Shown here piece after piece: positions 1-64,000 of a stretch of 64,000 nucleotides of DNA. The notes beneath the pieces are model-generated. The model was not told the DNA's origin and ran no database searches. It was given only the letters and a program-made list of their open reading frames with translations. This DNA comes from Planctomycetota bacterium (lineage in GTDB: Bacteria; Planctomycetota; Planctomycetia; JALXBF01): the NCBI GenBank assembly GCA_026991575.1, contig JALXBF010000181.1, positions 1 through 64,000 of the forward strand, given 5' to 3'. The translations under genes were made by a program, and so were the position numbers. How positions within the stretch are numbered: the stretch's first letter is position 1; each line of letters begins with the position of its first letter.

Positions 1-2530
1 TGACCGTGTAAGGGGCAGGGTGGCTCCGGACGATCACGACGAAGACGATCACCAGCCCCAGGCTGCCGAGCGCGAGCAGCCACTCTCCGGGCAGCCCCGC
101 GATCAGGGCCAGCCCGCCCAGGCCGCCCAAGCCACCCAGGCCCCCGCCGAAGCCAAAGGCGCCGATCGGTACCACCAGATCGGCCACCGGATAAACCTTG
201 GTGACCAACGTGTCGGCTGCTTTGGTCTCGGTCGTGATCAGCAGCACGTCATCTTGGACGATGTAGGCCAGACCCACCTGGGACAACGCCAGCTTCAACG
301 CGCTGCGTAGCGGGATCTGCTCAACCTCGATCGTAATCGGGTCCTCAGTAGACAGCCCTTCCTCTTCGATCGCTGCCCGATCCAGGACAATGTTGATGCC
401 GGTCTGCTCACGCAGCAACGATACGACTTCGTCAAGCGGGGTTTCCTGGTACGACAGCGTCACCGGGCTGTCCAGCGCCTCCATAATCCGCTGTTCCGCC
501 TCGCTCGGAGACGACAGGTCGATGGATGCCCATTTGCGCAACCGCCGCTCCGACATCTCGATCCACCACTGCGGATCCGGGTACTCGACCGGCGGCTCAT
601 CTGGGAACGGAATGTGCGACTTGTCCACTTCCAGCCAGGTCAACAGCGTCCGGTAGCGGCGGAAGTCACGCAGGTCGAAGATCTCCGACAGGTTCGCTAG
701 GACCTGGGCGTGGAATCGGGCGACGAGCAGGATCTCGGTGCTCGGGTCCACTGCAAACACGCGCGTCACCAACACCTTGTTTGCTGGTCCGGTCGGCCAG
801 CGGGCGCCCAGCGTGGGATCGACCACCAGCGCCATGCGTGCCCGTTCCAGCGCTTCGCGCAGACGCCGCTCATCCATCAGCTGCTCGAAGTCGCGCATCG
901 TCTGATCGAGCTCGGTCTGCCGCTGAAGCAGTTCACGCTGCAGGCGGTCGATCTCGGCCAGTTGCGCTTCGCGCCGCAGCCGCTCTGCTTCCTCTGCCTG
1001 CTGACGTTCGGTCTCCCGATAGGCCAGCCGCAGCCGGGCATCGACCTGGCGGCGCAACCGGACCCGCACTGCCTCCGGTACGTCGACCGCCGCCTCAATC
1101 CGCTGCAGCGTCAGCTTCAGCAACTCGACGGCACTGGCCGGCTCACCCTGAGCGATCAGCGCGCGAGCCTCTTGCAGGTCCCGGCTCACCATTGCCTGAA
1201 GCTGCTGAATACGGATCCGTTCCCTCTCCTGAGCTCGCTCGATCGTCACCGGCGGTGTCTCCTGGCCCTGCTGGCCGCCTTGCTCAGCCTCCTGACCGGG
1301 CTCCTCCCCTTGCTGCTGCTGGCCTTGCTGACGCAGCAGCGCCACCTTCTTCAGACCGGCCTTTGCTTCTAGGTTGAACGGGTCCTGAGCTAGCGCCCGG
1401 CGGAAGAATTCCTCCGCCGTGTCGGGCAGGTTGCGGGCCAGGGCGTGGTAACCAAGTCCGACCAGCTGGTTCGTTGTCGACGCATAGCTGACCTGGATCC
1501 AACGCAGCGCCTGGCTGCTGCCGCTAATCATGGCGTTGGGTCTGGCAGACCAATCTGACCAGAGCTGCGGCAGAAAGACGGTCTCGGGGCTGGAGTTCGG
1601 TATCGTCACGACCGCTTCAAGCCGGACACGTTGGTTGCCCACGGTGCCCGCCAGCCTCAGGCGGATCCGCTCGAGTGGCCGGTTCGACACAACCAACAGC
1701 AACGCCTCTTGGCCGCTGCGCAACGCAGTGAGCCGAGCCGGCAGGTGACGGAGCTCTTGCGGCTCGAACTCGCAGCGCTCCACGTACATGACCGGCGTCA
1801 TGACAGTGCCGGCCAGGCGGCGCGCCAGTTTCGTGGGCGACTTGCTATCTTCGGCAACAAACGCGCCACCGGTCCGCAGTGCCAGCTGTTCCAGCAGGGC
1901 ATCGTCGCGCTGGCTTCCCACTGGCACGGTGCTCAACACGACCCTGGCCCTCGCCAGCTCGGCGAGAACCGTCTCTGCCTCCGCAGGCAGCACGACCCGT
2001 TCAGTCTGAAGCCCATCCCCGATGTAGATCACATGGAGCGGCTCGCTGCTTGCCGAGGCCAGCCTAATCAGCTGACGCAGCATCGCGACCGTGTCGCTGG
2101 TGCCCAGCGGCGTCTGCTGGTCCAGGAGGGCCAGCGCGTGAGCCAGCGAACGGCTGCCAGGTGCGGCAGGTTCGCTGTTCAGCAGGACCAGCTCGCGGTT
2201 TGCCGTGGCTAGCTGGACACGCACATGGGCAGGCAAAACGGACGCCAGCTGGCGGACGAGCTGCCGCGTGAATTTCCACGCCTCGCCCGCCTGGCTACCG
2301 GAACTGTCCGCTACGATGAGCAAACGGTCCGAGACCAGCGCGGCGTGCTTTTGCAGCGACGCCCGCACCGAAAGCGCCACGTACGTGCTGCCGTCCTTGG
2401 CCTGGTAGGCCTTCGCCGCTACGGTTAGCGTTTCGTCCCCGCCGGCAGCCACCCGCGGAAGGATGCCAGGGATTGCTGCCAGGCCAACCGCCAGGAAGGC
2501 TACGGCCACTAGCTTGCTGCGTCGTGACAT
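1..2530 (-). CDS. vWA domain / coiled-coil / secretin short (STN) domain protein, 3' end outside window
   Basis: Open reading frame from ATG at 2530 through the left edge (843 codons visible, no stop), so C-terminally partial here. Residues 1-29 form a signal peptide or anchor. A von Willebrand factor A domain follows, with a complete-looking MIDAS: D-x-S-x-S at residues 75-79, a downstream Thr in LGTSDT and an Asp in YIGDG. A TPR-like stretch (about 380-420), a Gln/Glu-rich linker and a long charged coiled coil (about 450-620) come next. Near residues 685-765 lies an STN-like domain (PLDEVVSLLREQTGINIVLD), then YPVADLVVPI, a Gly/Leu-rich linker and a hydrophobic segment (LGLVIVFVVIV) close to the edge. 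Similar vWA-plus-STN proteins are known in planctomycetes without assigned function. Role in surface assembly or adhesion is inference. No good Shine-Dalgarno precedes the ATG, so the exact start is uncertain. Confidence 0.8.
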   Translation of the reverse strand, partial: MSRRSKLVAVAFLAVGLAAIPGILPRVAAGGDETLTVAAKAYQAKDGSTYVALSVRASLQKHAALVSDRLLIVADSSGSQAGEAWKFTRQLVRQLASVLPAHVRVQLATANRELVLLNSEPAAPGSRSLAHALALLDQQTPLGTSDTVAMLRQLIRLASASSEPLHVIYIGDGLQTERVVLPAEAETVLAELARARVVLSTVPVGSQRDDALLEQLALRTGGAFVAEDSKSPTKLARRLAGTVMTPVMYVERCEFEPQELRHLPARLTALRSGQEALLLVVSNRPLERIRLRLAGTVGNQRVRLEAVVTIPNSSPETVFLPQLWSDWSARPNAMISGSSQALRWIQVSYASTTNQLVGLGYHALARNLPDTAEEFFRRALAQDPFNLEAKAGLKKVALLRQQGQQQQGEEPGQEAEQGGQQGQETPPVTIERAQERERIRIQQLQAMVSRDLQEARALIAQGEPASAVELLKLTLQRIEAAVDVPEAVRVRLRRQVDARLRLAYRETERQQAEEAERLRREAQLAEIDRLQRELLQRQTELDQTMRDFEQLMDERRLREALERARMALVVDPTLGARWPTGPANKVLVTRVFAVDPSTEILLVARFHAQVLANLSEIFDLRDFRRYRTLLTWLEVDKSHIPFPDEPPVEYPDPQWWIEMSERRLRKWASIDLSSPSEAEQRIMEALDSPVTLSYQETPLDEVVSLLREQTGINIVLDRAAIEEEGLSTEDPITIEVEQIPLRSALKLALSQVGLAYIVQDDVLLITTETKAADTLVTKVYPVADLVVPIGAFGFGGGLGGLGGLGGLALIAGLPGEWLLALGSLGLVIVFVVIVRSHPAPYTV

Positions 2531-2652
2531 GCCTGCGGACTCCCGGATACGCGTGCGTGTGCCAGGTCTAACTCTAGCGTTGCTTGCCGGTTATACGACT
2601 TCGCTCGGGCCGATGCGCCCCATACAAGTGTACCGGACGCAGCTTCGCCCGC

Positions 2653-2675
2653 CAGGCACGGCGGGGCCGTGCCTG
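2653..2675. repeat. 10-bp perfect inverted repeat with 3-nt loop
   Basis: CAGGCACGGC and GCCGTGCCTG flank a GGG loop. It lies between two divergent starts, so it is not positioned as a terminator of either neighbour. It could be an operator or an mRNA leader hairpin of the leftward vWA gene. Function is inference. Confidence 0.6.
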
Positions 2676-2718
2676 CTACGGTACTAGTCGATGGTAACGG
2701 GGATGGGTTCACGCGTCT

Positions 2719-2743
2719 GCCCGGGCTCGGCCGCGGCCCGGGC
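2719..2743. repeat. Twice-repeated palindrome GCCCGGGC
   Basis: The self-complementary octamer GCCCGGGC occurs at 2719-2726 and again at 2736-2743, separated by 9 nt. The two copies can pair with each other as an 8-bp stem. A protein-binding site or a chance GC-rich structure are both possible. Confidence 0.4.
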
Positions 2744-2873
2744 TGGATAGACGGACCGGGTAAGCTGTAGGGAATCTGAGGTCGGCACGGGGGGCGGAGT
2801 CCGCGGAGCTGCCGGCCGCGGTACACTTGCTTGCCCTGAGCCACCCACGGCGACTACACCGGAGGACAACACG

Positions 2874-3650
2874 ATGCTCAAAGGTCGACTTCTGCTCTGT
2901 TGGGCAGCTGGCCTGGTTGTTGGCTTTGTAGCGGCCTGGCTACTATTGGCCGCGTCTGCTCGGTCGGGCAGCACAATGGTCGCCCGGTCAGGCCGGTTGT
3001 TGGGCGTGCCCGTGCTGGCGGCGGGCGTGCTGCAACGAGCCGACCGGTCGCCGTTCCTTCGAGGCCTGACGCTGGAACGTAGCCCGCTGGCGAAGGACGA
3101 GTTCGAACGGCGTGTTCTAGGCGTGATCGCGGAGTTGGAGCGGGGACCCTGGTACGCGAACGTGCCGCAGCGCGACGGCCGTTTCCTGAGGCAGATCACC
3201 GAGGCGATCGCAGCACAGTACGTTGTCGAGATTGGTACGTCCAGCGGATACTCGGGCTTATGGTTTGCGCTGGCACTAAAACGAACCGGCGGCAAGCTGT
3301 ACACGCATGAGATCGACCCTGAGCGGATCCGGATAGCGCGGCACAACTTCCGAAAGGCGGGCGTCGAAGATCTGATCGAGATCATCCCCGGCGATGCTCA
3401 CCAGACGGTGTTACGGCACGAAGGGCCCATCGATCTGGTCTTCATCGATGCTGATAAGCCGGGCTATCCAGACTACCTGGAGAAGTTGCTGCCGAAGGTG
3501 CGGCCCGGAGGTGTGATCCTTGCGCACAACATGCGTCGGCCGGCGCCGAGCCCCGAGTACGTTGAGGCCGTGACCACGTCGCCGGAACTGGAGACGACCT
3601 TCCTGTTCATGGACGCGGCCGGCATGGCGTTTACGATCAAGAAGCGGTAA
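2874..3650 (+). CDS. Membrane-anchored class I SAM O-methyltransferase-like protein
   Basis: 258 residues; the ATG is preceded by GGAGGA with 7-nt spacing, which fixes the start. Residues 7-27 form a single membrane segment, so the catalytic part is tethered to the membrane. The Rossmann fold shows motif I as VVEIGTSSGYSG (about 117-128), an acidic residue after the next strand (HEID, about 145-148), FIDADK (190-195) and PGGVILAHNM (211-220). This matches the catechol/caffeoyl-CoA O-methyltransferase family (Methyltransf_3), except that the usual D-N pair after the PGG turn is H-N here, so one expected metal ligand is changed. The gene ends 13 nt before the permease, so the two are probably cotranscribed. 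Substrate unknown. Confidence 0.85.
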   Translation: MLKGRLLLCWAAGLVVGFVAAWLLLAASARSGSTMVARSGRLLGVPVLAAGVLQRADRSPFLRGLTLERSPLAKDEFERRVLGVIAELERGPWYANVPQRDGRFLRQITEAIAAQYVVEIGTSSGYSGLWFALALKRTGGKLYTHEIDPERIRIARHNFRKAGVEDLIEIIPGDAHQTVLRHEGPIDLVFIDADKPGYPDYLEKLLPKVRPGGVILAHNMRRPAPSPEYVEAVTTSPELETTFLFMDAAGMAFTIKKR

Positions 3651-3663
3651 CCGGAGGGATGCC

Positions 3664-5103
3664 GTGGCACGCCAGCAGGATGCGGTCATCGTCGTACGGC
3701 CGTCGCTATCGATGTGGGATGCGATCAGCATCATCGTAGGCATCGTCATCGGCACGGCCATCTTCCGCAGTGCTCCGATGGTGTTCCAGAATGCCACCTC
3801 GCCGCTGGCGGCGCTGGGCATCTGGGCATTCGGTGGCTTCCTGTCGCTGATGGGAGCCTACTGCTACGCTGAGCTGGCGACAGCGTTTCCGCGAATGGGT
3901 GGCGAGTATGAGTTTCTCCGCCGCGCGTACGGCGGTTGGATGGGTTTTCTGTTCGCCTGGGCTCAGCTCATCGTTGTGCTGACCGGCTCCATTGCTAGCG
4001 TGGCCTATGCGTTTGCCGACTACGCTGCAGCCACGTTCGGGGGCGGTGACCGGGCCGTGCTGTTGTTGTCGGCCGGTATTATCGTGGTGCTGAGCGTCAC
4101 GAATGCTGCGGGCATTGTCTTTGGCAAAGTGGTCCAGAACGTGCTCAGCGTCCTGAAGATCGCGGCTCTGGTGATTGTCTGCGCCGTGGCGGCCTGGTGG
4201 GGTGAGCCGGCACGGCTGAGTGGGCCGAGCCTGCCGCTGGAGGGACCCGGCTTCGGGCTCGCGCTCGTGTTCGTGCTCTACGCGTATGGCGGCTGGAACG
4301 AGTGTGCGTTTGTGGCGGCCGAGATCAAGGACCGCAACCGCGACCTGCCTCGAGCGCTGCTCGGCGGCCTGGCCGCGATCACCGTGCTCTACCTTCTGGT
4401 TAATGCTGCCTACGTCGCCGTGCTCGGCTTCGACGGTGCCCGCTCAACCAAGACGCCCGCGGCCGATGTCCTCCAGCACGTGTTCGGCGCTACGGCGGGC
4501 CGCATCGTCAGCGCAATGATCATGCTCTCGGCCGCCGGTGCCATCAACGGCATGATTCTTACCAGCGCCCGCGTCTACGTCGCGCTCGGGCACGATCACC
4601 CGACGCTGTCGCGACTGGCCCGTTGGGATCCCGACCGCGCGGCCCCCCTGACGGCACTGGCCGTGCAGGCGATCCTGTCGCTGGCTTTCGTGCTGGTGGT
4701 CGGCAGCGCGACAGGACGAACCCTGCTGGACCGAACACTTGCCGCACTCGGGCTGCCTACGATCCCGTGGCAGCAGTACCAGGGGGGGTTCGAGGCACTG
4801 GTGGCGGGCACTGCCCCGGTGTTCTGGTTCTTCTTCTTCTTGAGCGGCACCACGGTTGTCGTGCTGCGGTACAAGTACCCGGACGTGCCGCGGCCATTCC
4901 GCGTGCCGTTCTATCCGCTGCCGGTGCTGATCTTTTGCACAAGCTGCCTGTACATGCTGTATTCGGCGATCGCCTACGCACGCTACCTGACGCTGATCGG
5001 CCTGGCACCCCTTGCACTCGGGATACCGGTCCTGATCGCCGATGTCTGCATCAGGCGTAGGACCGAGCAAAAGGCCGGGACAGATCAGGCAGCGACCGGC
5101 TGA
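3664..5103 (+). CDS. APC-superfamily amino acid permease
   Basis: 479 residues beginning with GTG; CGGAGGG lies just upstream. About twelve hydrophobic segments span the whole protein. The first membrane segment carries VGIVIGTAIF, an equivalent of the APC G-x-G-I-G-x-G-I-F motif, and segment 2 leads into YAELATAFPRMGGEYEFLRR, a classic APC consensus with the P-x-x-G-G-x-Y pattern. Length is normal for the family. It probably exchanges or imports an amino acid or polyamine across the inner membrane; substrate cannot be read from sequence. It follows the anchored methyltransferase by 13 nt and its last 19 nt overlap the end of the convergent asparagine synthase gene. Confidence 0.9.
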   Translation: MARQQDAVIVVRPSLSMWDAISIIVGIVIGTAIFRSAPMVFQNATSPLAALGIWAFGGFLSLMGAYCYAELATAFPRMGGEYEFLRRAYGGWMGFLFAWAQLIVVLTGSIASVAYAFADYAAATFGGGDRAVLLLSAGIIVVLSVTNAAGIVFGKVVQNVLSVLKIAALVIVCAVAAWWGEPARLSGPSLPLEGPGFGLALVFVLYAYGGWNECAFVAAEIKDRNRDLPRALLGGLAAITVLYLLVNAAYVAVLGFDGARSTKTPAADVLQHVFGATAGRIVSAMIMLSAAGAINGMILTSARVYVALGHDHPTLSRLARWDPDRAAPLTALAVQAILSLAFVLVVGSATGRTLLDRTLAALGLPTIPWQQYQGGFEALVAGTAPVFWFFFFLSGTTVVVLRYKYPDVPRPFRVPFYPLPVLIFCTSCLYMLYSAIAYARYLTLIGLAPLALGIPVLIADVCIRRRTEQKAGTDQAATG

Positions 5104-6989
5104 GGGGCGTCGTAATGGACACGATGCCACATCTCAAGCATCAGCAGGCACCAGAGCCGGTAGCTGTGATCCCAAGTGCCGGCGATGTGTTCTTCCACCA
5201 GGCGTTCCAGCACGGCCGGCTCAAAGTAACCTCGCTCCCGCGCGGTTCGATCCAGCAGCACGTCGCGAAGCAGCTCGGCCAACGGCCCGCGGAACCAACT
5301 GTCCAGCGGCACGCCGAAGCCCATCTTCGGGCGGCGCCGCAGCCGGGGCGGAAAGAACCGAGCAAACGCCTCCTTCAATAACCGCTTACCCTCCAGTCCC
5401 TGCATCTTCAGCCGCAGCGGCAACTGCACGGCCAGCTCCACGACGTGGTGGTCCAAGAAAGGACTGCGGCACTCCAGGCCGTGAGCCATACTGGCGATGT
5501 CAACCTTGGTCAGCAGATCGCACGGCAAGTAGCTGAAAAGGTCCACGAGCGTTGTCCGCGTCACGAAGTCACGCGGTGGCAGCGACCGGTACAGCGAAAG
5601 CAGGAACTGCTCGGGAGCGTCCGCCAACTTCGACACGAAGTCTACCGTGTACAACTCGGCCCGGCGCGTCTGGTCGAAGATCACAATCCACTGCAAGTAC
5701 CGCTCCTCGGGCGGTAACCGCAACGCGGCCATGAGCTTCTTCAGCCGTCGCCGCCTCGACTTCTGCCGCACCGAAGCCGGCAGGTAGCGCCACAACGGAT
5801 TGGCGATCGTGGCACGTAGCGGAGTGGGCAACCGGTCAAACCATCCGCCCAGTCGTACGGCCCGGTACCGGGGATAACCGGCAAAGAGCTCATCGCCGGC
5901 GTCGCCGGTCAGGGCCACGGTCACATGTTGTCTGGTCCACTGCGATAGCAAGAAGGTGGGGATGGCGGAGCTGTCCCCAAAAGGCTCATCATAGTGCCAC
6001 GCCAGCCGGTCGACCATCTCCAGCGCTTCAGGCCGCACGACAAGTTCGTGGTGTTCCGTGCCGAGATGTCGGGCAGCTTCCGCCGCATAGCGACGCTCGT
6101 CAAACTCCGGCTGGTCAAAGCCGATGCAGAAAGTCTGCACCGGGCGATCGCTCAGCTCTTGCATTAGGCCGACGACGATGGTCGAGTCGATACCCCCGGA
6201 AAGAAACGCTCCCAGGGGCACGTCGCTGATCATCCGTAACTCGGTCGCCTCACGCAGCGTAGCCTGCAGCCGCTCGGCGGCTTCCGCCGGCGTGATGTCG
6301 GTCCGCTCTACATCGACCGGCGGCTGCCAGTAGCGGGCAAGGCGCAACTGGCCGTCACGCCAGACAGCGTAGTGCGCAGGAGGCAGCTTGCGGATGCGAC
6401 GGTAGATCGTGTGGGGGTGCGGGATGTACTGGTAGGTCAGGAAGTGATCGATGGCGGTCGGGTTGAGCTCGCGCGGGACGATCGGCAGGCGGGCCAGAGC
6501 CTTCAGCTCGCTGGCAAACACGATCCGATGACCGTCCTCATAGTAGACCAACGGCTTCTGGCCCAGGCGGTCGCGAGCGAGGAAGAGCTGCTGGCGAGCA
6601 GCGTCCCAGAGGGCAAAGGCAAACATGCCGCGCAGTCGTCGGAGGCAGTCGGTTCCTTCCTCTTCATACAGGTGCACCAGAACTTCGGTGTCGCTCTGTG
6701 TGCGGAAGCGGTGGCCGGCAGCCTCCAGCCGCCGACGTAACGCACGGTAGTTGTAGATTTCGCCGTTGAAGACCACCCAGACGGAGCCATCCTCGTTGCT
6801 CATCGGTTGGCTGCCGTGGGCCAGGTCAATGATGGCCAGCCGGCGGAAACCTAGCAGCACGCGATCGCCCCAATAGGTTCCCTCCTCATCCGGGCCGCGG
6901 TGACGTAGCGCGGCAACCGCCTGAGCAAACTGCGCGCGACTAACCGGCGCAGGACCCTCTTTCCAGGCCAGACCGCAGATGCCGCACAT
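5085..6989 (-). CDS. asnB: Glutamine-hydrolysing asparagine synthase family protein (AsnB type)
   Basis: 634 residues. The N-terminal class II glutaminase domain starts MCGICG, so Cys2 becomes the N-terminal nucleophile after Met removal; RGPDEEG (31-37), NGEIYNY (75-81) and the SDTEVL stretch (99-104) complete the glutamine site. The C-terminal synthetase domain has the PP-loop SGGIDS at 264-269. Family members make asparagine from aspartate, but this type also occurs as an amidotransferase in exopolysaccharide loci. The upstream gene on the same strand is a GT4 glycosyltransferase 109 nt away, which favours a polysaccharide role; that is inference. No other asparagine synthase is visible in the window for comparison. 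The 3' end overlaps the convergent permease gene by 19 nt. Confidence 0.93.
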   Translation of the reverse strand: MCGICGLAWKEGPAPVSRAQFAQAVAALRHRGPDEEGTYWGDRVLLGFRRLAIIDLAHGSQPMSNEDGSVWVVFNGEIYNYRALRRRLEAAGHRFRTQSDTEVLVHLYEEEGTDCLRRLRGMFAFALWDAARQQLFLARDRLGQKPLVYYEDGHRIVFASELKALARLPIVPRELNPTAIDHFLTYQYIPHPHTIYRRIRKLPPAHYAVWRDGQLRLARYWQPPVDVERTDITPAEAAERLQATLREATELRMISDVPLGAFLSGGIDSTIVVGLMQELSDRPVQTFCIGFDQPEFDERRYAAEAARHLGTEHHELVVRPEALEMVDRLAWHYDEPFGDSSAIPTFLLSQWTRQHVTVALTGDAGDELFAGYPRYRAVRLGGWFDRLPTPLRATIANPLWRYLPASVRQKSRRRRLKKLMAALRLPPEERYLQWIVIFDQTRRAELYTVDFVSKLADAPEQFLLSLYRSLPPRDFVTRTTLVDLFSYLPCDLLTKVDIASMAHGLECRSPFLDHHVVELAVQLPLRLKMQGLEGKRLLKEAFARFFPPRLRRRPKMGFGVPLDSWFRGPLAELLRDVLLDRTARERGYFEPAVLERLVEEHIAGTWDHSYRLWCLLMLEMWHRVHYDAPQPVAA

Positions 6990-7098
6990 CGATGGTCGTC
7001 GCTCTCATGAGTTGCTTCGGCGCTGATCCGTTCAGCGAACCGAGACGGTACCTTCTGCAGGGGGCGTCTGGGGGAAACGGCCCGCAGCTGTCCGCTTC

Positions 7099-8310
7099 TC
7101 ACAAAAGGGCTGCCCGAATGCCACCGGCAGGCACAGGACGTACCGACAGCTCGCGCTGGCCTTCCGGTTCGTAAGCCTTCTGCCACGCGGGCAATCCGCG
7201 TGCTCCCTGCTGAAGCAGCTCCGTATAAAGCCTTACGTGGGCGGACACCATCCGTTCGACGGTGAATTGGCTGCGCACCAGCGTACGGCCGGCATCACCC
7301 ATGCGGCGCCGCAACGCCGGGTCGTCCAGCAGCTGGTTGATCCGCTTGGCCATCTGTGCCCGGTCCCCGACCGGAACCAGATAGCCCGTGATCCCATCAC
7401 GCACAACCTCACGGGTGCCAGGGATCGCCGTGGCGACCACAGGTAGCCCGGCTGCCATTGCCTCCAGTACGCAGTTCGGCATGCCTTCGTACTCGCTGGG
7501 TAGCACGAGCACATCCAACGCAGCAAGTAGCTCGGGTACGTCGTTGCGGTGCCCTAGGAAAAGGGTCCGTTCGCCCATACCGACATCGCGGGCATACTGT
7601 TGAAGCTCCTCCCGCAGCGGGCCATCACCGATGATCACGAGCCTGATCTGGGGCTTGATGTTGCGGACGATGTCACATGCCCAGATCAGGTCCCGGACAC
7701 GCTTCTGGGGCCAGAGCCGACCGACGAAGCCAACCACGAGGTGTTCGTCGCAGAGACCCAGTTCAGCGCGTTTGGCACGCCGTGACACGAACGCGGGGCG
7801 TTCCTCGTCGGGCAGTGCATTGGGGATCACGACCATCTTCTCCTCTGGAATGCCGACGCGGTCGCGGTAGAACTCAAGCACGCCGCGGGAGTTGACCACG
7901 ATGCGGTCGGTGTAGCGCAGCAGGAGACGGTCGAGCTGGAAGTGCAGGGGACCCTTCCAGTGGTCGGCACACCGTTCGGTGGCAACGAGTGGTCGCAGCC
8001 GGAGGCTGGCAGCAGCTAGTCGGCCGTAGCTGTTGGCAGCAAAAAGCCACGTGTGGACCAGATCATAGCGGCCACCGCGGAGCTTCTGTCGCAACCGCCA
8101 CCAACAGAGTGGGTCTGCTTTGAGTCGTTTGTTGAGCAAGTGGACAGCAATCCCGGCCTCACGCAGACGCTGCTCGTACGGCCCGGTTCGAGTCAGAACG
8201 AGGACCTCCGGCTGAAAGCCGTGCCGGGGTAGGTGGGTTGCCAGAATCGTCAGCTGCTTCTCGGCGCCGCTGCGTTCCAGTGTTGGGATGATCAAGCCGA
8301 TGCGATACAT
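7099..8310 (-). CDS. GT4-family (GT-B) glycosyltransferase
   Basis: 403 residues. The N-terminus IGLIIPTLERSGAEKQL is the usual first strand and glycine-rich loop of GT4 enzymes. The C-terminal Rossmann half contains VVGFVGRLWPQKR (about 192-204), IIGDGPLREEL and the sugar-nucleotide E-x7-E motif (E275 to E283 in the stretch PSEYEGMPNCVLEAMAAG). No membrane segment is present, so it is cytoplasmic or peripheral and would transfer a sugar from a nucleotide donor to a lipid-linked or protein acceptor. It precedes the AsnB-type gene on the same strand. Donor and acceptor are unknown. Confidence 0.92.
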   Translation of the reverse strand: MYRIGLIIPTLERSGAEKQLTILATHLPRHGFQPEVLVLTRTGPYEQRLREAGIAVHLLNKRLKADPLCWWRLRQKLRGGRYDLVHTWLFAANSYGRLAAASLRLRPLVATERCADHWKGPLHFQLDRLLLRYTDRIVVNSRGVLEFYRDRVGIPEEKMVVIPNALPDEERPAFVSRRAKRAELGLCDEHLVVGFVGRLWPQKRVRDLIWACDIVRNIKPQIRLVIIGDGPLREELQQYARDVGMGERTLFLGHRNDVPELLAALDVLVLPSEYEGMPNCVLEAMAAGLPVVATAIPGTREVVRDGITGYLVPVGDRAQMAKRINQLLDDPALRRRMGDAGRTLVRSQFTVERMVSAHVRLYTELLQQGARGLPAWQKAYEPEGQRELSVRPVPAGGIRAALL

Positions 8311-8705
8311 GGGAAGCTGAGTGCTCCGACCGGCTCGGCTGCAGTCATCGGGAGTTCGCCAATCGCACCGCGTTCGGTGTGGGGTCTACCGGCATAGCCA
8401 CCAACCGCTTCGCCCGCGGTAATGGTACCACTCCTTCCCAAACGGGCCTAGGCGACTTGAAGCCTTCGGACCGCGTCCGACCGACCTCGCGCACCGGAGA
8501 CAACCCGCCCCGCCTGCGCGCAATACGCGTGCGCGTCTCGATTACCCAGGCTGCCCGGTCGAACCGATCGACGGTACAGAGCCTGCTGGAATAGCTCGAG
8601 GACTGCGGCTGTACGACACAACGCAGCGGCCGAGACGCCAGAGGCGCCTGGGAGAGCGATAGCATCTTGCTGGGCAAGCCGCTGCAGCCGGCGCACTGCA
8701 ACGGG
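8311..8705. other. Gene-free gap
   Basis: 395 nt between the FG-GAP gene (stop at 8706) and the glycosyltransferase start, both on the minus strand. I see no plausible coding sequence, tRNA or strong perfect hairpin. It should hold the 3' end of the larA/FG-GAP transcript and the promoter of the glycosyltransferase. Confidence 0.5.
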
Positions 8706-10793
8706 CTAGCGTTCGACCCGAGGCAGGTAGTAGATGTGCCCGTCCTCGGCGCCGATGAGCAACTCCGGTCGCCGGTCGCCGTCCCAATCGACTACCGTGG
8801 GACTGGTGGTGTGGCCGGCCAGCCGCAGCGACACCAGGCTGCCGACGTCCTCCAAACGCCAATCGGTCATGTCCGCACGTACGGTTCGGAACAGATCCAC
8901 GCTGACGCTGTTGACCAGCAGGTCGGGATCACCGTCGCCGTCCCAGTCGACCATGGCGAGCTTCCGACGACCGCTGCGGCCGGCCTCACCAGCGTTGAGC
9001 CGTAGCAGTCCACCGGCCGGTGACAGCACCCGGTTCCGTGCATCACGCACGGCGCCGGAGGCGACGCGGAAGATTCGTTTTGGCGGCTTGAGTACCAACT
9101 TCCCGTCAAGCCGGGTCCGTTCGAAGTAGGCCAGATATCCCTCGTGATCCAGCATCACCAGGTCCGGTAGGCCATCGCGGTTCAGGTCGATGACAACCGG
9201 TGTCGTCCGCCACTGCGTTACCAGCTCCCCCGGCTCCGGATCCCACCAGTTCCACGACGGCTTGGGTGGCCGGCCCGGCCAGGCAACGCGCACGGGCTGG
9301 CCTGGCATCAGTGCCGGGTGACTGCGCGTACCGGCGTTGCGGTACCACAGGACGCGCCCCCAGATGGAGTTGACCACCAGATCGGGCAGTCCGTCCAGGT
9401 CCCAGTCCGCGACGCTCAACGTCGTGTACCCCCACTTCCGTTCACACGGCCCCTGGATCGAGCCATTCGGGCCGGCCATGATGCGTATGGGACGGTCTCC
9501 GGCTTTCAGCAGCTTTGGCTCGGCCCAGCGTGGGGTGCGTTTCCCGGAAACGGAGCCCAGGTTTTCGATGAAGCCGATCTGCCCTGCCGTGTTGCCGCAC
9601 AGCAAGTCCTGATCCCCGTCACCGTCCCAATCGAAGGCAACCGGTGTCACCAGCGCGCCGAATTTCACGTCGGCGGCTTGCTGCCGAAAGTAGCGCGGGG
9701 CGCGGAAGAGTGGCATCCCGTCCTGGACCTTGCCTGTGTGCTCAATGAAGGCGACACGGCCGTCCTCTTGGCCCACGACCAAGTCCACGTCACCGTCGCG
9801 GTCCCAATCGACGGCCACTGGGACGATCATGCACAATTCCATCCGCAACGGCCGGTGCCCGATCATCAGCGGTCGGCCGGCGGCATAGCGGGGCTGGCGC
9901 CGGGATCCGATATTCTCGAAGTACGTGAAGCCGTCGACGAACTCACCGCAGAGCAGGTCGAGGTCGCCGTCGCCGTCGAAATCCGCGAAATTCGGGCTCG
10001 GCATGCCATACACGTCCACAGGACGACCGGCGGCACGAACCAACTCAGGAGGGCCATAGTCGGGCGCATCGTTGGTGCCGCGATTGAGCAAGACGTACAC
10101 GTAGCCGTGCAGCGGGCCGCGAGTCCAGCGGCCACGGCGATCAAAGGCATTGTCCCAGCCGTAATCGGTCCAGTCGCCAACGCCGACGATCAGGTCCAGC
10201 CTTCCGTCACCGTTGTAGTCAACATACTTCCACTGGTTGGCACGCACCCGTACCCCGTGCACGTTGGTTCTTGGGTAGATCCGCCGCTTGTGGCGGAAAC
10301 CGCGCGTGCGGAACTCAACCAGTTCAAAGCCTGGGATGAGAACGCGAACACTGCCGTCGCAGTAGGACGGGGATATGTTGCCGTAGCCGGGGCCAACCCG
10401 GCGGCCTGGCTTGAATACGGGAAAAGGGTCGCCGGTGGGATTCTCGAAAAAGTACGTGCCCCCATACGGCACACAGTGGCAGCTGACGACCAGGTCCATG
10501 TCACCGTCGCCGTCGTAATCCATCGGCAGTGGCCAAGCCCACAGGCCCACGCCGAGATCAACGACCATGCCGGGGTTGTGATAGGGCAGGCGGAACGGGC
10601 GAGCCGTGATCGTCTGGTCGCCCGCCGTTCGGTGAACGCTGCGCCCGCCGGCCAGCGTGACGAGCGCAAGCGCGATGAGTGTGCCGGTCGCTGCCCAGTA
10701 CCACATCTTGGCGGATGTCATCTGGCCCCCGATCGATCGGTCCGTTGTCATCGCGTTGGTTGCCCCCCTGCTTGTGCGTTTCGTGGCCATCAC
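8706..10793 (-). CDS. Secreted or anchored FG-GAP/VCBS repeat protein
   Basis: Up to 695 residues. The start is uncertain: GTG 10793, ATG 10790, ATG 10751 and ATG 10721 are all in frame; the last is preceded by a GGGGG stretch and begins directly with a signal-anchor (WYWAATGTLIALALVTLAGG). The rest is a beta-propeller built of FG-GAP/VCBS blades. About nine copies of a calcium-loop motif are visible, such as DYDGDGDMDLVV, DYNGDGRLDLIV, DFDGDGDLDLLCG, DWDRDGDVDLVVG, DWDGDGDQDLLCG, DWDLDGLPDLVV and DWDGDGDPDLLV. Such propellers bind calcium and act outside the cytoplasm in adhesion or ligand binding. The gene begins 9 nt after the larA stop codon, so the two share a transcript. Confidence 0.88.
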   Translation of the reverse strand: MMATKRTSRGATNAMTTDRSIGGQMTSAKMWYWAATGTLIALALVTLAGGRSVHRTAGDQTITARPFRLPYHNPGMVVDLGVGLWAWPLPMDYDGDGDMDLVVSCHCVPYGGTYFFENPTGDPFPVFKPGRRVGPGYGNISPSYCDGSVRVLIPGFELVEFRTRGFRHKRRIYPRTNVHGVRVRANQWKYVDYNGDGRLDLIVGVGDWTDYGWDNAFDRRGRWTRGPLHGYVYVLLNRGTNDAPDYGPPELVRAAGRPVDVYGMPSPNFADFDGDGDLDLLCGEFVDGFTYFENIGSRRQPRYAAGRPLMIGHRPLRMELCMIVPVAVDWDRDGDVDLVVGQEDGRVAFIEHTGKVQDGMPLFRAPRYFRQQAADVKFGALVTPVAFDWDGDGDQDLLCGNTAGQIGFIENLGSVSGKRTPRWAEPKLLKAGDRPIRIMAGPNGSIQGPCERKWGYTTLSVADWDLDGLPDLVVNSIWGRVLWYRNAGTRSHPALMPGQPVRVAWPGRPPKPSWNWWDPEPGELVTQWRTTPVVIDLNRDGLPDLVMLDHEGYLAYFERTRLDGKLVLKPPKRIFRVASGAVRDARNRVLSPAGGLLRLNAGEAGRSGRRKLAMVDWDGDGDPDLLVNSVSVDLFRTVRADMTDWRLEDVGSLVSLRLAGHTTSPTVVDWDGDRRPELLIGAEDGHIYYLPRVER

Positions 10794-10802
10794 CGTGCGG
10801 GT

Positions 10803-12083
10803 TCACGCTGCCTGAGCCGGAACAGGCAGGACATACGGCCCGTTGGGGATAACGATGATGCGAGCCTCTGGGCCATACTCGGCCAGCGCCTCGGCAACCG
10901 CCGCCTCGACCGACTCAGCCGCGTCAACGTAGCAGCGCTTTAGGTCGGCGGGGGGGAGTCCTGTAGTAACCACTCGCACCCGGGCCTTCTTCAGCACCCT
11001 CGCCAACTCCTCAACCTGCCACTGATCCATCCGGAAGTACTCTTTCGCAACGATTCGCTTCATGAACGTGTCAATGTCACGGTTCTCCTCGAAGATGCGT
11101 CGGAACTCCGCGCTGCCGATTCCTTCGGTGAGGCTGGCAGCCAGGATGATCGTACCCCCGGGTTTCACGGCAGGAAGTGCTCCCGTGAGCCCTTTGACCG
11201 CCTGGTAGAAGGTTGTATCGAGCGGGTAGCCGGCGGAGGTGGTGACTACGATTTCGGCCGGTTCTGGGAATCGTGCCTGGACTACCTGCTGCACAAAGCG
11301 GACGCCCTCCAGGAAGGCTGCTTCCATGTCCCCGGCGACCACATGAGTGATCTGCCGTTCCCGGTTGATGTGCACGTTGACAGTGAAGTCACAGCCGGCC
11401 AGGCGCGCGATCCGAGTCGACTCTTCGTGCACCGGGTTCCCCTCAAGGTTCCCTTCACAAGCACGCGGATCCTCCAGAAAGTCCGGGCCGTGCCAGACGC
11501 GCAGCGTGTCCAGATGGACGATGCCTGGACAGATGACCTTGCGACCACCTGAGTAACCGGCCATCAGGTGCGGCTCGATCAGGCCCGTGGTGATTTTTAG
11601 GTCGGCCAGCAGGTAGCGCGAATCGATCCAGACGGGCACGCCGCGGGGCGTGGTGCCCAGATAGCTGTGACTGGCCCGGTCTCGGCCATCGTGGTTCTCA
11701 ATGCGGTACCGCTGTAGGATCTCGGAACCGACCATCTCCTGCAGCTCGTCGCGCGTGGTTGCCCGGTGCAGGCCGGTGGCGACCAGGATCAGGATCCGGT
11801 CGCGCGGGATGCCCGCCTCCTCCAGCGTCTGCAGCACCGGGGGAAGAATGATGCGGTTGGGGACGGGCCGGGTCACGTCGCAGATGAGAATGCACGCGGA
11901 ACGACGGTCGCGGGCCAACTCGTAAAGGGGGGGCGAAGCTATCGGCTCACGCAGCGCTCGCCGAACCGCATCGTGCGGATCTGCCAGTGGCTCGACCGGC
12001 TGGATGTCGAGCACTGCTACGACCCGGTCATCAGGCAGCTCCACTTCGAGACCACTGCGGCCATAAGACAGTCTCACACGCAT
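10803..12083 (-). CDS. larA: LarA-type nickel-pincer racemase/epimerase (DUF2088)
   Basis: 426 residues from ATG 12083, chosen because GGGGAGAGGA lies just upstream; an in-frame ATG at 12107 has no such site. The N-terminal half carries LVATGLHR and the second block [16 protein letters not shown], followed by VWHGPDFL. Counted from 12083, the residues equivalent to those of Lactobacillus plantarum LarA are His106, His172, Lys182 and His198; spacings of 66, 10 and 16 match LarA His108, His174, Lys184 and His200 exactly. Lys184 carries the nickel-pincer cofactor in LarA, so this protein is probably an active 2-hydroxyacid racemase or epimerase. The larB, larC and larE cofactor genes are not in the window. 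Substrate is unknown. It is followed directly by the FG-GAP gene. Confidence 0.88.
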
Positions 12084-12598
12084 CGTTCCTCTCCCCATGT
12101 GCGGCAAGGCGAGTTCCTGCCCGATTCTACCGCCGCACTGCTGCGCGATCCGGTAAGCTCTGCATCTACCTGCCCGCTAGCTTGGCGCGTGTGCCGCGAT
12201 GGCCCAGCGACCAACCGATCACGTACCTCGCTCCGCTCACGGCGGCCCTGGAATCCAGCAGCTTGGCGGGAGCTGAACTGTCAGGTTCTGCCGCGCAGCC
12301 GTCTGTCCGGAACAGCAGGAGGCGGCCCCCCGGGCAGCGCACGGGACCGGGTAGCGTTGCGCCGCGGGCCGGTGCATGCTACGGCTCGCTCCGTGGCGGG
12401 ACGGACGCTTCGGCGGTCGGATTGTGGGAGCAGCGCGCAACGGCCACGGACAGCGCACCGCATGCCAGGGGGACGGGATGTTGTCGGTCGCCGTGGTCGC
12501 GCGAGCGCGAAGCGGACGCTCGGCGACCGGACGCCAAGGAACGGGCAGGTAAGTGGCATGGGCGGCGCCCGCTGGGCTGGCCCGGGCGACGGCCGGGG
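12084..12598. other. Gene-free gap upstream of larA
   Basis: 515 nt between the stop of the DUF1501 gene and the larA start, both on the minus strand. It contains a branched inverted repeat close to the DUF1501 end (12485-12529). No credible gene or RNA was recognised in the rest; the larA promoter should lie in the part near 12100-12200. Confidence 0.5.
12485..12529 (-). terminator. Branched inverted repeat, probable 3' structure of the DUF1501 transcript
   Basis: CGGTCGCCG (12485-12493) pairs perfectly with CGGCGACCG (12521-12529). Between them TCGCG/CGCGA and AGCG/CGCT can form two inner hairpins, giving a three-way-junction shape. It begins about 70 nt past the DUF1501 stop. There is no T-run, so an intrinsic terminator is not certain; it may stabilise the 3' end. 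Confidence 0.45.
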
Positions 12599-14065
12599 CT
12601 ACGCGATGATGTCGTGGATCACGCGGCCATGGACGTCAGTCAACCGGAAGTCACGACCAGCGTACCGGTAAGTGAGCTTCGTGTGGTCGAAGCCGAGCAG
12701 GTACAGGATTGTTGCGTGCAGGTCATGGACATGTACGGGGTTTTCGACCGCACGGAAACCGAACTCATCGGTAGCCCCGTACGCCATGCCGCCCTTCACG
12801 CCGCCACCTGCCAGCCAGACGGTGAAGCCGTAATGGTTGTGGTCCCGCCCGTTCAACTTGCCCTGGTTTGCGCCCGGTTGGGGCAGCTCGACTGTCGGTG
12901 TCCGGCCGAATTCTCCACCACAGATGACCAGCGTCTCCTCCAACAGACCGCGCTGCTTGAGGTCCTTCAGCAGCGCGGCGATAGGGCGGTCACACTGACG
13001 TGCCAGAGCACGATGCCGCTGCTCCAGATCGTCGTGCGAATCCCACGGCTGACCGGCTCCATGCCAGAGCTGCACGTAACGCACGCCGCGCTCTACCAGG
13101 CGACGCGCAATGAGGAGCTGCCGCGCGTGAACGCCGTCCCCATACATCTTGCGGATGTACGCCGGCTCACGGCTGATGTCAAACGCGTCGGTTGCTTCGA
13201 TCTGCATCCGGTATGCTAACTCAAATGCCTGGATCCGCGCTTCCAGAGCCGCCTCTCGTTGCCGTCGCTCCAGGTGCTGTCGGTTCAGCTCACGCAGCAG
13301 CTTCAACTGCACCTGCTGCTCGCGTCGCGTCCACCTTGGGTTGCGGACGTAGCGGATGAGCTGCTCGACCTTGGTGTGCTTCGTGTCGATGTACGTTCCC
13401 TGGTACACGCCTGGCAGAAAAGCACACTGCCAGTTCTGGGGCCCCTTGATCGGATAGCCTCCGGGGCACATCACGACGAAACCCGGGAGATTCTGATTCT
13501 CGGTGCCGAGTCCGTACGTGACCCACGAACCGACACTGGGCCGCACCAGGCGGCTGGCGCCGCAGTTCATGAGCATCAACGAGGGCTCATGGTTCGGGAC
13601 GTCTGCATGCATCGAGCGGATAAAACAGATGTCGTCGACGCACTCGCCCAGGTGCTCGAAGATCTCACTAACCTCCAGGCCGCTTTCCCCGAATTTGCGG
13701 AACCGAAACGGGGATGGGAACGCGGCTCCGGTCTTGCGCTCAGTGCGCAGGTTGCCGGTCGGCAGCGTCTTGCCCGCGTACCGTGTCAGGGCGGGCTTGG
13801 GGTCGAAGGTGTCGACGTGCGATGGGCCCCCGTTCAAGAAGATGTGGATCACATGCTTGGCTTTGGCAGGAAAGTGCGGGGGCCGTGGTGCCATCGGGTT
13901 CACTGCCCGACTTGTCGCAGCATCGGCGGTCGAAGGCAGGAACCCGGCGTCGGCTAGAAGCGCCGTCAGAGCCAGGGCTCCCATGCCCATGCCGCACTGA
14001 CAGAGCATTTCCCGACGCGTGAGTAGCAACTGTTCAGGTTTGATGCGGTGGCTGTCATCACGCAT
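12599..14065 (-). CDS. DUF1501 family protein with Tat signal
   Basis: 488 residues. The N-terminus has a twin-arginine motif (TRREML, Arg17-Arg18) followed by a hydrophobic stretch (GMGALALTALLADAG), so it is predicted to be exported folded. The body matches DUF1501, a relative of the alkaline phosphatase/sulfatase fold common in planctomycetes: HIFLNGGPSHVDTFDPKP, GEFGRTP and GRDHNHYGFTVWLAGGGVKGG are typical blocks. It lies 31 nt after the PSD1-type gene; this pair recurs across planctomycete genomes and is thought to act on the same periplasmic substrate, which is not known. No Shine-Dalgarno is evident, consistent with translational coupling. Confidence 0.93.
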   Translation of the reverse strand: MRDDSHRIKPEQLLLTRREMLCQCGMGMGALALTALLADAGFLPSTADAATSRAVNPMAPRPPHFPAKAKHVIHIFLNGGPSHVDTFDPKPALTRYAGKTLPTGNLRTERKTGAAFPSPFRFRKFGESGLEVSEIFEHLGECVDDICFIRSMHADVPNHEPSLMLMNCGASRLVRPSVGSWVTYGLGTENQNLPGFVVMCPGGYPIKGPQNWQCAFLPGVYQGTYIDTKHTKVEQLIRYVRNPRWTRREQQVQLKLLRELNRQHLERRQREAALEARIQAFELAYRMQIEATDAFDISREPAYIRKMYGDGVHARQLLIARRLVERGVRYVQLWHGAGQPWDSHDDLEQRHRALARQCDRPIAALLKDLKQRGLLEETLVICGGEFGRTPTVELPQPGANQGKLNGRDHNHYGFTVWLAGGGVKGGMAYGATDEFGFRAVENPVHVHDLHATILYLLGFDHTKLTYRYAGRDFRLTDVHGRVIHDIIA

Positions 14066-14096
14066 GGTTCGTACCGCTGCCGACGTCCAAGTTCCT

Positions 14097-16871
14097 TCAG
14101 TCGATGAATACGAACTCGTTGGAGCATAGCAACACTTGGGCCAGCGCGGCTGTCGCGCGCTGTCGGACCTGGCGAGCGTCGGCCCGTGCGCCGGCCAGTT
14201 TCACCAGCTCTTCATAAGCGGCTACGGCCGCACTGAGTTCTTCGGCAGTAGGTTCGCGCCGCAGGATGGCACGGTACAGTGCCCGTACTCGGTCTTCCGG
14301 TGTGCTTGCCGCACGAACCGCGGGCAGGCTGGCCACAGCATCCGCTTGTTCGATGACCATGGGCGAGTTCAAGAAGTACAGTCCTTGCTGGGGAACGGTG
14401 GTCATTGGCCGTCGGGGGGAGGAGCTGTCCGGGCTGGCAAAGTCAAAGATGCGCAATTCAAAGGCCAGATCCTGCCGGTCGATGTAGCCGTACACGGCGC
14501 GGCGTCGTGCTGGGCGTGGTCCAAACAGCTGCACGGACCGCCCTCCCATTCTCAAATCCAGCCGTTTGGCAACCGCCAGCAGGCTGTCCCACATGGGCTC
14601 AAACTCCAGACGCCGGCGGTTCATCCGCCAGTACAGCCGGTTTTCCGGGTCGACAGCCATCGCGTCAGGTCTCAGAGCGCTCCGCTGACGATAAGCGGCC
14701 GAAAGAACAATTTCGCGATGCAGCCGTTTCAGCGACCAGTTGTGCGCGATGAACCACCGGGTGAGCCAGTCGAGCAGGTCCCGGTGCAGTGGCTCTGGGC
14801 ACCGCAGGCCAAAATCATCGACTGACTCGACGATCGGCGTGCCCATGTGCCACATCCAGACCCGATTGACGAAGACCCGGCCGGTCAGCGGGTTATCGGG
14901 CGAAGCGATCGCCTCAGCCAACTCCTTGCGGCCGCTTCCCTCCTGGAACGGCTTCGGCTCGCCACGGCTCAATGCCGCCAGAAACCGTCTGGGAACCGTC
15001 GGCCCGGGACGGCGCGGATCGCCGCGAAGGAAGACGCGCGGTGTGACGGGCCTAGGGCGATCCACAAGGACCATCGCGCGCGGCGGCCCCCCGTTGCCAC
15101 CGGCAATCCAGGCCTCGATCGCACGCTGGAGCTGGGACAGCCGGTTCTTCACGGCGCGGCTCAACAGCGCGCGAAGCGTGCGCTCGTCAAGCGCCAGTAC
15201 CCCCCCTTCCTGATCCGACAGCACGCGCGCCAAGGCCTGCCAGTCGTGGGCGGCGCCGTCTGGCGCTGCGCCCGCCGCTACCAGCTCGTGGGCACGTCGC
15301 AGTAGCTCGGCATAGACTTCAATCAGATCACGCAACGTAGCCGGTTGCCTGGCGTTCAGCTCCCGCAGGAGCACACGGTTGTAGCCGCCACGCTCCCCGG
15401 CCGTGACAAGAAGGCGACGGTACGCTTCCATCCCCTGGCGTGCGGCGACTGAAAGAGGACCAAAGATCGGATCGTTCGGCTGAGCACGGGCGGCTAGAAA
15501 CTGCCGCCAGCGACGCACAAACTGCGGCCGCAGATCGTTTTCGTCGAACGAAAGCCCCGCGTCGGCCGGCAGGTCCAGACCGGGAGCTCCCTTGATTGCA
15601 GCCATCATGTAATCGGCCGTACGCTCACGAAGTTGCTTGCGCAGCTTGGCGGTCTCCTGGTCCCAATAGCGTCGATAGGCCGCACGACGCTTGGCCAGCT
15701 CCGCCGCATACTTCTCGTACTCCTTCTCATCCTCTGGCGGCCCAATGATCGGCAACTCCTCGGGCTCCTCACAGCTGGCGAAGACGCCATACAACGCGTA
15801 GTAGTCGCGCATGGTGATCGCGTCGTACTTGTGATCATGGCACCGTGCACACGCCAGGGTCAGCCCCAGAAGGCCACGGCCGATCAGATCGATACGATCG
15901 TCGATGATGTCATGGATGTTGTTGTTGAAGCGGCGGCCCAGCACCAGAAAGCCCAGCGCGGCTAACCGCCGGCGGTCGGCTTCCACAGAGGGCAAGCGAT
16001 CGGCTGCAATCTGCTCCTTGATGAACTGGTCGTACGGTAGGTCGCGGTTAAACGCCCGGATCACATAGTCGCGGTACGTGTAGGAGAACGGGTAGCGGGG
16101 GTCGAAGGAGAACACGTATCCCTTCGTGTCGGCATAGCGGGCCACATCCAGCCAGTGGCGAGCCCATCGTTCACCGTAACGCGGGCTGGCAAGCAATCGG
16201 TCCACCAGCCTTTCGTAGGCGTCCGGCCGCTCGTCCCGTTCAAACGCCACGATGTCGTCGTACTCGGGGGGCAGCCCGATGAGGTCGTAGTACAGCCTGC
16301 GGATCAGCGTGCGACGGTCTGCCTGCGGGGACGGTTCCAACGAGTGTTCGCGCAGCTTGGCCAGCAGGAAGGCATCCACCGGAGTACGCAGCCATGGATC
16401 CGCGTGGACCGGCGGCACGACCGCTTCCGGCGGCCGGAAAGCCCAGTGGACTTGGGCCAGGGCCGCGTACTGTTCCGGTGGCTGGATCGGCCGCTGCGCC
16501 GGCCAGGGGGCGCCCGCCTCAACCCAGCGCTCCAACGCCGCGATCGACTGCTCGGGCAGACGCCCGCCCGGAGGCATCTTTACCTTGCCAGTCTGTCGCA
16601 CGACCCGAATCAGCAGACTTCGGTTCGGATCGCCTGGTTCAATGACCCGCCTCGATCCGACCCGACCGAGCAGAGCCGCCAGGCTGTCGACGCGGACATT
16701 GGCCTCCTGCTTCTGGCTACCGTGACAGTGGGCACAGATTCCGGCCAGAACCGGACGAACACGCAGCTCAAAAAACGTCTCGTCTACCTGGACATCCGCT
16801 GCGCCCGCCGACAAGACCTCGCTTGCGACGGCCGCTAGCACCAGGATCAGACTCCGGGCTGGAGAACGCAT
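14097..16871 (-). CDS. PSD1 / DUF1549-DUF1553 protein with planctomycete cytochrome C motif
   Basis: 924 residues from ATG 16871. An in-frame upstream extension to 17033 exists, but 16871 starts a clean signal peptide (RSLILVLAAVASEVLSAGAA) and sits about 40 nt below a promoter-like sequence. The mature N-terminus has a heme c site CAHCH (residues 46-50) in the PSCyt1 domain, with KMPPGG further on. DUF1549 follows (PVDAFLLAKL, RRLYYDLIGLPP, RYGERWARHWLDVARYADTKG), and DUF1553 makes the C-terminal part (NPLTGRVFVNRVWMWHMG, WSLKRLHREIVLSAAYRQRS). These are periplasmic proteins typical of planctomycetes, probably redox enzymes in polymer degradation. The DUF1501 gene follows at 31 nt. Confidence 0.93.
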   Translation of the reverse strand: MRSPARSLILVLAAVASEVLSAGAADVQVDETFFELRVRPVLAGICAHCHGSQKQEANVRVDSLAALLGRVGSRRVIEPGDPNRSLLIRVVRQTGKVKMPPGGRLPEQSIAALERWVEAGAPWPAQRPIQPPEQYAALAQVHWAFRPPEAVVPPVHADPWLRTPVDAFLLAKLREHSLEPSPQADRRTLIRRLYYDLIGLPPEYDDIVAFERDERPDAYERLVDRLLASPRYGERWARHWLDVARYADTKGYVFSFDPRYPFSYTYRDYVIRAFNRDLPYDQFIKEQIAADRLPSVEADRRRLAALGFLVLGRRFNNNIHDIIDDRIDLIGRGLLGLTLACARCHDHKYDAITMRDYYALYGVFASCEEPEELPIIGPPEDEKEYEKYAAELAKRRAAYRRYWDQETAKLRKQLRERTADYMMAAIKGAPGLDLPADAGLSFDENDLRPQFVRRWRQFLAARAQPNDPIFGPLSVAARQGMEAYRRLLVTAGERGGYNRVLLRELNARQPATLRDLIEVYAELLRRAHELVAAGAAPDGAAHDWQALARVLSDQEGGVLALDERTLRALLSRAVKNRLSQLQRAIEAWIAGGNGGPPRAMVLVDRPRPVTPRVFLRGDPRRPGPTVPRRFLAALSRGEPKPFQEGSGRKELAEAIASPDNPLTGRVFVNRVWMWHMGTPIVESVDDFGLRCPEPLHRDLLDWLTRWFIAHNWSLKRLHREIVLSAAYRQRSALRPDAMAVDPENRLYWRMNRRRLEFEPMWDSLLAVAKRLDLRMGGRSVQLFGPRPARRRAVYGYIDRQDLAFELRIFDFASPDSSSPRRPMTTVPQQGLYFLNSPMVIEQADAVASLPAVRAASTPEDRVRALYRAILRREPTAEELSAAVAAYEELVKLAGARADARQVRQRATAALAQVLLCSNEFVFID

Positions 16872-17196
16872 CGCGATACCCGTGACCAGCAACAAAGGTG
16901 GGTCGGTTACGCATAAGAGTGTATCCATGTGTCGATGGGGGGACAAGGCACGCCGGCCATCGTAGGTGTCGGTGCAATTGGTTTCCAGGAACGCATGGGC
17001 GAGAATACTGCCGGAGAGTTGAGAGAATTGCATGAAGGGGCCGACCGAGAACGGGGCGCGACCCCTGGCGGATCAGGCTAGTACAGGACAGGCGACTGCC
17101 GCCACGTGGCGTGGCCAGTCGCGGTGCCATCGACCTGAGCCGGCCGCCACTCGGACCAGTGCTACGGCGAGCGAAACGTTTTCCGAAAGGTACGCT
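16872..17196. promoter_or_regulatory. Divergent intergenic region
   Basis: 325 nt between the leftward PSD1-type gene and the rightward M48 gene. The leftward promoter candidate is at 16918-16946. No clear rightward -35/-10 was found. In-frame extensions of both genes cover parts of this gap, but neither extension looks like protein. Confidence 0.5.
16918..16946 (-). promoter_or_regulatory. Sigma-70-like promoter for the PSD1-DUF1501 operon
   Basis: Minus strand TTGTCC (16946-16941), 17-nt spacer, TACACT (16923-16918). Each hexamer matches four of six consensus bases and the spacing is ideal. The predicted transcript would start about 40 nt before ATG 16871. Confidence 0.42.
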
Positions 17197-19404
17197 ATGG
17201 TGCAAGCTGGGCACGCCCAGCACAGGCCGCTTTGCCCGCCGCGACCCCAGAACGTACCGCCCGGGTTGACTGAACCCAGCCGACGCTATCGCCGGCTGAC
17301 ACAGATCCTGGCTCTGAAGGTGCTGCTGTTCGTACTCGTCTACCTGTTCGCGACGGCCGTCTCCCTGTGGTTTGCTTACCGGTTGTTCACGATGGGAATG
17401 CCGTCGCCCGGGCTGTTGTTCGGCTTTAAGGTCTTGGTGCAATATGGCAGTGCGGCTGCCTTTGCGCTGGTCGGGCTGTATCTGGCCAAGATGGCCGTGC
17501 GGTGCCGCAAGTGGCGACTGCCGTGGCACACTGAGCTAACCGAAGAGAATGCTCCCCAGCTCTGGAGCTTTTTGCAACGCGTCTCTCAGGAGCTGGGTGC
17601 ACCGGCTCCCGCGCGTGTCTTCGTGACGCACGAGGTGACGGCGGCCATCGTGTACGACCTCTCGGCGCTGAATCTGCTGGTTCCACCTCGTGGGCACCTG
17701 GTCATTGGTTTGGGCTTGCTGAACGTCACGAACCTGTCCGAATTCAAGGCCGTCCTGGCTCACGAACTAGCCCATTTCTCGCGGCACAGTGGCTTCCTGC
17801 ACAGCTACATCATCGCGGCTGCTCGGACCGTCCAGCACCTGGTTTACGGCGAGGATCCGCTCGATCGCCTGCTGCAGAAGTGGGCGGCATTGCCCATCCC
17901 GTTGTCGCTGCCGGCGCTGATCGTGCTGCCCATGGTTGCGGTTCTGGTGACCGCACTTCAGGCCCTGTACGGGACGATCGAACGTACGTACTTGGCTTTG
18001 AGCCGGGAGCAGGAGTATGAAGCTGACGCGATTGCCATTTCGGTCGCCGGCTCTGAGGCTGTTGCCGGCGTGCTGGCGCGAACGGACTATGCTGGGCGGT
18101 GCCTGGAGGTTACGAAGCACTACCTCGATCTAGCTGCGGACGTCGGGCTGTTCAGCAGGGATCTGTTTACCCACCACGCCTACATCTGCAGCGTGGGTCT
18201 CCGGAGCCGCGGTCGCATTGGTCAGCTGCCCCGGCCCCGAGACCCGCGCGAGCTGGCACGGGAGAGCGAGCAGGAGGATCCCGATTCAACACATCCACCG
18301 TTGTCGTCGCGTGTTCGACGAGTTCTGCAGTGGCAGGTGGCGTGCCCGATGGACGACCGTCCGGCGTGGCTGCTGTTTGAGGGCGCTGAGAGCGTGCGTG
18401 TGGCCGTGACGCTTAGCTTTTACCGGGACGTGCTTGGCGTGCGCAAGGCGATCACGCTGCAAGAGCCGGAGTCCGGGCAACGGTTCATCCGGGGTGAGTT
18501 GGAGGTGGCCGCTTTCCTGGGCAGTCACAAACCCTCGATTCGGGTCGAATCGTTCTATCCCGGGTACGTCGAGGACCAGCCGGCACCGAGCCCGGCAGAG
18601 CTCCGAGCCTACTTCGCGCATTGGCCCCCCGATGAAAGCGAAACCCAGCAAGCCGAGGCTCTGGTGGAACAGCGACGCTGGCGCTGCATTGAGCTACTTA
18701 GTCAAGCGGAGCTGGCCGGGCGGCACATGGAACCGGATGAACGGCGCCGCCTGCAGGCGGCCACCAATCTGCTTGCGCGGGCTGAAACGGCATGGAACGA
18801 GGCTGTCCGCGAGGAGCACGACCGCTTCATGAGGATGCATCTGGCTGTTGCCCGGGAGCTAGATGCCCGTGCAGGACAGCAGCGCTACGTCCCGCAACTG
18901 CTGGCCGGCCTGCGATTCCAGCGATGGCTGGCCGATCGGCAGTCGCTACTGCGGCAGTTGGAGGATCAAAGTGTTCTGGTCCTGCAGCGCCTGCTGCGCA
19001 TCGTGGGCTCCTGGTACGTTTTTGACGCCACGGTCGAAGTGTTCTGCCGCAGCGTGTCCGAATTCCAGACCGCGTTTTACCGGTTCTGCGAGCAGCTCAA
19101 GGATCGGCTCTGCCCACCGTTGGTCAACGTACCCCGTGGGGCGGACGTGTACGAGTTGGTTGCGCGGCCGGTGCTGGCGCGGCTGGGTAAGGCTAGGGCC
19201 GTTGTGGATAACGACGATTCCGCTGCGGAAGTGCTTACGGTAATGCATGCGTTTTTCCGAACTGCTGCCGCAATGGAACGGATTGCCGTGCGGTTAACGC
19301 GTCTACGCGAGCTGCACCTCGCGTCGCTTCTGAACCTGTGTGAGCGGCTTCGGACCGAGTGGCTGAATAAGCCGCACGCGGTCCGTGGGCAACCCGCAGA
19401 CTGA
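17197..19404 (+). CDS. M48-family membrane metallopeptidase with long C-terminal extension
   Basis: 735 residues from ATG 17197, preceded by GAAAGG; an in-frame ATG at 17032 would add 55 residues without protein character. Two membrane segments (about 38-62 and 72-98) precede the catalytic domain. The zinc motif is HELAH (189-193) within FKAVLAHELAHFSRHSG, and SREQEYEADAIAI supplies the third ligand Glu. A further hydrophobic pair lies between them (LPALIVLPMVAVLVTAL). This is the HtpX/Ste24-like arrangement. The C-terminal roughly 400 residues have no family I recognise; they are charged, mostly helical and soluble. It probably cleaves membrane or cytoplasmic-face proteins as quality control. 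The stop codon runs into a strong hairpin. Confidence 0.9.
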   Translation: MVQAGHAQHRPLCPPRPQNVPPGLTEPSRRYRRLTQILALKVLLFVLVYLFATAVSLWFAYRLFTMGMPSPGLLFGFKVLVQYGSAAAFALVGLYLAKMAVRCRKWRLPWHTELTEENAPQLWSFLQRVSQELGAPAPARVFVTHEVTAAIVYDLSALNLLVPPRGHLVIGLGLLNVTNLSEFKAVLAHELAHFSRHSGFLHSYIIAAARTVQHLVYGEDPLDRLLQKWAALPIPLSLPALIVLPMVAVLVTALQALYGTIERTYLALSREQEYEADAIAISVAGSEAVAGVLARTDYAGRCLEVTKHYLDLAADVGLFSRDLFTHHAYICSVGLRSRGRIGQLPRPRDPRELARESEQEDPDSTHPPLSSRVRRVLQWQVACPMDDRPAWLLFEGAESVRVAVTLSFYRDVLGVRKAITLQEPESGQRFIRGELEVAAFLGSHKPSIRVESFYPGYVEDQPAPSPAELRAYFAHWPPDESETQQAEALVEQRRWRCIELLSQAELAGRHMEPDERRRLQAATNLLARAETAWNEAVREEHDRFMRMHLAVARELDARAGQQRYVPQLLAGLRFQRWLADRQSLLRQLEDQSVLVLQRLLRIVGSWYVFDATVEVFCRSVSEFQTAFYRFCEQLKDRLCPPLVNVPRGADVYELVARPVLARLGKARAVVDNDDSAAEVLTVMHAFFRTAAAMERIAVRLTRLRELHLASLLNLCERLRTEWLNKPHAVRGQPAD

Positions 19405-19433
19405 CCGACCGTGCCGCAACGGCCTCGGTCGGT
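19404..19433 (+). terminator. Two-tier hairpin at the M48 gene stop
   Basis: ACCGACCG (19404-19411) pairs with CGGTCGGT (19426-19433), and inside it GCCG/CGGC closes a CAA loop. The stem starts at the last base of the stop codon. No T-run follows, so termination may need Rho or the stem may protect the 3' end. Confidence 0.55.
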
Positions 19434-19500
19434 TGGCACGCCGTCGGTACAGCAGACGTGTCGAACGAAGCAATACGGTGTTGGGCATGCCGCGGTGTTT

Positions 19501-19546
19501 GCCCAGCGGAGGCGGCGTCATCTCATGGATGCGCCGCCTTCTGGGC
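19501..19546. terminator. Long composite inverted repeat between convergent genes
   Basis: AGGCGGCG (19510-19517) pairs with CGCCGCCT (19532-19539), and outside it GCCCAG (19501-19506) pairs with CTGGGC (19541-19546). The symmetric position between the M48 and dprA 3' ends suggests a bidirectional terminator. Confidence 0.5.
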
Positions 19547-19622
19547 GTTGTGTCTGAGAGAGGCTGACGCTTCGGCGCGGCGCGAGTGCGTTGCAGGCGG
19601 CGTCCGGGCGGCGAGCAGGTAT

Positions 19623-19637
19623 GGCGCCGCGGGCGCC
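19623..19637 (-). terminator. Short GC hairpin after dprA
   Basis: GGCGCC, a 3-nt loop and GGCGCC again, starting about 20 nt beyond the dprA stop codon on the minus strand. No T-run follows, so this is a weak call. Confidence 0.35.
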
Positions 19638-19658
19638 GGTTCGCGTCGATGCCGCTCG

Positions 19659-20804
19659 TCAGAGTCTACGGTACCGGTTGCCCGGTAGCTTTTGCACGAA
19701 CCGGCGGAGTTCGAGCCGAGTGAGCATAGCGGCAAGAGCGGCCGGTTCAACGGCCAGCTCGGCCACGAGTTGGTCGAACTCGAGTGTTCGGTTGCCCAGT
19801 GTCGCGATCAGTTGGTGCTCGGTGTCGGATAGTTGTGACCGGAACGGGTGCTCACCGCGCGTGACTCCGGCCAGCCTGGCGGCCTCATCCCGGACCACCT
19901 CGAAAATGTCCTCAGCCGACTCGGCCAGCAGCGCGCCGTCCTTGATCAGCCGATGGCAGCCCTGGCTGACCGGACTGTCGACCGGACCGGGTACGGCGAA
20001 GACATCTTTGCCCTGCTCCAATGCGTGAGCGACGGTGATCAATGCCCCGCTCCGGATGGCGGCTTCGACCACGAGCACTGCAAGGCTCAGTCCGCTGATG
20101 ATGCGGTTCCGCATAGGGAAAAGCCCTGCCTTCGGGGCCCTGGTCATCGGGCTCTCACTCACCAGCGCCCCGCGCGATGCAATCGCTTCGGCAAGCTCGT
20201 AGTGTTCGGGCGGGTAGATTTCATGGAGGCCGCACGCGAGCACTGCGATGGTGCGACCGCCGTGACGCAGCGCCGCGCGGTGCGCGGCGGCGTCGATGCC
20301 GCGGGCCAGGCCGCTGACGATCGTAAAGCCGATCGCTGCCAGGCCCCCGGCGAGCCGTTCCGTCTGGCGCAGGCCGTAGGCCGTAGCGGCGCGACTACCG
20401 ACAACCGCGATCGCCAGCTGATCCTCAGGCAGCAGTTCGCCTCGTACCCACAGGACCAGCGGGGGCACAGGGATCTGGGCAAGTGACGGAGGGTAGTCGG
20501 GATCGCACGCCCAGATGAGCCGGACGTTCTCGCGGCGGCACAGGGTCAGCTCATGCGCGAGCCGCTCGTCAGTCGCCTGGCTGGCAAGCTGCTGAGCCAG
20601 CTTCGGGCCAACGCCCGGGACTTCAGTGAGCTCGGCCGTCGCGGCGGCGAGCACCCGCGTCGGCGAGCCAAAGTGTGCCAGAAGACGCCGCGCCAGCACC
20701 GATCCGATGCCGTCTACTAGAAGCAGCTTCAGGAACGCAGACCGTTCGCGGTCGTCCCACTGACGGGCGCAGTCCACAAACTCGCGGAACTCCAGCTCCA
20801 GCAT
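19659..20804 (-). CDS. dprA: DNA-processing protein DprA
   Basis: 381 residues from ATG 20804, chosen because GTGAGG lies upstream at good spacing; a GTG/ATG extension to 20843 would overlap aroB. An N-terminal helix-hairpin-helix-like segment (LLLVDGIGSVLARRLL, VPGVGPKLA) is followed by the Rossmann core: AVVGSRAATAYG, SGLARGIDAAAHRAAL, NRIISGLSLAVLVVEA, SGALITVAHALEQG and FAVPGPVDSP are the family signatures. A C-terminal winged-helix-like region (ELAVEPAALAAMLTRLELRRFV) completes the long form. DprA loads RecA on incoming single-stranded DNA during transformation. Other competence genes are not in this window. It lies 10 nt after aroB. Confidence 0.96.
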   Translation of the reverse strand: MLELEFREFVDCARQWDDRERSAFLKLLLVDGIGSVLARRLLAHFGSPTRVLAAATAELTEVPGVGPKLAQQLASQATDERLAHELTLCRRENVRLIWACDPDYPPSLAQIPVPPLVLWVRGELLPEDQLAIAVVGSRAATAYGLRQTERLAGGLAAIGFTIVSGLARGIDAAAHRAALRHGGRTIAVLACGLHEIYPPEHYELAEAIASRGALVSESPMTRAPKAGLFPMRNRIISGLSLAVLVVEAAIRSGALITVAHALEQGKDVFAVPGPVDSPVSQGCHRLIKDGALLAESAEDIFEVVRDEAARLAGVTRGEHPFRSQLSDTEHQLIATLGNRTLEFDQLVAELAVEPAALAAMLTRLELRRFVQKLPGNRYRRL

Positions 20805-20814
20805 GGCCTGAACC

Positions 20815-21942
20815 TCACGACCGACACCACTGAATTGCCTCACGCACCGCCGTCGGGCTCACCCCCCTCACCACTCTAACCTCACCAATGCGCACCGGCA
20901 GGACTAGCGTCAGCTCACCGCGGCTAGCCTTCTTGTCACGCGCCATGACCTCCAGTACCCGTTCCACGCTAAGTTCCGGCGGGAACCGGACCGGCAGCCC
21001 GGCTCGTTGCAGGACCGTTCGCAGCCGCCGGCAGACGGTTTCGTCCGCCAGTGCGAGCAACTCCGCCGTCTTCGCAGCGGCCACCATGCCGATGGCAACC
21101 GCCTCGCCGTGCGTGTATTCACTGGACAGCCCCTCAATCGCATGGCCGAAGGTATGGCCGAAGTTCAGCACGGCCCGACGCCCGCTCAGGTCACGCTCAT
21201 CGGCAGCGACGACGGCCGCCTTCAACTCGCAGCAGCGGGCTACAATCGGCACAAGACTGGACGGTTCGCGTTCCAGTAGAGTTGCTAGCTCGTGCTCAAT
21301 CCGCTCAAACAAACACTCGTCTAACGCCGCACCGTACTTGATCACCTCCGCCAGGCCTGAGCGGAACTCTCGCCGCGGCAGGCTGCCGAGCAGGTTGACG
21401 TCAATGAAGACCGCCGACGGTTGGTAGAAGGTACCGATGAGGTTCTTGACCAGGAAGCCGCGCGGGTCGCGGAAGTTAACGCCTACCTTACCCCCCACCG
21501 AACTATCAACCTGCGCGATCAGACTGGTTGGTACCTGCAGGAACGGAACGCCACGGGCGTAGGTCGCGGCCACGAAACCGGCTAGATCGCCTACGACGCC
21601 GCCGCCCAGCGCGACAACGAGCGTGTTGCGATCGGCGTTTGCCAGGCTTAGCGCGGCATACAGCTTCTGCACGTGTTCCAACGACTTGCTCTGCTCACCG
21701 GGGGGAACAACATGCAGCTGCGTGCTCCAACCGGCTGCGGCAAACGAGTCGACGACCGCCTCCCCGAACGCGCTGCCCGTATTCTCGTCGGCCACAACCG
21801 CGCACAGCCACCCGTGCGGGACGGCGTGACGCGCATACGGCCCTAACCGATCCAGCCACCCCGAGCTGATCCAGATCGGATAGCTGCGCTCGGCGAGTTC
21901 GACGCGAACGATGTGCTCCTTGGTTGGCCCAGAGTCAGTCAT
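20815..21942 (-). CDS. aroB: 3-dehydroquinate synthase
   Basis: 375 residues from ATG 21942; the frame stays open 333 nt further upstream, but that stretch is low-complexity and unlike AroB. The enzyme converts DAHP to 3-dehydroquinate in the shikimate pathway, using NAD and a divalent metal. Signatures: ALGGGVVGDLAGFVAATYARG (glycine-rich NAD loop), QVPTSLIAQVDSSVGGKVGVN, a glutamate in LAEVIKYGA, and LNFGHTFGHAIE with the metal-binding histidines. Length is normal for the family. It is followed at 10 nt by dprA on the same strand, a co-directional pair without a functional link that I know. Confidence 0.96.
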   Translation of the reverse strand: MTDSGPTKEHIVRVELAERSYPIWISSGWLDRLGPYARHAVPHGWLCAVVADENTGSAFGEAVVDSFAAAGWSTQLHVVPPGEQSKSLEHVQKLYAALSLANADRNTLVVALGGGVVGDLAGFVAATYARGVPFLQVPTSLIAQVDSSVGGKVGVNFRDPRGFLVKNLIGTFYQPSAVFIDVNLLGSLPRREFRSGLAEVIKYGAALDECLFERIEHELATLLEREPSSLVPIVARCCELKAAVVAADERDLSGRRAVLNFGHTFGHAIEGLSSEYTHGEAVAIGMVAAAKTAELLALADETVCRRLRTVLQRAGLPVRFPPELSVERVLEVMARDKKASRGELTLVLPVRIGEVRVVRGVSPTAVREAIQWCRS

Positions 21943-22321
21943 CGTGGTCGTCTTTGGTCTTGAGCCGTTGGTCCGAGGCTCGTTGAACGTTGCGATCGGG
22001 GCCGGGCTTCGACGTCCGGAGGTGCCTTCGCGCAGCCGATCCGCGAGCTGTCGTCGCCCACGCCATCTGAAGCGTAGACCGGTGCCGAATGGTTGTCCAG
22101 CCAGCAGCCGGGGCGGCGGCAATGTCAAACCCGGTGCGCGGACGGTGCGCCAGCCGGCTCCAGGCCAACCATGCGACCAACACCGGCGACATGGTCCGAC
22201 CCGGCTTTCCCAGTGCCCCACGTCGGCCGACCCGATGGCGTACGCTTGCGGCTCGTCTTGACACGGAGCGCTCAACCAGCAGAATCACCAGTCACTTTGG
22301 CCGGAACAGGAGGGCTACACC
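21943..22321. promoter_or_regulatory. Divergent intergenic region between aroB and the lipoprotein operon
   Basis: 379 nt. A good rightward promoter lies at 22258-22285. On the minus strand the aroB frame remains open through most of it, but with no recognisable domain. No RNA gene recognised. Confidence 0.5.
22258..22285 (+). promoter_or_regulatory. Sigma-70-like promoter of the lipoprotein operon
   Basis: A perfect TTGACA (22258-22263), 16-nt spacer, and CAGAAT (22280-22285, four of six matches). The predicted start is about 30 nt before ATG 22322, and AGGAGGG (22308-22314) lies between them. Confidence 0.55.
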
Positions 22322-22942
22322 ATGAGACGGGAGGCACTTCTGAGCATTTGCCTGGTAACGACGCTGGCATCTCTACTTGCCGGTTGCCGCGCGACACCTA
22401 CAGCCCACGTTCTGCGTCCCGATGCGCCAGACCTGGTCGGGACCACCCGAGCCGGTGCCGAGACCTACCGCCCGCTGATTGAGGAGGCCGTCCGCAAGCT
22501 GCTTGCCCGGCAGCGTCCGTCGGTACGCACCGCGGGCACAGAGACACGACCGCTGCGGGTCTGCTTCGTCGGGGTTGAGAACCGAAGCGCAGAGGAACTG
22601 GGCGATTTCAAGGAGCAGATCTACGAAATGATCGACACGTTGCTGGAGAACTCCGCCAGCTACCGGTCCGTTAGCCGACGCTACCTGCAGGCAGCCTTGC
22701 GCGAAACGGGCCTGCGGCCCGATCAGCTGTTTCTGCCGGCTAACATGCGTCTGGTGGCTGCCGCACTGGAGCGCCAGGGGCAGCCGGTCGATTGCCTGCT
22801 GTTCGCGAAACTCACCTCCGGAACCACCCGGGCCGATCGCACCACCCAGCGAGACTACCTGCTGACGCTGGAGCTGGTCAACGTTCGGACCGGCGATTAC
22901 GACAAAGAATCCGCTTTGCTTCGCAAGCACTACCGCCGGTAG
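22322..22942 (+). CDS. LpoB-like penicillin-binding protein activator lipoprotein
   Basis: 206 residues with strong Shine-Dalgarno AGGAGGG. Lipoprotein signal with lipobox L-A-G-C (Cys22), and a Pro/Ala-rich linker after it. The body, from VCFVGVENRSAEELGDF through LFLPANMRLVAAALERQG to YLLTLELVNVRTGDYDKE, looks like the LpoB/YcfM family (COG3417), the outer-membrane lipoprotein that activates PBP1b in Escherichia coli. Length is close to the family. It is the first gene of a two-gene operon with a second lipoprotein 11 nt downstream. If the assignment holds, it would bind a bifunctional penicillin-binding protein or an equivalent envelope enzyme; that partner is not in the window. Confidence 0.78.
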   Translation: MRREALLSICLVTTLASLLAGCRATPTAHVLRPDAPDLVGTTRAGAETYRPLIEEAVRKLLARQRPSVRTAGTETRPLRVCFVGVENRSAEELGDFKEQIYEMIDTLLENSASYRSVSRRYLQAALRETGLRPDQLFLPANMRLVAAALERQGQPVDCLLFAKLTSGTTRADRTTQRDYLLTLELVNVRTGDYDKESALLRKHYRR

Positions 22943-22953
22943 GTCGCCCGGTC

Positions 22954-24297
22954 ATGAGCCACATTGCAGAGCGGTTTCGTGCGGCGGTCAGTTTGCTGGT
23001 GCTCGGCCTGTTGCCTGGTTGCGCCACGCACACGGAGCGTATTGCTGATGCCCGCCGCACGTTCTACCAGGGGGACGCCGCGACCGCAGCGCGATTGCTT
23101 GAAGCGCAGGCCCGCGAAGAGAGCCACGATGCGGACGTCATCAAGCTGGACCTGGCCCTGGTGCAGCTCTTTGACGGGAAACCCCAGCTGGCCGAGGCGA
23201 TCCTGCGCGAGGTACGTGACCGGATGGACTACTTCGAGCAGCTGGACGTGCGCGAGCAGCTCGCGGCGCTGGTCGCCGACGATCGCAGGACCGCCTACCC
23301 GGGCGAGGACTACGAGAAAGTGCTGCTTCGGCTAATGCTTGCTTTCAGCGACCTGATGCACGATGGCGACGACGCCCTCGCATACGCCTTTCAGACAATC
23401 GAAAAGCAGCAGCAGATTATCCAGGCGGGTGTGCCCGGCGTGGCGGACAACCCAAAAGAGGAGCGCTATCGGCAGGTGGCCGCGGCTGCGTACCTGTACG
23501 CGCTGTTGCGCGAGGCGACGTACACGGACTACGACGACGCCGTTCGGTGGTACAAGCGCGTTGCCCAGTGGGCGCCACAGTATCGTGCCGTGAAACGGGA
23601 CATCGAGCGGGCCGCCCAGGGGGGGTACGCCCGGCCGGGCCACGGAGTGGTTTACGTGTTCGCTTTCGTGGACCGCGGTCCGTACAAAGTGGAAACGGAA
23701 CACGTTCCGGGCACGGCAGCGATCGGAATTGCGTCGGCGTTGATCACCGTCGCCGGGCCGTACACACTGCCACCTCAGGTGGCACCGGTGAAGATCCCGG
23801 CCGTCGTTGCCCCGCCGACCAAAGTGGCCGAGGTACTTGTCCAAGCCGGAGGCCGAGTGGTCGGCCGCACGGAGACGCTGACGGATGTTGCGGCTATGGC
23901 TGTCGAGCAGTTCGAGGCCGTCAGACCGTACGTGGTGGCGAAAGCGTTGGTCCGGCGGGCACTGAAGCAGGGTGCGGTCTATGCGGTGAAGGACGCATTG
24001 GACGTGCGCGATCCGCTGGTGCAAGTCGCGTTAGACGTCGTGGGGGTGGCTTGGCAGGCAACCGAACGGGCCGATACCCGCTGCTGGAGTCTGCTGCCCG
24101 GCCGGATTCAGGCTACGCGCCTGGAGCTTCCCACGGGAACACACGCGCTGACGCTGCAGGCGCGTGGCGTGGACGGTCGGACCGGCCCTCCGGTGGACGT
24201 GACCGTGCCCGTTGAGTCGTCGCGGACCACCTTCATCCTGGCGTACTTTCCAACGCTCCGACCCACCGGCCGCGTGCTGGTCAGCGAGCCACGATAG
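22954..24297 (+). CDS. COG3014-like lipoprotein with TPR-like N-terminal half
   Basis: 448 residues from ATG 22954 (the frame is open further upstream inside the previous gene, but this ATG begins the signal sequence). Lipobox L-P-G-C gives Cys23. The N-terminal half is helical and TPR-like (DARRTFYQGDAATAARLLEA, VIKLDLALVQLFDGKPQLAEAI), then a beta-rich half begins at HGVVYVFAFVDRGPYKVE and includes VDVVGVAWQATERADTRCW and LPTGTHALTLQARG. It resembles a conserved lipoprotein family (COG3014) that I recall being found beside LpoB-like genes in gammaproteobacteria; that comparison is from memory. It is 11 nt downstream of the LpoB-like gene, so the two proteins probably act together at the envelope. 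Confidence 0.72.
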   Translation: MSHIAERFRAAVSLLVLGLLPGCATHTERIADARRTFYQGDAATAARLLEAQAREESHDADVIKLDLALVQLFDGKPQLAEAILREVRDRMDYFEQLDVREQLAALVADDRRTAYPGEDYEKVLLRLMLAFSDLMHDGDDALAYAFQTIEKQQQIIQAGVPGVADNPKEERYRQVAAAAYLYALLREATYTDYDDAVRWYKRVAQWAPQYRAVKRDIERAAQGGYARPGHGVVYVFAFVDRGPYKVETEHVPGTAAIGIASALITVAGPYTLPPQVAPVKIPAVVAPPTKVAEVLVQAGGRVVGRTETLTDVAAMAVEQFEAVRPYVVAKALVRRALKQGAVYAVKDALDVRDPLVQVALDVVGVAWQATERADTRCWSLLPGRIQATRLELPTGTHALTLQARGVDGRTGPPVDVTVPVESSRTTFILAYFPTLRPTGRVLVSEPR

Positions 24298-24691
24298 CAC
24301 GCAGAGCACTTCTGTCGGCCACGCTCGAGGCGTGTTGGCAACCCTGGCGACCGGACCCTGCGTCGACCGTCACGGGCAGCCGGACGAGCATGGGACGGGC
24401 TGGTTGAGCGTTTCGTGCGGATTCGTCCAGAAACCCGGCGCCTGACAGACGTCCACAGCAACGAGTAGCGGACCTGGCAGTGCGTCTCACACGGCCGACC
24501 TGCCGCCGAGCCCCTCCACGAGCTTCGCTGAGCGCGTTCCCTTTTGGGCCGGGCGCTCCAGACGGGAGGCACCAGGCCCGGGCAGAGCAGCTGGCGGGCG
24601 CCGCACGCTCCAGCGTAGCCACGGCCTCGGTGCGCTGTCGGGGCTGGTGGGTTCCGGCGGGGTTCAGAGCGCCGACGGCCTCGTGCGTGGG
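24298..24691. other. Gene-free gap between convergent genes
   Basis: 394 nt. A modest hairpin, CACGC/GCGTG around TCGAG (24320-24334), lies shortly after the lipoprotein stop and could help termination. Nothing else recognisable. Confidence 0.4.
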
Positions 24692-25537
24692 CTACGCGAC
24701 GATTGGGCCAGGAGTCAGATGGTAGATCTCTTCAAAGCTGTACAGTTCCAGCACGTAGTCCACGGTGGGAGGGCTGGGCGGTTGTGGCTCGCCTTTCGGA
24801 TCGGCCTCTCGTGGGATGCCCGCTACGTCGTAGCCGGGTCCACCGCGCAGTACGAAGCGCGCTCCCGGGGCACTCTCGGGCGAGAACATGGTGACCGTGT
24901 CATTGTGGCGGCCGGTGCGCACGACAAACTGAGCGCCGGGCAGCGTGGTCAAGCCGACAGTAGGTGTCATTCCCGGCTCCAGCTCCTCTGTGTCGCTCGA
25001 GCGCGGGCCACCCAGCGCCACGGTATCCCGACCGTTGCCCGTCCAGACCCCGACTCTGCGGAACAGTACCCCGCCGAGAAGCTCTACCTCATCGGCCTGG
25101 CCGCCCGTGTAGACGCGAAGCAGGTGCCCGGTGCTATCTTCGACGCGAACCTCATCGCGTCCCGAGCCCGTGCGGATGGCCACCAGGTCGGAGCTGGTTC
25201 CGGTGACGGACACGCTGTCGTTGCCGCGCCCGGTTGCGATGGCCAGACTGTTGATGCCCGGCTCCAGGGTGACGCCGTCGATCTCGATGTGGTCATGGCC
25301 GCGGCCCGTGACCACGACCAGATGACGAACGCCTACGAATGATGCCTCTGCCTGGCCATTGATAGTGGTCGAGTCAAGACCACGGACGATGACCGCGTCA
25401 TCCACCTCGGTGATCTGGATCCCGTTGGCTGCGCGGTCGCCTCGCACCAACAGAACGCCGCGCTCCATTTCGGCGATCACGTTGCCGGTGAAAACTCCGG
25501 ATAACAGACAACGGGGTTCAAGTTCTTCGATACGCAT
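24692..25537 (-). CDS. LEPR-XLL surface protein with G-x-G-x-D repeats
   Basis: 281 residues from ATG 25537. GGGAGGT lies 6 nt upstream and decides this start over in-frame codons up to 25630. The protein opens with RIEELEPRCLLSG, the LEPR-XLL motif found at the N-terminus of many planctomycete exported proteins. The rest is about seven repeats spaced near 23 residues, each ending in a turn like TGRGHDHI, TGRGNDSV, TGSGRDEV, TGGQADEV, TGNGRDTV, TGRHNDTV and RGGPGYDV. This suggests a calcium-stabilised beta-helix or beta-roll related to, but not matching, the RTX nonapeptide. Exported or surface-located by inference. A promoter with perfect TTGACA lies upstream. Confidence 0.82.
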   Translation of the reverse strand: MRIEELEPRCLLSGVFTGNVIAEMERGVLLVRGDRAANGIQITEVDDAVIVRGLDSTTINGQAEASFVGVRHLVVVTGRGHDHIEIDGVTLEPGINSLAIATGRGNDSVSVTGTSSDLVAIRTGSGRDEVRVEDSTGHLLRVYTGGQADEVELLGGVLFRRVGVWTGNGRDTVALGGPRSSDTEELEPGMTPTVGLTTLPGAQFVVRTGRHNDTVTMFSPESAPGARFVLRGGPGYDVAGIPREADPKGEPQPPSPPTVDYVLELYSFEEIYHLTPGPIVA

Positions 25538-25893
25538 GCGGAACCTCCCGAAACGTTGCGCCTTCCATTTGGCGATGGGTTCCCCAGGCAGCAGCACGTG
25601 CTTGTGCGCGGGACTGGCCCCATCGTCCACTGGCCAGACTGCGGTCGCCGCCCCACCTGTGCAAGAGGGGCTAGCGGTTCAACTAATTCCTTAGTACACT
25701 GCGCCGCGCCCCGTTGTCAAGACTAGTTGCGCTCCGTGGCGGATTGTGCCCGTGCGGCTGGGACGCCCGCGTGGGGAGGTGTTGGGCGTTGCGTTGAACG
25801 GCTCCGTGTCCGCTTTCCGCGTGATCTGTCCGGGGGCGCGTGCGGAAGGAGGGAATCAGGCCCCGTGCAACACGGCTGCGACAGATGCTTGTT
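25538..25893. other. Intergenic region upstream of the LEPR-XLL gene
   Basis: 356 nt. It holds the promoter candidate at 25691-25720 and therefore a leader of about 150 nt. An in-frame extension of the LEPR-XLL gene up to 25630 is rejected because of the clear Shine-Dalgarno at the internal start. No other gene seen. Confidence 0.5.
25691..25720 (-). promoter_or_regulatory. Sigma-70-like promoter for the LEPR-XLL gene
   Basis: Minus strand TTGACA (25720-25715, perfect), 18-nt spacer, TACTAA (25696-25691, three of six). The predicted leader is about 145 nt long. Confidence 0.42.
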
Positions 25894-26868
25894 CTAGGGG
25901 CTGTTCCCTGAAGAGGCTGCCGAACACTGGACGTTAGCATCGCCGGCAGCGACACCGAGCAGCTGTTCCAGTGCGGGGCGCAGCTCGGGGAAGCGAAACC
26001 GATAGCCGAGTTGCAGCAGCCGCGCCGGCAGGACCCTCTGCCCGGTGCAAAGCATGTCGGCGACCTCTCCGAGAGCGAGCCGCAGCGCGAAGCGAGGCGC
26101 TCGCAAGAACGTGGGCCGGCCCAGCAACTCCCCGATTGTCCGTACCAGGTCGCGGTTGCGCACCGGCTGCGGTGCAGTCCCGTTGATCGGTCCGTGGCAT
26201 GCCTGGTGGGTCAGCGCGAAGCGAAAGACCCCCACGATATCTGCGATGTGAATCCATGAGACCCATTGCTGTCCGCTGCCCACCGGGCCGCCGACAAAGA
26301 ACCGGATCGGGCGGAGCATGGTCGGCAGTGCGCCGCCGTCTGGGGCGAGCACCACGCCGGTTCGTATAACGACCAGGCGGACGCCCGCATCGGCCACCGG
26401 GGAGGCCGCTGCTTCCCACTCGACGCAAGTCCGGGCGAGGAAGTCGTTTCCCGGGCCGGCCTCTTCGGTGAGTTCTTCATCGCCGCGGTCGCCGTAGTAA
26501 CCGATCGCGGATCCCTGGACGAACACCAGCGGCCGCTCTCCAGCCCGCTCGACGGCCTCGGCCAGACGTCGGGTGGTTTCGACCCGGCTGCGGCGGATCT
26601 CCGCCTTGTACTCTTCACTCCAGCGCCGCTCGAAGATATTCGCACCGGCCAGGTTTACGATGGCATCCACCCCGGCGCAGCGCTCTTGCCATGGGCCGGC
26701 CTGGGTGGGATCCCCTTCAATGAGTTCCAGCCGCTCATGACGACCCAGCCGGTGCTCTGCCCGAGCCCGATCGCGCGTGAGCACAAAGCAGCGGGCTCCG
26801 TCTTCCAGGAGTGCTCGCACTAGGTGATGTCCGATAAGACCGGTTGCGCCGGCCAAGAACACACGCAC
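25894..26868 (-). CDS. TIGR01777-family SDR epimerase/oxidoreductase
   Basis: 324 residues beginning with GTG 26868; GGGAGGT lies 7 nt upstream. The NAD(P)-binding glycine motif GATGLIG is at residues 7-13. GSAIGYYGDRG with the Tyr of the catalytic triad, NLAGANIFERRW, and the C-terminal DUF1731 part (ELRPALEQLLG) fit the YfcH/TIGR01777 group of short-chain dehydrogenases. Enzymes of this group are widely conserved with poorly known substrates; a nucleotide-sugar or similar sugar derivative is often assumed. It lies 26 nt downstream of the uronate-isomerase-like gene, so a shared sugar-acid role is possible but unproven. Confidence 0.92.
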   Translation of the reverse strand: MRVFLAGATGLIGHHLVRALLEDGARCFVLTRDRARAEHRLGRHERLELIEGDPTQAGPWQERCAGVDAIVNLAGANIFERRWSEEYKAEIRRSRVETTRRLAEAVERAGERPLVFVQGSAIGYYGDRGDEELTEEAGPGNDFLARTCVEWEAAASPVADAGVRLVVIRTGVVLAPDGGALPTMLRPIRFFVGGPVGSGQQWVSWIHIADIVGVFRFALTHQACHGPINGTAPQPVRNRDLVRTIGELLGRPTFLRAPRFALRLALGEVADMLCTGQRVLPARLLQLGYRFRFPELRPALEQLLGVAAGDANVQCSAASSGNSP

Positions 26869-26894
26869 GATACCACCTCCCGCTCTGCCCGGTC

Positions 26895-28226
26895 CTACCG
26901 CTGCTGCCTCCTACCAGCCGTTACCGGCAAGTCGTGCGATTCGGGTAACGGGATACCAAAAATCCGACACGGACTCTCCACCAGGATCTGCCACGCAAGA
27001 CGAACGGCTCGCTCGGCCGTCCAGCCTCTACCGATGACGAACTGCTCGGCCAGCACCTCAGCCAACACTCGGCGATACATGGCGAACTTCGGAAGCACGA
27101 ATTCCAGCCGGTAGGCATCCGAGTAGTAGCCGATCTGCTTCACGGCAGGGACCGCCGTTAGTCGGGCCGACAGGTCAATGCGAATGTAAGGGGGGACATT
27201 GGCGTACCACCAGTGCCCGTGTGCCACGACGTTGGGAAAGATCCACGCGAACGCCATCAACTCCGGATTGAGCGAATGCGATAGTACCGAGATCGGGAAG
27301 GTTACGTTGGGGAACGCATTGAACAGTTCGGCGTACTGATACAGGCTCCAACGGCTATCCAGCAGGTCTTGACCTTGATAGACTCCTTCGCGGTACACGT
27401 TGCGGTAGACGCCGATCATCAGGTCGAAGGGCAGGCGGAAGTCGTCGCAGAGCCGGGCAAGCGTCCAGAACACGAACCGACTGACCTGTTCCCGGTCAGC
27501 CGGCAGCGGATGGCGCGTGCGAAGCAGCCGGTCCAGCGCAGGAGCCACCTCGCCGCCTGTCACCGGCGCCGGGTGGAACCGTGGGGGAAGCGAGATTGCA
27601 CAGGCGCGCGCGCCGCGTTCGACAAAGTGCTCGAACAGCGCCCCCAGCGCACGCTCCAACGACGCCGCGTCTGTGACCTCGACGTTCGTCGCTTCCGCCA
27701 ACCGCTCGCGAACGCTCAGCTCCGCCAGCCGGAAGACCAGTTCATCCGTGCGCAGGCAGGGCACGTAGAACGCGGTGTCGAATCCATCGAGCGGATCATC
27801 GAAGTCGTTCGTCAGGAACACGCACACCAGGCGGCTGCGTCGGATGACCGTCTCTGTCCAGTCAGCCCGCTGGAAAGCACGGTCACAGGCCTGCCAGACA
27901 GCATCGATGTTTTCCGGTCCGATCCGCTCGCACTCGAACCCGACCAATTCCCGTACGATGAATTCCAGCCAGGTGTACTGCACGGTGTTTTCCAGAGCCG
28001 GCAGGTACTCGGCCAGCGCGCGAACACGCAGCTGCGGCTCCACGTCGGCGGCCAAGAGCCTTTTGTCCAGGCCAGCCGAGTGGGCAAGCTCCGTGTAGTA
28101 GTGATAGCCGAGGATGTCGTCTAGGGAGCGTGCCACGGGCTGCAGCGGCTGAATGTGCGTGTGCGGATCGACCAGCGGAAATTCCTCAAGCGCCTGATAG
28201 AGTTCCTCGACTAAGCGAAGCTCCAT
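26895..28226 (-). CDS. Uronate isomerase-like amidohydrolase-superfamily protein
   Basis: 443 residues from ATG 28226, chosen because GGGAGG lies 8 nt upstream; an in-frame start at 28289 would only add an Arg/Ser-rich tail. The barrel opens with LVDPHTHIQ, with the metal-binding H-x-H at residues 22-24. The C-terminal part VVAHGHWWYANVP, DLSARLTAVPAVKQIGYYSDAYR and KFAMYRRVLAEVL follows the pattern of the uronate isomerase (UxaC) family, though it is divergent. UxaC interconverts D-glucuronate/D-galacturonate and their ketoses. The SDR gene follows. The start codon overlaps the start codon of the divergent cytochrome gene, so its promoter must lie inside that gene. Confidence 0.82.
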   Translation of the reverse strand: MELRLVEELYQALEEFPLVDPHTHIQPLQPVARSLDDILGYHYYTELAHSAGLDKRLLAADVEPQLRVRALAEYLPALENTVQYTWLEFIVRELVGFECERIGPENIDAVWQACDRAFQRADWTETVIRRSRLVCVFLTNDFDDPLDGFDTAFYVPCLRTDELVFRLAELSVRERLAEATNVEVTDAASLERALGALFEHFVERGARACAISLPPRFHPAPVTGGEVAPALDRLLRTRHPLPADREQVSRFVFWTLARLCDDFRLPFDLMIGVYRNVYREGVYQGQDLLDSRWSLYQYAELFNAFPNVTFPISVLSHSLNPELMAFAWIFPNVVAHGHWWYANVPPYIRIDLSARLTAVPAVKQIGYYSDAYRLEFVLPKFAMYRRVLAEVLAEQFVIGRGWTAERAVRLAWQILVESPCRIFGIPLPESHDLPVTAGRRQQR

Positions 28227-30474
28227 GAACAGGCCTCCCGCTGACGGACAACTCGACCGTGCTCGCCGTGCCCGGCTGGCTGTAATCATACTCGCAGTCC
28301 TGGCTGCCGCCGTAGGGGGGCTGATCTGGTACGGTTGGCAACCGGCCTACCGGAGCACGGGTCGGTTTGCCGGTTCTGAGCGGTGTGCCGCGTGTCACGC
28401 GGACCAGTTCGACCGCTGGCGCCGCTCACACCACGGTTTGGCCGAGCGGCCGGTGCAGGCAGAGGCGGACCGGCGTGCCTTCGAGCCGGCGCGGCAGATC
28501 GAACACGGGTCGGTGAAATCCGAAGTCCGCTTGGACAAGACCGAAGACGCCCTACGGTTTGTCATTCGGACGCTCGGTGACGACGGCCAGTATCGGGAAT
28601 ACACGGCGGAGCGAGTGATCGGGACCGATCCGTTGCGCCAGTTCCTGGTGCGGTTCGCACGAGGCCGCTGGCAGGTTACCGCACTGGCTTACGACCCGAA
28701 TGCTGACGAGTGGTTCGATGTCTTCGGGGACGAGGACCGCAAGCCGCATGAGTGGGGGTTCTGGGCCAACCGCGGCATGACCTGGAACACGATGTGTGCC
28801 ACGTGCCACGTGACCGACTTCGTCAAGCGGTACGATCCGCAGCGCGACGAGTATCGGTCAACCTGGCAGGAGCTTGCCGTGGGGTGTGAAGCGTGCCACG
28901 GCCTGGCGGCGGATCATGCGGAATGGCAGGAGCGTTATGGTCCGGCGCGCGACGACCCGACGCTGCCGCGGCTGAGCAAGAAGCAATGGGTTGACACATG
29001 CGGTGCCTGTCACGCGCGGCGTTCGGCCCTTGTGGAACCGTTTCGTCCCGGCGTGCCCTTCCTGGATCAGTTCTTGCCGGTTCTGCCCGATCTGTCCGAG
29101 ACCTACTATCCGGACGGCCAGGTGCGCGAGGAGAACTACGAGTACACCTCGTTTCTGCTTAGCCGCATGTACCACGAGGGCGTCTACTGCATGGACTGCC
29201 ATGACGCCCACGACGGCAGCTTGTTGCGCGAGGGGAACAACCTGTGTCTGAAATGCCACGCCGGCAAGATCGATCCGGTGCAGCACAGCCGGCACAGGCT
29301 CGACGGACCGGGCGGTCGATGCGTCAACTGCCACATGCCGATCACGGTCTACATGCAACGGGATCCGCGGCGTGACCATGGGTTCACGATTCCGGACCCG
29401 AAGCTGACCATCGAGTACGGCATCCCGAACGCATGCAATCGGTGTCACGAGGACAAGACTCCTGAGTGGGCGTTGGAGGTGGTCGAACAGTGGTATGGGG
29501 AGCGTATGGACCGGATCACGCGGCGCCGCGCCGTAGCGGTGGCCCGAGCCCGCCGGGGGGAGCTCGCCGTCATCCCGGAATTACTCGAGCTTCTGGAGGA
29601 AGACCCGTACCCGGAGTGGCGCGCCGTGTTTGCGCTCTGCTTGCGACCGTGGCGAACCCAGCCGCAGGTAGCGGCCGCGTTGCTCAAGGCTGCGCAAAGC
29701 GAACATCCGATGCTCCAATGGGCAGCAGCCCGCGCGCTCGATCCGGAACGGGAACCGCCGCCGGACCTGTCGGTGCTACTGGATCATCCCAGGCGGGCGG
29801 TCCGAGTCCAAGCGGCGTGGGCTATGAGGAAGGTACTGAAGGAGGACGCGCCGGTCATGCGTGAACTCCGGCAGTTCCTGGAACTGCAGCTGGACCAGCC
29901 TACCGGCCGCATGATGCAGGGCATTTACGCAAAGGACCGCGGCCGACTTGATGAGGCCGAACGGTGGTTCCGCAAGGCGTTGGCGCTTGAGCCGTACAGT
30001 CCGGTGCCGTGGGAGGCGATTGCGGTCATGTACAGCGAAGCGGGCAACGTTGAACGGGCGCTTGAGGTGCTGGACGAAGCGTGTGAGGCGTTGCCCCAGC
30101 AAGCCCGCCTCCACTACCTGCGGGGACTGGCCCTGGCGGAGGCGGGGCGGCTACCGGCTGCGACTGCCGCACTACAAGAGGCGGTAAGACTTGATGCCGG
30201 CCTTGCCCGCGCCTGGTACAACCTGGCTCTCGCGCGGCATCGCCTTGGTCAGCAGAACCTGGCCTTGCGCGCGCTGCGCACCGCTCTGGACCTTGAACCG
30301 GACAACAGTGACTTTGCCTTCGCCCTGGCGACCATCTACCGCGATATCGGCAGGCGCGATCAGGCGATACGATGGGCCCGGCGGACGCTGACGCTGAACC
30401 CGCTGCATCGCGGTGCAGCTGCGCTGCTGGAGCAGTTGGGGCAGCGTCCGGACGGTGGCGAGCGTACCCGTTGA
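28225..30474 (+). CDS. Octaheme c-type cytochrome fused to HEAT-like and TPR repeats
   Basis: 749 residues. A membrane anchor (about 18-38) is followed by eight CxxCH heme sites: CAACH (54-58), then CATCH, CEACH, CGACH, CMDCH, CLKCH, CVNCH and CNRCH (about 190, 221, 258, 321, 341, 365 and 403). These fit the cytochrome c554/doubled-CxxCH group of periplasmic multiheme electron carriers. Residues about 430-550 are HEAT-like (EYPEWRAVFALCL and LQWAAARALDPE style helices). About 555-735 are TPRs (DEAERWFRKALALEPYSPVPWE, ARAWYNLALARHRLGQQNLA). Electron donor and acceptor are unknown. No Shine-Dalgarno is clear. A Dabb-domain gene follows at 11 nt. Start-codon overlap with the gene to the left is noted under findings. 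Confidence 0.88.
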   Translation: MNRPPADGQLDRARRARLAVIILAVLAAAVGGLIWYGWQPAYRSTGRFAGSERCAACHADQFDRWRRSHHGLAERPVQAEADRRAFEPARQIEHGSVKSEVRLDKTEDALRFVIRTLGDDGQYREYTAERVIGTDPLRQFLVRFARGRWQVTALAYDPNADEWFDVFGDEDRKPHEWGFWANRGMTWNTMCATCHVTDFVKRYDPQRDEYRSTWQELAVGCEACHGLAADHAEWQERYGPARDDPTLPRLSKKQWVDTCGACHARRSALVEPFRPGVPFLDQFLPVLPDLSETYYPDGQVREENYEYTSFLLSRMYHEGVYCMDCHDAHDGSLLREGNNLCLKCHAGKIDPVQHSRHRLDGPGGRCVNCHMPITVYMQRDPRRDHGFTIPDPKLTIEYGIPNACNRCHEDKTPEWALEVVEQWYGERMDRITRRRAVAVARARRGELAVIPELLELLEEDPYPEWRAVFALCLRPWRTQPQVAAALLKAAQSEHPMLQWAAARALDPEREPPPDLSVLLDHPRRAVRVQAAWAMRKVLKEDAPVMRELRQFLELQLDQPTGRMMQGIYAKDRGRLDEAERWFRKALALEPYSPVPWEAIAVMYSEAGNVERALEVLDEACEALPQQARLHYLRGLALAEAGRLPAATAALQEAVRLDAGLARAWYNLALARHRLGQQNLALRALRTALDLEPDNSDFAFALATIYRDIGRRDQAIRWARRTLTLNPLHRGAAALLEQLGQRPDGGERTR

Positions 30475-30485
30475 AGGAGATAGCC

Positions 30486-30791
30486 ATGGCAGTACAGCAC
30501 ATCGTGCTCTTCAAGTTTAAGCCCGGCACGGTCGAGTCGAAGATCCGCGAGCTGTTCGACGAGCTGGCCGGGCTGCAGCAGAAGATCCCCGGAATCCTCT
30601 ACTTTGCCGGGGGACCGTACTCCAGCCCCGAAGGGCTGAACCGGGGCTACACGCATGGGTTTATCATGACGTTCGAATCACCTGAGGCACGCGACGCTTA
30701 CCTGCCGCACCCAGAGCACGAGCGGGTCAAGGAGATGATCCTGCCCCACGTCGAGGATGTGATTGCCTTTGACTTTGAGGTTCCCCGGTAG
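30486..30791 (+). CDS. Dabb-domain (stress-responsive alpha/beta-barrel) protein
   Basis: 101 residues from ATG 30486, with GAAGGAGA at 30473-30480 (an open frame further upstream is ignored). The sequence AVQHIVLFKFKPGT, then GPYSSPEGLNRGYTHGFIMTFES, ARDAYLPHPEHERVKEMILPHVEDVIAFDFEV, is the Dabb pattern (PF07876). Such proteins are small dimeric barrels, some of them enzymes acting on aromatic or polyketide substrates, others of unknown role. The end of the cytochrome gene overlaps the Shine-Dalgarno of this one, so they are probably cotranscribed. Confidence 0.93.
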   Translation: MAVQHIVLFKFKPGTVESKIRELFDELAGLQQKIPGILYFAGGPYSSPEGLNRGYTHGFIMTFESPEARDAYLPHPEHERVKEMILPHVEDVIAFDFEVPR

Positions 30792-30840
30792 CCTTAGTGC
30801 CGCACGCTGTCCTTACGCCGGCTTGTCACCGACAGCGCTG

Positions 30841-30857
30841 CCGATCACCGCGATCGG
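30841..30857 (+). terminator. Hairpin 50 nt after the Dabb gene
   Basis: CCGATC, five-nt loop, GATCGG. Six perfect base pairs without a T-run; a weak terminator candidate. Confidence 0.35.
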
Positions 30858-31300
30858 GCGAGAGTTCGGTTCGGCCGATCGTCCGTGGTCGGCTGTCGTC
30901 GTGTGATTGCCGTGAGCATGCCCACTGAAGTCATCGGGTGACGGAGGGCCGATTCGGTGGAGTGAGGGCGATTGGCGGAGCAGGAGAGCCTGGCCGAGAA
31001 CGGTCGAACCGCGGGGGGGCGCGCGGGGTGGGACTCGCCGGGCATCGGTGCGGTGCGCACTTCGCGGCGTTGGAGTCCGGAGTTCTGCCGTTGGTGGCTC
31101 AGACGCCCATGTTGTTACGTTACTTCCGGCGCTGGAGCGGCGAAAAGGGATGCGAGAGCCAGCCGAGCACGGCGCGCTCCGGTCAATTAGCTTGCCAGGC
31201 GCTTCAGACGCTCTCCCGTTCCCGGTTCGCTGGCCCCGCACTGGTGGCACCGGCTTAGGCCCGGATCGTCGAGCGCCGGCTACGCTGCCAGCTTGCCGCT

Positions 31301-31340
31301 ACGCTTCAGCGCCCGCGATCCTGACCGGGGGCTGAAGCGT
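31301..31340 (-). terminator. leuS terminator hairpin
   Basis: ACGCTTCAGC (31301-31310) pairs perfectly with GCTGAAGCGT (31331-31340), and the 20-nt interior can extend the stem by a CCCG/CGGG pairing. It lies about 22 nt beyond the leuS stop on the minus strand. There is no T-run, but the length and position make a 3'-end role likely. Confidence 0.6.
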
Positions 31341-31361
31341 GGCCGGGCGAGCGGCTTGAGC

Positions 31362-34286
31362 TTACACCACGATGTTCACAATACGGCCCGGTACCGCGAT
31401 CACCTTGCGAGGCGTTCTGTCCCCGAGGAGCTGTTGGATCCGCTCGTGAGCCAGTGCTTGCTGCTTCAGCGTCTCGGCGTCTGCGTCCGGTGCCACTTCG
31501 ATCGTGGCACGCACCTTACCGTTTACCTGCACGGGGATTCGCACCTGCTCCTGACGGATCCAACGCTCCTCATAGCTTGGCCACGGCTCATACGCCAGCG
31601 TTCCGTCATGGCCCAACAGCTGCCAGAGCTCCTCGGCGATGTGCGGTGCCAGCGGAGCAAGCAGCAGCACGAACTTTTCCATCGCTTCTTTGGGACGCAC
31701 CTTCTGGTTCAGGAAGAAGTTGACGAATTCCATCAAGCGGCTAATCGCCGTGTTGAACCGCAATCGTTCGATGTCTTCCGTGACCGCCTTGATGGTGCGG
31801 TGCAACACTCGTTGCTGCTCTTCGCTGAGCGTCACCTCCTGCACGCACGGGTTCAGTCGAAGTTCCGCTGCGTCCTCGTCCACGATCATCCGCCACACCC
31901 GGTGGAGGAAGCGGTAGACGCCCTGGATGCCTTCCATGCTCCACGGCTTGGTCACCTCCAGCGGGCCCATGAACATCTCGTATAGTCGCGTGCAATCCGC
32001 GCCGTATTGATCGAGGGGGATGTCGACGGGGATGACGTTGCCGCGCGATTTCGACATCTTCTCCGGTTCGCCGCGCAGTTCTTCGCCGGTCTCGGCGTGG
32101 TACGCCTTGCCCTCAACGAACTTGATCTTCGCATACGGTACGATTCGTCCTTCAGCGGTACGGTACGTGGTGGACAGGATCATCCCCTGGTTAACCAATC
32201 TCTGGAATGGCTCCATGGTGCTGACGTACCCGCGATCGAAGAGCACCTTATGCCAGAAGCGGGCGTAGAGCAGGTGGAGGACGGCGTGTTCGGCGCCACC
32301 AACGTACAGGTCCACCGGCATCCAGTACTTTTCCTTTTCCGGATCCCACGCGCGGTCGTTGTTCTTCGGGTCGCAGAACCGCAGATAGTACCAGCACGAA
32401 CCGGCCCATTGGGGCATCGTGTTGGTTTCCCGCTTGTACCGTTTGCCGTCGCGTATGACCCATTTCCAGTCTTCGGCCTTCTCCAGTGGGGGTTCAGGGC
32501 GGCCGGTCGGTTTGAAGTCCTCCAGATCGGGCAGTGTCACGGGTAGCTCTTCTTCCGGCACCGGTACCACGAGTCCGGTCGGATTGCCGGCTTCGTCGAC
32601 CTCGTGCAGGATCGGGAACGGTTCGCCCCAGTATCGCTGGCGGCTAAACAGCCAGTCGCGCAGCTTGTATTTCACGGCCTTTTTGCCGATACCGACGGAG
32701 GCAAGCCAGTCAGTGATCTTCTGTTTTGCTTCGGGGGTGGGCAGGCCGGTGATCGAGCAGTCCCAGCCGGACGATGCGATGCTGATTCCGTCGTCGACGA
32801 ACGCTTCGTCTACGTGCTCGAAGAAGGCGTCGTCGGCGAGCTGCTCGTAAAACGCGGCCGGCTGACTTGCGCTGCCCTCTGGCACGCGCACGTGTTGACT
32901 AAGCCAGTCCGACGTCGGCCGGACGACGGGGCGTATGGGCAGGCGGAACCGCTTGGCGAACTGGAAGTCCCGTTCATCGTGAGCCGGTACGGCCATGATG
33001 GCGCCGGTGCCGTAGGTGACCAGCACGTAATCGGCGATCCAGACGGGGATCCGTTCCCCGTTGACCGGGTTGATGGCGTAGGCTCCGGTGAACACCCCTG
33101 TCTTCTCGCCGACCCCCGCGATCCGCTCCTCTTCGCTCATGCGACGCACCCGCTCCTGGTACGCGGCCACGGCTTCGCGCGGCGTTACAGCCGGCGGTGA
33201 TCCTTTCCACGCTTCCGGTGTTCCCTCCGGCCATTGGTCCGGCACGATGCATCGGTCGCTGTCCAGTGTGACGAGCGGGTGCTCGGGGGCAAGCACCATG
33301 TAGGTGGCTCCGAAGAGGGTGTCGGGACGGGTGGTGTAGATCCGGATCACTGTTTCGTCCGGCTGTTCCGGATACCCTTCCACGCGGCGTCGGGCGATCC
33401 ATTGCTTGAGGCTGTCGAGGTCAGAGGCAGCGCGGCCGGCGATCGGGAAGTCGACTTCGGCGCCTTCGCTACGGCCGATCCAGTTCCGCTGCATTTCCTT
33501 GATGGAGTCGGGCCAGTCGAGCAGGTCGAGGTCTTCGAGCAGCCGGTCGGCGTAGGCGGTAATACGCAGCATCCACTGCCTGAGCGGGATGCGTTCCACC
33601 GGGTGCCCCCCTCGCTCGGATCGGCCACCGATGACCTCTTCGTCAGCCAGCACGGTCCCAAGGGCGGGGCACCAGTTCACGGGCGCTTCGGCTTGGTAGG
33701 CCAGGCGGAAGCGGTCCTGGTACCGGCGCACTGCCTCCTCACCTTGCTGACGCACCGAGTCGGGGATCGGAAGCTCGGCGATCGGGCGGCCCTTGCCCCG
33801 GCGCCTACGCCCATTGGGATCCACCCACTCGTAGTCCGGGTCATACCAAGTGTCGAAGATGACCAGAAAGATCCACTGTGTCCAGCGGTAGTAGTCCGGG
33901 TCCGTGGTCGCGAATTCGCGGTCCCAGTCGTAGCTGAAACCGAATCGCTTGATCTGACGACGAATGTTCTCGATGTTACGCTCGGTCGTGACGCGTGGGT
34001 GAGTTCCGGTCTGGATGGCGTACTGTTCGGCGGGCAGACCGAAGGCGTCGTAGCCCATCGGATGGAGTACGTTCCACCCGCGCATGCGCATGTAGCGCGA
34101 GTAGATATCGGTGGCGGTGTAGCCCTCCGGGTGGCCCACGTGCAGCCCCTCACCGGACGGGTACGGGAACATGTCCAGCACGTACAGCTTCTTCCTGTGC
34201 GGATCCTCAGTAGCGCGAAATGTCTTGTGCTCTTCCCAGTACTGCTGCCACTTCCGTTCGATGCGTTGTGGGTCGTATCTCGGCAT
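31362..34286 (-). CDS. leuS: Leucyl-tRNA synthetase
   Basis: 974 residues, a little longer than many bacterial LeuRS. The class I HIGH signature is [12 protein letters not shown] (about residues 47-58), the editing domain is present ([32 protein letters not shown]-like block about residues 330-440), and KMSKSRGN lies near residue 743. A leucine-specific domain with [16 protein letters not shown] precedes it. It charges tRNA-Leu in the cytoplasm. Transcribed leftward, with a divergent hypothetical gene 148 nt away, and a strong hairpin after the stop. A routine housekeeping gene here, embedded among envelope genes. Confidence 0.98.
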
Positions 34287-34434
34287 GCACGCTCCTCCGA
34301 CACGCCCGGCTGCGGACCGCGCGAAACATACATTCTAGATCTGCCGCCGCGCCTGAACCTGTTTTCGATTACAATTCTTTGGGTCCGCGGTTGGTCTTGG
34401 CGGCGAGGGCATGGTGCAGCCAGAGAGGTGGCCG

Positions 34435-34935
34435 ATGGTTTGGTGGGTGGCACTGGTTCTTGGTGCGTTCTTGCTGGGCTGCCTGCTGCTTTGGCGGCCC
34501 CTAAGTGGCTTCTTCCAGGACGTCCGTGCGGAAAAGGCAAAGGAGCTGTTTGCTCTGGAGCGGGAGCGGCTGGAGGCGAAGTTCGGCGACGTAGCAGCCG
34601 CGTCGGGCCGACCGCGGGGGCTGCGTTGGAAGCACATCGAATGGGATGACGGGGTAGTTTTCCTGCGTGGCAAGGCCAATGGCGAGCTGGTTGCCTTGGT
34701 AGGGATCACGATCTTTTTTGAGCCGATCGAGGGGGAGGCGCTGGAGCGCAATCCCAATGCCCGCGTGCCACGCGACGCGACAGCCGTGTTCCAGTTCACC
34801 AACCAGCACTGGGTGGCCACAGGACGCGTGCTGTTCAACATGGATCCGGCGCTCGCCGTTCGGCACTATGAGTCGAAGTATGAAGTGTTGACGATTGTCC
34901 AAGGCGGCAAGCAGCAGCACGCCGATAATGCGTAG
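34435..34935 (+). CDS. Membrane-anchored hypothetical protein
   Basis: 166 residues from ATG 34435, supported by GAGAGG 6 nt upstream; an in-frame ATG at 34411 has no usable site. One N-terminal membrane segment (VWWVALVLGAFLLGCLLL) is followed by a short charged helix (EKAKELFALERERLEAKF) and a soluble domain with GLRWKHIEWDDGVVFLRGKANGELVALVG, then a C-terminal stretch HWVATGRVLFNMDPALAVRHY. I do not recognise a named family. The domain should lie on one side of the membrane, probably the cytoplasmic or periplasmic side next to it. It is followed by the zinc-ribbon PH gene at about 90 nt. Confidence 0.72.
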   Translation: MVWWVALVLGAFLLGCLLLWRPLSGFFQDVRAEKAKELFALERERLEAKFGDVAAASGRPRGLRWKHIEWDDGVVFLRGKANGELVALVGITIFFEPIEGEALERNPNARVPRDATAVFQFTNQHWVATGRVLFNMDPALAVRHYESKYEVLTIVQGGKQQHADNA

Positions 34936-35025
34936 ACGGCGGCGAATAGTCGTCTGAATGGGCAGCCGATGATGGCCGGCTGCACAGCGACGAGCTTGGG
35001 CGGCCTGGTCCCCTGAGAGGGTTCC

Positions 35026-35751
35026 ATGACGCCGTTAGAACCGCAAGATGCTGTTGCCGGCGAGTCACAGGCGGCTCGCGAGCAAGGAGGAGCCGTTGAA
35101 GAGCTGTGTGGCTACTGTGGCGAACCGCTGGTGCCCGCTGCGAATTTCTGCCACCGCTGTGGCGCCCAGGTGCTCCGAGACGGGACACGTCCGCTCCAGC
35201 CGCCACCTCCCGCCGCGCCGCTGCGGTCAACTGCAGCCGAGCCGGTTTTAGGCGATGGCGAGCTGCTCTGGCAGGCGCGGCCCAGCACGCGGGCAATTGC
35301 CGAACCGGTCGTGCTGTTGGCCGTAATCGCAGGTCTTGCTGCCGTGCCGATCAGTTTCCTGGAGCCTGCCCAGCGCGCGTGGGCTACACTCTACTTGGCA
35401 GGGTTTCTGGTCCTGGTGGGGCTCCTGCGCATTCCGCCACGCTGGTACATCTGCGCCACTCATTCCTACCGCCTCACGACGAGAGCACTCTGGGTGCGCA
35501 CCGGCTTAGTGCGGGAGGTGAAAGATCGATACGCGTTGCGCGAGTTTGTGAGCCTGTCGGTCAGCCGGTCGTTCTTGGACCGGGTCTTTGGGATCGGGTC
35601 CATCGAGCTACATTTCGTCCGTCCCGGAATGGCGCCTGTCGTCCTCTACTACGTGGCGGATCCCGATCGCGTGGCTGAGCTGCTGGACCAGGCGATTTCG
35701 GCGGCAGCAGCCGAACGGCGCACGGTCGTACACGAGTCGGCCAACGCCTAG
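35026..35751 (+). CDS. Zinc-ribbon plus PH-domain (DUF304) membrane protein
   Basis: 241 residues; GAGAGGG just upstream supports the ATG. The N-terminus has a zinc ribbon CGYCGEPLVPAANFCHRCG, then a Pro-rich linker, two membrane segments (VVLLAVIAGLAAVPISFL and ATLYLAGFLVLVGLLRI) and a bacterial PH domain of the bPH_2/DUF304 kind (YRLTTRALWVRTGL, YALREFVSLSVSRSFLDRVFGIGSIEL). DUF304 proteins are membrane-linked with largely unknown roles; the zinc ribbon variant is common in planctomycetes and actinobacteria. It converges, with 10 nt between stops, on a larger protein that also begins with a zinc ribbon. Confidence 0.88.
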   Translation: MTPLEPQDAVAGESQAAREQGGAVEELCGYCGEPLVPAANFCHRCGAQVLRDGTRPLQPPPPAAPLRSTAAEPVLGDGELLWQARPSTRAIAEPVVLLAVIAGLAAVPISFLEPAQRAWATLYLAGFLVLVGLLRIPPRWYICATHSYRLTTRALWVRTGLVREVKDRYALREFVSLSVSRSFLDRVFGIGSIELHFVRPGMAPVVLYYVADPDRVAELLDQAISAAAAERRTVVHESANA

Positions 35752-35761
35752 TGCGCGATGC

Positions 35762-38614
35762 TCACTGACCGTACACAGCTTCGACCACTTTCCGACCGCC
35801 AGCGACCCGCAACAGCACGACAATCGACTTCTTAGGCCCCTCGTAGTGCCAGACCTCCAGCACGCCCGTTGCCGTGCCGATCCGTGCCAGCTTACTTGGT
35901 GTGCCCCCCATGACGACCCTGACTTCCTCGGCCGTATCGCCTACTCGGGGCGTGCTGCGCTGTGGCACCGGATGGGGCGTCTGGCTCTCGGTCACCGGTC
36001 GCCCTTGGGGGTCATACCACACGCCCCGCCGCAACCGGTAGCCCAGTTCGCGGAGCCGCCGACTTGCTTCCGGATGCGTCGGCTCGTGCCGGACGATGTC
36101 CACCAGCAGGGGAATGGCCGCATCGCGGTCTCTAAGGAGATCCTGGTAGTCGCGTGCCAGAGCGAGCCGGCCAGCGAGGTCGTCTGCCGGCAGCAACGCT
36201 TCACGCCGCTTCAGCCACGCGCGCAGGAAGTCACGGGCTCGTTCGGCGTCGCGTTTCTTGATCAGCTCATAAAGCTGCAGCACGTCCGTGCGAGACAGCT
36301 TGTCAAGTCGGTCGCGATGGTAGCCAATCCAATCATCGAATAGCCTGACCGCGATTTGCGGCTCGTCCGGCACCAACCGATCCGCCTCCTCAACCAGTGA
36401 CAACCACTGCTCCGGCACAAGTTCCCGCCGGCGGGCTTGGAGATAACGGGCCAGTGCACGTCGCATGAGCAGTCGTTCCAGTTCGGCTCGGACCGCCGGT
36501 TGCTTCTCGTACAGCTCGTCCGGTTTACCCTGGCGAAAGCTCTCCACCACCTGGCGATTCACCGAGCGAACCGGTTTGCCAGCGTTGGGCAGCCTGCGGC
36601 TGATCTGCCCGGTGAGTTGGTGCCAGGTGTCGGCCCGGATTTCCCCCTTCTGATCTAGCCGATTTAGCTCCCACCACAGCACGCGGAACCAGCCGATGCG
36701 GCGCTGCTCGTCGGTCAAGTCACTCTCGTACTTCTGCAGTAGCTTTCTCAGCGACGCGGCATCGCCGCGACGCACGGCCGCAAACTCGGCACGTCGAGCT
36801 GCCTCGACGGCCTCTCCGGCAAGCTTTCCGAGTTCGGGCACCCGGTAGCGCCGAGCCAGGTCCTCCGCCCAACGGGCCAGCCTGAGCCAGACCGCCGGAT
36901 CGGCCCCTTGACGCGCAAGCTCTGCCGCCGTCTGGCGGAAGAGGGTTACCGGGTCAGGCGCTCTGGTGACCTCTCTGGTCTCCAGCACCAGGAACCCGTT
37001 GCGTTTGTACAGAACCCCTTCGACGAAAAGCCACCGCGGAGCGGGGGGCAGTCGCGTGTCGCCGATCAGCTGAATGCGCACGTCGCACTGGTGCAGCAGC
37101 AGCTGCCACTTGGTGATTCGCGCCTTGTATTTGCCGTAGACGCGAACCTTCATGCCGATCAGGTCTGTCCGCCCGTTGAGTTCGTGGGCGGCGAGCGTTC
37201 CGTCCAGTAGCCGCAACGGCTTCGTTCCCTGCTGCTGCCACTCTGCTGCCGATGCCCGGCGGGTCAACAGCCCCAGGGTCCATGGCCACGCTGCCGGGAA
37301 CGGCGGCGCGAACGCGGACTGGTCCACAGTTGGTTCGCTGCGCTCGGTGCCCGTTACGGCAGCATGCTGAGCCCGGACGGCCGCCTCCGTCTGCTCGTCA
37401 ACAGGCCAAGCCAATGCTTGTAACAGATCCGTCGACGTGATCAGTCGCGCTGCTTCTCCATCTAGCAGGACGGTCAGGCGACCGGCTGCATCAGCACGCA
37501 CATCCTCGATGGGCGCAATGAGCACGATGCGGTCCGGCACCGCAGCTAGCTTGGCAAGCTCCCCTTGCTCGGTCAGCCGCCAAGTGACGTCACGGCCACG
37601 TAGTTTCAGGTTTAGCTCAAAGCTGGATGTTCCGCCGGTCGGCGCCTCAATCAACACCGTCCCGCCGCGATAGACCGAGGCGAACGTCTCCTGCCAGCCG
37701 TCACGTCCGTACTCGTCGAAGAGCTGATGGGGTGAGACTGGTAGGAGGCGGTCCGTGGCGAGCACCTCTTCGGTGAGGTGCCGAACGTAGCTGTCAGTGC
37801 CGGCGTGCTGGTCGACCCAGCCAAGCGCTTGCTTGACCCGGCGAAACGCGGCAATGGCTGCTCGTAGATCGTGTTCCTGCAGCGCACGCTGGCCGGCGCG
37901 ATACTGCTCGACAAGCACCCGGCGGAACCTGGCCCGCCGGCTGTTCCAGACCAGGGCAACCAGTGTTGCCAGGATGACCAGGCTCACGGTGAGCACCAGG
38001 ACACTGCGCCGCTGCCACCACGGGCGGACCGGGGCCGTTGGCAAGATGACGCGACGCTCCTGGGTCAGGGGCACTCCGGCGGTCGAAGCCGCGGCGGCCG
38101 GCTCAGCCATGGGCCTGCCGGAGACAGGGGCTGGCGCCGAGGGCGGTGGCGGGGGCGATGACGCCGGTTCGCCCTCGGCGGCACCTGCGGTTGGGGGAGC
38201 CCCAGCCGGTGCTTCTACTACGGGATCGGCGAGCTGCTCCGGTGCCGGCGATGGCAAAGTGCTCTCGCCCTGGGCCGCGGCTGCTGTTTCTTCCTCCTCG
38301 AGTGGTGCCGGTTCCAGCGGCTGCGGTGGAGGAGGCGGCGTGGGGTAGGGGCTAACAGGGTAGACGAAAAGCGTCAGCTTGCAGGAGGGGCACGTTACGG
38401 TCTTGCGGTACCGCTGACGCTCCGTCTCGAACTCTTCGCCGCAGTCGCAGCGCAGCAGTGCCTTCTCCTGCGCGCCGGCCGGCCCCTCCGGCCGCCGCCG
38501 CAGGTGCCTCAACAGCGTGTTGCTTTGCTTCAACCACGACCGTAACAGGCTCATGCCGTACAGATTGTAACGGGGCATTAGCATATCATGGAAAGTGTCC
38601 TCGGAGTGCGTCAT
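35762..38614 (-). CDS. Large zinc-ribbon membrane protein of unknown function
   Basis: Up to 950 residues; the start is uncertain (in-frame ATGs at 38614, 38584, 38578 and 38554, only the first with GGAAG upstream). A zinc ribbon lies near the N-terminus: CDCGEEFETERQR, then CPSCKLTLFV. A Pro/Ala/Glu-rich low-complexity linker of about 100 residues leads to one membrane segment (LVLTVSLVILATLVALVW). The remaining roughly 700 residues are helical and charged, with TPR-like character directly after the membrane segment (RAGQRALQEHDLRAAIAAFRRVKQAL) and again near the C-terminus, where a last small domain (DTAEEVRVVMGGTPSKLAR) resembles a SmpA/OmlA-type or BamE-like fold. I cannot name a family. 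The N-terminus should be cytoplasmic and the large C-terminal part outside, if topology follows the single segment. Confidence 0.78.
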   Translation of the reverse strand: MTHSEDTFHDMLMPRYNLYGMSLLRSWLKQSNTLLRHLRRRPEGPAGAQEKALLRCDCGEEFETERQRYRKTVTCPSCKLTLFVYPVSPYPTPPPPPQPLEPAPLEEEETAAAAQGESTLPSPAPEQLADPVVEAPAGAPPTAGAAEGEPASSPPPPPSAPAPVSGRPMAEPAAAASTAGVPLTQERRVILPTAPVRPWWQRRSVLVLTVSLVILATLVALVWNSRRARFRRVLVEQYRAGQRALQEHDLRAAIAAFRRVKQALGWVDQHAGTDSYVRHLTEEVLATDRLLPVSPHQLFDEYGRDGWQETFASVYRGGTVLIEAPTGGTSSFELNLKLRGRDVTWRLTEQGELAKLAAVPDRIVLIAPIEDVRADAAGRLTVLLDGEAARLITSTDLLQALAWPVDEQTEAAVRAQHAAVTGTERSEPTVDQSAFAPPFPAAWPWTLGLLTRRASAAEWQQQGTKPLRLLDGTLAAHELNGRTDLIGMKVRVYGKYKARITKWQLLLHQCDVRIQLIGDTRLPPAPRWLFVEGVLYKRNGFLVLETREVTRAPDPVTLFRQTAAELARQGADPAVWLRLARWAEDLARRYRVPELGKLAGEAVEAARRAEFAAVRRGDAASLRKLLQKYESDLTDEQRRIGWFRVLWWELNRLDQKGEIRADTWHQLTGQISRRLPNAGKPVRSVNRQVVESFRQGKPDELYEKQPAVRAELERLLMRRALARYLQARRRELVPEQWLSLVEEADRLVPDEPQIAVRLFDDWIGYHRDRLDKLSRTDVLQLYELIKKRDAERARDFLRAWLKRREALLPADDLAGRLALARDYQDLLRDRDAAIPLLVDIVRHEPTHPEASRRLRELGYRLRRGVWYDPQGRPVTESQTPHPVPQRSTPRVGDTAEEVRVVMGGTPSKLARIGTATGVLEVWHYEGPKKSIVVLLRVAGGRKVVEAVYGQ

Positions 38615-38784
38615 GGCAACGGCTTCCGAGCCGCAGCAGCTGCGGCAGCCGCCGATGCTGCCGTGAGCCGCTTGACAGTTCGGTGGTTTCCGCCCTTCGG
38701 ACCGGCTAGCCCGCCTGATCGTCGCTGAAAAGAAGCCGCAGCAGACTGGTGCAACAAAGCATGTGGTCCAGGGAGGCTACAAAC

Positions 38785-41700
38785 TTGTTTAGCCGTGTTT
38801 CCACCGTTTCACTTGCCGCTTCGTGCGCAGCGCTTCTGCTCGTTGGCCAGCCGGCCTACGCTCAGCTGCCGCCGCAACAGGCGCTACAGGCACTCGAGAG
38901 CCGACCGGACTTGAAGGTGACTCTGTTTGCCTCTGAACCGCTAATTACGAACCCGACCTGTATCGACGTCGACGCCTACGGTCGCGTCTGGGTATGCGAG
39001 GGCCAGTGGTACCGGAAGGCGGCCAAGGATCCACCGGCAGACCGGATTAAGGTTCTGGAGGACACCGATGGCGATGGCCGTGCAGACAGGGTGACCGTTT
39101 TTGCGGAAGGCCTGCTCGTGCCGATTGGGATCTGCGTGGCGGGAGAGAAGGTGTATGTGGCGGAGGCGCCGAACGTGTGGGTCTTCGAGGACAAGGACGG
39201 TGATTTGAAGGCAGACGGGCCGCCGAAGGCGTTGCTGACCGGGTTCAACGGTCGAAACCACGACCACGGCGTCCACGGGCTGGTGCTCGGCCCGGATCAC
39301 AAGCTCTACATGACGGTCGGTGACAAGGGCTTTGACGTTACCGGCCCGGATGGTCGCCGTGTCCGCTACCAGTGGGGCGCGATGCTTCGCTGTGAGCTGG
39401 ACGGTTCACAGCTGGAGGCGTTCGCCGTTAACTTCCGCAACCCGTATGAGCTGGCGGTCGATTCGTTCGGCAACGTCTGGTGTAGCGACAACGACCGCGA
39501 TGGCCTGCGGAGCGTGCGTGTGTGCTGGATTCTCGAAGGCGGCAACTACGGCTGGTACGGCCAACCGGTGTTGATCCGCAATCCCGACGGCAGCTACGAC
39601 CCTCGCTACCACTGGCGGGTTTTCCGGTTCGGGATCGTTCCCTACGTGCTCATCACCGGCTTCGGTTCGCCGTGCGGCATGACGTTTTACGAAGGGACGC
39701 TGCTGCCGGCGGATCTGCGCGGCCAACTGCTGCATGCCGACGCGGGCCCCCGGCTGTTGCGGTGCTACCACGTGGCCCGCTACGGCGCGGGGTACAGGGC
39801 CACGGCCGAGACCCTCCTCTCTGGAGAGAAGGACGCCTACTTCAGACCCGTGGATGTTTGCGTGGCACCGGACGGCGCAGTTTACGTGGCCGATTGGTAC
39901 GATCAGGTCGTGGGGGGGCACGCTTACAACAATCCGAACCAGGGACGGATTTATCGGATCGAGCCGGCGGGGACGCGCCGTCGCGACCGGTGGCGGAAGC
40001 CACCGTTTCATTCCGTGGATCACGCACTGGAGGCGCTGGGCAGCGCCAATCTCGCAACCCAGTACCTCGCTCGGCAGACGCTAATCGAGGCGGGCCTGGC
40101 TGCGCTGGAGCCGCTGACCGTGCTTGCTCGCACCGCGCCAGCTCACGTAGCGGCCCGGGCCCTCTGGGTGCTGGACCGGCTCGGAGCACCGGGACAAGCA
40201 AGAGTGCTTCAGTATCTGAAGCATCCCGACCCACGGTTCCGGGCATTGGCCGTCCGCATCCTGCGCCGGCACGGCACGCGCTATGCCGCTGAGCTGTTCC
40301 GCCTCGTGGACGATCCCGCGCCAGAGGTGCGTCGTGAGCTACTGCTGGCCGCAGCGCGACTGGACGGCCCGGCCGTGGACAACCACGTGCTGAAACTGGC
40401 GCAAAGCTGGGACGGTGCGGACCGTTTCTACCTGGAGGCTATCGGCATTGCCGCCCGGCAGAGCGACCGGCGGCGTGAATTGCTGGTCCGAGAACTTGTC
40501 TCCGATAGGCCGCGCTGGGGTGAGCGTGAGGTCATACTGCTGCGGCTTCTGCGCGGCGAAGAGCGAGCGGGCCGCGAGCTGCTGGCCGCGCTAGGCGACG
40601 GGCGGATCGCTGCTGAAGCGGAGCCGACCGTAGTGGATGCGTTCGGTCACACGCCGGATCCGAGAGCCGGTCGTGTGCTGGTACGGATCGCAGCCGACCG
40701 GCGGCGATCGCCGGAGAGCCGGGCTCGGGCCTTGGCGGCACTGCGCATCGGCCTCGGACAGCACTGGCAGGCGCTGCGCGGCGACCGTTCGCTGGTCGAC
40801 GCCCTCACCGCCGCTCTGGCCGACGACAACCTCCTGCAGCTTGCGTGCACGATCATCGCGGAGCAACAGCTAACGGAACTGGCAGAGCCGCTAGGCACGC
40901 TGGCCACCGACTCAGATCGTCGGACGGAGTTCCGCCTGCTCGCGGTGCAGACGCTCGTCCGATTGGGCCAGCAAGAAGCGGGCGAACGGCTTGCCAGGCT
41001 GCTCTACGAGAAGGCGGCAGCAGACGACGATGCTGACCGCTTGCGCCATGAGGCCGCACGGGCGCTGGTGCGGTTGGGCCGCTATCAACTGCTGGCCAAG
41101 TTCTTCAACGACGAATCGGTACCGGTTACGGTCCGCAGCAGTATCGTCAAGACAGTCGCGGCCGAACGTGAGGGAGCGCTGTGGTTGCTGCCGCTGGTTC
41201 AGGGGCGGAAGCTTGGCGAGCCACTGCGCAAGGCGGCAATCCTTGCTGCCATCGAGCATGCCGACGTTAACGTTCGCGCGCTCTACGGGCCGCTGGCCGA
41301 AGGTATCGAGCGGCCCCGATCGCTGGGAGAGGTCGTTCGTCCAGAGCAGATTCTGACGCTTCCAGGCGATCCACAGCGCGGTAAGAAACTGTTCGAGTCC
41401 GGTGGCAATGCACCGTGTATCCGTTGCCACATGGTGCGGGGACGCGGGGGGGACATCGGACCGGACCTGTCTCAGATCGGCCGCAAGTATGACAAGGCGG
41501 CCATTCTGGACGCGATCCTTTTCCCGAGCAAGGCCATCGCTCCGGAGTTTCGCACCTACCTGGTGCTCACCCGAAGAGGGCGGATCTACGCGGGCTTTAT
41601 CCGCCAGCGAAGCAAGCAGCGGGTCGTGTTGCACACAGCCGACGGCGAAATCGTGGCCCTGCGAGCAAGCGAGATCGAGGCGATGCGGCCACAGGATGCG

Positions 41701-42357
41701 TCAATCATGCCTGAGGCAACCATCGGTAGCATGACCGCTCAGGATGCGGCCGACCTTGTGGCCTACCTGGCCAGCCTTAAGGAGGAAACCGTGGTGGTCA
41801 CGGGCTGGTGGGCGCTTGGACCGTTCGGTTTCCGGGACGACGAAGGCTTCGACCGGGTATACGCTCCGGAACGCCGCCCCGGGGCGGTCGACCTGGATCG
41901 CACCTATCGGGGACTGGGCAAGCGGCCGATTCGCTGGCAGCCCATAGGAACGATGCTCTTCAAGGGCTACCGAGGCATCGATCTGGTGCGGCTCTGCCGA
42001 ACACAGGGGGTTCGGACCAACCGGATCGTGTACTACCTGGCCGTTGGCATCCATTCCGAACGCGATCAGGAGGCCACGCTCCTGCTTGGCAGCGACGACG
42101 GCGTGAAGGTTTGGCTCAATGGCACGCTGGTACATGCCAAGCACGCGCACCGGGACGCGGTGTACGGCGAGGACGAGGTGCCGATCCGGTTGCGGCGTGG
42201 CATGAACCTGTTGTTCATCAAACTGGAACAACAGCAAGCCGGGGCGGGTCTGATTGCAGCGCTGGCTGTGCGCGCCGGTGTGCAGTTCGTGCCACCCGGG
42301 GCTGCTGTCATCCCGACCGGTGAGCAAAGGAGTAACGGCCCGGCCACGTGGAGGTAG
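38785..42357 (+). CDS. Membrane-bound-dehydrogenase type propeller / HEAT / cytochrome c protein
   Basis: 1190 residues from TTG 38785, which is preceded by GGGAGG at 38771-38776 with 8-nt spacing and starts a clean signal peptide (FSRVSTVSLAASCAALLLVGQPAYA). In-frame ATG 38761 and GTG 38749 have no Shine-Dalgarno. The N-terminal propeller is the planctomycete membrane-bound dehydrogenase type (VTLFASEPLITNPTCIDVD, VWVCEGQWYR, GVHGLVLGPDHKLYMTVGD). HEAT repeats fill the middle, then a heme c domain with CIRCHMVRGRGGDIGPDLSQIG near residue 877. The C-terminus adds a sugar-binding-like domain (LLGSDDGVKVWLNGTLVHAKH). It is a periplasmic redox protein probably linked to sugar oxidation. A PQQ-type propeller gene follows at once. 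Confidence 0.9.
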   Translation: MFSRVSTVSLAASCAALLLVGQPAYAQLPPQQALQALESRPDLKVTLFASEPLITNPTCIDVDAYGRVWVCEGQWYRKAAKDPPADRIKVLEDTDGDGRADRVTVFAEGLLVPIGICVAGEKVYVAEAPNVWVFEDKDGDLKADGPPKALLTGFNGRNHDHGVHGLVLGPDHKLYMTVGDKGFDVTGPDGRRVRYQWGAMLRCELDGSQLEAFAVNFRNPYELAVDSFGNVWCSDNDRDGLRSVRVCWILEGGNYGWYGQPVLIRNPDGSYDPRYHWRVFRFGIVPYVLITGFGSPCGMTFYEGTLLPADLRGQLLHADAGPRLLRCYHVARYGAGYRATAETLLSGEKDAYFRPVDVCVAPDGAVYVADWYDQVVGGHAYNNPNQGRIYRIEPAGTRRRDRWRKPPFHSVDHALEALGSANLATQYLARQTLIEAGLAALEPLTVLARTAPAHVAARALWVLDRLGAPGQARVLQYLKHPDPRFRALAVRILRRHGTRYAAELFRLVDDPAPEVRRELLLAAARLDGPAVDNHVLKLAQSWDGADRFYLEAIGIAARQSDRRRELLVRELVSDRPRWGEREVILLRLLRGEERAGRELLAALGDGRIAAEAEPTVVDAFGHTPDPRAGRVLVRIAADRRRSPESRARALAALRIGLGQHWQALRGDRSLVDALTAALADDNLLQLACTIIAEQQLTELAEPLGTLATDSDRRTEFRLLAVQTLVRLGQQEAGERLARLLYEKAAADDDADRLRHEAARALVRLGRYQLLAKFFNDESVPVTVRSSIVKTVAAEREGALWLLPLVQGRKLGEPLRKAAILAAIEHADVNVRALYGPLAEGIERPRSLGEVVRPEQILTLPGDPQRGKKLFESGGNAPCIRCHMVRGRGGDIGPDLSQIGRKYDKAAILDAILFPSKAIAPEFRTYLVLTRRGRIYAGFIRQRSKQRVVLHTADGEIVALRASEIEAMRPQDASIMPEATIGSMTAQDAADLVAYLASLKEETVVVTGWWALGPFGFRDDEGFDRVYAPERRPGAVDLDRTYRGLGKRPIRWQPIGTMLFKGYRGIDLVRLCRTQGVRTNRIVYYLAVGIHSERDQEATLLLGSDDGVKVWLNGTLVHAKHAHRDAVYGEDEVPIRLRRGMNLLFIKLEQQQAGAGLIAALAVRAGVQFVPPGAAVIPTGEQRSNGPATWR

Positions 42358-42359
42358 CC

Positions 42360-43652
42360 GTGAACAGTCGGTATCGAGCGGTTCTGATCCTGCTGTGGAC
42401 TGTCTTCCTGTGCGGTGCGGACTGGCCCCAGTGGCGCGGTCCGAATCGCGACGGCCGTTCGCCAGAGACTGGTCTGGCCGACCGGTGGCCCGAAGGTGGT
42501 CCACGTCTGGTGCAGGTGTTGCGCGGTGCAGGAGGCGGTTTTGCCAGCGTTGCCATCGTGGATGATACGCTTTACACCCAGGGCTACTTCGGAGACAACG
42601 AGTGCGTCGTCGCCTTCGACCTGGCCACCGGTCGCAAGCGGTGGCAGCGGCCCGTCGGCCGGACAATCCAAGTCGGCTACCCGGGAGCACGCAGTACGCC
42701 GACCGTCGATGGTGACCGATTGTATGTGGAGACGGTCGAGGGAGGGATCGCCTGCTTGGATCGGTCCACCGGGCGGGTGATCTGGCGGCGGGACATGGTC
42801 CGCGAGTTTGGGGGCTGGCGACCCAACTGGGGGTATGCGGAGTCGCCCTTGGTGGACGGCGATGCTGTTATCGTGACGCCAGGGGGCGCGAGAGCGACCA
42901 TTGTGAAGTTGAACAAGCATACCGGGCGGGTGATCTGGCAATGCGCGATCCGTTCAAGCAGACAGCAAGGCGGCAGGCGGGGCCTGGGCGGACGCGGCGA
43001 ACGGGCCGCGTACGCCTCGGTGGTCATCAGCAATGCAGGGGGCCGCAAGCAGTACGTCCAGTTCTTGGATAGCGCCGTCGTTGGCGTGGATGCCGCCACC
43101 GGGCGGCTGCTGTGGCGTTACGCAGCCCCAGCCAACCGGACCGCTAACATCGCAACGCCGATCGTGCAGGGCGATTTCGTCTTCGCAACCTCAGCGTATA
43201 ACACCGGCGGCGGCCTGGTGCGGCTGCGACCGGCCGGGCGACGGCGCGTGATGGCCGAAGAGGTCTACTTCACCCGTCGAATGCAGAACCACCACGGCGG
43301 GGTGGTTCTGCATGATGGCTACATCTATGGGTGCAGCGGATCGATCTGGACGTGCATCGAGTTTGCCACAGGTAAGCTGCGCTGGCGCGACCGCGGCATT
43401 GGGAAGGGCTCGATCGTCTACGCAGACGGCAAACTCGTGCTCTTCAGCGAGCGCGGACGGGTGGCGTTGGTCGAGGCTTCCCCGGAAGGCTATCGAGAGC
43501 TCGGCCGCTTCGAGCTGCCGGAGCGCAGCGAGCACCCGACGTGGCCCCATCCGGTGATCGCCAACGGCCGACTCTACCTGCGCGACTGGAACAACATCTT
43601 CGTGTACGCCGTGGCCGAGGCCACCGCAGGCGTGGCGGTCCGGCAACCGTGA
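42360..43652 (+). CDS. Secreted PQQ-like beta-propeller protein
   Basis: 430 residues from GTG 42360; GGAGGT overlaps the previous stop and lies 4-5 nt before it, so translation is coupled to the dehydrogenase gene. A signal peptide (YRAVLILLWTVFLCGADW) precedes WPQWRGPNRDGRSPETGL, the standard opening of planctomycete PQQ-binding-like propellers, and repeats such as VVAFDLATGRKRWQRPVG, GGIACLDRSTGRVIWRRDM and CIEFATGKLRWRDRG form the blades. PQQ binding itself is not proven from sequence: the repeats also fit BamB-like propellers without cofactor. With the upstream cytochrome/dehydrogenase protein it likely forms a periplasmic redox pair. Confidence 0.93.
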   Translation: MNSRYRAVLILLWTVFLCGADWPQWRGPNRDGRSPETGLADRWPEGGPRLVQVLRGAGGGFASVAIVDDTLYTQGYFGDNECVVAFDLATGRKRWQRPVGRTIQVGYPGARSTPTVDGDRLYVETVEGGIACLDRSTGRVIWRRDMVREFGGWRPNWGYAESPLVDGDAVIVTPGGARATIVKLNKHTGRVIWQCAIRSSRQQGGRRGLGGRGERAAYASVVISNAGGRKQYVQFLDSAVVGVDAATGRLLWRYAAPANRTANIATPIVQGDFVFATSAYNTGGGLVRLRPAGRRRVMAEEVYFTRRMQNHHGGVVLHDGYIYGCSGSIWTCIEFATGKLRWRDRGIGKGSIVYADGKLVLFSERGRVALVEASPEGYRELGRFELPERSEHPTWPHPVIANGRLYLRDWNNIFVYAVAEATAGVAVRQP

Positions 43653-43677
43653 GCTGTCGCGGTTGCTTGCGACCGGC

Positions 43678-43968
43678 TTACCGGCCCATGAGAATCTGAT
43701 GCGCTTCCTTGACGATACCCAGCGGCACGCTGGCAGCACCGGCCAGCACCTTCACCACCGGGTTCGGCCCGGCGTTCTGGTACTGCTGCATCGGTTCGTA
43801 AAGCAGCGGGTGGCGTTCGACGAACGAGGTGCCTGCCGCGACCCGCTGGTATCCGTAGTCGGCCGGCTGCGTTTGCGAGACGGCGGCCGTCGGCGTGGAC
43901 TGGCAACCGGCGACAAGCAGGACCGTACCACAGGCAGCCAGAGACAGTGTCAACGAGACTTTTCGCAT
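43678..43968 (-). CDS. Small lipoprotein of unknown function
   Basis: 96 residues from ATG 43968, supported by GGAGGT 7 nt upstream (the open frame further up to 44091 is ignored). Lipobox V-A-G-C gives Cys22. The mature part is Ser/Thr/Gln-rich, then a conserved-looking helix (HPLLYEPMQQYQ) and a hydrophobic tail with a Lys/Glu/His segment. No family recognised. It lies convergent to the PQQ propeller gene by 25 nt and divergent from a small secreted protein. Small lipoproteins of this size are common in planctomycete genomes and often conserved only within families. Confidence 0.78.
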   Translation of the reverse strand: MRKVSLTLSLAACGTVLLVAGCQSTPTAAVSQTQPADYGYQRVAAGTSFVERHPLLYEPMQQYQNAGPNPVVKVLAGAASVPLGIVKEAHQILMGR

Positions 43969-44202
43969 CGCACCTACCTCCGCAGGAGTCGTGGCTGTCC
44001 CCGGCTCCGTTGGCCGCCCACTCAACTGTAGCCGGCCGGCGGGGTGAGGCCAGGGGTGGGCAGGCAGCGCCGCGATGAAGACTACCAACACTGAGGCACA
44101 CGCCGAGGGTGCGGATCCGGTAAGCTAACAAGACTGATCAGGCGGTGTGGGTACACCGGCTGATACTGCGCAGCCTGGATACGCATCGCGAGGAAGCCGG
44201 CC

Positions 44203-44682
44203 ATGGTCGCCAGAGACTTACTCCTGATCAGCTCAGCAGCTATCGCTATCGTCGGCACGCTAGCGGCTCATCGGCAGCAGGAGCTCACGCCCGAAGAAGA
44301 GGCGTTTGCGCGCATGCTAAGAGACTCCTACTGGCAAGGCCACTGGTACAGAAAGACCGATAAGGGGTTGCAGTATGGCGGCGAAGACGGCTACCACATC
44401 TTGCGAGCCGAGCGGGTAGCCCCCGGCCACTGGTCGATCGTGGCGGAGTTCAAGTTGCATGGCAAACCGGTGCGGTTTGCCATCCCGGCTCGCGTGGCCT
44501 TCGTCGGTGGCACAGCCGTGGTCTATCTGGACGGGTTGCGTCTGCCCGGCGAGCCGCCGTTTAACTTCCGGGTGGTCTTCCACGAGGGCATGTACAGCGG
44601 TGTGTTCACGAGCGAGCCGTTGTCGGGCATCGTGCTGGGAGCAAGGGTGCCGGCGCCGCAGGAGGCAGCCAAAGGTCCCTAG
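44203..44682 (+). CDS. Small secreted or anchored hypothetical protein
   Basis: 159 residues; GAGGAAG lies 7 nt upstream. An N-terminal hydrophobic segment (DLLLISSAAIAIVGTLAAH) acts as signal or anchor. The domain after it begins with EEEAFARMLRDSYWQGHWYRK and continues with ADKGLQYGGEDGYHIL-like and RVAPGHWSIVAEFKLHGKPVRFAIPARVAF strands, a beta-sandwich-like pattern with a C-terminal FNFRVVFHEGMYSGVFTSEPLSGIVLG. I know conserved planctomycete proteins of this look without a function. The TAG stop overlaps the stop codon of the convergent GNAT gene within the palindrome CTAG at 44679-44682. Confidence 0.72.
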   Translation: MVARDLLLISSAAIAIVGTLAAHRQQELTPEEEAFARMLRDSYWQGHWYRKTDKGLQYGGEDGYHILRAERVAPGHWSIVAEFKLHGKPVRFAIPARVAFVGGTAVVYLDGLRLPGEPPFNFRVVFHEGMYSGVFTSEPLSGIVLGARVPAPQEAAKGP

Positions 44683-45161
44683 CTCAGCGTCTCTTCCCAG
44701 ACATCGTAACCGCTCGGCCGCATGCCGACCGCTTCATAGGCCGACCGAGCCCGCCGATTGTGGCCCATGACGTACAGTCGCAGCAGGGGCACACGCTCGC
44801 GGACAGCCAGCGTGCGGATGTGCTCATACAGAGCGCGGAAGACCCCCAGCCTTCGAAATGCCGGCTCCACGTACACACTCTGCAGCCACCAGATCCAGCC
44901 GTTTCGCCAGTCGCTCCACTCACGCGTGATCAGCGTCTGACCCACCACCCGGCCGTCCACTTCGGCCACAAAGTACTGTCCCTTCGTCGGGTCGCTCAGT
45001 ACGGCGACGACGCCGGCATGGACCTGGTCGGGGTTCAGGCGGAGCTGTTCGGTTTCCTGGGCGATGGCCATGTTAAACCGTGCGATGACCGGGGCGTCCT
45101 TAAGCTGCGCGTTTCGAACACGAATCTTGGTCACCTTCTTCTGTGAGGACTGCATCATCAA
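44679..45161 (-). CDS. GNAT-family N-acetyltransferase
   Basis: Up to 160 residues. Start candidates are TTG 45161, ATG 45158, ATG 45155 and GTG 45134, none with a clear Shine-Dalgarno. The core strand IRVRNAQLKDAPVIARF begins near 45125, so overlap with the upstream glycosyltransferase gene (which ends at 45100) is forced whatever the start. The acetyl-CoA block is LQSVYVEPAFRRLGVFRALYEHI (motif A, with R-x-x-G-V/A), and the C-terminal NRRARSAYEAVGMRPSGYDVWEE is typical of motif B. It would acetylate a small molecule or protein amine in the cytoplasm; substrate not readable. Expression is probably translationally coupled to the GT39-like gene. Confidence 0.92.
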   Translation of the reverse strand: MMMQSSQKKVTKIRVRNAQLKDAPVIARFNMAIAQETEQLRLNPDQVHAGVVAVLSDPTKGQYFVAEVDGRVVGQTLITREWSDWRNGWIWWLQSVYVEPAFRRLGVFRALYEHIRTLAVRERVPLLRLYVMGHNRRARSAYEAVGMRPSGYDVWEETLS

Positions 45162-46596
45162 CGGCTGCCAGAGCTTGTGGCGCGGTACGGGAGCCCGTTA
45201 GCCAGGCAGGCCGCAGCAGGGCGATGATTCCAATCGCAGCGTAGACCGCCTGGAATGCCTCCACCGGCAGCCGGAACCGGATCGAGACGATCGTCAGTGT
45301 GTGGAACAGACAGACCGCCGCGTACGCGGCCGGCAAAGGCCAAAGACGTCGCCACAGCTGACGGCCACGCCAGAGTCCCAGCAGACTCAGGGCCACGAAC
45401 AAAGCATGATATGCCCGGTACGCGGGCAGCCGTGTTCGAGGATTGGTCTCGTCGAACAGCAGGAAGTAACGCAGACGCTGCAAGCACAGGCGGACGTAGT
45501 GGTCCGGGTGGTGCCGGATGTAGTCCAGCACGGCATGCAACAGGAATTGGCATCGTTCCGGTTCGCTCAGCGTCGCCAGACGCTGCCGCTCGGACGGTGT
45601 CAGCACCATGTCGTCAATGTAGCGGGTCTCGTGGCGCGCTTTCCAGAGCGTCTCGGTCAGCTCGCGCAACCCGCCGCGGGCCATTGCCACCAGGTCGTCT
45701 GCCTCGGCCCGGGGGATCTTGTCCGTGCCCCATGACCGAGGGTGATTGCCCTGCCAGAACGCATAGCCGAATGTGCTCTTGATCGGAATGAACCTGCCGA
45801 AGACCGCGTAGTTCCGCACCAACCAGGGCAACGGCAGGAGGACGGCGACGCTTGCTGCGATTACGATCGCACGCAGACGCACGCCGAGCGGTGTGGCGCG
45901 GTTGCATTGGGGGGGACGCCAGCATAAGGCCGTGAGAATGGCGACAAAGAAGACCAGGCCGAGGATGGGATCGGTCAAAAGGGTGAGCCCCCCTAGCAGG
46001 CCGAGGAATACGGCTTTCAGAGCGACCGTCCGCGCTACGGGCTGGGGGCCCAGTTCGGTCAGAGACAGCCCCGAGTGAATCAGCAAGGCTGCCTCCAGCG
46101 AAAGCAACGTGATCGGCTGCAGATGAGTGACGGCGTAGACCAGCGTGGGATGCAGCGCGGTTGTCCATCCGGCGAGCCAACCTATAACCGGCCGTTCCGG
46201 CACCATGCGCCAACAGATTGCCGCAACCAGCAGCGGTAACCAGGCACCCAGAACTGCCTGGATCAGCTGAAGCCACAAAGCTGCCGCAGCGTTCTGAACG
46301 CCAAGGGCCAGGTAGGCGATGGCCACGAGCGACGGATAGACCGGAGCCTGACTGGCGGTCGGTCCGAACATCCCGAGGAATTCGATGCTGAAGCCCCGGC
46401 CAGTCACGAGGTTCGCAGCAATCTGACCGTACTCGTACCAGACGTTCGGCAGCAGATAGCTGCGCGCGGTTTGGACCACAGCCACCCTGACGATGGCCGC
46501 GCCAAGAAACAGCGCGCAGAGCCCGATGAACCGGCTGCGAGCTGGGCCGGCGAGTTCCTCGCTGAGATTGCTGCTTCTCACAAGGACCCCTGGCAT
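45100..46596 (-). CDS. GT39/ArnT-like membrane glycosyltransferase
   Basis: 498 residues, with about ten to twelve membrane segments (for example FIGLCALFLGAAIVRVAVV, AAAIALLLPLPWLVRNYAVFG-like, LFVALSLLGLW). The first periplasmic loop carries the acidic-type motif region (YEYGQIAANLVTGRGFSIEFLG), typical of PMT_2/GT39-like enzymes that move a sugar from a polyprenyl-phosphate donor onto a lipid or protein on the outer side of the membrane. Such enzymes glycosylate lipid A, teichoic-acid-like polymers or proteins. Donor and acceptor are unknown. Its 3' end overlaps the GNAT gene by at least 26 nt. Confidence 0.82.
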   Translation of the reverse strand: MPGVLVRSSNLSEELAGPARSRFIGLCALFLGAAIVRVAVVQTARSYLLPNVWYEYGQIAANLVTGRGFSIEFLGMFGPTASQAPVYPSLVAIAYLALGVQNAAAALWLQLIQAVLGAWLPLLVAAICWRMVPERPVIGWLAGWTTALHPTLVYAVTHLQPITLLSLEAALLIHSGLSLTELGPQPVARTVALKAVFLGLLGGLTLLTDPILGLVFFVAILTALCWRPPQCNRATPLGVRLRAIVIAASVAVLLPLPWLVRNYAVFGRFIPIKSTFGYAFWQGNHPRSWGTDKIPRAEADDLVAMARGGLRELTETLWKARHETRYIDDMVLTPSERQRLATLSEPERCQFLLHAVLDYIRHHPDHYVRLCLQRLRYFLLFDETNPRTRLPAYRAYHALFVALSLLGLWRGRQLWRRLWPLPAAYAAVCLFHTLTIVSIRFRLPVEAFQAVYAAIGIIALLRPAWLTGSRTAPQALAAVDDAVLTEEGDQDSCSKRAA

Positions 46597-47034
46597 GCGA
46601 TGTCCGCCCGTGGGGTGCGCTGGGTGCGCACGTTTCTGGCCGCCCGCGCCGGGTTCCTTAGGCGGGGAGCGCCGGCGGCGTGCTGTGCCACCAGTTATGC
46701 CACCCGGCGCGTACCAATGGCGCTGTGGTCCGTGTGGTACGGTTTCTTCCCGGTATCATCAAGATGCCTTCGCCACGGAGCACCGGGGGGCCGCCTCTGC
46801 CGTGACTTCGTGAAATCGAAACGAAAATCCCTTGGCCTCCCCAGCGTGCGCTGAGATCGCGCAGAACTGGTCGCCCCTTGCTCGTGGGCATGCGCGGCGG
46901 CCCTCGAGTACGGATGGCGTCGGTACCCGTGGTCGTCGGGATCACGCGGAGCCGGTGCTCGGCGCTATCGAGCGTGCGGCTAGACTTGATGGGTGCTTCA
47001 TGGCGTAGCCGAAGGAGCGACGATCGAGGGCGGG
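46597..47034. other. Gene-free divergent gap
   Basis: 438 nt between divergent starts. I see no recognised gene, RNA or strong perfect hairpin. It should contain the promoters of the glycosyltransferase/GNAT pair and of the ABC-2-type gene; no convincing hexamer pair stands out. Confidence 0.45.
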
Positions 47035-49062
47035 ATGCCGGGGGATGTGATGTGGGCTCTGGTGGGCAAAGAACTTAGGCAACTCAGCCAGCACTGGCTG
47101 TGCTTCGCGCTGCGCGTCGTGCCAGCTGCTGTCGTGCTGGCGCATTGTTTCGCGCAGGAGCAACCGGCGACGATTCACGGGTATCAGCGGTTCGTCCGTG
47201 AGGTTTACAAAGCAGTGGGGGCCGTCGAGTTCGTTGCCCTGGGGGTCTTGCTCTTCTGGGTCGCCCCGGCTCTAACTCAAGAGCGCGAGCGCGGCACGCT
47301 GCCTTTGCTGCTGTTAACAAGCTTTAGTCCAGCAACCATCGCGCTGGCAAAAGCCGCTAGCCGGATGGCTCTGCTGGGCGTGCCCGCGTTGACCATGACC
47401 GGCGTGGTCTTCCTGCTGACGTTATTGGGTGGGCTTGAACCGGCTCAGTTCCTCCGGCTCCAGGCGGCATACGTGGTGACGGGGCTGTTCACCGTGTCCT
47501 TCGCCGTGGCCATATCGGCGCGGAGCCGAACGACGGTCAGCGCCGTGACGATGTTGGTCGCGTGGTCATTGCTGCTGTGGATGCTCGTGCCGGCAGCGGT
47601 TCTCAGCGTTACGGAAGCGTTGATCAGGCAACCGGATTACCAGCTCTACCTGATGCCCCTACACCTGCCCGCATTGGTCAGTATCGTGCTAGACCCTCTG
47701 GGATATGCCTCGGTTATATCTGCCGGCACTTGGTGGCTGCTACCGGCTGGATTCGCGCTCCATCTACTGGCGGCCGCCGGCCTGTTGGGGTGTGCGGGGC
47801 GCTGGGTGGCCAATCGGGAACTGCTGTGGCGGCCGCCGGAACGGCCTGTCGTTTCAGGGCAACGGTGGTGGACGCGGGCGTACTGGAAGCGGGTCGGACT
47901 GCCATTACGACGCTGGCTGCGCGGCCGACTGGCCGCAGTGGCTGACTTGGTCGAGCGGGCGGGCGTCCCCGGCGTGCTGACGCTGCGAGCCGTGGTGGGC
48001 AATCCATACGACTCACGGGGCTCACTAGGGATGTTCGTTCTTGCCATCACCGCGCTGCCGATGGGAGCGCTGCTGCTTTCCGAGGCTGAGCCACCCTGGG
48101 ACCTCGTGGCGCTGGCGCTGATACTTGCGGTTCCCGCATTGCTCGTACTGCCAGCCGCTCCGGGAGTTGCGTGCGCCATGCTGGGCGTCGCCCTCGGGCT
48201 ACAGCCCCAGGATGTGTTCCACGAGATTACCGAGGATGTGCTGGCGACGGCGGTGGTCGTGGCAGCGCCGGTCTTGTGGGCGACTGCGGCCGCGGGCTTG
48301 GTCCGCGACCGGACCAGTGCCATGCTCGAAGTACTCAACGCCACCCCGCTGTCCGCCACGACGCTCACGGCGATACCTGTCGCATGTGCCGCTCGGGCAG
48401 CAGTGCCTGTCTTAGCCCTCGTGGCCGGGGCTCTGGCCACCCATCTTGCGGTCGTCCTCCAGCCGGAGCTGTCGGGAGGCGGGCACGAAAGGGCTGATGA
48501 CGTCTGGTTCACCACTGCGAACCTAGCGATGTGGTGGTTTGAAACGCTGCTGGACCTGATCATGGGGCTGGTGGTAGCCGTGGCTTTCGGCCTGGTAGCG
48601 AAGCGAACCGGGGGCGCTGTCTCGATGGTTGCGGGCGCGTACGCGTTGACATGGCTGATGTTGATCGCGGCGGACCAATCTCCGTTTCTTCGGCCGGTTT
48701 ACGTGTTCCCGAGCGTTGGCCTGGTTTGCCTGGTGGTCGGCAGCTTGCTGCGAAACCGGACATGGCACGTCTGGCTAAGCGGCACGGGGCTGTTGTGGTT
48801 CTTGGGGGCCGCACCGGCGCTGGCTGTGGAGTTGATGCCCCGTCTGCACACGCAGTCGCTTGCCTCACCTGCTTGGTGGCGCTGGTGGATGCTGTACCCG
48901 CTTAACGTATTTCGCCAGATTGCACCGCTTGGGCAAAGCGCCACGGTCTTGTTCCTGCACGCCGTGGTGGCCTGTATTCTGCTGGCTTGGCTCTGCGCGA
49001 ATTACGAGGCGTGGACGGGGCGACCAGCCGGCGCCACCGCGCCACGCCCCGCGGGGCACTAA
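47035..49062 (+). CDS. ABC-2-type transporter permease-like protein without adjacent ATPase
   Basis: About 675 residues; start is ambiguous between ATG 46993, 47035 and 47050, the last two with G-rich stretches close by. After the N-terminal cytoplasmic strand (WALVGKELRQLSQHW) come membrane segments and the ABC-2 motif QERERGTLPLLLLTSFSPATIALAKA. A second half repeats the membrane pattern (VRDRTSAMLEVLNATPLSATTLTAIP again with E-x-L-x-x-T-P-L-S). The two-fold repeat of the permease motif in one chain resembles planctomycete ABC-2 permeases of about 650-700 residues. No ATP-binding cassette gene lies on either side, so the ATPase must be elsewhere. Export of a lipid or surface polymer is possible. 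Confidence 0.8.
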   Translation: MPGDVMWALVGKELRQLSQHWLCFALRVVPAAVVLAHCFAQEQPATIHGYQRFVREVYKAVGAVEFVALGVLLFWVAPALTQERERGTLPLLLLTSFSPATIALAKAASRMALLGVPALTMTGVVFLLTLLGGLEPAQFLRLQAAYVVTGLFTVSFAVAISARSRTTVSAVTMLVAWSLLLWMLVPAAVLSVTEALIRQPDYQLYLMPLHLPALVSIVLDPLGYASVISAGTWWLLPAGFALHLLAAAGLLGCAGRWVANRELLWRPPERPVVSGQRWWTRAYWKRVGLPLRRWLRGRLAAVADLVERAGVPGVLTLRAVVGNPYDSRGSLGMFVLAITALPMGALLLSEAEPPWDLVALALILAVPALLVLPAAPGVACAMLGVALGLQPQDVFHEITEDVLATAVVVAAPVLWATAAAGLVRDRTSAMLEVLNATPLSATTLTAIPVACAARAAVPVLALVAGALATHLAVVLQPELSGGGHERADDVWFTTANLAMWWFETLLDLIMGLVVAVAFGLVAKRTGGAVSMVAGAYALTWLMLIAADQSPFLRPVYVFPSVGLVCLVVGSLLRNRTWHVWLSGTGLLWFLGAAPALAVELMPRLHTQSLASPAWWRWWMLYPLNVFRQIAPLGQSATVLFLHAVVACILLAWLCANYEAWTGRPAGATAPRPAGH

Positions 49063-49497
49063 GCTCGGGCACACTGGTACGTTCGCTGGATGAGGGCACG
49101 TCTGCTGGCATGTGGGCACAGGAGCGGCGTGCCCAGTGCGCGCGATTGTCGACGAGGACGCGACACGACCCACCGGGCGGATCGTCGCATGCCCGGTACT
49201 CTTGTTCACAGCGTCCGACCGACCGTTACCTGGATGGGGCGGCGTGACCCGGGGGCGGGCCAGGGCGCGGGCAGGAGCATCCTGTCTGGGAACGAGCTCT
49301 GCTCGGCTGCGCACCGGTGCCATGCACCGGGCGAACGGCAACCGGTCTACACCTGGTCGCAGGCTTGGCACAGCGGCCGAGCAGCTGGTTGGCACGCACT
49401 TTCCGGGCCGCTCGTCCCGGGCGACTGCCGTATTGCGCGTGCTAGGGGCGAAAGCAGAGCGGCCCACCGCCCACTTAAGCCCGGCAAATGGTCTGCT
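49063..49497. other. Gene-free gap between convergent genes
   Basis: 435 nt between the ABC-2-type gene and the end of the M2-type peptidase gene. A hairpin lies at 49113-49135. The remainder contains no gene that I recognise. Confidence 0.45.
49113..49135 (+). terminator. Hairpin after the ABC-2-type gene
   Basis: TGGGCAC (49113-49119) pairs with GTGCCCA (49129-49135) around a 9-nt loop, 50 nt past the stop. No T-run, so a moderate terminator candidate. Confidence 0.42.
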
Positions 49498-51222
49498 TCA
49501 TCGAATGTCTTCGGCGAAGGCCAGCGGGGTCAGCGCTTGGCCTGTCGCTGCGCGCGTCAGTTCGTTCCATGGCAGCATGCGGCCATGACCGAACACGCGT
49601 TCCCTGAGGAACTCGCCAACCTTCGGGTTGCCTGTGTAGATGAACTCAGCAGGGGCACGGTCTGGTGCAAGCGCTCGGACCATCGCGTGGTGGACCTGCG
49701 AGGCGAACATCTCGCCCATCATGTAATTGTGGTAGTACGCCGGTGCGGCCACGATGTGAATCTTGCTGGCGTAGTCCGGTTCGTCGCGCCCCTCCGGTGG
49801 CGTGATGCCCTGATAGCGTTGCACCATCTGCCACCAGAGTCGGTTCAAGTCCTGATCGGGATTCTTGTACAGCTCCCGCTCAAACCGCAGCATTACCTGA
49901 CACCACCGAGAGAAGATCAGCATCTGGTAGCGGAGCATGTCGCGGCCGGCCTGTTCGATCTGCTCCGACGTCAGCCCGTCGGGCAACTTGTCACCGACCA
50001 CGCCTACGCTCTGCATCCAGCTGAGACGCTTTGACAAGCGGCCGAACATCATTGCGATCCCTTCGGTGGCGAGGATATGTGCTTCGGTGCGGAGCAGGTA
50101 AGGCAGTCTTCGGGGCACGTACTTGGAGTAGACCGCGTGCCCCAGTTCATGGAGCATCGTCTCCATCCAACGTTCGCTCGGCACAACATTCGCCAGGACG
50201 CGGACGTCTCCCTCGCGGTCGATGTCGATACAGAACGCGTGCGGGCTCTTGCCCGGCTTCTCGAACAGGTCGCTACGGTCGAGCACGTCGCGGACGTCCA
50301 GCCCGATCCCGGCGAAGAACTCGCGGCAAACCTGAACGATGTTGGTACGACGGTACAGTTCGTCAAAGTCCACGTCGAAGATGTTGGGGGCTTCCTGGAA
50401 GAACGGGTCATGGTAGTGCCACGGCCGGAGCTCGTCGGGGCTGATACCGTAGTCCCGCGCCAACCGCTCGTCGATCGCTCGCTTTACGGCCAGGAAGGGC
50501 TCGCGGGTGAGTTCATCGAGTTCGTCGAAGAGACGCAAGATCTCGTTCGGCTGCTGTTCGTTGATGACAAGCATCATGTCGTGGAAGTTGTCGAAGCCCA
50601 ACTTGCGTGCGGCTTGATTACGCAGCTGGATCAGTTCCTTGAGGTCTTTCTCCACCACGCGGCCCACGCGTTTGCTGGCCTCCCACACTCTGCGGCGGTA
50701 ATCGCTGTCCTTCGACTCACGCAACACCTGGCGCACCTGGTTATCCGTCAGCTTCTTGCCGTCTACTTCCGGGCGAAACACGTTGAACGCACGCTCGACG
50801 GCGTTTTCCTTGCGCGTGATCTGCTTCAGTAGCTCCGGATCCAGCTGCTTCGGCAGATAGGTCAGGTACATGACCTGGATCTGGCGGGCAAGCACCGGAT
50901 TGCGAATGGATCGGCTTTCGACTAGAGATTTCAAGCGCGCGAACACCTCCCGATCAGACAGCGCCAGGTCATACTGGTTCTGGATGCGTTCCTTTTCGCG
51001 GTACGCCTCCTCAGTACCGCTGATGTTTGCCTGCCACCAGGCCCTGGCAAGCTGTATCTCGAGGGGCCGGATCTTTTGTTCGTAGAGCCGGACGAGTTCG
51101 ATGGCTTGCTCGTCGGCCGAGTCGCCCCGCGCTCGCGCTGCCCAAACCAGACTCGCAACCATGATCAGCGTGGCCACTGCGAGTGCTGCCAGCGTTGCCC
51201 ATTTGGACTCGAGCCACATCAC
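49498..51222 (-). CDS. M2-type (ACE-like) metallopeptidase, membrane-anchored
   Basis: 574 residues; GTG 51222 is chosen because GGGAGG lies 8 nt upstream (ATG 51219 is one codon further in). Residues 8-30 form a membrane anchor or uncleaved signal. The mature start LVRLYEQKIRPLEIQLARAW, then WQANISGTEEAYREKERI, resembles the N-terminal helices of the peptidyl-dipeptidase (M2, ACE-like) family. The zinc motif is HELGH in METMLHELGHAVYSKYV (near residue 357), and LATEGIAMMFGRLSKRL supplies the third ligand Glu. M3 oligopeptidase remains an alternative, as the families share this fold. It probably trims peptides in the periplasm. The C-terminus is far shorter than the two-domain animal enzymes. 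Confidence 0.8.
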   Translation of the reverse strand: MMWLESKWATLAALAVATLIMVASLVWAARARGDSADEQAIELVRLYEQKIRPLEIQLARAWWQANISGTEEAYREKERIQNQYDLALSDREVFARLKSLVESRSIRNPVLARQIQVMYLTYLPKQLDPELLKQITRKENAVERAFNVFRPEVDGKKLTDNQVRQVLRESKDSDYRRRVWEASKRVGRVVEKDLKELIQLRNQAARKLGFDNFHDMMLVINEQQPNEILRLFDELDELTREPFLAVKRAIDERLARDYGISPDELRPWHYHDPFFQEAPNIFDVDFDELYRRTNIVQVCREFFAGIGLDVRDVLDRSDLFEKPGKSPHAFCIDIDREGDVRVLANVVPSERWMETMLHELGHAVYSKYVPRRLPYLLRTEAHILATEGIAMMFGRLSKRLSWMQSVGVVGDKLPDGLTSEQIEQAGRDMLRYQMLIFSRWCQVMLRFERELYKNPDQDLNRLWWQMVQRYQGITPPEGRDEPDYASKIHIVAAPAYYHNYMMGEMFASQVHHAMVRALAPDRAPAEFIYTGNPKVGEFLRERVFGHGRMLPWNELTRAATGQALTPLAFAEDIR

Positions 51223-51571
51223 GTCGTCAGCCTCCCACGATGCGTTGGCGTGTTTGGCCTTCGTGCGTCTGGCGGATTGTACCGCAACCGCCTGGCCGCA
51301 GCGCCGCCGTGGGGACTAGCCGCCGCCGACGGGCAACGGAACCGCCGGGGGCCGGACCGCGCTCGGGGAACCGGCAGGCGGTCTGAGAGAGCACGCAGCA
51401 GAAGTGCCCGGTTCGCGGTGCTTGTTCCCGGGGGGGGCCGCACCCCCGGTGGGCGGGATATGATGGCATCAGGTGCCGGTCGGCGCGCGGTGCATGCCGC
51501 TTGCGCCTGGTTCGGCGGGGCCGTTGTCGGAGGGTGTCGCCACGGCGGCCGGTCAGAGCGTGCCGAGGGTG
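51223..51571. other. Gene-free gap between topA cluster end and M2-type gene
   Basis: 349 nt, both neighbours on the minus strand. It holds a G-rich hairpin at 51428-51449 and a TACAAT on the minus strand near 51280 that lacks a good -35. No gene recognised. Confidence 0.45.
51428..51449 (-). terminator. G-rich hairpin 120 nt after the nucleotide-sugar dehydrogenase gene
   Basis: CCGGGGG (51428-51434) pairs with CCCCCGG (51443-51449). The position fits the end of the topA cluster transcript, but no T-run follows. Confidence 0.4.
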
Positions 51572-52882
51572 TCAGGCGAAGCGGATCTTCTCACGACCTT
51601 CACGCACGTCGGCCGTTGCGTTCCGGGTATCGACCACGAGCCTGGAATGACGCACGATGAAGTGCCAGTCGTAGGCGGAGTGGTCGGTGAGGATGAGGAC
51701 GCAGTCCTGGGCCCTGAGAAGCTGCTCGGTCAGAGGCACGCTGTCCATCTGGATGTGGTGGTGACGCATGCGCGGTAGGGTCGGGATATGCGGATCGTTG
51801 TAGCTGACAATCGCACCTCGCTCCATCAGCATTTCCATGATCGGGAACGATGGGCTCTCGCGCGGGTCATCAACGTCCTTCTTGTACGCCACGCCGAGGA
51901 CCAGTATCTTGGAGCCTTTCACAGGTTTGGCGTGTTCGTTCAGGTAGTCCGCAACTTTGTTGACCACATACCGGGGCATCGACGTGTTGACTTCACCGGC
52001 TAGCTCGATGAATCGAGTGGTGAAGCCGTAGCGACGGGCGATCCAGGTCAGGTAGAAGGGGTCGATCGGGATACAATGGCCCCCCAATCCGGGGCCCGGG
52101 TAGAACGGCTGGAACCCGAACGGCTTGGTTGCCGCTGCCCGGATGACCTCCCAGACGTCGATTCCCATCCGCTGGAAGAGCACTTTGAGCTCGTTGACCA
52201 GGGCGATGTTCACGGCGCGGTAGGTGTTCTCCAGGATCTTGCATGCTTCGGCTGCTCGTGTACTCGAGACGGGCACGACTTCGACGACCACCGAAGAGTA
52301 CAGCGCGCAGGCCAACTCGAGGCTCTCGCGGTCGATGCCGCCGACCACCTTGGGAATCGTGCCGGCTGAGTACTTCGGATTGCCCGGATCTTCCCGTTCG
52401 GGGCTATACGCCAGGTAGAAGTCGCGCCCGACCTTCAGACCGCTTCGCTCCAGAATTGGCAGCAGCACATCATCGGTCGTACCAGGATAGGTGGTACTTT
52501 CCAGAATGACGAGCTGGCCGCGCCGGAGTCGCCTGGAGATTGCCTCAGCGGTGCTTACCACAGCCGAGAGGTCGGGTTCGCGGTACGGGTTCAAGGGCGT
52601 GGGCACGCAGATGACGATGACATCTGGTTCGTCGAGTCGCGACAGGTCGGAGGTGGCCTCAAAGCGACCGGACTGGACTAGGTCGCGAATCTGCTCGGAC
52701 GGAATGTGCCCGATGTAGCTCTTGCCCTGGCGCAGTTGGGCTACCTTGGCGTCGTCGACGTCGAACCCGATCACGCGGTAGCCGCCCTTGGTGAAGAGCC
52801 GCACCAGTGGCAGACCGACGTAACCGAGCCCGATGACCGCAACGGTAGCCTTGCGGGATTGGATCAGTTCACGCAACGACAT
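51572..52882 (-). CDS. Nucleotide-sugar (UDP-GlcNAc/ManNAc type) 6-dehydrogenase
   Basis: 436 residues from ATG 52882; GGAAGGG lies 8 nt upstream, and the open frame continuing further is a non-coding extension. The N-terminal NAD domain begins AVIGLGYVGLPLVRLF. The central domain has GRDFYLAYSPEREDPGN, and the active site block GGHCIPIDPFYL contains the nucleophilic Cys. The C-terminal NDP-sugar domain has ILVLGVAYKKDVDDPRESPS. This matches the WbpA/WecC group that oxidises UDP-N-acetylhexosamine to the uronic acid. It follows the DegT-type gene by 22 nt on the same strand; together they would make modified nucleotide sugars for surface glycans. Exact sugar is not readable from sequence. Confidence 0.94.
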   Translation of the reverse strand: MSLRELIQSRKATVAVIGLGYVGLPLVRLFTKGGYRVIGFDVDDAKVAQLRQGKSYIGHIPSEQIRDLVQSGRFEATSDLSRLDEPDVIVICVPTPLNPYREPDLSAVVSTAEAISRRLRRGQLVILESTTYPGTTDDVLLPILERSGLKVGRDFYLAYSPEREDPGNPKYSAGTIPKVVGGIDRESLELACALYSSVVVEVVPVSSTRAAEACKILENTYRAVNIALVNELKVLFQRMGIDVWEVIRAAATKPFGFQPFYPGPGLGGHCIPIDPFYLTWIARRYGFTTRFIELAGEVNTSMPRYVVNKVADYLNEHAKPVKGSKILVLGVAYKKDVDDPRESPSFPIMEMLMERGAIVSYNDPHIPTLPRMRHHHIQMDSVPLTEQLLRAQDCVLILTDHSAYDWHFIVRHSRLVVDTRNATADVREGREKIRFA

Positions 52883-52904
52883 GGACGAGCCCTTCCGGTC
52901 TTGG

Positions 52905-54041
52905 TCAATGCCCCCGAAAGTATTCAGCGATTGCCTCGACCACGTAAGCCTGCTGGCTTTCGGTGAGTTCTGGGTAAACCGGCAGAGCGAGCGATTCTTC
53001 CGCGGCCGCCTCTGCGTGCGGGAACTGCCCTTTCTGATATCCGAGGAACGCCAGCGCCTCCTGCAGGTGAAGGGGAACGGGGTAGTAGACCTCCGTGCCG
53101 ATCCCTCGCTTACGCAGATGCTCGCGTAAAGGATCGCGGTGAACTGCCGGCACACAGATCACATACTGGTTGAAGACGTGCCGGACGTGTGACGGCCCCG
53201 GGTCGGGCAAGGCCACGGCATCGAACAGGTTGTGTGCTTCGAACAGCTGATGATAGCGCGCCGCGTTGCGGCGACGCGCCTCGTTCCACTGTTCCAGATA
53301 CTTGAGCTTTACCGCGAGCACAGCTGCTTGAAGCGCGTCGAGTCGCGAGTTCCAGCCGAGCCAGCGGTGGTAGTAGCGCTGTTCCATGCCATGTACGCGG
53401 AGCGCGCGGATTTTGCGGGCCAGTTCCGGGTTGTTCGTGGTCACCGCACCGCCGTCGCCGAAGCCGCCCAGGTTCTTTGACGGGAAGAAACTGAACGCGC
53501 CTGTGGCGCCCAGCGATCCAGTCCGTTGGCCGTGCCACTCGGCGCCGATCGCCTGGCACGCATCCTCGATCACGTCCACGCCGTGCCGGGCTGCTGCCTC
53601 CAGCAGCGGTCCCATCTCAGCTGGCCGGCCGAAGAGGTGAATGGGCAGGATGGCGCGTGTTCTCGGACCGATCGCGGCGATTGCTTCTTCTACATTGATG
53701 TTGAACGTATAGGGGTCGATGTCGACGAAGACGGGCCGTGCCCCCGCGCGCACAATGGATCCGACCGTGGCGAAGAACGTGTAAGGAGTCGTGATCACTT
53801 CGGTGCCAGGGCCGGCGTCGCAGGCCACAAGCGACAGCAACAGCGCGTCGGTGCCCGAAGCACAACCGATTGCGTACTCGACCTGGCAGTATGCCGCCAG
53901 TTCCCCCTCAAAGCGCTCAACTTCTTCACCGAGGACGAACTGCTGAGACTCAACCACGCGGTCGATCGCGGCGCGGATTTCCTGCGCAATCTTCGCGTAC
54001 TGCGCCCGCAGATCGAGCAGGGGAACGACCATCTCTGCCAT
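52905..54041 (-). CDS. DegT/DnrJ/EryC1-type sugar aminotransferase
   Basis: 378 residues. PLP-dependent fold type I: VPLLDLRAQYAKIAQEIRAAIDRVVES opens the protein, SGTDALLLSL and FFATVGSIVRAGARPVFVDID follow, and the PLP lysine sits in FFPSKNLGGFGDGGAV. Family members transaminate keto-sugars linked to UDP or dTDP, in the WbpE-like sense of making amino-uronic sugars together with a 6-dehydrogenase, which is the next gene. The start codon at 54041 lies 37 nt beyond the topA stop, so the three genes may be one transcription unit. No strong Shine-Dalgarno seen; ATG 54032 is an alternative start. Confidence 0.94.
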   Translation of the reverse strand: MAEMVVPLLDLRAQYAKIAQEIRAAIDRVVESQQFVLGEEVERFEGELAAYCQVEYAIGCASGTDALLLSLVACDAGPGTEVITTPYTFFATVGSIVRAGARPVFVDIDPYTFNINVEEAIAAIGPRTRAILPIHLFGRPAEMGPLLEAAARHGVDVIEDACQAIGAEWHGQRTGSLGATGAFSFFPSKNLGGFGDGGAVTTNNPELARKIRALRVHGMEQRYYHRWLGWNSRLDALQAAVLAVKLKYLEQWNEARRRNAARYHQLFEAHNLFDAVALPDPGPSHVRHVFNQYVICVPAVHRDPLREHLRKRGIGTEVYYPVPLHLQEALAFLGYQKGQFPHAEAAAEESLALPVYPELTESQQAYVVEAIAEYFRGH

Positions 54042-54078
54042 CGGCTAGCCGTCCTGAGAGAAACTCGCAGTTTGGCGC

Positions 54079-56640
54079 TCAAGCGGCCGGCTCACTGCTG
54101 TCGCCGGCGCTTTTCGCCGCAACGGTGGCGACCAGTTCCGGTGATGCCGGTTCAGTATAGCGGCACTTCGGGTAGCCGCTGCAGCCGACGAACAGCCCGC
54201 GGGCGGTCTCGCGTAGCATCAGTGGCTGGCCGCATTCAGGGCATTCCTTGCCGATCGGGGTAGCCTTCGCCTTTGGCGTTGTGGCCTTCAGGAACGCCTG
54301 CACCTCTTCGCGCAGCTCGTCGGGGATGGGGGCGGTAGAGCGACATTTCGGATAGTTCGCACAGCCTAGGAATGGGCCGCGACGGCTGCGACGGATCTTC
54401 ATCGGGCTCCCGCATTTGTCGCACTTGACGTCGATCTTGGGCGGTTCGATCGGCCGACCATCGGCATCGACCGGCTTCGTGTTGCGGCACTTCGGGTAGT
54501 TTGAGCAGCCCAAGAACTGCCCGCTGCGGCCGGTGCGCAACGTCATCGGCGCGCCACACAGCTCACAGCTGTAACCAGTCTCCTGCTGTGCCGGCACCGG
54601 TCTGCCATCCACGCCGACGTTCATCGTGACCTTGCAATCCGGATACCCGCTGCACGCATAAAACGGCCCACGTCGGCCGGAGCGCAATGCGAGCGGCCGA
54701 CCGCACTCCGGACACGGATGGTCGGTCGTGATGGCTTCTTGGCTGTCGGCGTCACGGCCCAGCGGCCTGCGGTTGCGGCACTCCGGATAATTTGCACATC
54801 CCAGGAAGCGGCCATTCTTGGACCAACGGATCACCATCGGCGCCCCACACTGCTCGCACTTCTCGTCCGTCTCCACGCCCCGCACCTTCTCGATCGCCTC
54901 CTCGGCCCGTTCCAACGCGGCGTGGAACGGCCCGTAGAAGTCCTCCAGTACCTGCCGCCAGTCGCACTTGGCCTCCTCGATCTGGTCCAGCCGCGATTCC
55001 ATCTGGCTCGTGAACTTCACGTCCACGATCTCGGGAAAGTGCTTGACCAGAAGATCCGTCACCAACATGCCCAGCTCCGTTGCATGGAACTTCCGGTCCT
55101 TCAGCTCCACGTAACCACGTTCCTGGATGGTGCTGATGATCGGGGCATAGGTGCTGGGCCTGCCGATCCCATACTTCTCCAGCGCCTTGATCAAGGTGGC
55201 CTCGGTGTATCTGGGCGGGGGCTGAGTGAAATGCTGGGACGGTTCCAGGCGGACGCAGACCAGTAGCTGGCCTTCTTGTAGTGGCGGCAGCTCAGGCGTT
55301 TCCTCTCTGCCGGACGGCTGCCACACTTTGCGGTACCCTTCGAAGAGAAGCTGCCGGCCCTGGGTTCGGAACAGCCCCGGCCCGGCTTCGATTTCTACGT
55401 CGGTTACCGCAATCAATGCCGCCTTCATCTGACTGGCCACGAACCGGCGGTAGATCAGCTCGTAGAGATCGGCTTGTTCCTGGGTCAGATACGGTCGCAC
55501 GCGCTCGGGGGTGTATGCCAGGTTTGTTGGTCGGATGGCTTCGTGAGCTTCCTGAGCGCCACGGCCCGCCTTGTACTGCCGCGGCTTCTCCGGCAGGTAC
55601 TCCGGACCGTACTGTTCGGCGATGTACTCGCGGCACTGCTCGAGCGCGGTTTCCGCGATCCGCAGGCTGTCGGTACGCATGTAGGTAATCAGGCCAACGG
55701 AGCCTTCCTCGCCCAGCTCCACGCCTTCGTACAACTGCTGAGCGATCCGCATCGTGCGGCTGGCGCTGAATCGGAGCCGCACGGAGGCCTGCTGCTGTAG
55801 CGTGCTGGTCATGAACGGAGGCGGCGGATTCTCGATCCGCTGGCGCTTCTTGCACAGCGTCACCCGGAACTGCTGCTGCTGAAGTGCTTCGAGTACCTGG
55901 CGAGTTTCGGCTTCGTTGCTGGGGCGGAACTTGGCGTCCTGCCAGCGGGCCAGTTCCGCAGTGAATTCCCGATCATCCTGCTCGCTTACCCGGAACGTCC
56001 CGGTGATCTTCCAGTACTCTTCCGGCTTGAACTGAGCGATTTCCCGCTCGCGCTCGACGACGAGCCGGACCGCGACGGACTGAACGCGGCCAGCGCTCAG
56101 TCCACGAGCCACCTTGCGCCACAGCAGCGGGCTGAGCTGATAGCCGACGATTCTGTCCAGGACGCGGCGTGCCTGCTGCGCGTATACCTTATTCATATCG
56201 ATGGCCTCGGGACTCTCGAAGGCACGCCGCACTGCCGGGGCTGTGATCTCATGGAACCGGACCCGGTAGGTGGACTGTTCTGGCAGCTTGAGCGCCTCTT
56301 TCAGGTGCCAGGCGATCGCCTCGCCCTCGCGATCCGGGTCCGTTGCCAGGTAGGTGGCTTCCGCCTGGCGGGCCGCCTTCTTAAGGTCGTCCAGGGTGGC
56401 CTTCTTGCCCTTGATGATGCGATAGGTCGGCTCAAAGCCCTTCTCGATGTCGATTCCGAAGCGGGTCTGGGGCAGGTCGCGTACGTGCCCCATGCTCGCC
56501 TTCACGATGTACTGAGGGCCGAGGTACTTGTTGATCGTGCGGGCTTTGGCGGGCGATTCAACGATGACCAGCTTCTTGCCGTTGTTTGCCGTAGAACGCT
56601 GCGTCTGTTTGCTCGCGGTGCGTTTCGTTGTCGTAGCCAT
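54079..56640 (-). CDS. topA: DNA topoisomerase I with five C-terminal zinc fingers
   Basis: 853 residues, type IA. The toprim domain begins KLVIVESPAKARTINKYLG (about 23-41), with LATDPDREGEAIAWHL at about 98-112. The catalytic tyrosine is Tyr320 in GLITYMRTDS, matching Escherichia coli Tyr319. Five C4 topoisomerase zinc fingers follow, each C-x2-C-G-x-P... C-x-x-Y-P-x-C, starting at CEQCGAPM, CPECGRPL, CELCGAPM, CDKCGSPM and CPECGQPL. E. coli TopA has fewer canonical C4 fingers. It relaxes negative supercoils in the cytoplasm. The DegT-type gene follows after 37 nt. A promoter candidate lies at 56802-56830. Confidence 0.97.
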   Translation of the reverse strand: MATTTKRTASKQTQRSTANNGKKLVIVESPAKARTINKYLGPQYIVKASMGHVRDLPQTRFGIDIEKGFEPTYRIIKGKKATLDDLKKAARQAEATYLATDPDREGEAIAWHLKEALKLPEQSTYRVRFHEITAPAVRRAFESPEAIDMNKVYAQQARRVLDRIVGYQLSPLLWRKVARGLSAGRVQSVAVRLVVEREREIAQFKPEEYWKITGTFRVSEQDDREFTAELARWQDAKFRPSNEAETRQVLEALQQQQFRVTLCKKRQRIENPPPPFMTSTLQQQASVRLRFSASRTMRIAQQLYEGVELGEEGSVGLITYMRTDSLRIAETALEQCREYIAEQYGPEYLPEKPRQYKAGRGAQEAHEAIRPTNLAYTPERVRPYLTQEQADLYELIYRRFVASQMKAALIAVTDVEIEAGPGLFRTQGRQLLFEGYRKVWQPSGREETPELPPLQEGQLLVCVRLEPSQHFTQPPPRYTEATLIKALEKYGIGRPSTYAPIISTIQERGYVELKDRKFHATELGMLVTDLLVKHFPEIVDVKFTSQMESRLDQIEEAKCDWRQVLEDFYGPFHAALERAEEAIEKVRGVETDEKCEQCGAPMVIRWSKNGRFLGCANYPECRNRRPLGRDADSQEAITTDHPCPECGRPLALRSGRRGPFYACSGYPDCKVTMNVGVDGRPVPAQQETGYSCELCGAPMTLRTGRSGQFLGCSNYPKCRNTKPVDADGRPIEPPKIDVKCDKCGSPMKIRRSRRGPFLGCANYPKCRSTAPIPDELREEVQAFLKATTPKAKATPIGKECPECGQPLMLRETARGLFVGCSGYPKCRYTEPASPELVATVAAKSAGDSSEPAA

Positions 56641-56958
56641 GTTTCAGCCTTCGCGTTCCGTCTGGGCTCGCTCCGTTGACCTGTCTTCACGAGCCCCGTT
56701 ATCCTTGACTGCTCAAGCGTAGCTTGGGTTATGTGAGTTGACACGTCGTCTCGGGCCAGTTGCGGCGGCTGCATCGCCACAGCCGGTCCGCTGCTCCCGG
56801 CAAATAATATAGACGTGTCCACCTCGTCAAGCCGCGTTCCAAACGCGTGGCACTTGACGGGCCTTCCCGGTCTGGCCGTGCGGCCTGCGCCGGTCGTACG
56901 CTTTAGAGCAGCAAGGGAGCGAGTGGTTCCCGACAGCAGGACGTGGTGAGGACCTAGC
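56641..56958. promoter_or_regulatory. Divergent intergenic region between topA and the PpiD-like operon
   Basis: 318 nt. A promoter for topA is proposed at 56802-56830. A TTGACT (plus strand near 56705) lacks a good -10. No RNA or extra gene recognised. Confidence 0.45.
56802..56830 (-). promoter_or_regulatory. Sigma-70-like promoter for topA
   Basis: Minus strand TTGACG (56830-56825) and TTATTT (56807-56802) at 17-nt spacing; a better-looking TATTAT overlaps it but at 15-nt spacing. The region is the only AT-rich patch in the gap. Confidence 0.4.
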
Positions 56959-59613
56959 GTGATGGCCCTGAGCACGTTACGAAAACACCAGAAGAAACTG
57001 CTCGCGATTCTGGCCGTGCTGGCCATGATCGCGTTCAGCTTCGACATCGTCATCCAGACCTTCCAGCCGAGCCGCGTGCCACGCATGCGGCCGATTGCAC
57101 GCGTGTACGGGGATCTGATCTACCCCCAGCACATCGAGGCACTGCGCCAGGAACGCGCCATCGCCAACCGTTTCCTGGCACTTGCCTGGAGCGCCGTGGG
57201 CGATACCTTCGCGCTGCGTGTGTGGGATAGCGAGTTCTTTGGGCCGATCGACCGGGACGCGATCCTTGAGGCATTCGCGCTGGCACGCGAGGCCGACCGG
57301 CTGGGGATTACCTATACGGACGAAATGGTCACGGATTTCATCGTCCAGATCACCGGCGGTCGCCTCACCCAAGAACAGTTCCGCGGCGTGGTTAGCCGGC
57401 TCGGGGTGTCCCAGTACACCCTGTACGCGGCCCTGAAGAACCAACTCCGCATCCGCCTGGTCGAAGGGCTCTACTACGGACGGTCCCGGCGGCTCGCGAA
57501 CCGTAATCGGGTCACACCGTACGACGCCTGGCTGCTGTACCGGCAGGTCAACGAGCAGGTCAAGTTCGAAGCGATCCCGGTTCCGGTGGAGGCGTTTGCG
57601 GAACTGGTTGAAGAGCCGAGCGAGGCGGACCTCCGTGCGCTATACGAGAAGTATCGGGACCGCATTCCCCTGCCGGATCAACCAGAGCCGGGGTTCCGTA
57701 AACCGCCACGGGTGCATCTGCAGTACGCGTCAATCAGCGTAGAGAAGCTGGTTGCGGAGCTGGAGAAGACGGTCACTGACGAAGAGATCAAGCGGTACTA
57801 CGAGGAAAACAAGGAACTATACCGCATCGACGAACCGGAGCCGGAGCCCGAAACACAGCCTCAAACAGAGGAGACTACCGACGCCGAAGGTCCCGGGCAG
57901 AAACCGTCGGAGCAAGAGTCGGAGAAGGAAGCGGCTCAGCAGCAGCAGCAAACGAAACCGGCTTCGGAGGGGGGCAAGCGGAAGGCCAGTGCGACCGAGA
58001 AGAAGCAGCCCGAGGGTCGGACCAAGCCGCAGCAGTCCGAACCTGGCGAGGCTCGTTCTACCGATGGTGACAAACCCGACGCGGCACCGCCCGCTCAGAC
58101 CGGCAAGAAGCAGGAAGCCCGACAGCAGAGTGGCGCCAGCGGCGATGGCCCAAGAGCGGCGCCATCGGATCAGCAGAGCGGGCAGAAGCGGGACGACGGA
58201 TCGGACAAGCCAAAGTCAGAGGACCGCAACAGCACCGGCAGCGTCCGGGTGCCGCGCCGAGACATTGCGCTTGCCAACATTGTCGCACAGCGGGATCCTA
58301 AGGCCGCTAAAGCCAAGCAGCAGGCCCGGCCGAAGGTCGAACCGAAGCCGCACAGCGACGAACGGACAACGCCCGACAAGCCGTCTGGCTCGCAGAGCTC
58401 CGGAGAACCGGAGAATCGCTCCGACGGACGTGACAGCGACCGACAGAGAGCGGACTCGTCATCCGGCTCCGACCGTTCTCAGGGCGCTTCCACCGACGGC
58501 ACGGCCGACCAGAAGGGAGAGGACGGCAGCAAGCGTGATGCGGGAAGCGCGGGCACGGCGGCCGAGGCTGAGGGGGACAGCCAGCAGGAGAAGCCGGCTC
58601 GGTACCAGCCGCTTTCCGAGGTCAAGGATGCCATCCGCCGCATTCTGGCGGAGCGGAAGGCTGAGCAGGAGGCGCAGCGGCGGCTGGAGCAGCTGGCTCA
58701 GAAGGTGCGCGAGTACGTGATTGAGAAGTATTTGCCGGCGCGCGAAGCATACGAGCGTGCTGGTGGCCAGGAGACCGGCAAGCCATTCGTGCCACCGCCG
58801 TTCCCCGACCTGAAGCCGGTGGCGGAAGAGCTTGGCCTGGCGTTGCATGAGATTCCGGAGCTCAGTTTTCTGAACGTTTCCGAAGTCGGACCGCTGCGCG
58901 ATGCCCGCGAGGTGGTTGGCGGCGTTCCGAGCGGTGCGGGGTTCGAACAGCTGTTCGTGCCGGATGCCGAGGGCCAGGCGGGTGGACAGGCAGAGGTACT
59001 GGAGGTGCGTATCCTGCGCGACCTGCGCGATACGTACTATGCCGTCTGGATCCGCCAACGGTGGGATGCGGAGACGCCCCCCTTTGAACAGATCCGCGAC
59101 CAGGTGGAGCTAGCGTACCGTATTCAGAAGGCCCGACCGCTTGCGGAGAAGCGGGCTCGGGAGTTGGCCGACGAGCTAAGGCGCGCCGGCGGCGATGTGA
59201 AGAAGGTACTGGCGGAAAACGAAGGGTTGACATCGCTGAGTGCCGGGCCGATGTCGCTGTGGCGGCGGCGCCTGGGGTTGTTCGGCCCGCAGGGGATTGA
59301 GCCAGTAGAGATTCCCGGGATTGAGTACCCGGGCGATGAGCTTCGCCGCACGCTGCTGGCGCTGGAGCCGACGCAGGTGGCCGTTGCCCCGGACGCGCCC
59401 GTGCGCACGTACTACGTGTTGGTCGTACAGGAGAAGGTGGCGGCGAAGCTGGAGGATTTCGCGCGCGAGATGCTGCTGTACCTGGAACTGGCTCAACGGA
59501 TGCAGGATGAGCGGTGGGTGCGTGCCCGGAAGGAGGCGCTGTGGCGGCCGGGTGTCATAGAATTGCTGGATGAGGGTGCCCCTCCAGAGATTCCTGCCCA
59601 GGCGCGGCTCTGA
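56959..59613 (+). CDS. PpiD/SurA-like periplasmic chaperone with large disordered insertion
   Basis: 884 residues, start GTG 56959 or ATG 56962 with GAGG upstream. A membrane anchor (about 13-32) precedes a SurA_N-like helical domain (VYGDLIYPQHIEALRQERAIANRFL, LTQEQFRGVVSRLGVSQYTLYAAL). Where PpiD has its parvulin domain, the chain after YYEENKELYRI enters about 270 residues of Lys/Gln/Glu/Asp/Ser/Gly/Arg low complexity (about 290-555), with no parvulin motif that I can see. The helical C-terminus resumes at LSEVKDAIRRILAERKAEQEAQ and later contains the second chaperone lobe. It probably holds outer-membrane or exported proteins. ctpA and tsaD follow on the same strand. Confidence 0.83.
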   Translation: MMALSTLRKHQKKLLAILAVLAMIAFSFDIVIQTFQPSRVPRMRPIARVYGDLIYPQHIEALRQERAIANRFLALAWSAVGDTFALRVWDSEFFGPIDRDAILEAFALAREADRLGITYTDEMVTDFIVQITGGRLTQEQFRGVVSRLGVSQYTLYAALKNQLRIRLVEGLYYGRSRRLANRNRVTPYDAWLLYRQVNEQVKFEAIPVPVEAFAELVEEPSEADLRALYEKYRDRIPLPDQPEPGFRKPPRVHLQYASISVEKLVAELEKTVTDEEIKRYYEENKELYRIDEPEPEPETQPQTEETTDAEGPGQKPSEQESEKEAAQQQQQTKPASEGGKRKASATEKKQPEGRTKPQQSEPGEARSTDGDKPDAAPPAQTGKKQEARQQSGASGDGPRAAPSDQQSGQKRDDGSDKPKSEDRNSTGSVRVPRRDIALANIVAQRDPKAAKAKQQARPKVEPKPHSDERTTPDKPSGSQSSGEPENRSDGRDSDRQRADSSSGSDRSQGASTDGTADQKGEDGSKRDAGSAGTAAEAEGDSQQEKPARYQPLSEVKDAIRRILAERKAEQEAQRRLEQLAQKVREYVIEKYLPAREAYERAGGQETGKPFVPPPFPDLKPVAEELGLALHEIPELSFLNVSEVGPLRDAREVVGGVPSGAGFEQLFVPDAEGQAGGQAEVLEVRILRDLRDTYYAVWIRQRWDAETPPFEQIRDQVELAYRIQKARPLAEKRARELADELRRAGGDVKKVLAENEGLTSLSAGPMSLWRRRLGLFGPQGIEPVEIPGIEYPGDELRRTLLALEPTQVAVAPDAPVRTYYVLVVQEKVAAKLEDFAREMLLYLELAQRMQDERWVRARKEALWRPGVIELLDEGAPPEIPAQARL

Positions 59614-59680
59614 GCTGCGGGGGCAACTCGACCACCTTGTCGATCGCGACCAGTCGGCGAAGTTCCGAAGAGGTTTGGCC

Positions 59681-61087
59681 ATGCCACTGCGAAACCTGAT
59701 CATCATCATCGCGGTTGCCGCCCAGGCAGCGCTGACCTGGCAGCGCGTGCCCGCTGCTGCTCAGGACGAAGAGCTCTACAAGTTCTACCGCCTGCTGGTC
59801 GATGTGCTGGACCGGGTGGAGCGGAACTACGTCCATGAGGTGGACCGTGAGAAGCTCCTGCAGGGGGCCGTGCAGGGCATGCTCCGCACGCTCGATCCCT
59901 ACTCGGAGTTCATCCCGGCGGAGGAGTTGCCTGAGTTTAAGGAGGAGACGGAAGGACATTTCGGGGGGGTTGGCATCTCGATCGAACGCGACGCCCGCAC
60001 CGGGCACCTGATCGTCATCAGCCCGCTGCCCGACTCCCCGGCGTTCCGCGCAGGGATTGTGGCCGGCGACCGGATCGTTGCTGTTGACGGCGTGCCGCTC
60101 AAGGACCTTACCCTCACGGAAGCGATCGATCGCATCAAAGGGCCCGTCGGCACAAAGGTAACGTTAAGTGTGCTTCGCCGCGGTGCGGACCAGCCCGTGG
60201 AGATCACGTTGACCCGCGAGGACATCAAGGTGGAGAGTGTCAAGGGCTGGGAGCGGCGACCAGACGGCGGATGGAACTGGATCGTCGACCCGGAGAACGG
60301 CATTGCCTACATCCGGATCACGCAGTTTACGGAGTCCACCGCAGCGGACCTGCGGCATGCGTTGGAAGAGGCGCGCAAGCAGGGCATGAAGGCACTTGTG
60401 CTCGATCTGCGCTATAACCCCGGCGGACTTCTGGAAGCGGCTGTCGAGGTGGCCGATCTGTTCTTGAAGGCCGGCCAGACGATCGTTCGCGTGCGCGGCC
60501 GGAACGTGCGGCCGGCGGAGTGGAAAGCGTCCGGGCGAGGCCCGTGTCAGGATGTGCCCATGGCCGTGCTGGTTAACCGCTTCACCGCGTCGGCCAGTGA
60601 GATCGTCTCGGCGGCTCTGCAAGACCACAAGCGCGCCGTGATCGTCGGCCGCAGGACGTGGGGCAAAGGCAGCGTGCAGAACATCATCCCGCTGGCCGAC
60701 GGCCGCAGCGCGCTGAAACTGACGACCGCCGAGTACTACCGGCCCAGCGGCAAGAACATCCACCGGCGCCAGAACATGACCGAGAGGGATGAGTGGGGCG
60801 TCAAGCCTGATATTCAGGTGCGTGCCATGAACCCGCTGGAGGTGCGGAACTTCTTTGTCTATCTCCAGCACAAGGACATCATCCCGCCGAAGGATCAGCA
60901 TGAGGCCGGCAAGGAAGGGGACGACTCGGCGAAGCCGCCATCTTTTAAGGACTTCCAGCTCGAAAAGGCGCTGGAAGTGCTTCGGGCCCGGTTAAAGAAA
61001 AAGAACAACGCCGACGGGACGCCGCAGGCTGAGGACACTGCCGCTAGACGGCTCGACGTTACTGCACTCATGACTGTCGCCGCGTGA
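59681..61087 (+). CDS. ctpA: S41 carboxy-terminal processing peptidase
   Basis: 468 residues from ATG 59681, with AAGAGG upstream; the frame is open earlier but the ATG opens a signal/anchor (RNLIIIIAVAAQAALTW). A cap helix region leads to a PDZ domain (about 90-170, GGVGISIERDARTGHLIVIS, GDRIVAVDGVPL). The protease core has NRFTASASEIVSAALQDHKRAV, with Ser304, and RTWGKGSVQNI, with Lys329; the 25-residue spacing equals the Ser430-Lys455 dyad of E. coli Prc. It cleaves C-terminal tails of periplasmic proteins. It follows the PpiD-like gene by 67 nt and precedes tsaD. Confidence 0.95.
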   Translation: MPLRNLIIIIAVAAQAALTWQRVPAAAQDEELYKFYRLLVDVLDRVERNYVHEVDREKLLQGAVQGMLRTLDPYSEFIPAEELPEFKEETEGHFGGVGISIERDARTGHLIVISPLPDSPAFRAGIVAGDRIVAVDGVPLKDLTLTEAIDRIKGPVGTKVTLSVLRRGADQPVEITLTREDIKVESVKGWERRPDGGWNWIVDPENGIAYIRITQFTESTAADLRHALEEARKQGMKALVLDLRYNPGGLLEAAVEVADLFLKAGQTIVRVRGRNVRPAEWKASGRGPCQDVPMAVLVNRFTASASEIVSAALQDHKRAVIVGRRTWGKGSVQNIIPLADGRSALKLTTAEYYRPSGKNIHRRQNMTERDEWGVKPDIQVRAMNPLEVRNFFVYLQHKDIIPPKDQHEAGKEGDDSAKPPSFKDFQLEKALEVLRARLKKKNNADGTPQAEDTAARRLDVTALMTVAA

Positions 61088-61124
61088 GGTCGATCTGCCG
61101 GTCGGTTGGCCGTTGGCGGTCAGG

Positions 61125-62258
61125 ATGGGTTCCTTCCTTGCCATCGAGACAACGTGTGACGAGACGGCGGCGGCGGTCTGTACGGATCGGCCTGCCGTGC
61201 TCAGTTCGATCGTGGCCACGCAGCATGAGTTGCACGGACGCTTCGGGGGCGTGGTGCCGGAGATTGCAGCCCGGGCTCACGTGCGCCAGATCATTCCGGT
61301 GCTCGACGCAGCGCTGCGTGAAGCCGGCATGCGGCTGGAGGAGCTTGAGGCGGTTGTGGTCAGCAACCGACCGGGACTGATCGGGTCGCTTGCCATCGGA
61401 CTCACCGCGGCCAAGACGCTCGCGCTGGTGCTGGACCGTCCGCTTGTCGGCGTCGACCACCTGGCTGCGCACGTCTACGCGTGTCACCCGTGGCTCTGGC
61501 CGGACCGTTCCGCAGGAGTTGCCTGGCCCACACTGCCAGCTGACGGGGAGATCTTTCCGTGTGTCGGCATGGTGGTGAGCGGGGGGCACACGAGTGTATC
61601 GCTGTTCTCGTCGCCTGTTGATTACGAGTTGCTTGGGGCGACGATCGACGATGCGGCGGGCGAGAGCTTTGACAAGGTTGCACAGCTGTTGCAGCTGGGC
61701 TATCCGGGGGGGCCTGCGGTCCAGCGGGCGGCTGAGTCAGGAGACCCGCATGCGTTTGAACTGCCGCGGAGCTTTCCCGGGGGCCCCGAATCGCTGAACT
61801 TCAGCTTTAGCGGCTTGAAGACGGCGGTCCTGTACACCGTGGCTCGGCTGAACCGCGCCCCCAATGCTGGGTCAGCGGAAAGGCAGCCTGCCGGGGTTGC
61901 TTTCGACCTGGCGAGCCTGGAACCGCCTAAGGGCAAGTTGCTGGCGGATCTGGCAGCGAGTTTCCAGGAGGCGGTTGTGGATGTGCTGGTGCGACGGTGC
62001 GAGCAGGCGATTGAACGGACGGGGGTGCGCAGGCTCTGCGTAGGTGGTGGCGTAGCGGCGAATCGCCGGCTTCGCGAACGGCTGTTGGAATTGGCCCGCC
62101 GGCTCGATCTTCAGCTCCTCATCCCCCCACTGAGACTCTGTACCGACAATGCCGCCATGCTGGCTTTGGGCGGCGAGTATCTCAAGAGGGGCCTCGTCGA
62201 CGATCTATCGCTCGACATCAGCAGCGTGCCGCAACGCGGTCGCCGACGAGCACACTAG
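61125..62258 (+). CDS. tsaD: tRNA N6-adenosine threonylcarbamoyltransferase
   Basis: 377 residues from ATG 61125; TTG 61113 is an in-frame alternative. The ASKHA-fold begins FLAIETTCDETAAAV. The metal site VDHLAAH (H-x3-H) and the typical MVVSGGHTSVSL, DDAAGESFDKVAQLL and FSFSGLKTAVLY blocks are present, and the C-terminal VGGGVAANRRLRERL with CTDNAAMLALGG completes the family. With TsaB/TsaE it installs t6A37 on ANN-reading tRNAs; those genes are not in this window. It lies 37 nt after ctpA, and a tRNA-Cys gene on the other strand begins 7 nt after its stop. Confidence 0.96.
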   Translation: MGSFLAIETTCDETAAAVCTDRPAVLSSIVATQHELHGRFGGVVPEIAARAHVRQIIPVLDAALREAGMRLEELEAVVVSNRPGLIGSLAIGLTAAKTLALVLDRPLVGVDHLAAHVYACHPWLWPDRSAGVAWPTLPADGEIFPCVGMVVSGGHTSVSLFSSPVDYELLGATIDDAAGESFDKVAQLLQLGYPGGPAVQRAAESGDPHAFELPRSFPGGPESLNFSFSGLKTAVLYTVARLNRAPNAGSAERQPAGVAFDLASLEPPKGKLLADLAASFQEAVVDVLVRRCEQAIERTGVRRLCVGGGVAANRRLRERLLELARRLDLQLLIPPLRLCTDNAAMLALGGEYLKRGLVDDLSLDISSVPQRGRRRAH

Positions 62259-62265
62259 TAGAAAG

Positions 62266-62336
62266 AGCCGCCGGCCGGATTCGAACCGGCGATCGCGGAT
62301 TTGCAATCCGCTGCCTTACCACTTGGCTACGGCGGC
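62266..62336 (-). tRNA. tRNA-Cys (anticodon GCA)
   Basis: 71 nt on the minus strand. Acceptor GCCGCCG/CGGCGGC, D-arm GCC...GGC, anticodon stem GCGGA/TCCGC around loop TTGCAAA (anticodon GCA), T-arm GCCGG/CCGGC around TTCGAAT, and discriminator U73, the identity base of tRNA-Cys. CCA is not encoded. A strong promoter lies 16 nt upstream. Confidence 0.96.
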
Positions 62337-63233
62337 TTCTGTTGCTGTGATATTCTACGACCATGCTCGCCTCATGCCAATGGCCCGTTGATGCCAGCGT
62401 GGGGCAGCTGCGGCCGCGGACCTCAGGGGGGCGATGCGTGTGGCGATGTCCTGCCGGGTTCAGCGGCGGTCGCGGCGTGGCGGGGCGCTGCCGGAGCATG
62501 CGGTTGGTTAGCGACGCAGCACGACGACACTGTCGCGCAGCGCAGCGCTTGGCTACGCGCGAGTACCGCTCGGATCAGGCTGTTCTCGCGCAAGATCTTT
62601 TTCGTTAACATGTTGTGTCGGTTCCCCATGGGGGCTGTTCTTTGGCACCGGGCTTGCAAGCAGGGCCAGCGGACTGTACTGCAACGCGCTCTCTAGCGGC
62701 TGTCACAGTTGGGGTGGTTGGACGACTTGGGCGGTGACGCCCTCCGGAGCTGCCCCACTGGTTGCCAAGGGCTCGCGGAATGTGGTAAAAAGACTGAGTA
62801 GATTGGGCACCGCGCGGCAGACGGGCCGCTGCACGGGGTTGCACTAGCTGATGCGCGGCACCTGTTGGAGCAGCAGCTGTTCTTCGCCAGGGAGGGGAGC
62901 CGTAGCGGGGATGGCCCATCTCCTGAAGAGGTTTCGTTTTCCCTGTTCCTGTGATGCGGGGCCTAGCCTTGTGGTTGCTCGCTACCACCAAAGAAGGCAC
63001 GGGGCGCTGGCGGCGACCGCTTCAATGCAGGGCCGTAGCAGCATCGTGTGCGGTGGCGAGTGGCGCTTGGAGGTAGTGGCGTAGAGACGCAAGCGGACCG
63101 GTTCTGGGGACTGTGCTCTACTGGGCCCGCGCTTGCCCGAACAGCCTGTGGCCGTGCCAACGGCTCTGGTCGGCGAAGCGGCTCATGCCGTGGCCCCGCA
63201 TCCAAGGCAAGCTATCTGGAGCAGGAACACGCC
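62337..63233. other. Long gene-free region before the exosortase gene
   Basis: 897 nt. Apart from the tRNA promoter at 62352-62380 I see no convincing gene. Short frames exist on both strands but without Shine-Dalgarno sites, domains or usual protein composition. No tmRNA, SRP or RNase P signature motif was recognised by eye. The length is unusual for this window, where most gaps are 300-550 nt. Confidence 0.45.
62352..62380 (-). promoter_or_regulatory. Promoter of tRNA-Cys
   Basis: Minus strand TTGGCA (62380-62375, five of six), 17-nt spacer, TAGAAT (62357-62352, five of six). The predicted transcript starts 8-9 nt before the mature tRNA 5' end. Confidence 0.68.
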
Positions 63234-64000
63234 ATGCCGGCTGACGTCACACAACCCGAGGCCAGGTTATCGGCAGCGGAAACTGTGCCGGAGACGAGGG
63301 GCAATGGCGCACCGCAGGAGGCTGCTGCTGGTGCGGGGCCCAGCTTGCCCGCGGTTCACGCTGCAACTGCTCAACCGCGGACCGATCGGTACCGACCGCT
63401 AGAGCTGCTACGCCGGACCGATCCGCGGCTGCTTCTGGCCATTGCTGTCGTCTCCGCGGTGACGCTGTGGGCCTACTACCCAAGTTTCCGACGTCTAGTG
63501 CAAATCTGGTGGTCCGATCCGCAGTACTCGCACGGGTTCTTGGTTCCCGTGTTTACTGCGGTTTTGTGTTGGTTACGGCGCGAACGGGTCGACTGGAGTC
63601 GGGTGCGGCCGAGCTGGTGGGCTGTACCGGTGTTGATCGGTGCTGCCGTACTGCGGCTGTTCGGCACTTACTTCTATATGGAATGGTTCGAGCACTTGTC
63701 GCTGCTACCGCTGTGCTTTGGGCTGCTGCTTGCCTTCGGTGGCTGGCAGCTCGTGCGGGGCTGGTGGCCGGCGGTGCTGTTTTTGATCTTTATGATCCCG
63801 TTCCCGTACCGCTTCGAGATCATGCTGTCGCATCCTCTGCAGCGGATTGCGACCAAGGCCAGTTGTTATCTGCTGCAGACGCTGGGCGAGCCAGCGGTGG
63901 CGGAAGGCAATACGATCCTGGTCAACGAGGCTCGCTTGGAAGTTGTCCAGGCATGCAATGGGCTTCGGATGGCGATCAGCTTTGTCGCGCTGGCCGTGGC
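63234..64000 (+). CDS. Exosortase (planctomycete type), 3' end outside window
   Basis: 255 codons visible from ATG 63234, with AGGA 9 nt upstream; runs off the right edge. An N-terminal tail of about 60 residues, rich in Ala, Pro, Glu and Gln, precedes the membrane domain. The first periplasmic loop has IWWSDPQYSHGFLVP (about 91-105), the standard exosortase DPxYSHG block. Several membrane segments follow, with WPAVLFLIFMIPFPYRF, and the catalytic block VVQACNGLRM gives Cys241. In most exosortases the residue after this Cys is Ser or Thr; here it is Asn. The conserved Arg lies beyond the edge. The enzyme would process a C-terminal sorting signal on exported proteins. Confidence 0.9.
   Translation, partial: MPADVTQPEARLSAAETVPETRGNGAPQEAAAGAGPSLPAVHAATAQPRTDRYRPLELLRRTDPRLLLAIAVVSAVTLWAYYPSFRRLVQIWWSDPQYSHGFLVPVFTAVLCWLRRERVDWSRVRPSWWAVPVLIGAAVLRLFGTYFYMEWFEHLSLLPLCFGLLLAFGGWQLVRGWWPAVLFLIFMIPFPYRFEIMLSHPLQRIATKASCYLLQTLGEPAVAEGNTILVNEARLEVVQACNGLRMAISFVALAV

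Follow-up and report, generated by a model that had tools for sequence, protein, structure and literature searches.

An anchored octahaem cytochrome carrying a HEAT/TPR arm, from a widespread and apparently undescribed bacterial family

The octahaem sulfite reductase MccA carries the motif CX15CH at its haem 2, and hydroxylamine oxidoreductase (HAO) is distinguished by a cross-linked catalytic haem. In OcwA, MccA and cytochrome c554 the active site is haem 2, and OcwA and MccA have a beta-sheet subdomain in common, according to PMC6703420. The active-site haem of NrfA is bound by CXXCK, with some NrfA proteins differing (PMC12285233). A further setting for multihaem cytochromes is described for Kuenenia, in which hexa- or octahaem cytochromes replace cytochrome f in two complexes, one of them including Kustd1485, a large protein whose long helices wrap the complex (PMC12954380).

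The gene considered here lies in a 64,000-nt stretch of DNA from a Planctomycetota bacterium (the window) and combines on one chain a single N-terminal membrane helix, eight CxxCH sites, HEAT repeats and a TPR array. Its features are as follows.

28225..30474, + strand: c-type cytochrome with eight haem sites plus HEAT and TPR repeats (749 aa; at least 389 relatives)
28270..28335, + strand: membrane anchor, residues 16-37 (from hydropathy; modelled as a helix at 11-37)
28384..28398, + strand: haem site 1, CAACH, residue 54 (C and H invariant in 75/75 sequences)
28492..28719, + strand: beta-sheet subdomain, residues 90-165 (strands in the predicted model)
28795..28809, + strand: haem site 2, CATCH, residue 191, counterpart of OcwA haem 2 in the alignment (candidate for an open active-site haem)
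28885..28899, + strand: haem site 3, CEACH, residue 221 (CxxCH motif and conservation)
28999..29013, + strand: haem site 4, CGACH, residue 259 (CxxCH motif and conservation)
29113..29133, + strand: D297-G298-Q299-x3-E303, lying between haem sites 4 and 5 (invariant in 75/75 sequences)
29188..29202, + strand: haem site 5, CMDCH, residue 322 (counterpart of OcwA haem 6 in the alignment)
29245..29259, + strand: haem site 6, CLKCH, residue 341 (CxxCH motif and OcwA profile alignment)
29320..29334, + strand: haem site 7, CVNCH, residue 366 (CxxCH motif and OcwA profile alignment)
29434..29448, + strand: haem site 8, CNRCH, residue 404 (counterpart of OcwA haem 9 in the alignment)
29572..29826, + strand: HEAT repeats, residues 450-534, with invariant R527 (PF13646, HEAT_2, E 2e-8)
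29851..30435, + strand: TPR array, helices in the model, residues 543-737 (Pfam TPR families and model)
30486..30791, + strand: Dabb-domain gene, a neighbour and probably no functional part (PF07876, E 9e-31)

Gene layout, family and the Dabb neighbour

The layout given in the first-pass annotation, an anchor followed by eight CxxCH sites, HEAT-like repeats and TPRs with a Dabb gene 3' of them, is confirmed by the ORF, motif, Pfam and hydropathy data. The best 19-residue Kyte-Doolittle mean is 2.49, for the segment from residue 18, and there is no second hydrophobic segment, all segments past residue 60 scoring 1.6 or less. Exactly where the protein starts is not certain, since the ATG at 28225 overlaps by two bases the probable start codon of a divergent gene (26895-28226). 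Shuffled versions of the protein contain 0.013 CxxCH motifs on average and 1 at most (20,000 shuffles). All eight sites are present in 20/20 class-mate loci and in 79 of the 80 named loci, which span several phyla; the sole named locus with seven (L096) begins inside the gene, which is cut by a contig end. Pfam matches among the window protein and 59 relatives (Cytochrome_C554 in 60/60, TPR_1 in 59/60, HEAT_2 in 49/60) show that the haem half and the HEAT and TPR parts are kept together across the family.

Members were found at E<=1e-60 in 84 of 294 sampled Planctomycetota genomes and 70 of 240 sampled Verrucomicrobiota genomes, with further loci in Bacteroidota, Pseudomonadota, Thermodesulfobacteriota and Calditrichota. 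In Sinorhizobium meliloti 1021 a match lies on pSymA, at 944409-945566 of NC_003037. The plasmid records examined label the genes only as "tetratricopeptide repeat protein", "multiheme c-type cytochrome", "cytochrome c3 family protein" or "hypothetical protein", and no paper describing the family was found in the literature searched, a coverage that leaves out most subscription journals. The family is widespread and apparently undescribed. Its members combine a haem that is probably catalytic with a constant fusion to an interaction arm, and in some clades they have recurrent neighbours, through which the role of the octahaem protein becomes testable in tractable rhizobia. The window's own copy groups in a Verrucomicrobiota clade, apart from its class-mates (tree, AU p 5e-11), and because of this placement it was probably acquired from elsewhere.

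The Dabb gene had been suggested as a partner that may act with the cytochrome. In the window the arrangement invites this reading: the two genes lie on the same strand, with 11 bases from the cytochrome stop to the Dabb start codon and a good ribosome site (AAGGAG) 5' of the Dabb ATG. However, tblastn found no Dabb gene next to the octahaem gene in the 20 class-mate loci (best E 0.69) or in the 80 named ones, where the lowest E was 0.29, for 26 residues matched in L087. Downstream sequence exceeds 500 bp in 89 of the 100 loci, and Dabb genes themselves are present in 41 of the 44 genomes searched. In the 20 class-mate genomes a Dabb gene never comes closer to the octahaem gene than about 146 kb on a shared contig (G034). 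Among the 24 genomes reached through named loci, contigs were matched for G334 only, in which the octahaem locus (L065) is on C297 and the Dabb genes on C12 and C214; the others were judged by tblastn within the loci. The partnership is therefore not supported, and the chance that the two proteins act together is close to negligible. A conserved cytochrome-Dabb pair as a general rule was rejected, the linkage being absent in the 100 other loci.

Haem domain and repeat arm

The haem domain was folded and fold-searched alone (residues 41-445; pLDDT 92.5, pTM 0.88), a full-length fold search having returned mostly TPR proteins. Its model superposes on OcwA over 327 residues with an rmsd of 3.0 A and a Z of 21.6, followed by OmhA (Z 14.2, 274 residues), MccA (9.7) and c554 (5.0), and the only Foldseek matches below 0.001 were OcwA and MccA. 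Profile matches are strongest to OcwA (E 1.3e-27) and OmhA (1.1e-17), followed by c554 (1.3e-8), HAO (about 1e-5) and MccA (6e-5); Pfam finds Cytochrome_C7, Paired_CXXCH_1 and Cytochrome_C554 in this half. HAO is absent among the fold matches listed, which is no argument against kinship. In its predicted fold, beta-sheet subdomain included, the haem domain matches the OcwA/MccA branch of the NrfA/HAO superfamily. The first description, of an anchored protein that transfers electrons through several haems, is upheld by a compact, OcwA-like model, but the haem half is not simply of the c554 type: c554 is only remote kin, and OcwA, OmhA and MccA are closer. From the superposition on OcwA, a chain-like packing of the haems, as in that protein, would be expected.

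The eight haem sites align with OcwA haems 1-4 and 6-9, OcwA haem 5 having no counterpart, and since haem 2 is the active site in OcwA and MccA, haem 2 of the octahaem protein is probably open. Histidines outside the CxxCH motifs are conserved at H70, H329, H354, H357 and H385 in 75/75 sequences and at H231 in 66/75, and M315, M371 and M377 are invariant in the 75-sequence alignment. For eight haems, these six histidines and the methionines would fit six bis-His haems, one His/Met haem and one open haem, a scheme that is that of OcwA minus its haem 5. The count may mislead, as H354 or H357 sits at the His-His motif of that absent haem. The haem 2 motif is a plain CxxCH (residues 191-195), invariant in 75/75, and because MccA's special haem 2 motif is absent, MccA's substrate is not transferable to the family. 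The CXXCK of NrfA and octahaem nitrite reductase is likewise absent, all eight sites in the window protein being CxxCH.

The OcwA alignment ends at OcwA residue 466 of 525, at about the first bundle helix, where the window protein continues with HEAT repeats; the HEAT/TPR solenoid would thus occupy the place of most of OcwA's C-terminal three-helix bundle. Pfam TPR families span residues 548 to 741, approximately, with E down to 4e-23. Docking of a partner by the arm is plausible. If the TPRs were instead a built-in haem-attachment adaptor like NrfG or CcmI, they would serve only the maturation of the eight-haem domain. CcmI and NrfG belong to cytochrome c assembly system I. The window's genome has ResB and gave no CcmF_C match, so its assembly looks like system II, and the adaptor role is disfavoured on the same grounds. 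In its favour, PF23914 (CcmH/CycH TPR) matches 48 of 60 members, the window protein at E 5e-6 and below the family cut-off, and NrfG and CcmI bind NrfA through TPRs (PMC12285233). TPR families cross-match freely, however, and a role confined to maturation is very improbable.

Gene neighbourhoods and candidate functions

Our preferred reading, to which we give about an even chance, is that of a membrane-anchored, quinol-fed octahaem oxidoreductase with an open haem 2 and a docking solenoid. The enzyme would be extracytoplasmic and held by its anchor. Electrons would come from the quinol pool, in one clade via cytochrome b/Rieske, whose genes adjoin the octahaem gene, and in the window's clade through another donor. 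They would run along the haem chain as far as haem 2 and there, at the open iron site, reduce a small acceptor, while the HEAT/TPR solenoid would hold a partner protein beside the haem domain. The open haem 2, the direction of electron flow and the docking role of the solenoid are what we infer.

In 9 of the 80 named loci, all of one clade, a Rieske gene precedes the octahaem gene in the same orientation, with cytochrome b in 8 of the 9 and the order cytochrome b - Rieske - octahaem; in Aureibacter a Rieske gene is likewise upstream. The other 71 named loci have no Rieske gene, some of them lacking upstream sequence. Against the oxidoreductase reading, the window has neither gene as a neighbour (no Rieske gene on its contig; best E 0.098 in a tblastn of the window for cytochrome b and Rieske), and its clade shows little recurrence of neighbours in 24 loci with two genes listed per side. 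L065 and L083 have a convergent SDR gene downstream, whereas L066 and L068 (near relatives of each other) and L079 have a sulfatase upstream, as does L071 at a distance of two genes; no other recurrent neighbour was seen in these 24 loci. Co-occurrence with dehydrogenase-type genes, proposed in the first-pass annotation as a check, did not emerge, as no dehydrogenase recurs as a neighbour. Among the class-mates, three loci that belong to one family (L039, L043, L044) have a winged-helix regulator ahead of the octahaem gene.

Alternatively, the protein may do no more than carry electrons: standing in for cytochrome c1/f, it would pass them from Rieske/cytochrome b to various periplasmic acceptors, with haem 2 non-catalytic and the TPR arm picking the acceptor. 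The gene order in the Rieske clade speaks for this, as do the Kuenenia hexa- and octahaem cytochromes in the place of cytochrome f (PMC12954380). We consider it possible but doubtful, since haem 2 is active in the reductases that are its nearest kin in structure (PMC6703420) and Rieske/cytochrome b do not adjoin the gene in most loci, the window included.

A different set of neighbours appears on plasmids: of 19 annotated loci, 15 (L182-L193, L214, L219, L220) have a sulfatase no more than 2.2 kb from the octahaem gene; 7 of the 15 are from Rhizobium, Sinorhizobium or Roseibium, so the lineages behind the link are far fewer than the loci. The four loci without a sulfatase are L215, L216 (Qingshengfaniella), L217 (Alteromonas) and L218 (Alloyangia), L215 (Granulicella) being a cytochrome-only relative, 26% identical. 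Where a plasmid record lists both coordinates, the two genes are at most 3.4 kb apart in 19 of 20 cases; in NZ_CP140914, which has two places of each gene, the best places are about 200 kb apart. The active-site motif was read for 10 of the 15 loci (CTPGR in 4, CTAGR in 4, CSPTR in Methylosinus, and none seen in the two Aureibacter pieces); the sulfatase label on the tree (16 rows) includes four loci without a motif reading (L144, L183, L188, L192). Sulfatases also cluster near the octahaem gene in 100 chromosomal loci: 12 of 21 places lie no more than 2 kb away, a span that makes up 27% of the sequence (p 0.0035), the queries having come partly from the plasmid loci (within 7 kb). Of 294 Planctomycetota genomes, 84 have the octahaem gene, 40 a CTAGR-type sulfatase and 20 both (Fisher p 0.0017, kinship ignored), and in these 20 the genes are within 1 kb in G108 and G300 and within 20 kb in G154 and G217. 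Poisson estimates for such proximity assume a genome of 5 Mb with 1.7 sulfatases.

If this proximity is functional, the octahaem protein could be a redox partner of secreted sulfatases, for example in making or keeping formylglycine, with the solenoid gripping the sulfatase. The plasmid distances, the crowding in chromosomal loci and the adjacency in G108 and G300 favour such a role. We judge it improbable, as four plasmid loci lack a sulfatase, the proposed chemistry is an oxidation whereas the Rieske clade suggests that electrons come from a reduced source, and the window's organism shows no such link: no sulfatase match at E<=1e-3 in a search with the window's DNA, none of the genome's 32 PF00884 matches on the window's contig C181, and no CTAGR/CTPGR-type sulfatase in the genome at E<=1e-100. 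A broader version, also unlikely, is a cross-phylum octahaem and HEAT/TPR module acting on or with secreted sulfatases, mainly of the CTAGR/CTPGR type, and quinol-fed through its own cytochrome b/Rieske in some lineages; the window's copy would then be a stand-alone form from Verrucomicrobiota, serving partners encoded elsewhere in the genome. If true, such a module would tie respiration to sulfate-ester metabolism across a range that runs from the symbiosis megaplasmids of rhizobia to bacteria of marine and anaerobic habitats.

Comparison with described cytochromes

The closest described system to our preferred oxidoreductase is OcwA, the nonahaem cell-surface reductase of Thermincola potens (PDB 6I5B), which is alike in fold, order of haem sites, beta-sheet subdomain and position of haem 2. 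The window protein differs in having eight haems instead of nine, a membrane anchor, and the HEAT/TPR arm apparently in place of most of the three-helix bundle; OcwA proper also has two open haems under His-His motifs, whereas the window protein lacks the counterpart of haem 5. The octahaem sulfite reductase MccA/SirA (PDB 4RKM) has, through the OcwA alignment, a like set of eight haems and shares the beta-sheet subdomain, but the HEAT/TPR arm is an addition and overall similarity is far below that to OcwA. OmhA of Carboxydothermus ferrireducens (PDB 6QVM) is an undecahaem S-layer protein in which no HEAT or TPR repeats were seen. Cytochrome c554 (PDB 1FT5/1FT6) is alike in the region of haem sites 1-4 and in Pfam Cytochrome_C554, with four haems against eight. 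In genetic setting, the clade with cytochrome b and Rieske genes resembles Kuenenia Kustd1480-1485 and Kuste4569-4574, where a multihaem cytochrome c, in the place of cytochrome f, is described beside Rieske and cytochrome b (PMC12954380).

The gene in the window and other haem genes of its genome

The window genes referred to in this part are:

24692-25630 (-), ORF encoding LEPRCLLSG close to the start
26895-28226 (-), UxaC-like gene
28225-30474 (+), octahaem gene
30486-30791 (+), Dabb gene

The octahaem gene encodes 749 residues arranged as one N-terminal hydrophobic helix, eight CxxCH sites, HEAT repeats and a TPR array, and the 101-aa Dabb gene lies 11 bases 3' of it. In 20,000 shuffles of the protein, CxxCH occurred with a mean of 0.013 and a maximum of 1. 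The architecture reported in the first-pass annotation, an anchor followed by eight CxxCH, HEAT and TPR with a Dabb gene next, is confirmed. Where the octahaem gene and the divergent UxaC-like gene meet, their likely start codons share two bases (CATG, 28224-28227), which leaves no space for ordinary promoters between them. The ORF at 24692-25630 has no Pfam match; its LEPRCLLSG stretch is what we take to be a planctomycete surface-protein motif.

Elsewhere in the same genome (G000), a second haem cluster on contig C114 (L150:1899-7964) contains a large oxidoreductase that appears NapA-like by eye, a tetrahaem protein, a Rieske protein, cytochrome b and a protein of 465 aa that has eight CxxCH, and it resembles the Caldithrix abyssi nitrate-to-ammonium cluster described in PMC5317091. 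A cytochrome-TPR fusion of apparently different kind lies on contig C166 (L154:3361-4950), with five CxxCH in the frame found (529 aa). The presence of ResB in the genome and the lack of a CcmF_C match there suggest system II for cytochrome c assembly.

Distribution of the family and probable origin of the window copy

Among 58 other genomes from this class, a set in which the window's own family is not represented, 20 have a strong homologue of the haem half in a full-length frame, and all 20 carry eight CxxCH. A pattern scan of GTDB genome contigs gave at least 589 matches, at least 389 of them relatives, and the best 80 of the 389 were retained as named loci. Eight CxxCH are present in 79 of these 80; L096 has seven because its contig begins within the gene. 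The best BLAST segment reaches query residue 680 or further in 76 of the 80, while the shorter segments stop at a contig edge (L076 and L093) or end at residue 535 (L069) or 611 (L136). Among 60 members including the window's, Pfam matches were to Cytochrome_C554 in 60, TPR_1 in 59 and HEAT_2 in 49. Judged from these sequence matches, octahaem, HEAT and TPR form a single old architecture rather than a chance fusion. The Dabb gene does not share in it: none adjoins the octahaem gene in the 20 class-mate and 80 named loci, and the earlier suggestion that the Dabb protein acts with the cytochrome is not borne out.

At E<=1e-60 the family is present in 84 of the 294 Planctomycetota genomes sampled and in 70 of the 240 Verrucomicrobiota genomes; the weaker of these matches may represent a neighbouring subfamily. 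A simple motif search found a lipobox-like signal ahead of the first haem site in 16 of 95 members (75 rows of the family alignment and 20 class-mate proteins), so the anchor would be a lipid in some members and a helix in others.

In a tree of 95 rows the window copy belongs to a branch of 27 rows (support 100), the others being 25 Verrucomicrobiota and one Myxococcota. It is thereby separate from the 20 class-mates, and this placement was unchanged after 13 rows were added; both trees were quick searches. Constraining the window copy to group with 22 planctomycete rows was rejected (AU p 4.9e-11), the constrained group having been defined after the first tree was inspected. Acquisition from Verrucomicrobiota by horizontal transfer is likely on these trees; the window copy might instead be an ancient paralogue. 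The class-mate genes are relatives of the window gene, not strict orthologues.

Gene neighbourhoods across the family

A Rieske gene lies 5' of the octahaem gene on the same strand in 9 of the 80 named loci (L097, L105, L106, L113, L121, L123, L126, L127 and L134), at a distance of 20 bp or less in seven and about 0.5-0.6 kb in L105 and L121. Cytochrome b is found in eight of the nine, L123 being cut. All nine form one tree branch with L124, whose contig begins too close to judge the neighbour, and Aureibacter has the same cytochrome b/Rieske/octahaem gene order. No cytochrome b/Rieske match was found in the remaining named loci or the 20 class-mate loci. In one planctomycete family, a winged-helix regulator stands directly 5' of the octahaem gene (L039:10898-11542, L043:6552-7235 and L044:7245-7886); it has a conserved Cys-rich C-terminal part and appears SufR-like by eye.

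Sulfatase genes are a second recurrent neighbour: of the 19 plasmid loci annotated, 15 have one within 2.2 kb (L182-L193, L214, L219 and L220), in the order arylsulfatase, HAD hydrolase, octahaem in at least seven of the 15. The octahaem and sulfatase genes are at most 3.4 kb apart in 19 of 20 plasmid records with both coordinates, and 8 of 10 sulfatases typed belong to a distinct group whose formylglycine site reads CTAGR or CTPGR. The plasmids of the 15 loci include rhizobial symbiosis megaplasmids and a P. carrageenovora plasmid. At about 650 aa, members L185, L190 and L191 have a shorter solenoid, and the Methylosinus one is followed by genes for a 2Fe-2S protein and a molybdopterin-binding subunit. 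On chromosomes, a sulfatase lies within 10 kb in 20 of 100 loci, and 12 of 21 sulfatase places fall within 2 kb, a zone making up 27% of the sequence (p 0.0035). Mapped on the tree with four untyped rows counted as linked, the association requires seven changes, at least five via well-supported branches. No sulfatase was found on the window's contig, and no CTAGR/CTPGR-type sulfatase in its genome at E<=1e-100. Of the leads, this link to sulfatases is the most novel. It is testable in Sinorhizobium but may not hold for the window copy.

Predicted fold, candidate haem ligands and relation to OcwA and MccA

An AlphaFold2 model of the full-length protein (window sequence and 74 relatives) has a pLDDT of 93.1 and pTM of 0.89, and its structure search returns TPR proteins. 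When residues 41-445, the haem domain, are modelled separately (pLDDT 92.5), the top Foldseek match is the nonahaem OcwA (1.3e-14), and the octahaem sulfite reductase MccA provides the only other matches below 0.001. VIA-align gave Z 21.6 for OcwA (rmsd 3.0 over 327 residues), 14.2 for the undecahaem OmhA and 9.7 for MccA, followed by values below about 8, weak for this tool, for NrfA (6.6), octahaem nitrite reductases (5.6-5.8) and the tetrahaem c554 (5.0). The 75-row family profile matches OcwA at 1.3e-27. A beta-sheet subdomain, common to OcwA and MccA within the NrfA family according to PMC6703420, is modelled at residues 90-165. The OcwA alignment stops at its residue 466 of 525, near the first helix of the C-terminal bundle, where the octahaem chain continues as HEAT and TPR helices; on the model, we read the solenoid as replacing most of an OcwA-type bundle.

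In sequence alignments CxxCH 1-4 pair with OcwA haems 1-4 and CxxCH 5-8 with haems 6-9, leaving haem 5 of OcwA unmatched. PMC6703420 states that OcwA haems 1-4 and 6-9 superpose on MccA, places the active site at haem 2 in OcwA, MccA and c554, and gives bis-His ligation for OcwA haems 1, 3, 4, 6, 7 and 8, His/Met for 9, and open sites for 2 and 5. Outside CxxCH, H70, H329, H354, H357 and H385 are conserved in 75 of 75 rows and H231 in 66, the class-mate alignment having it in 21 of 21; one of H354/H357 falls at the position of the OcwA His-His motif for the missing haem. M315, M371 and M377 are invariant, as are D297-G298-Q299-x3-E303, S313 and R527, the last within the HEAT repeats. By residue count, rather than by structure, six His and one Met would serve seven of the eight haems, so that one would be open; haem 2 is the candidate.

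The likeliest role of the octahaem protein is that of a quinol-fed oxidoreductase: it would be anchored by its N-terminal helix, receive electrons from quinol, keep haem 2 of the octahaem domain open and use its HEAT/TPR arm for docking. It does not show the defining features of OcwA, MccA, NrfA or c554 proper, and is kin to the OcwA/MccA branch.
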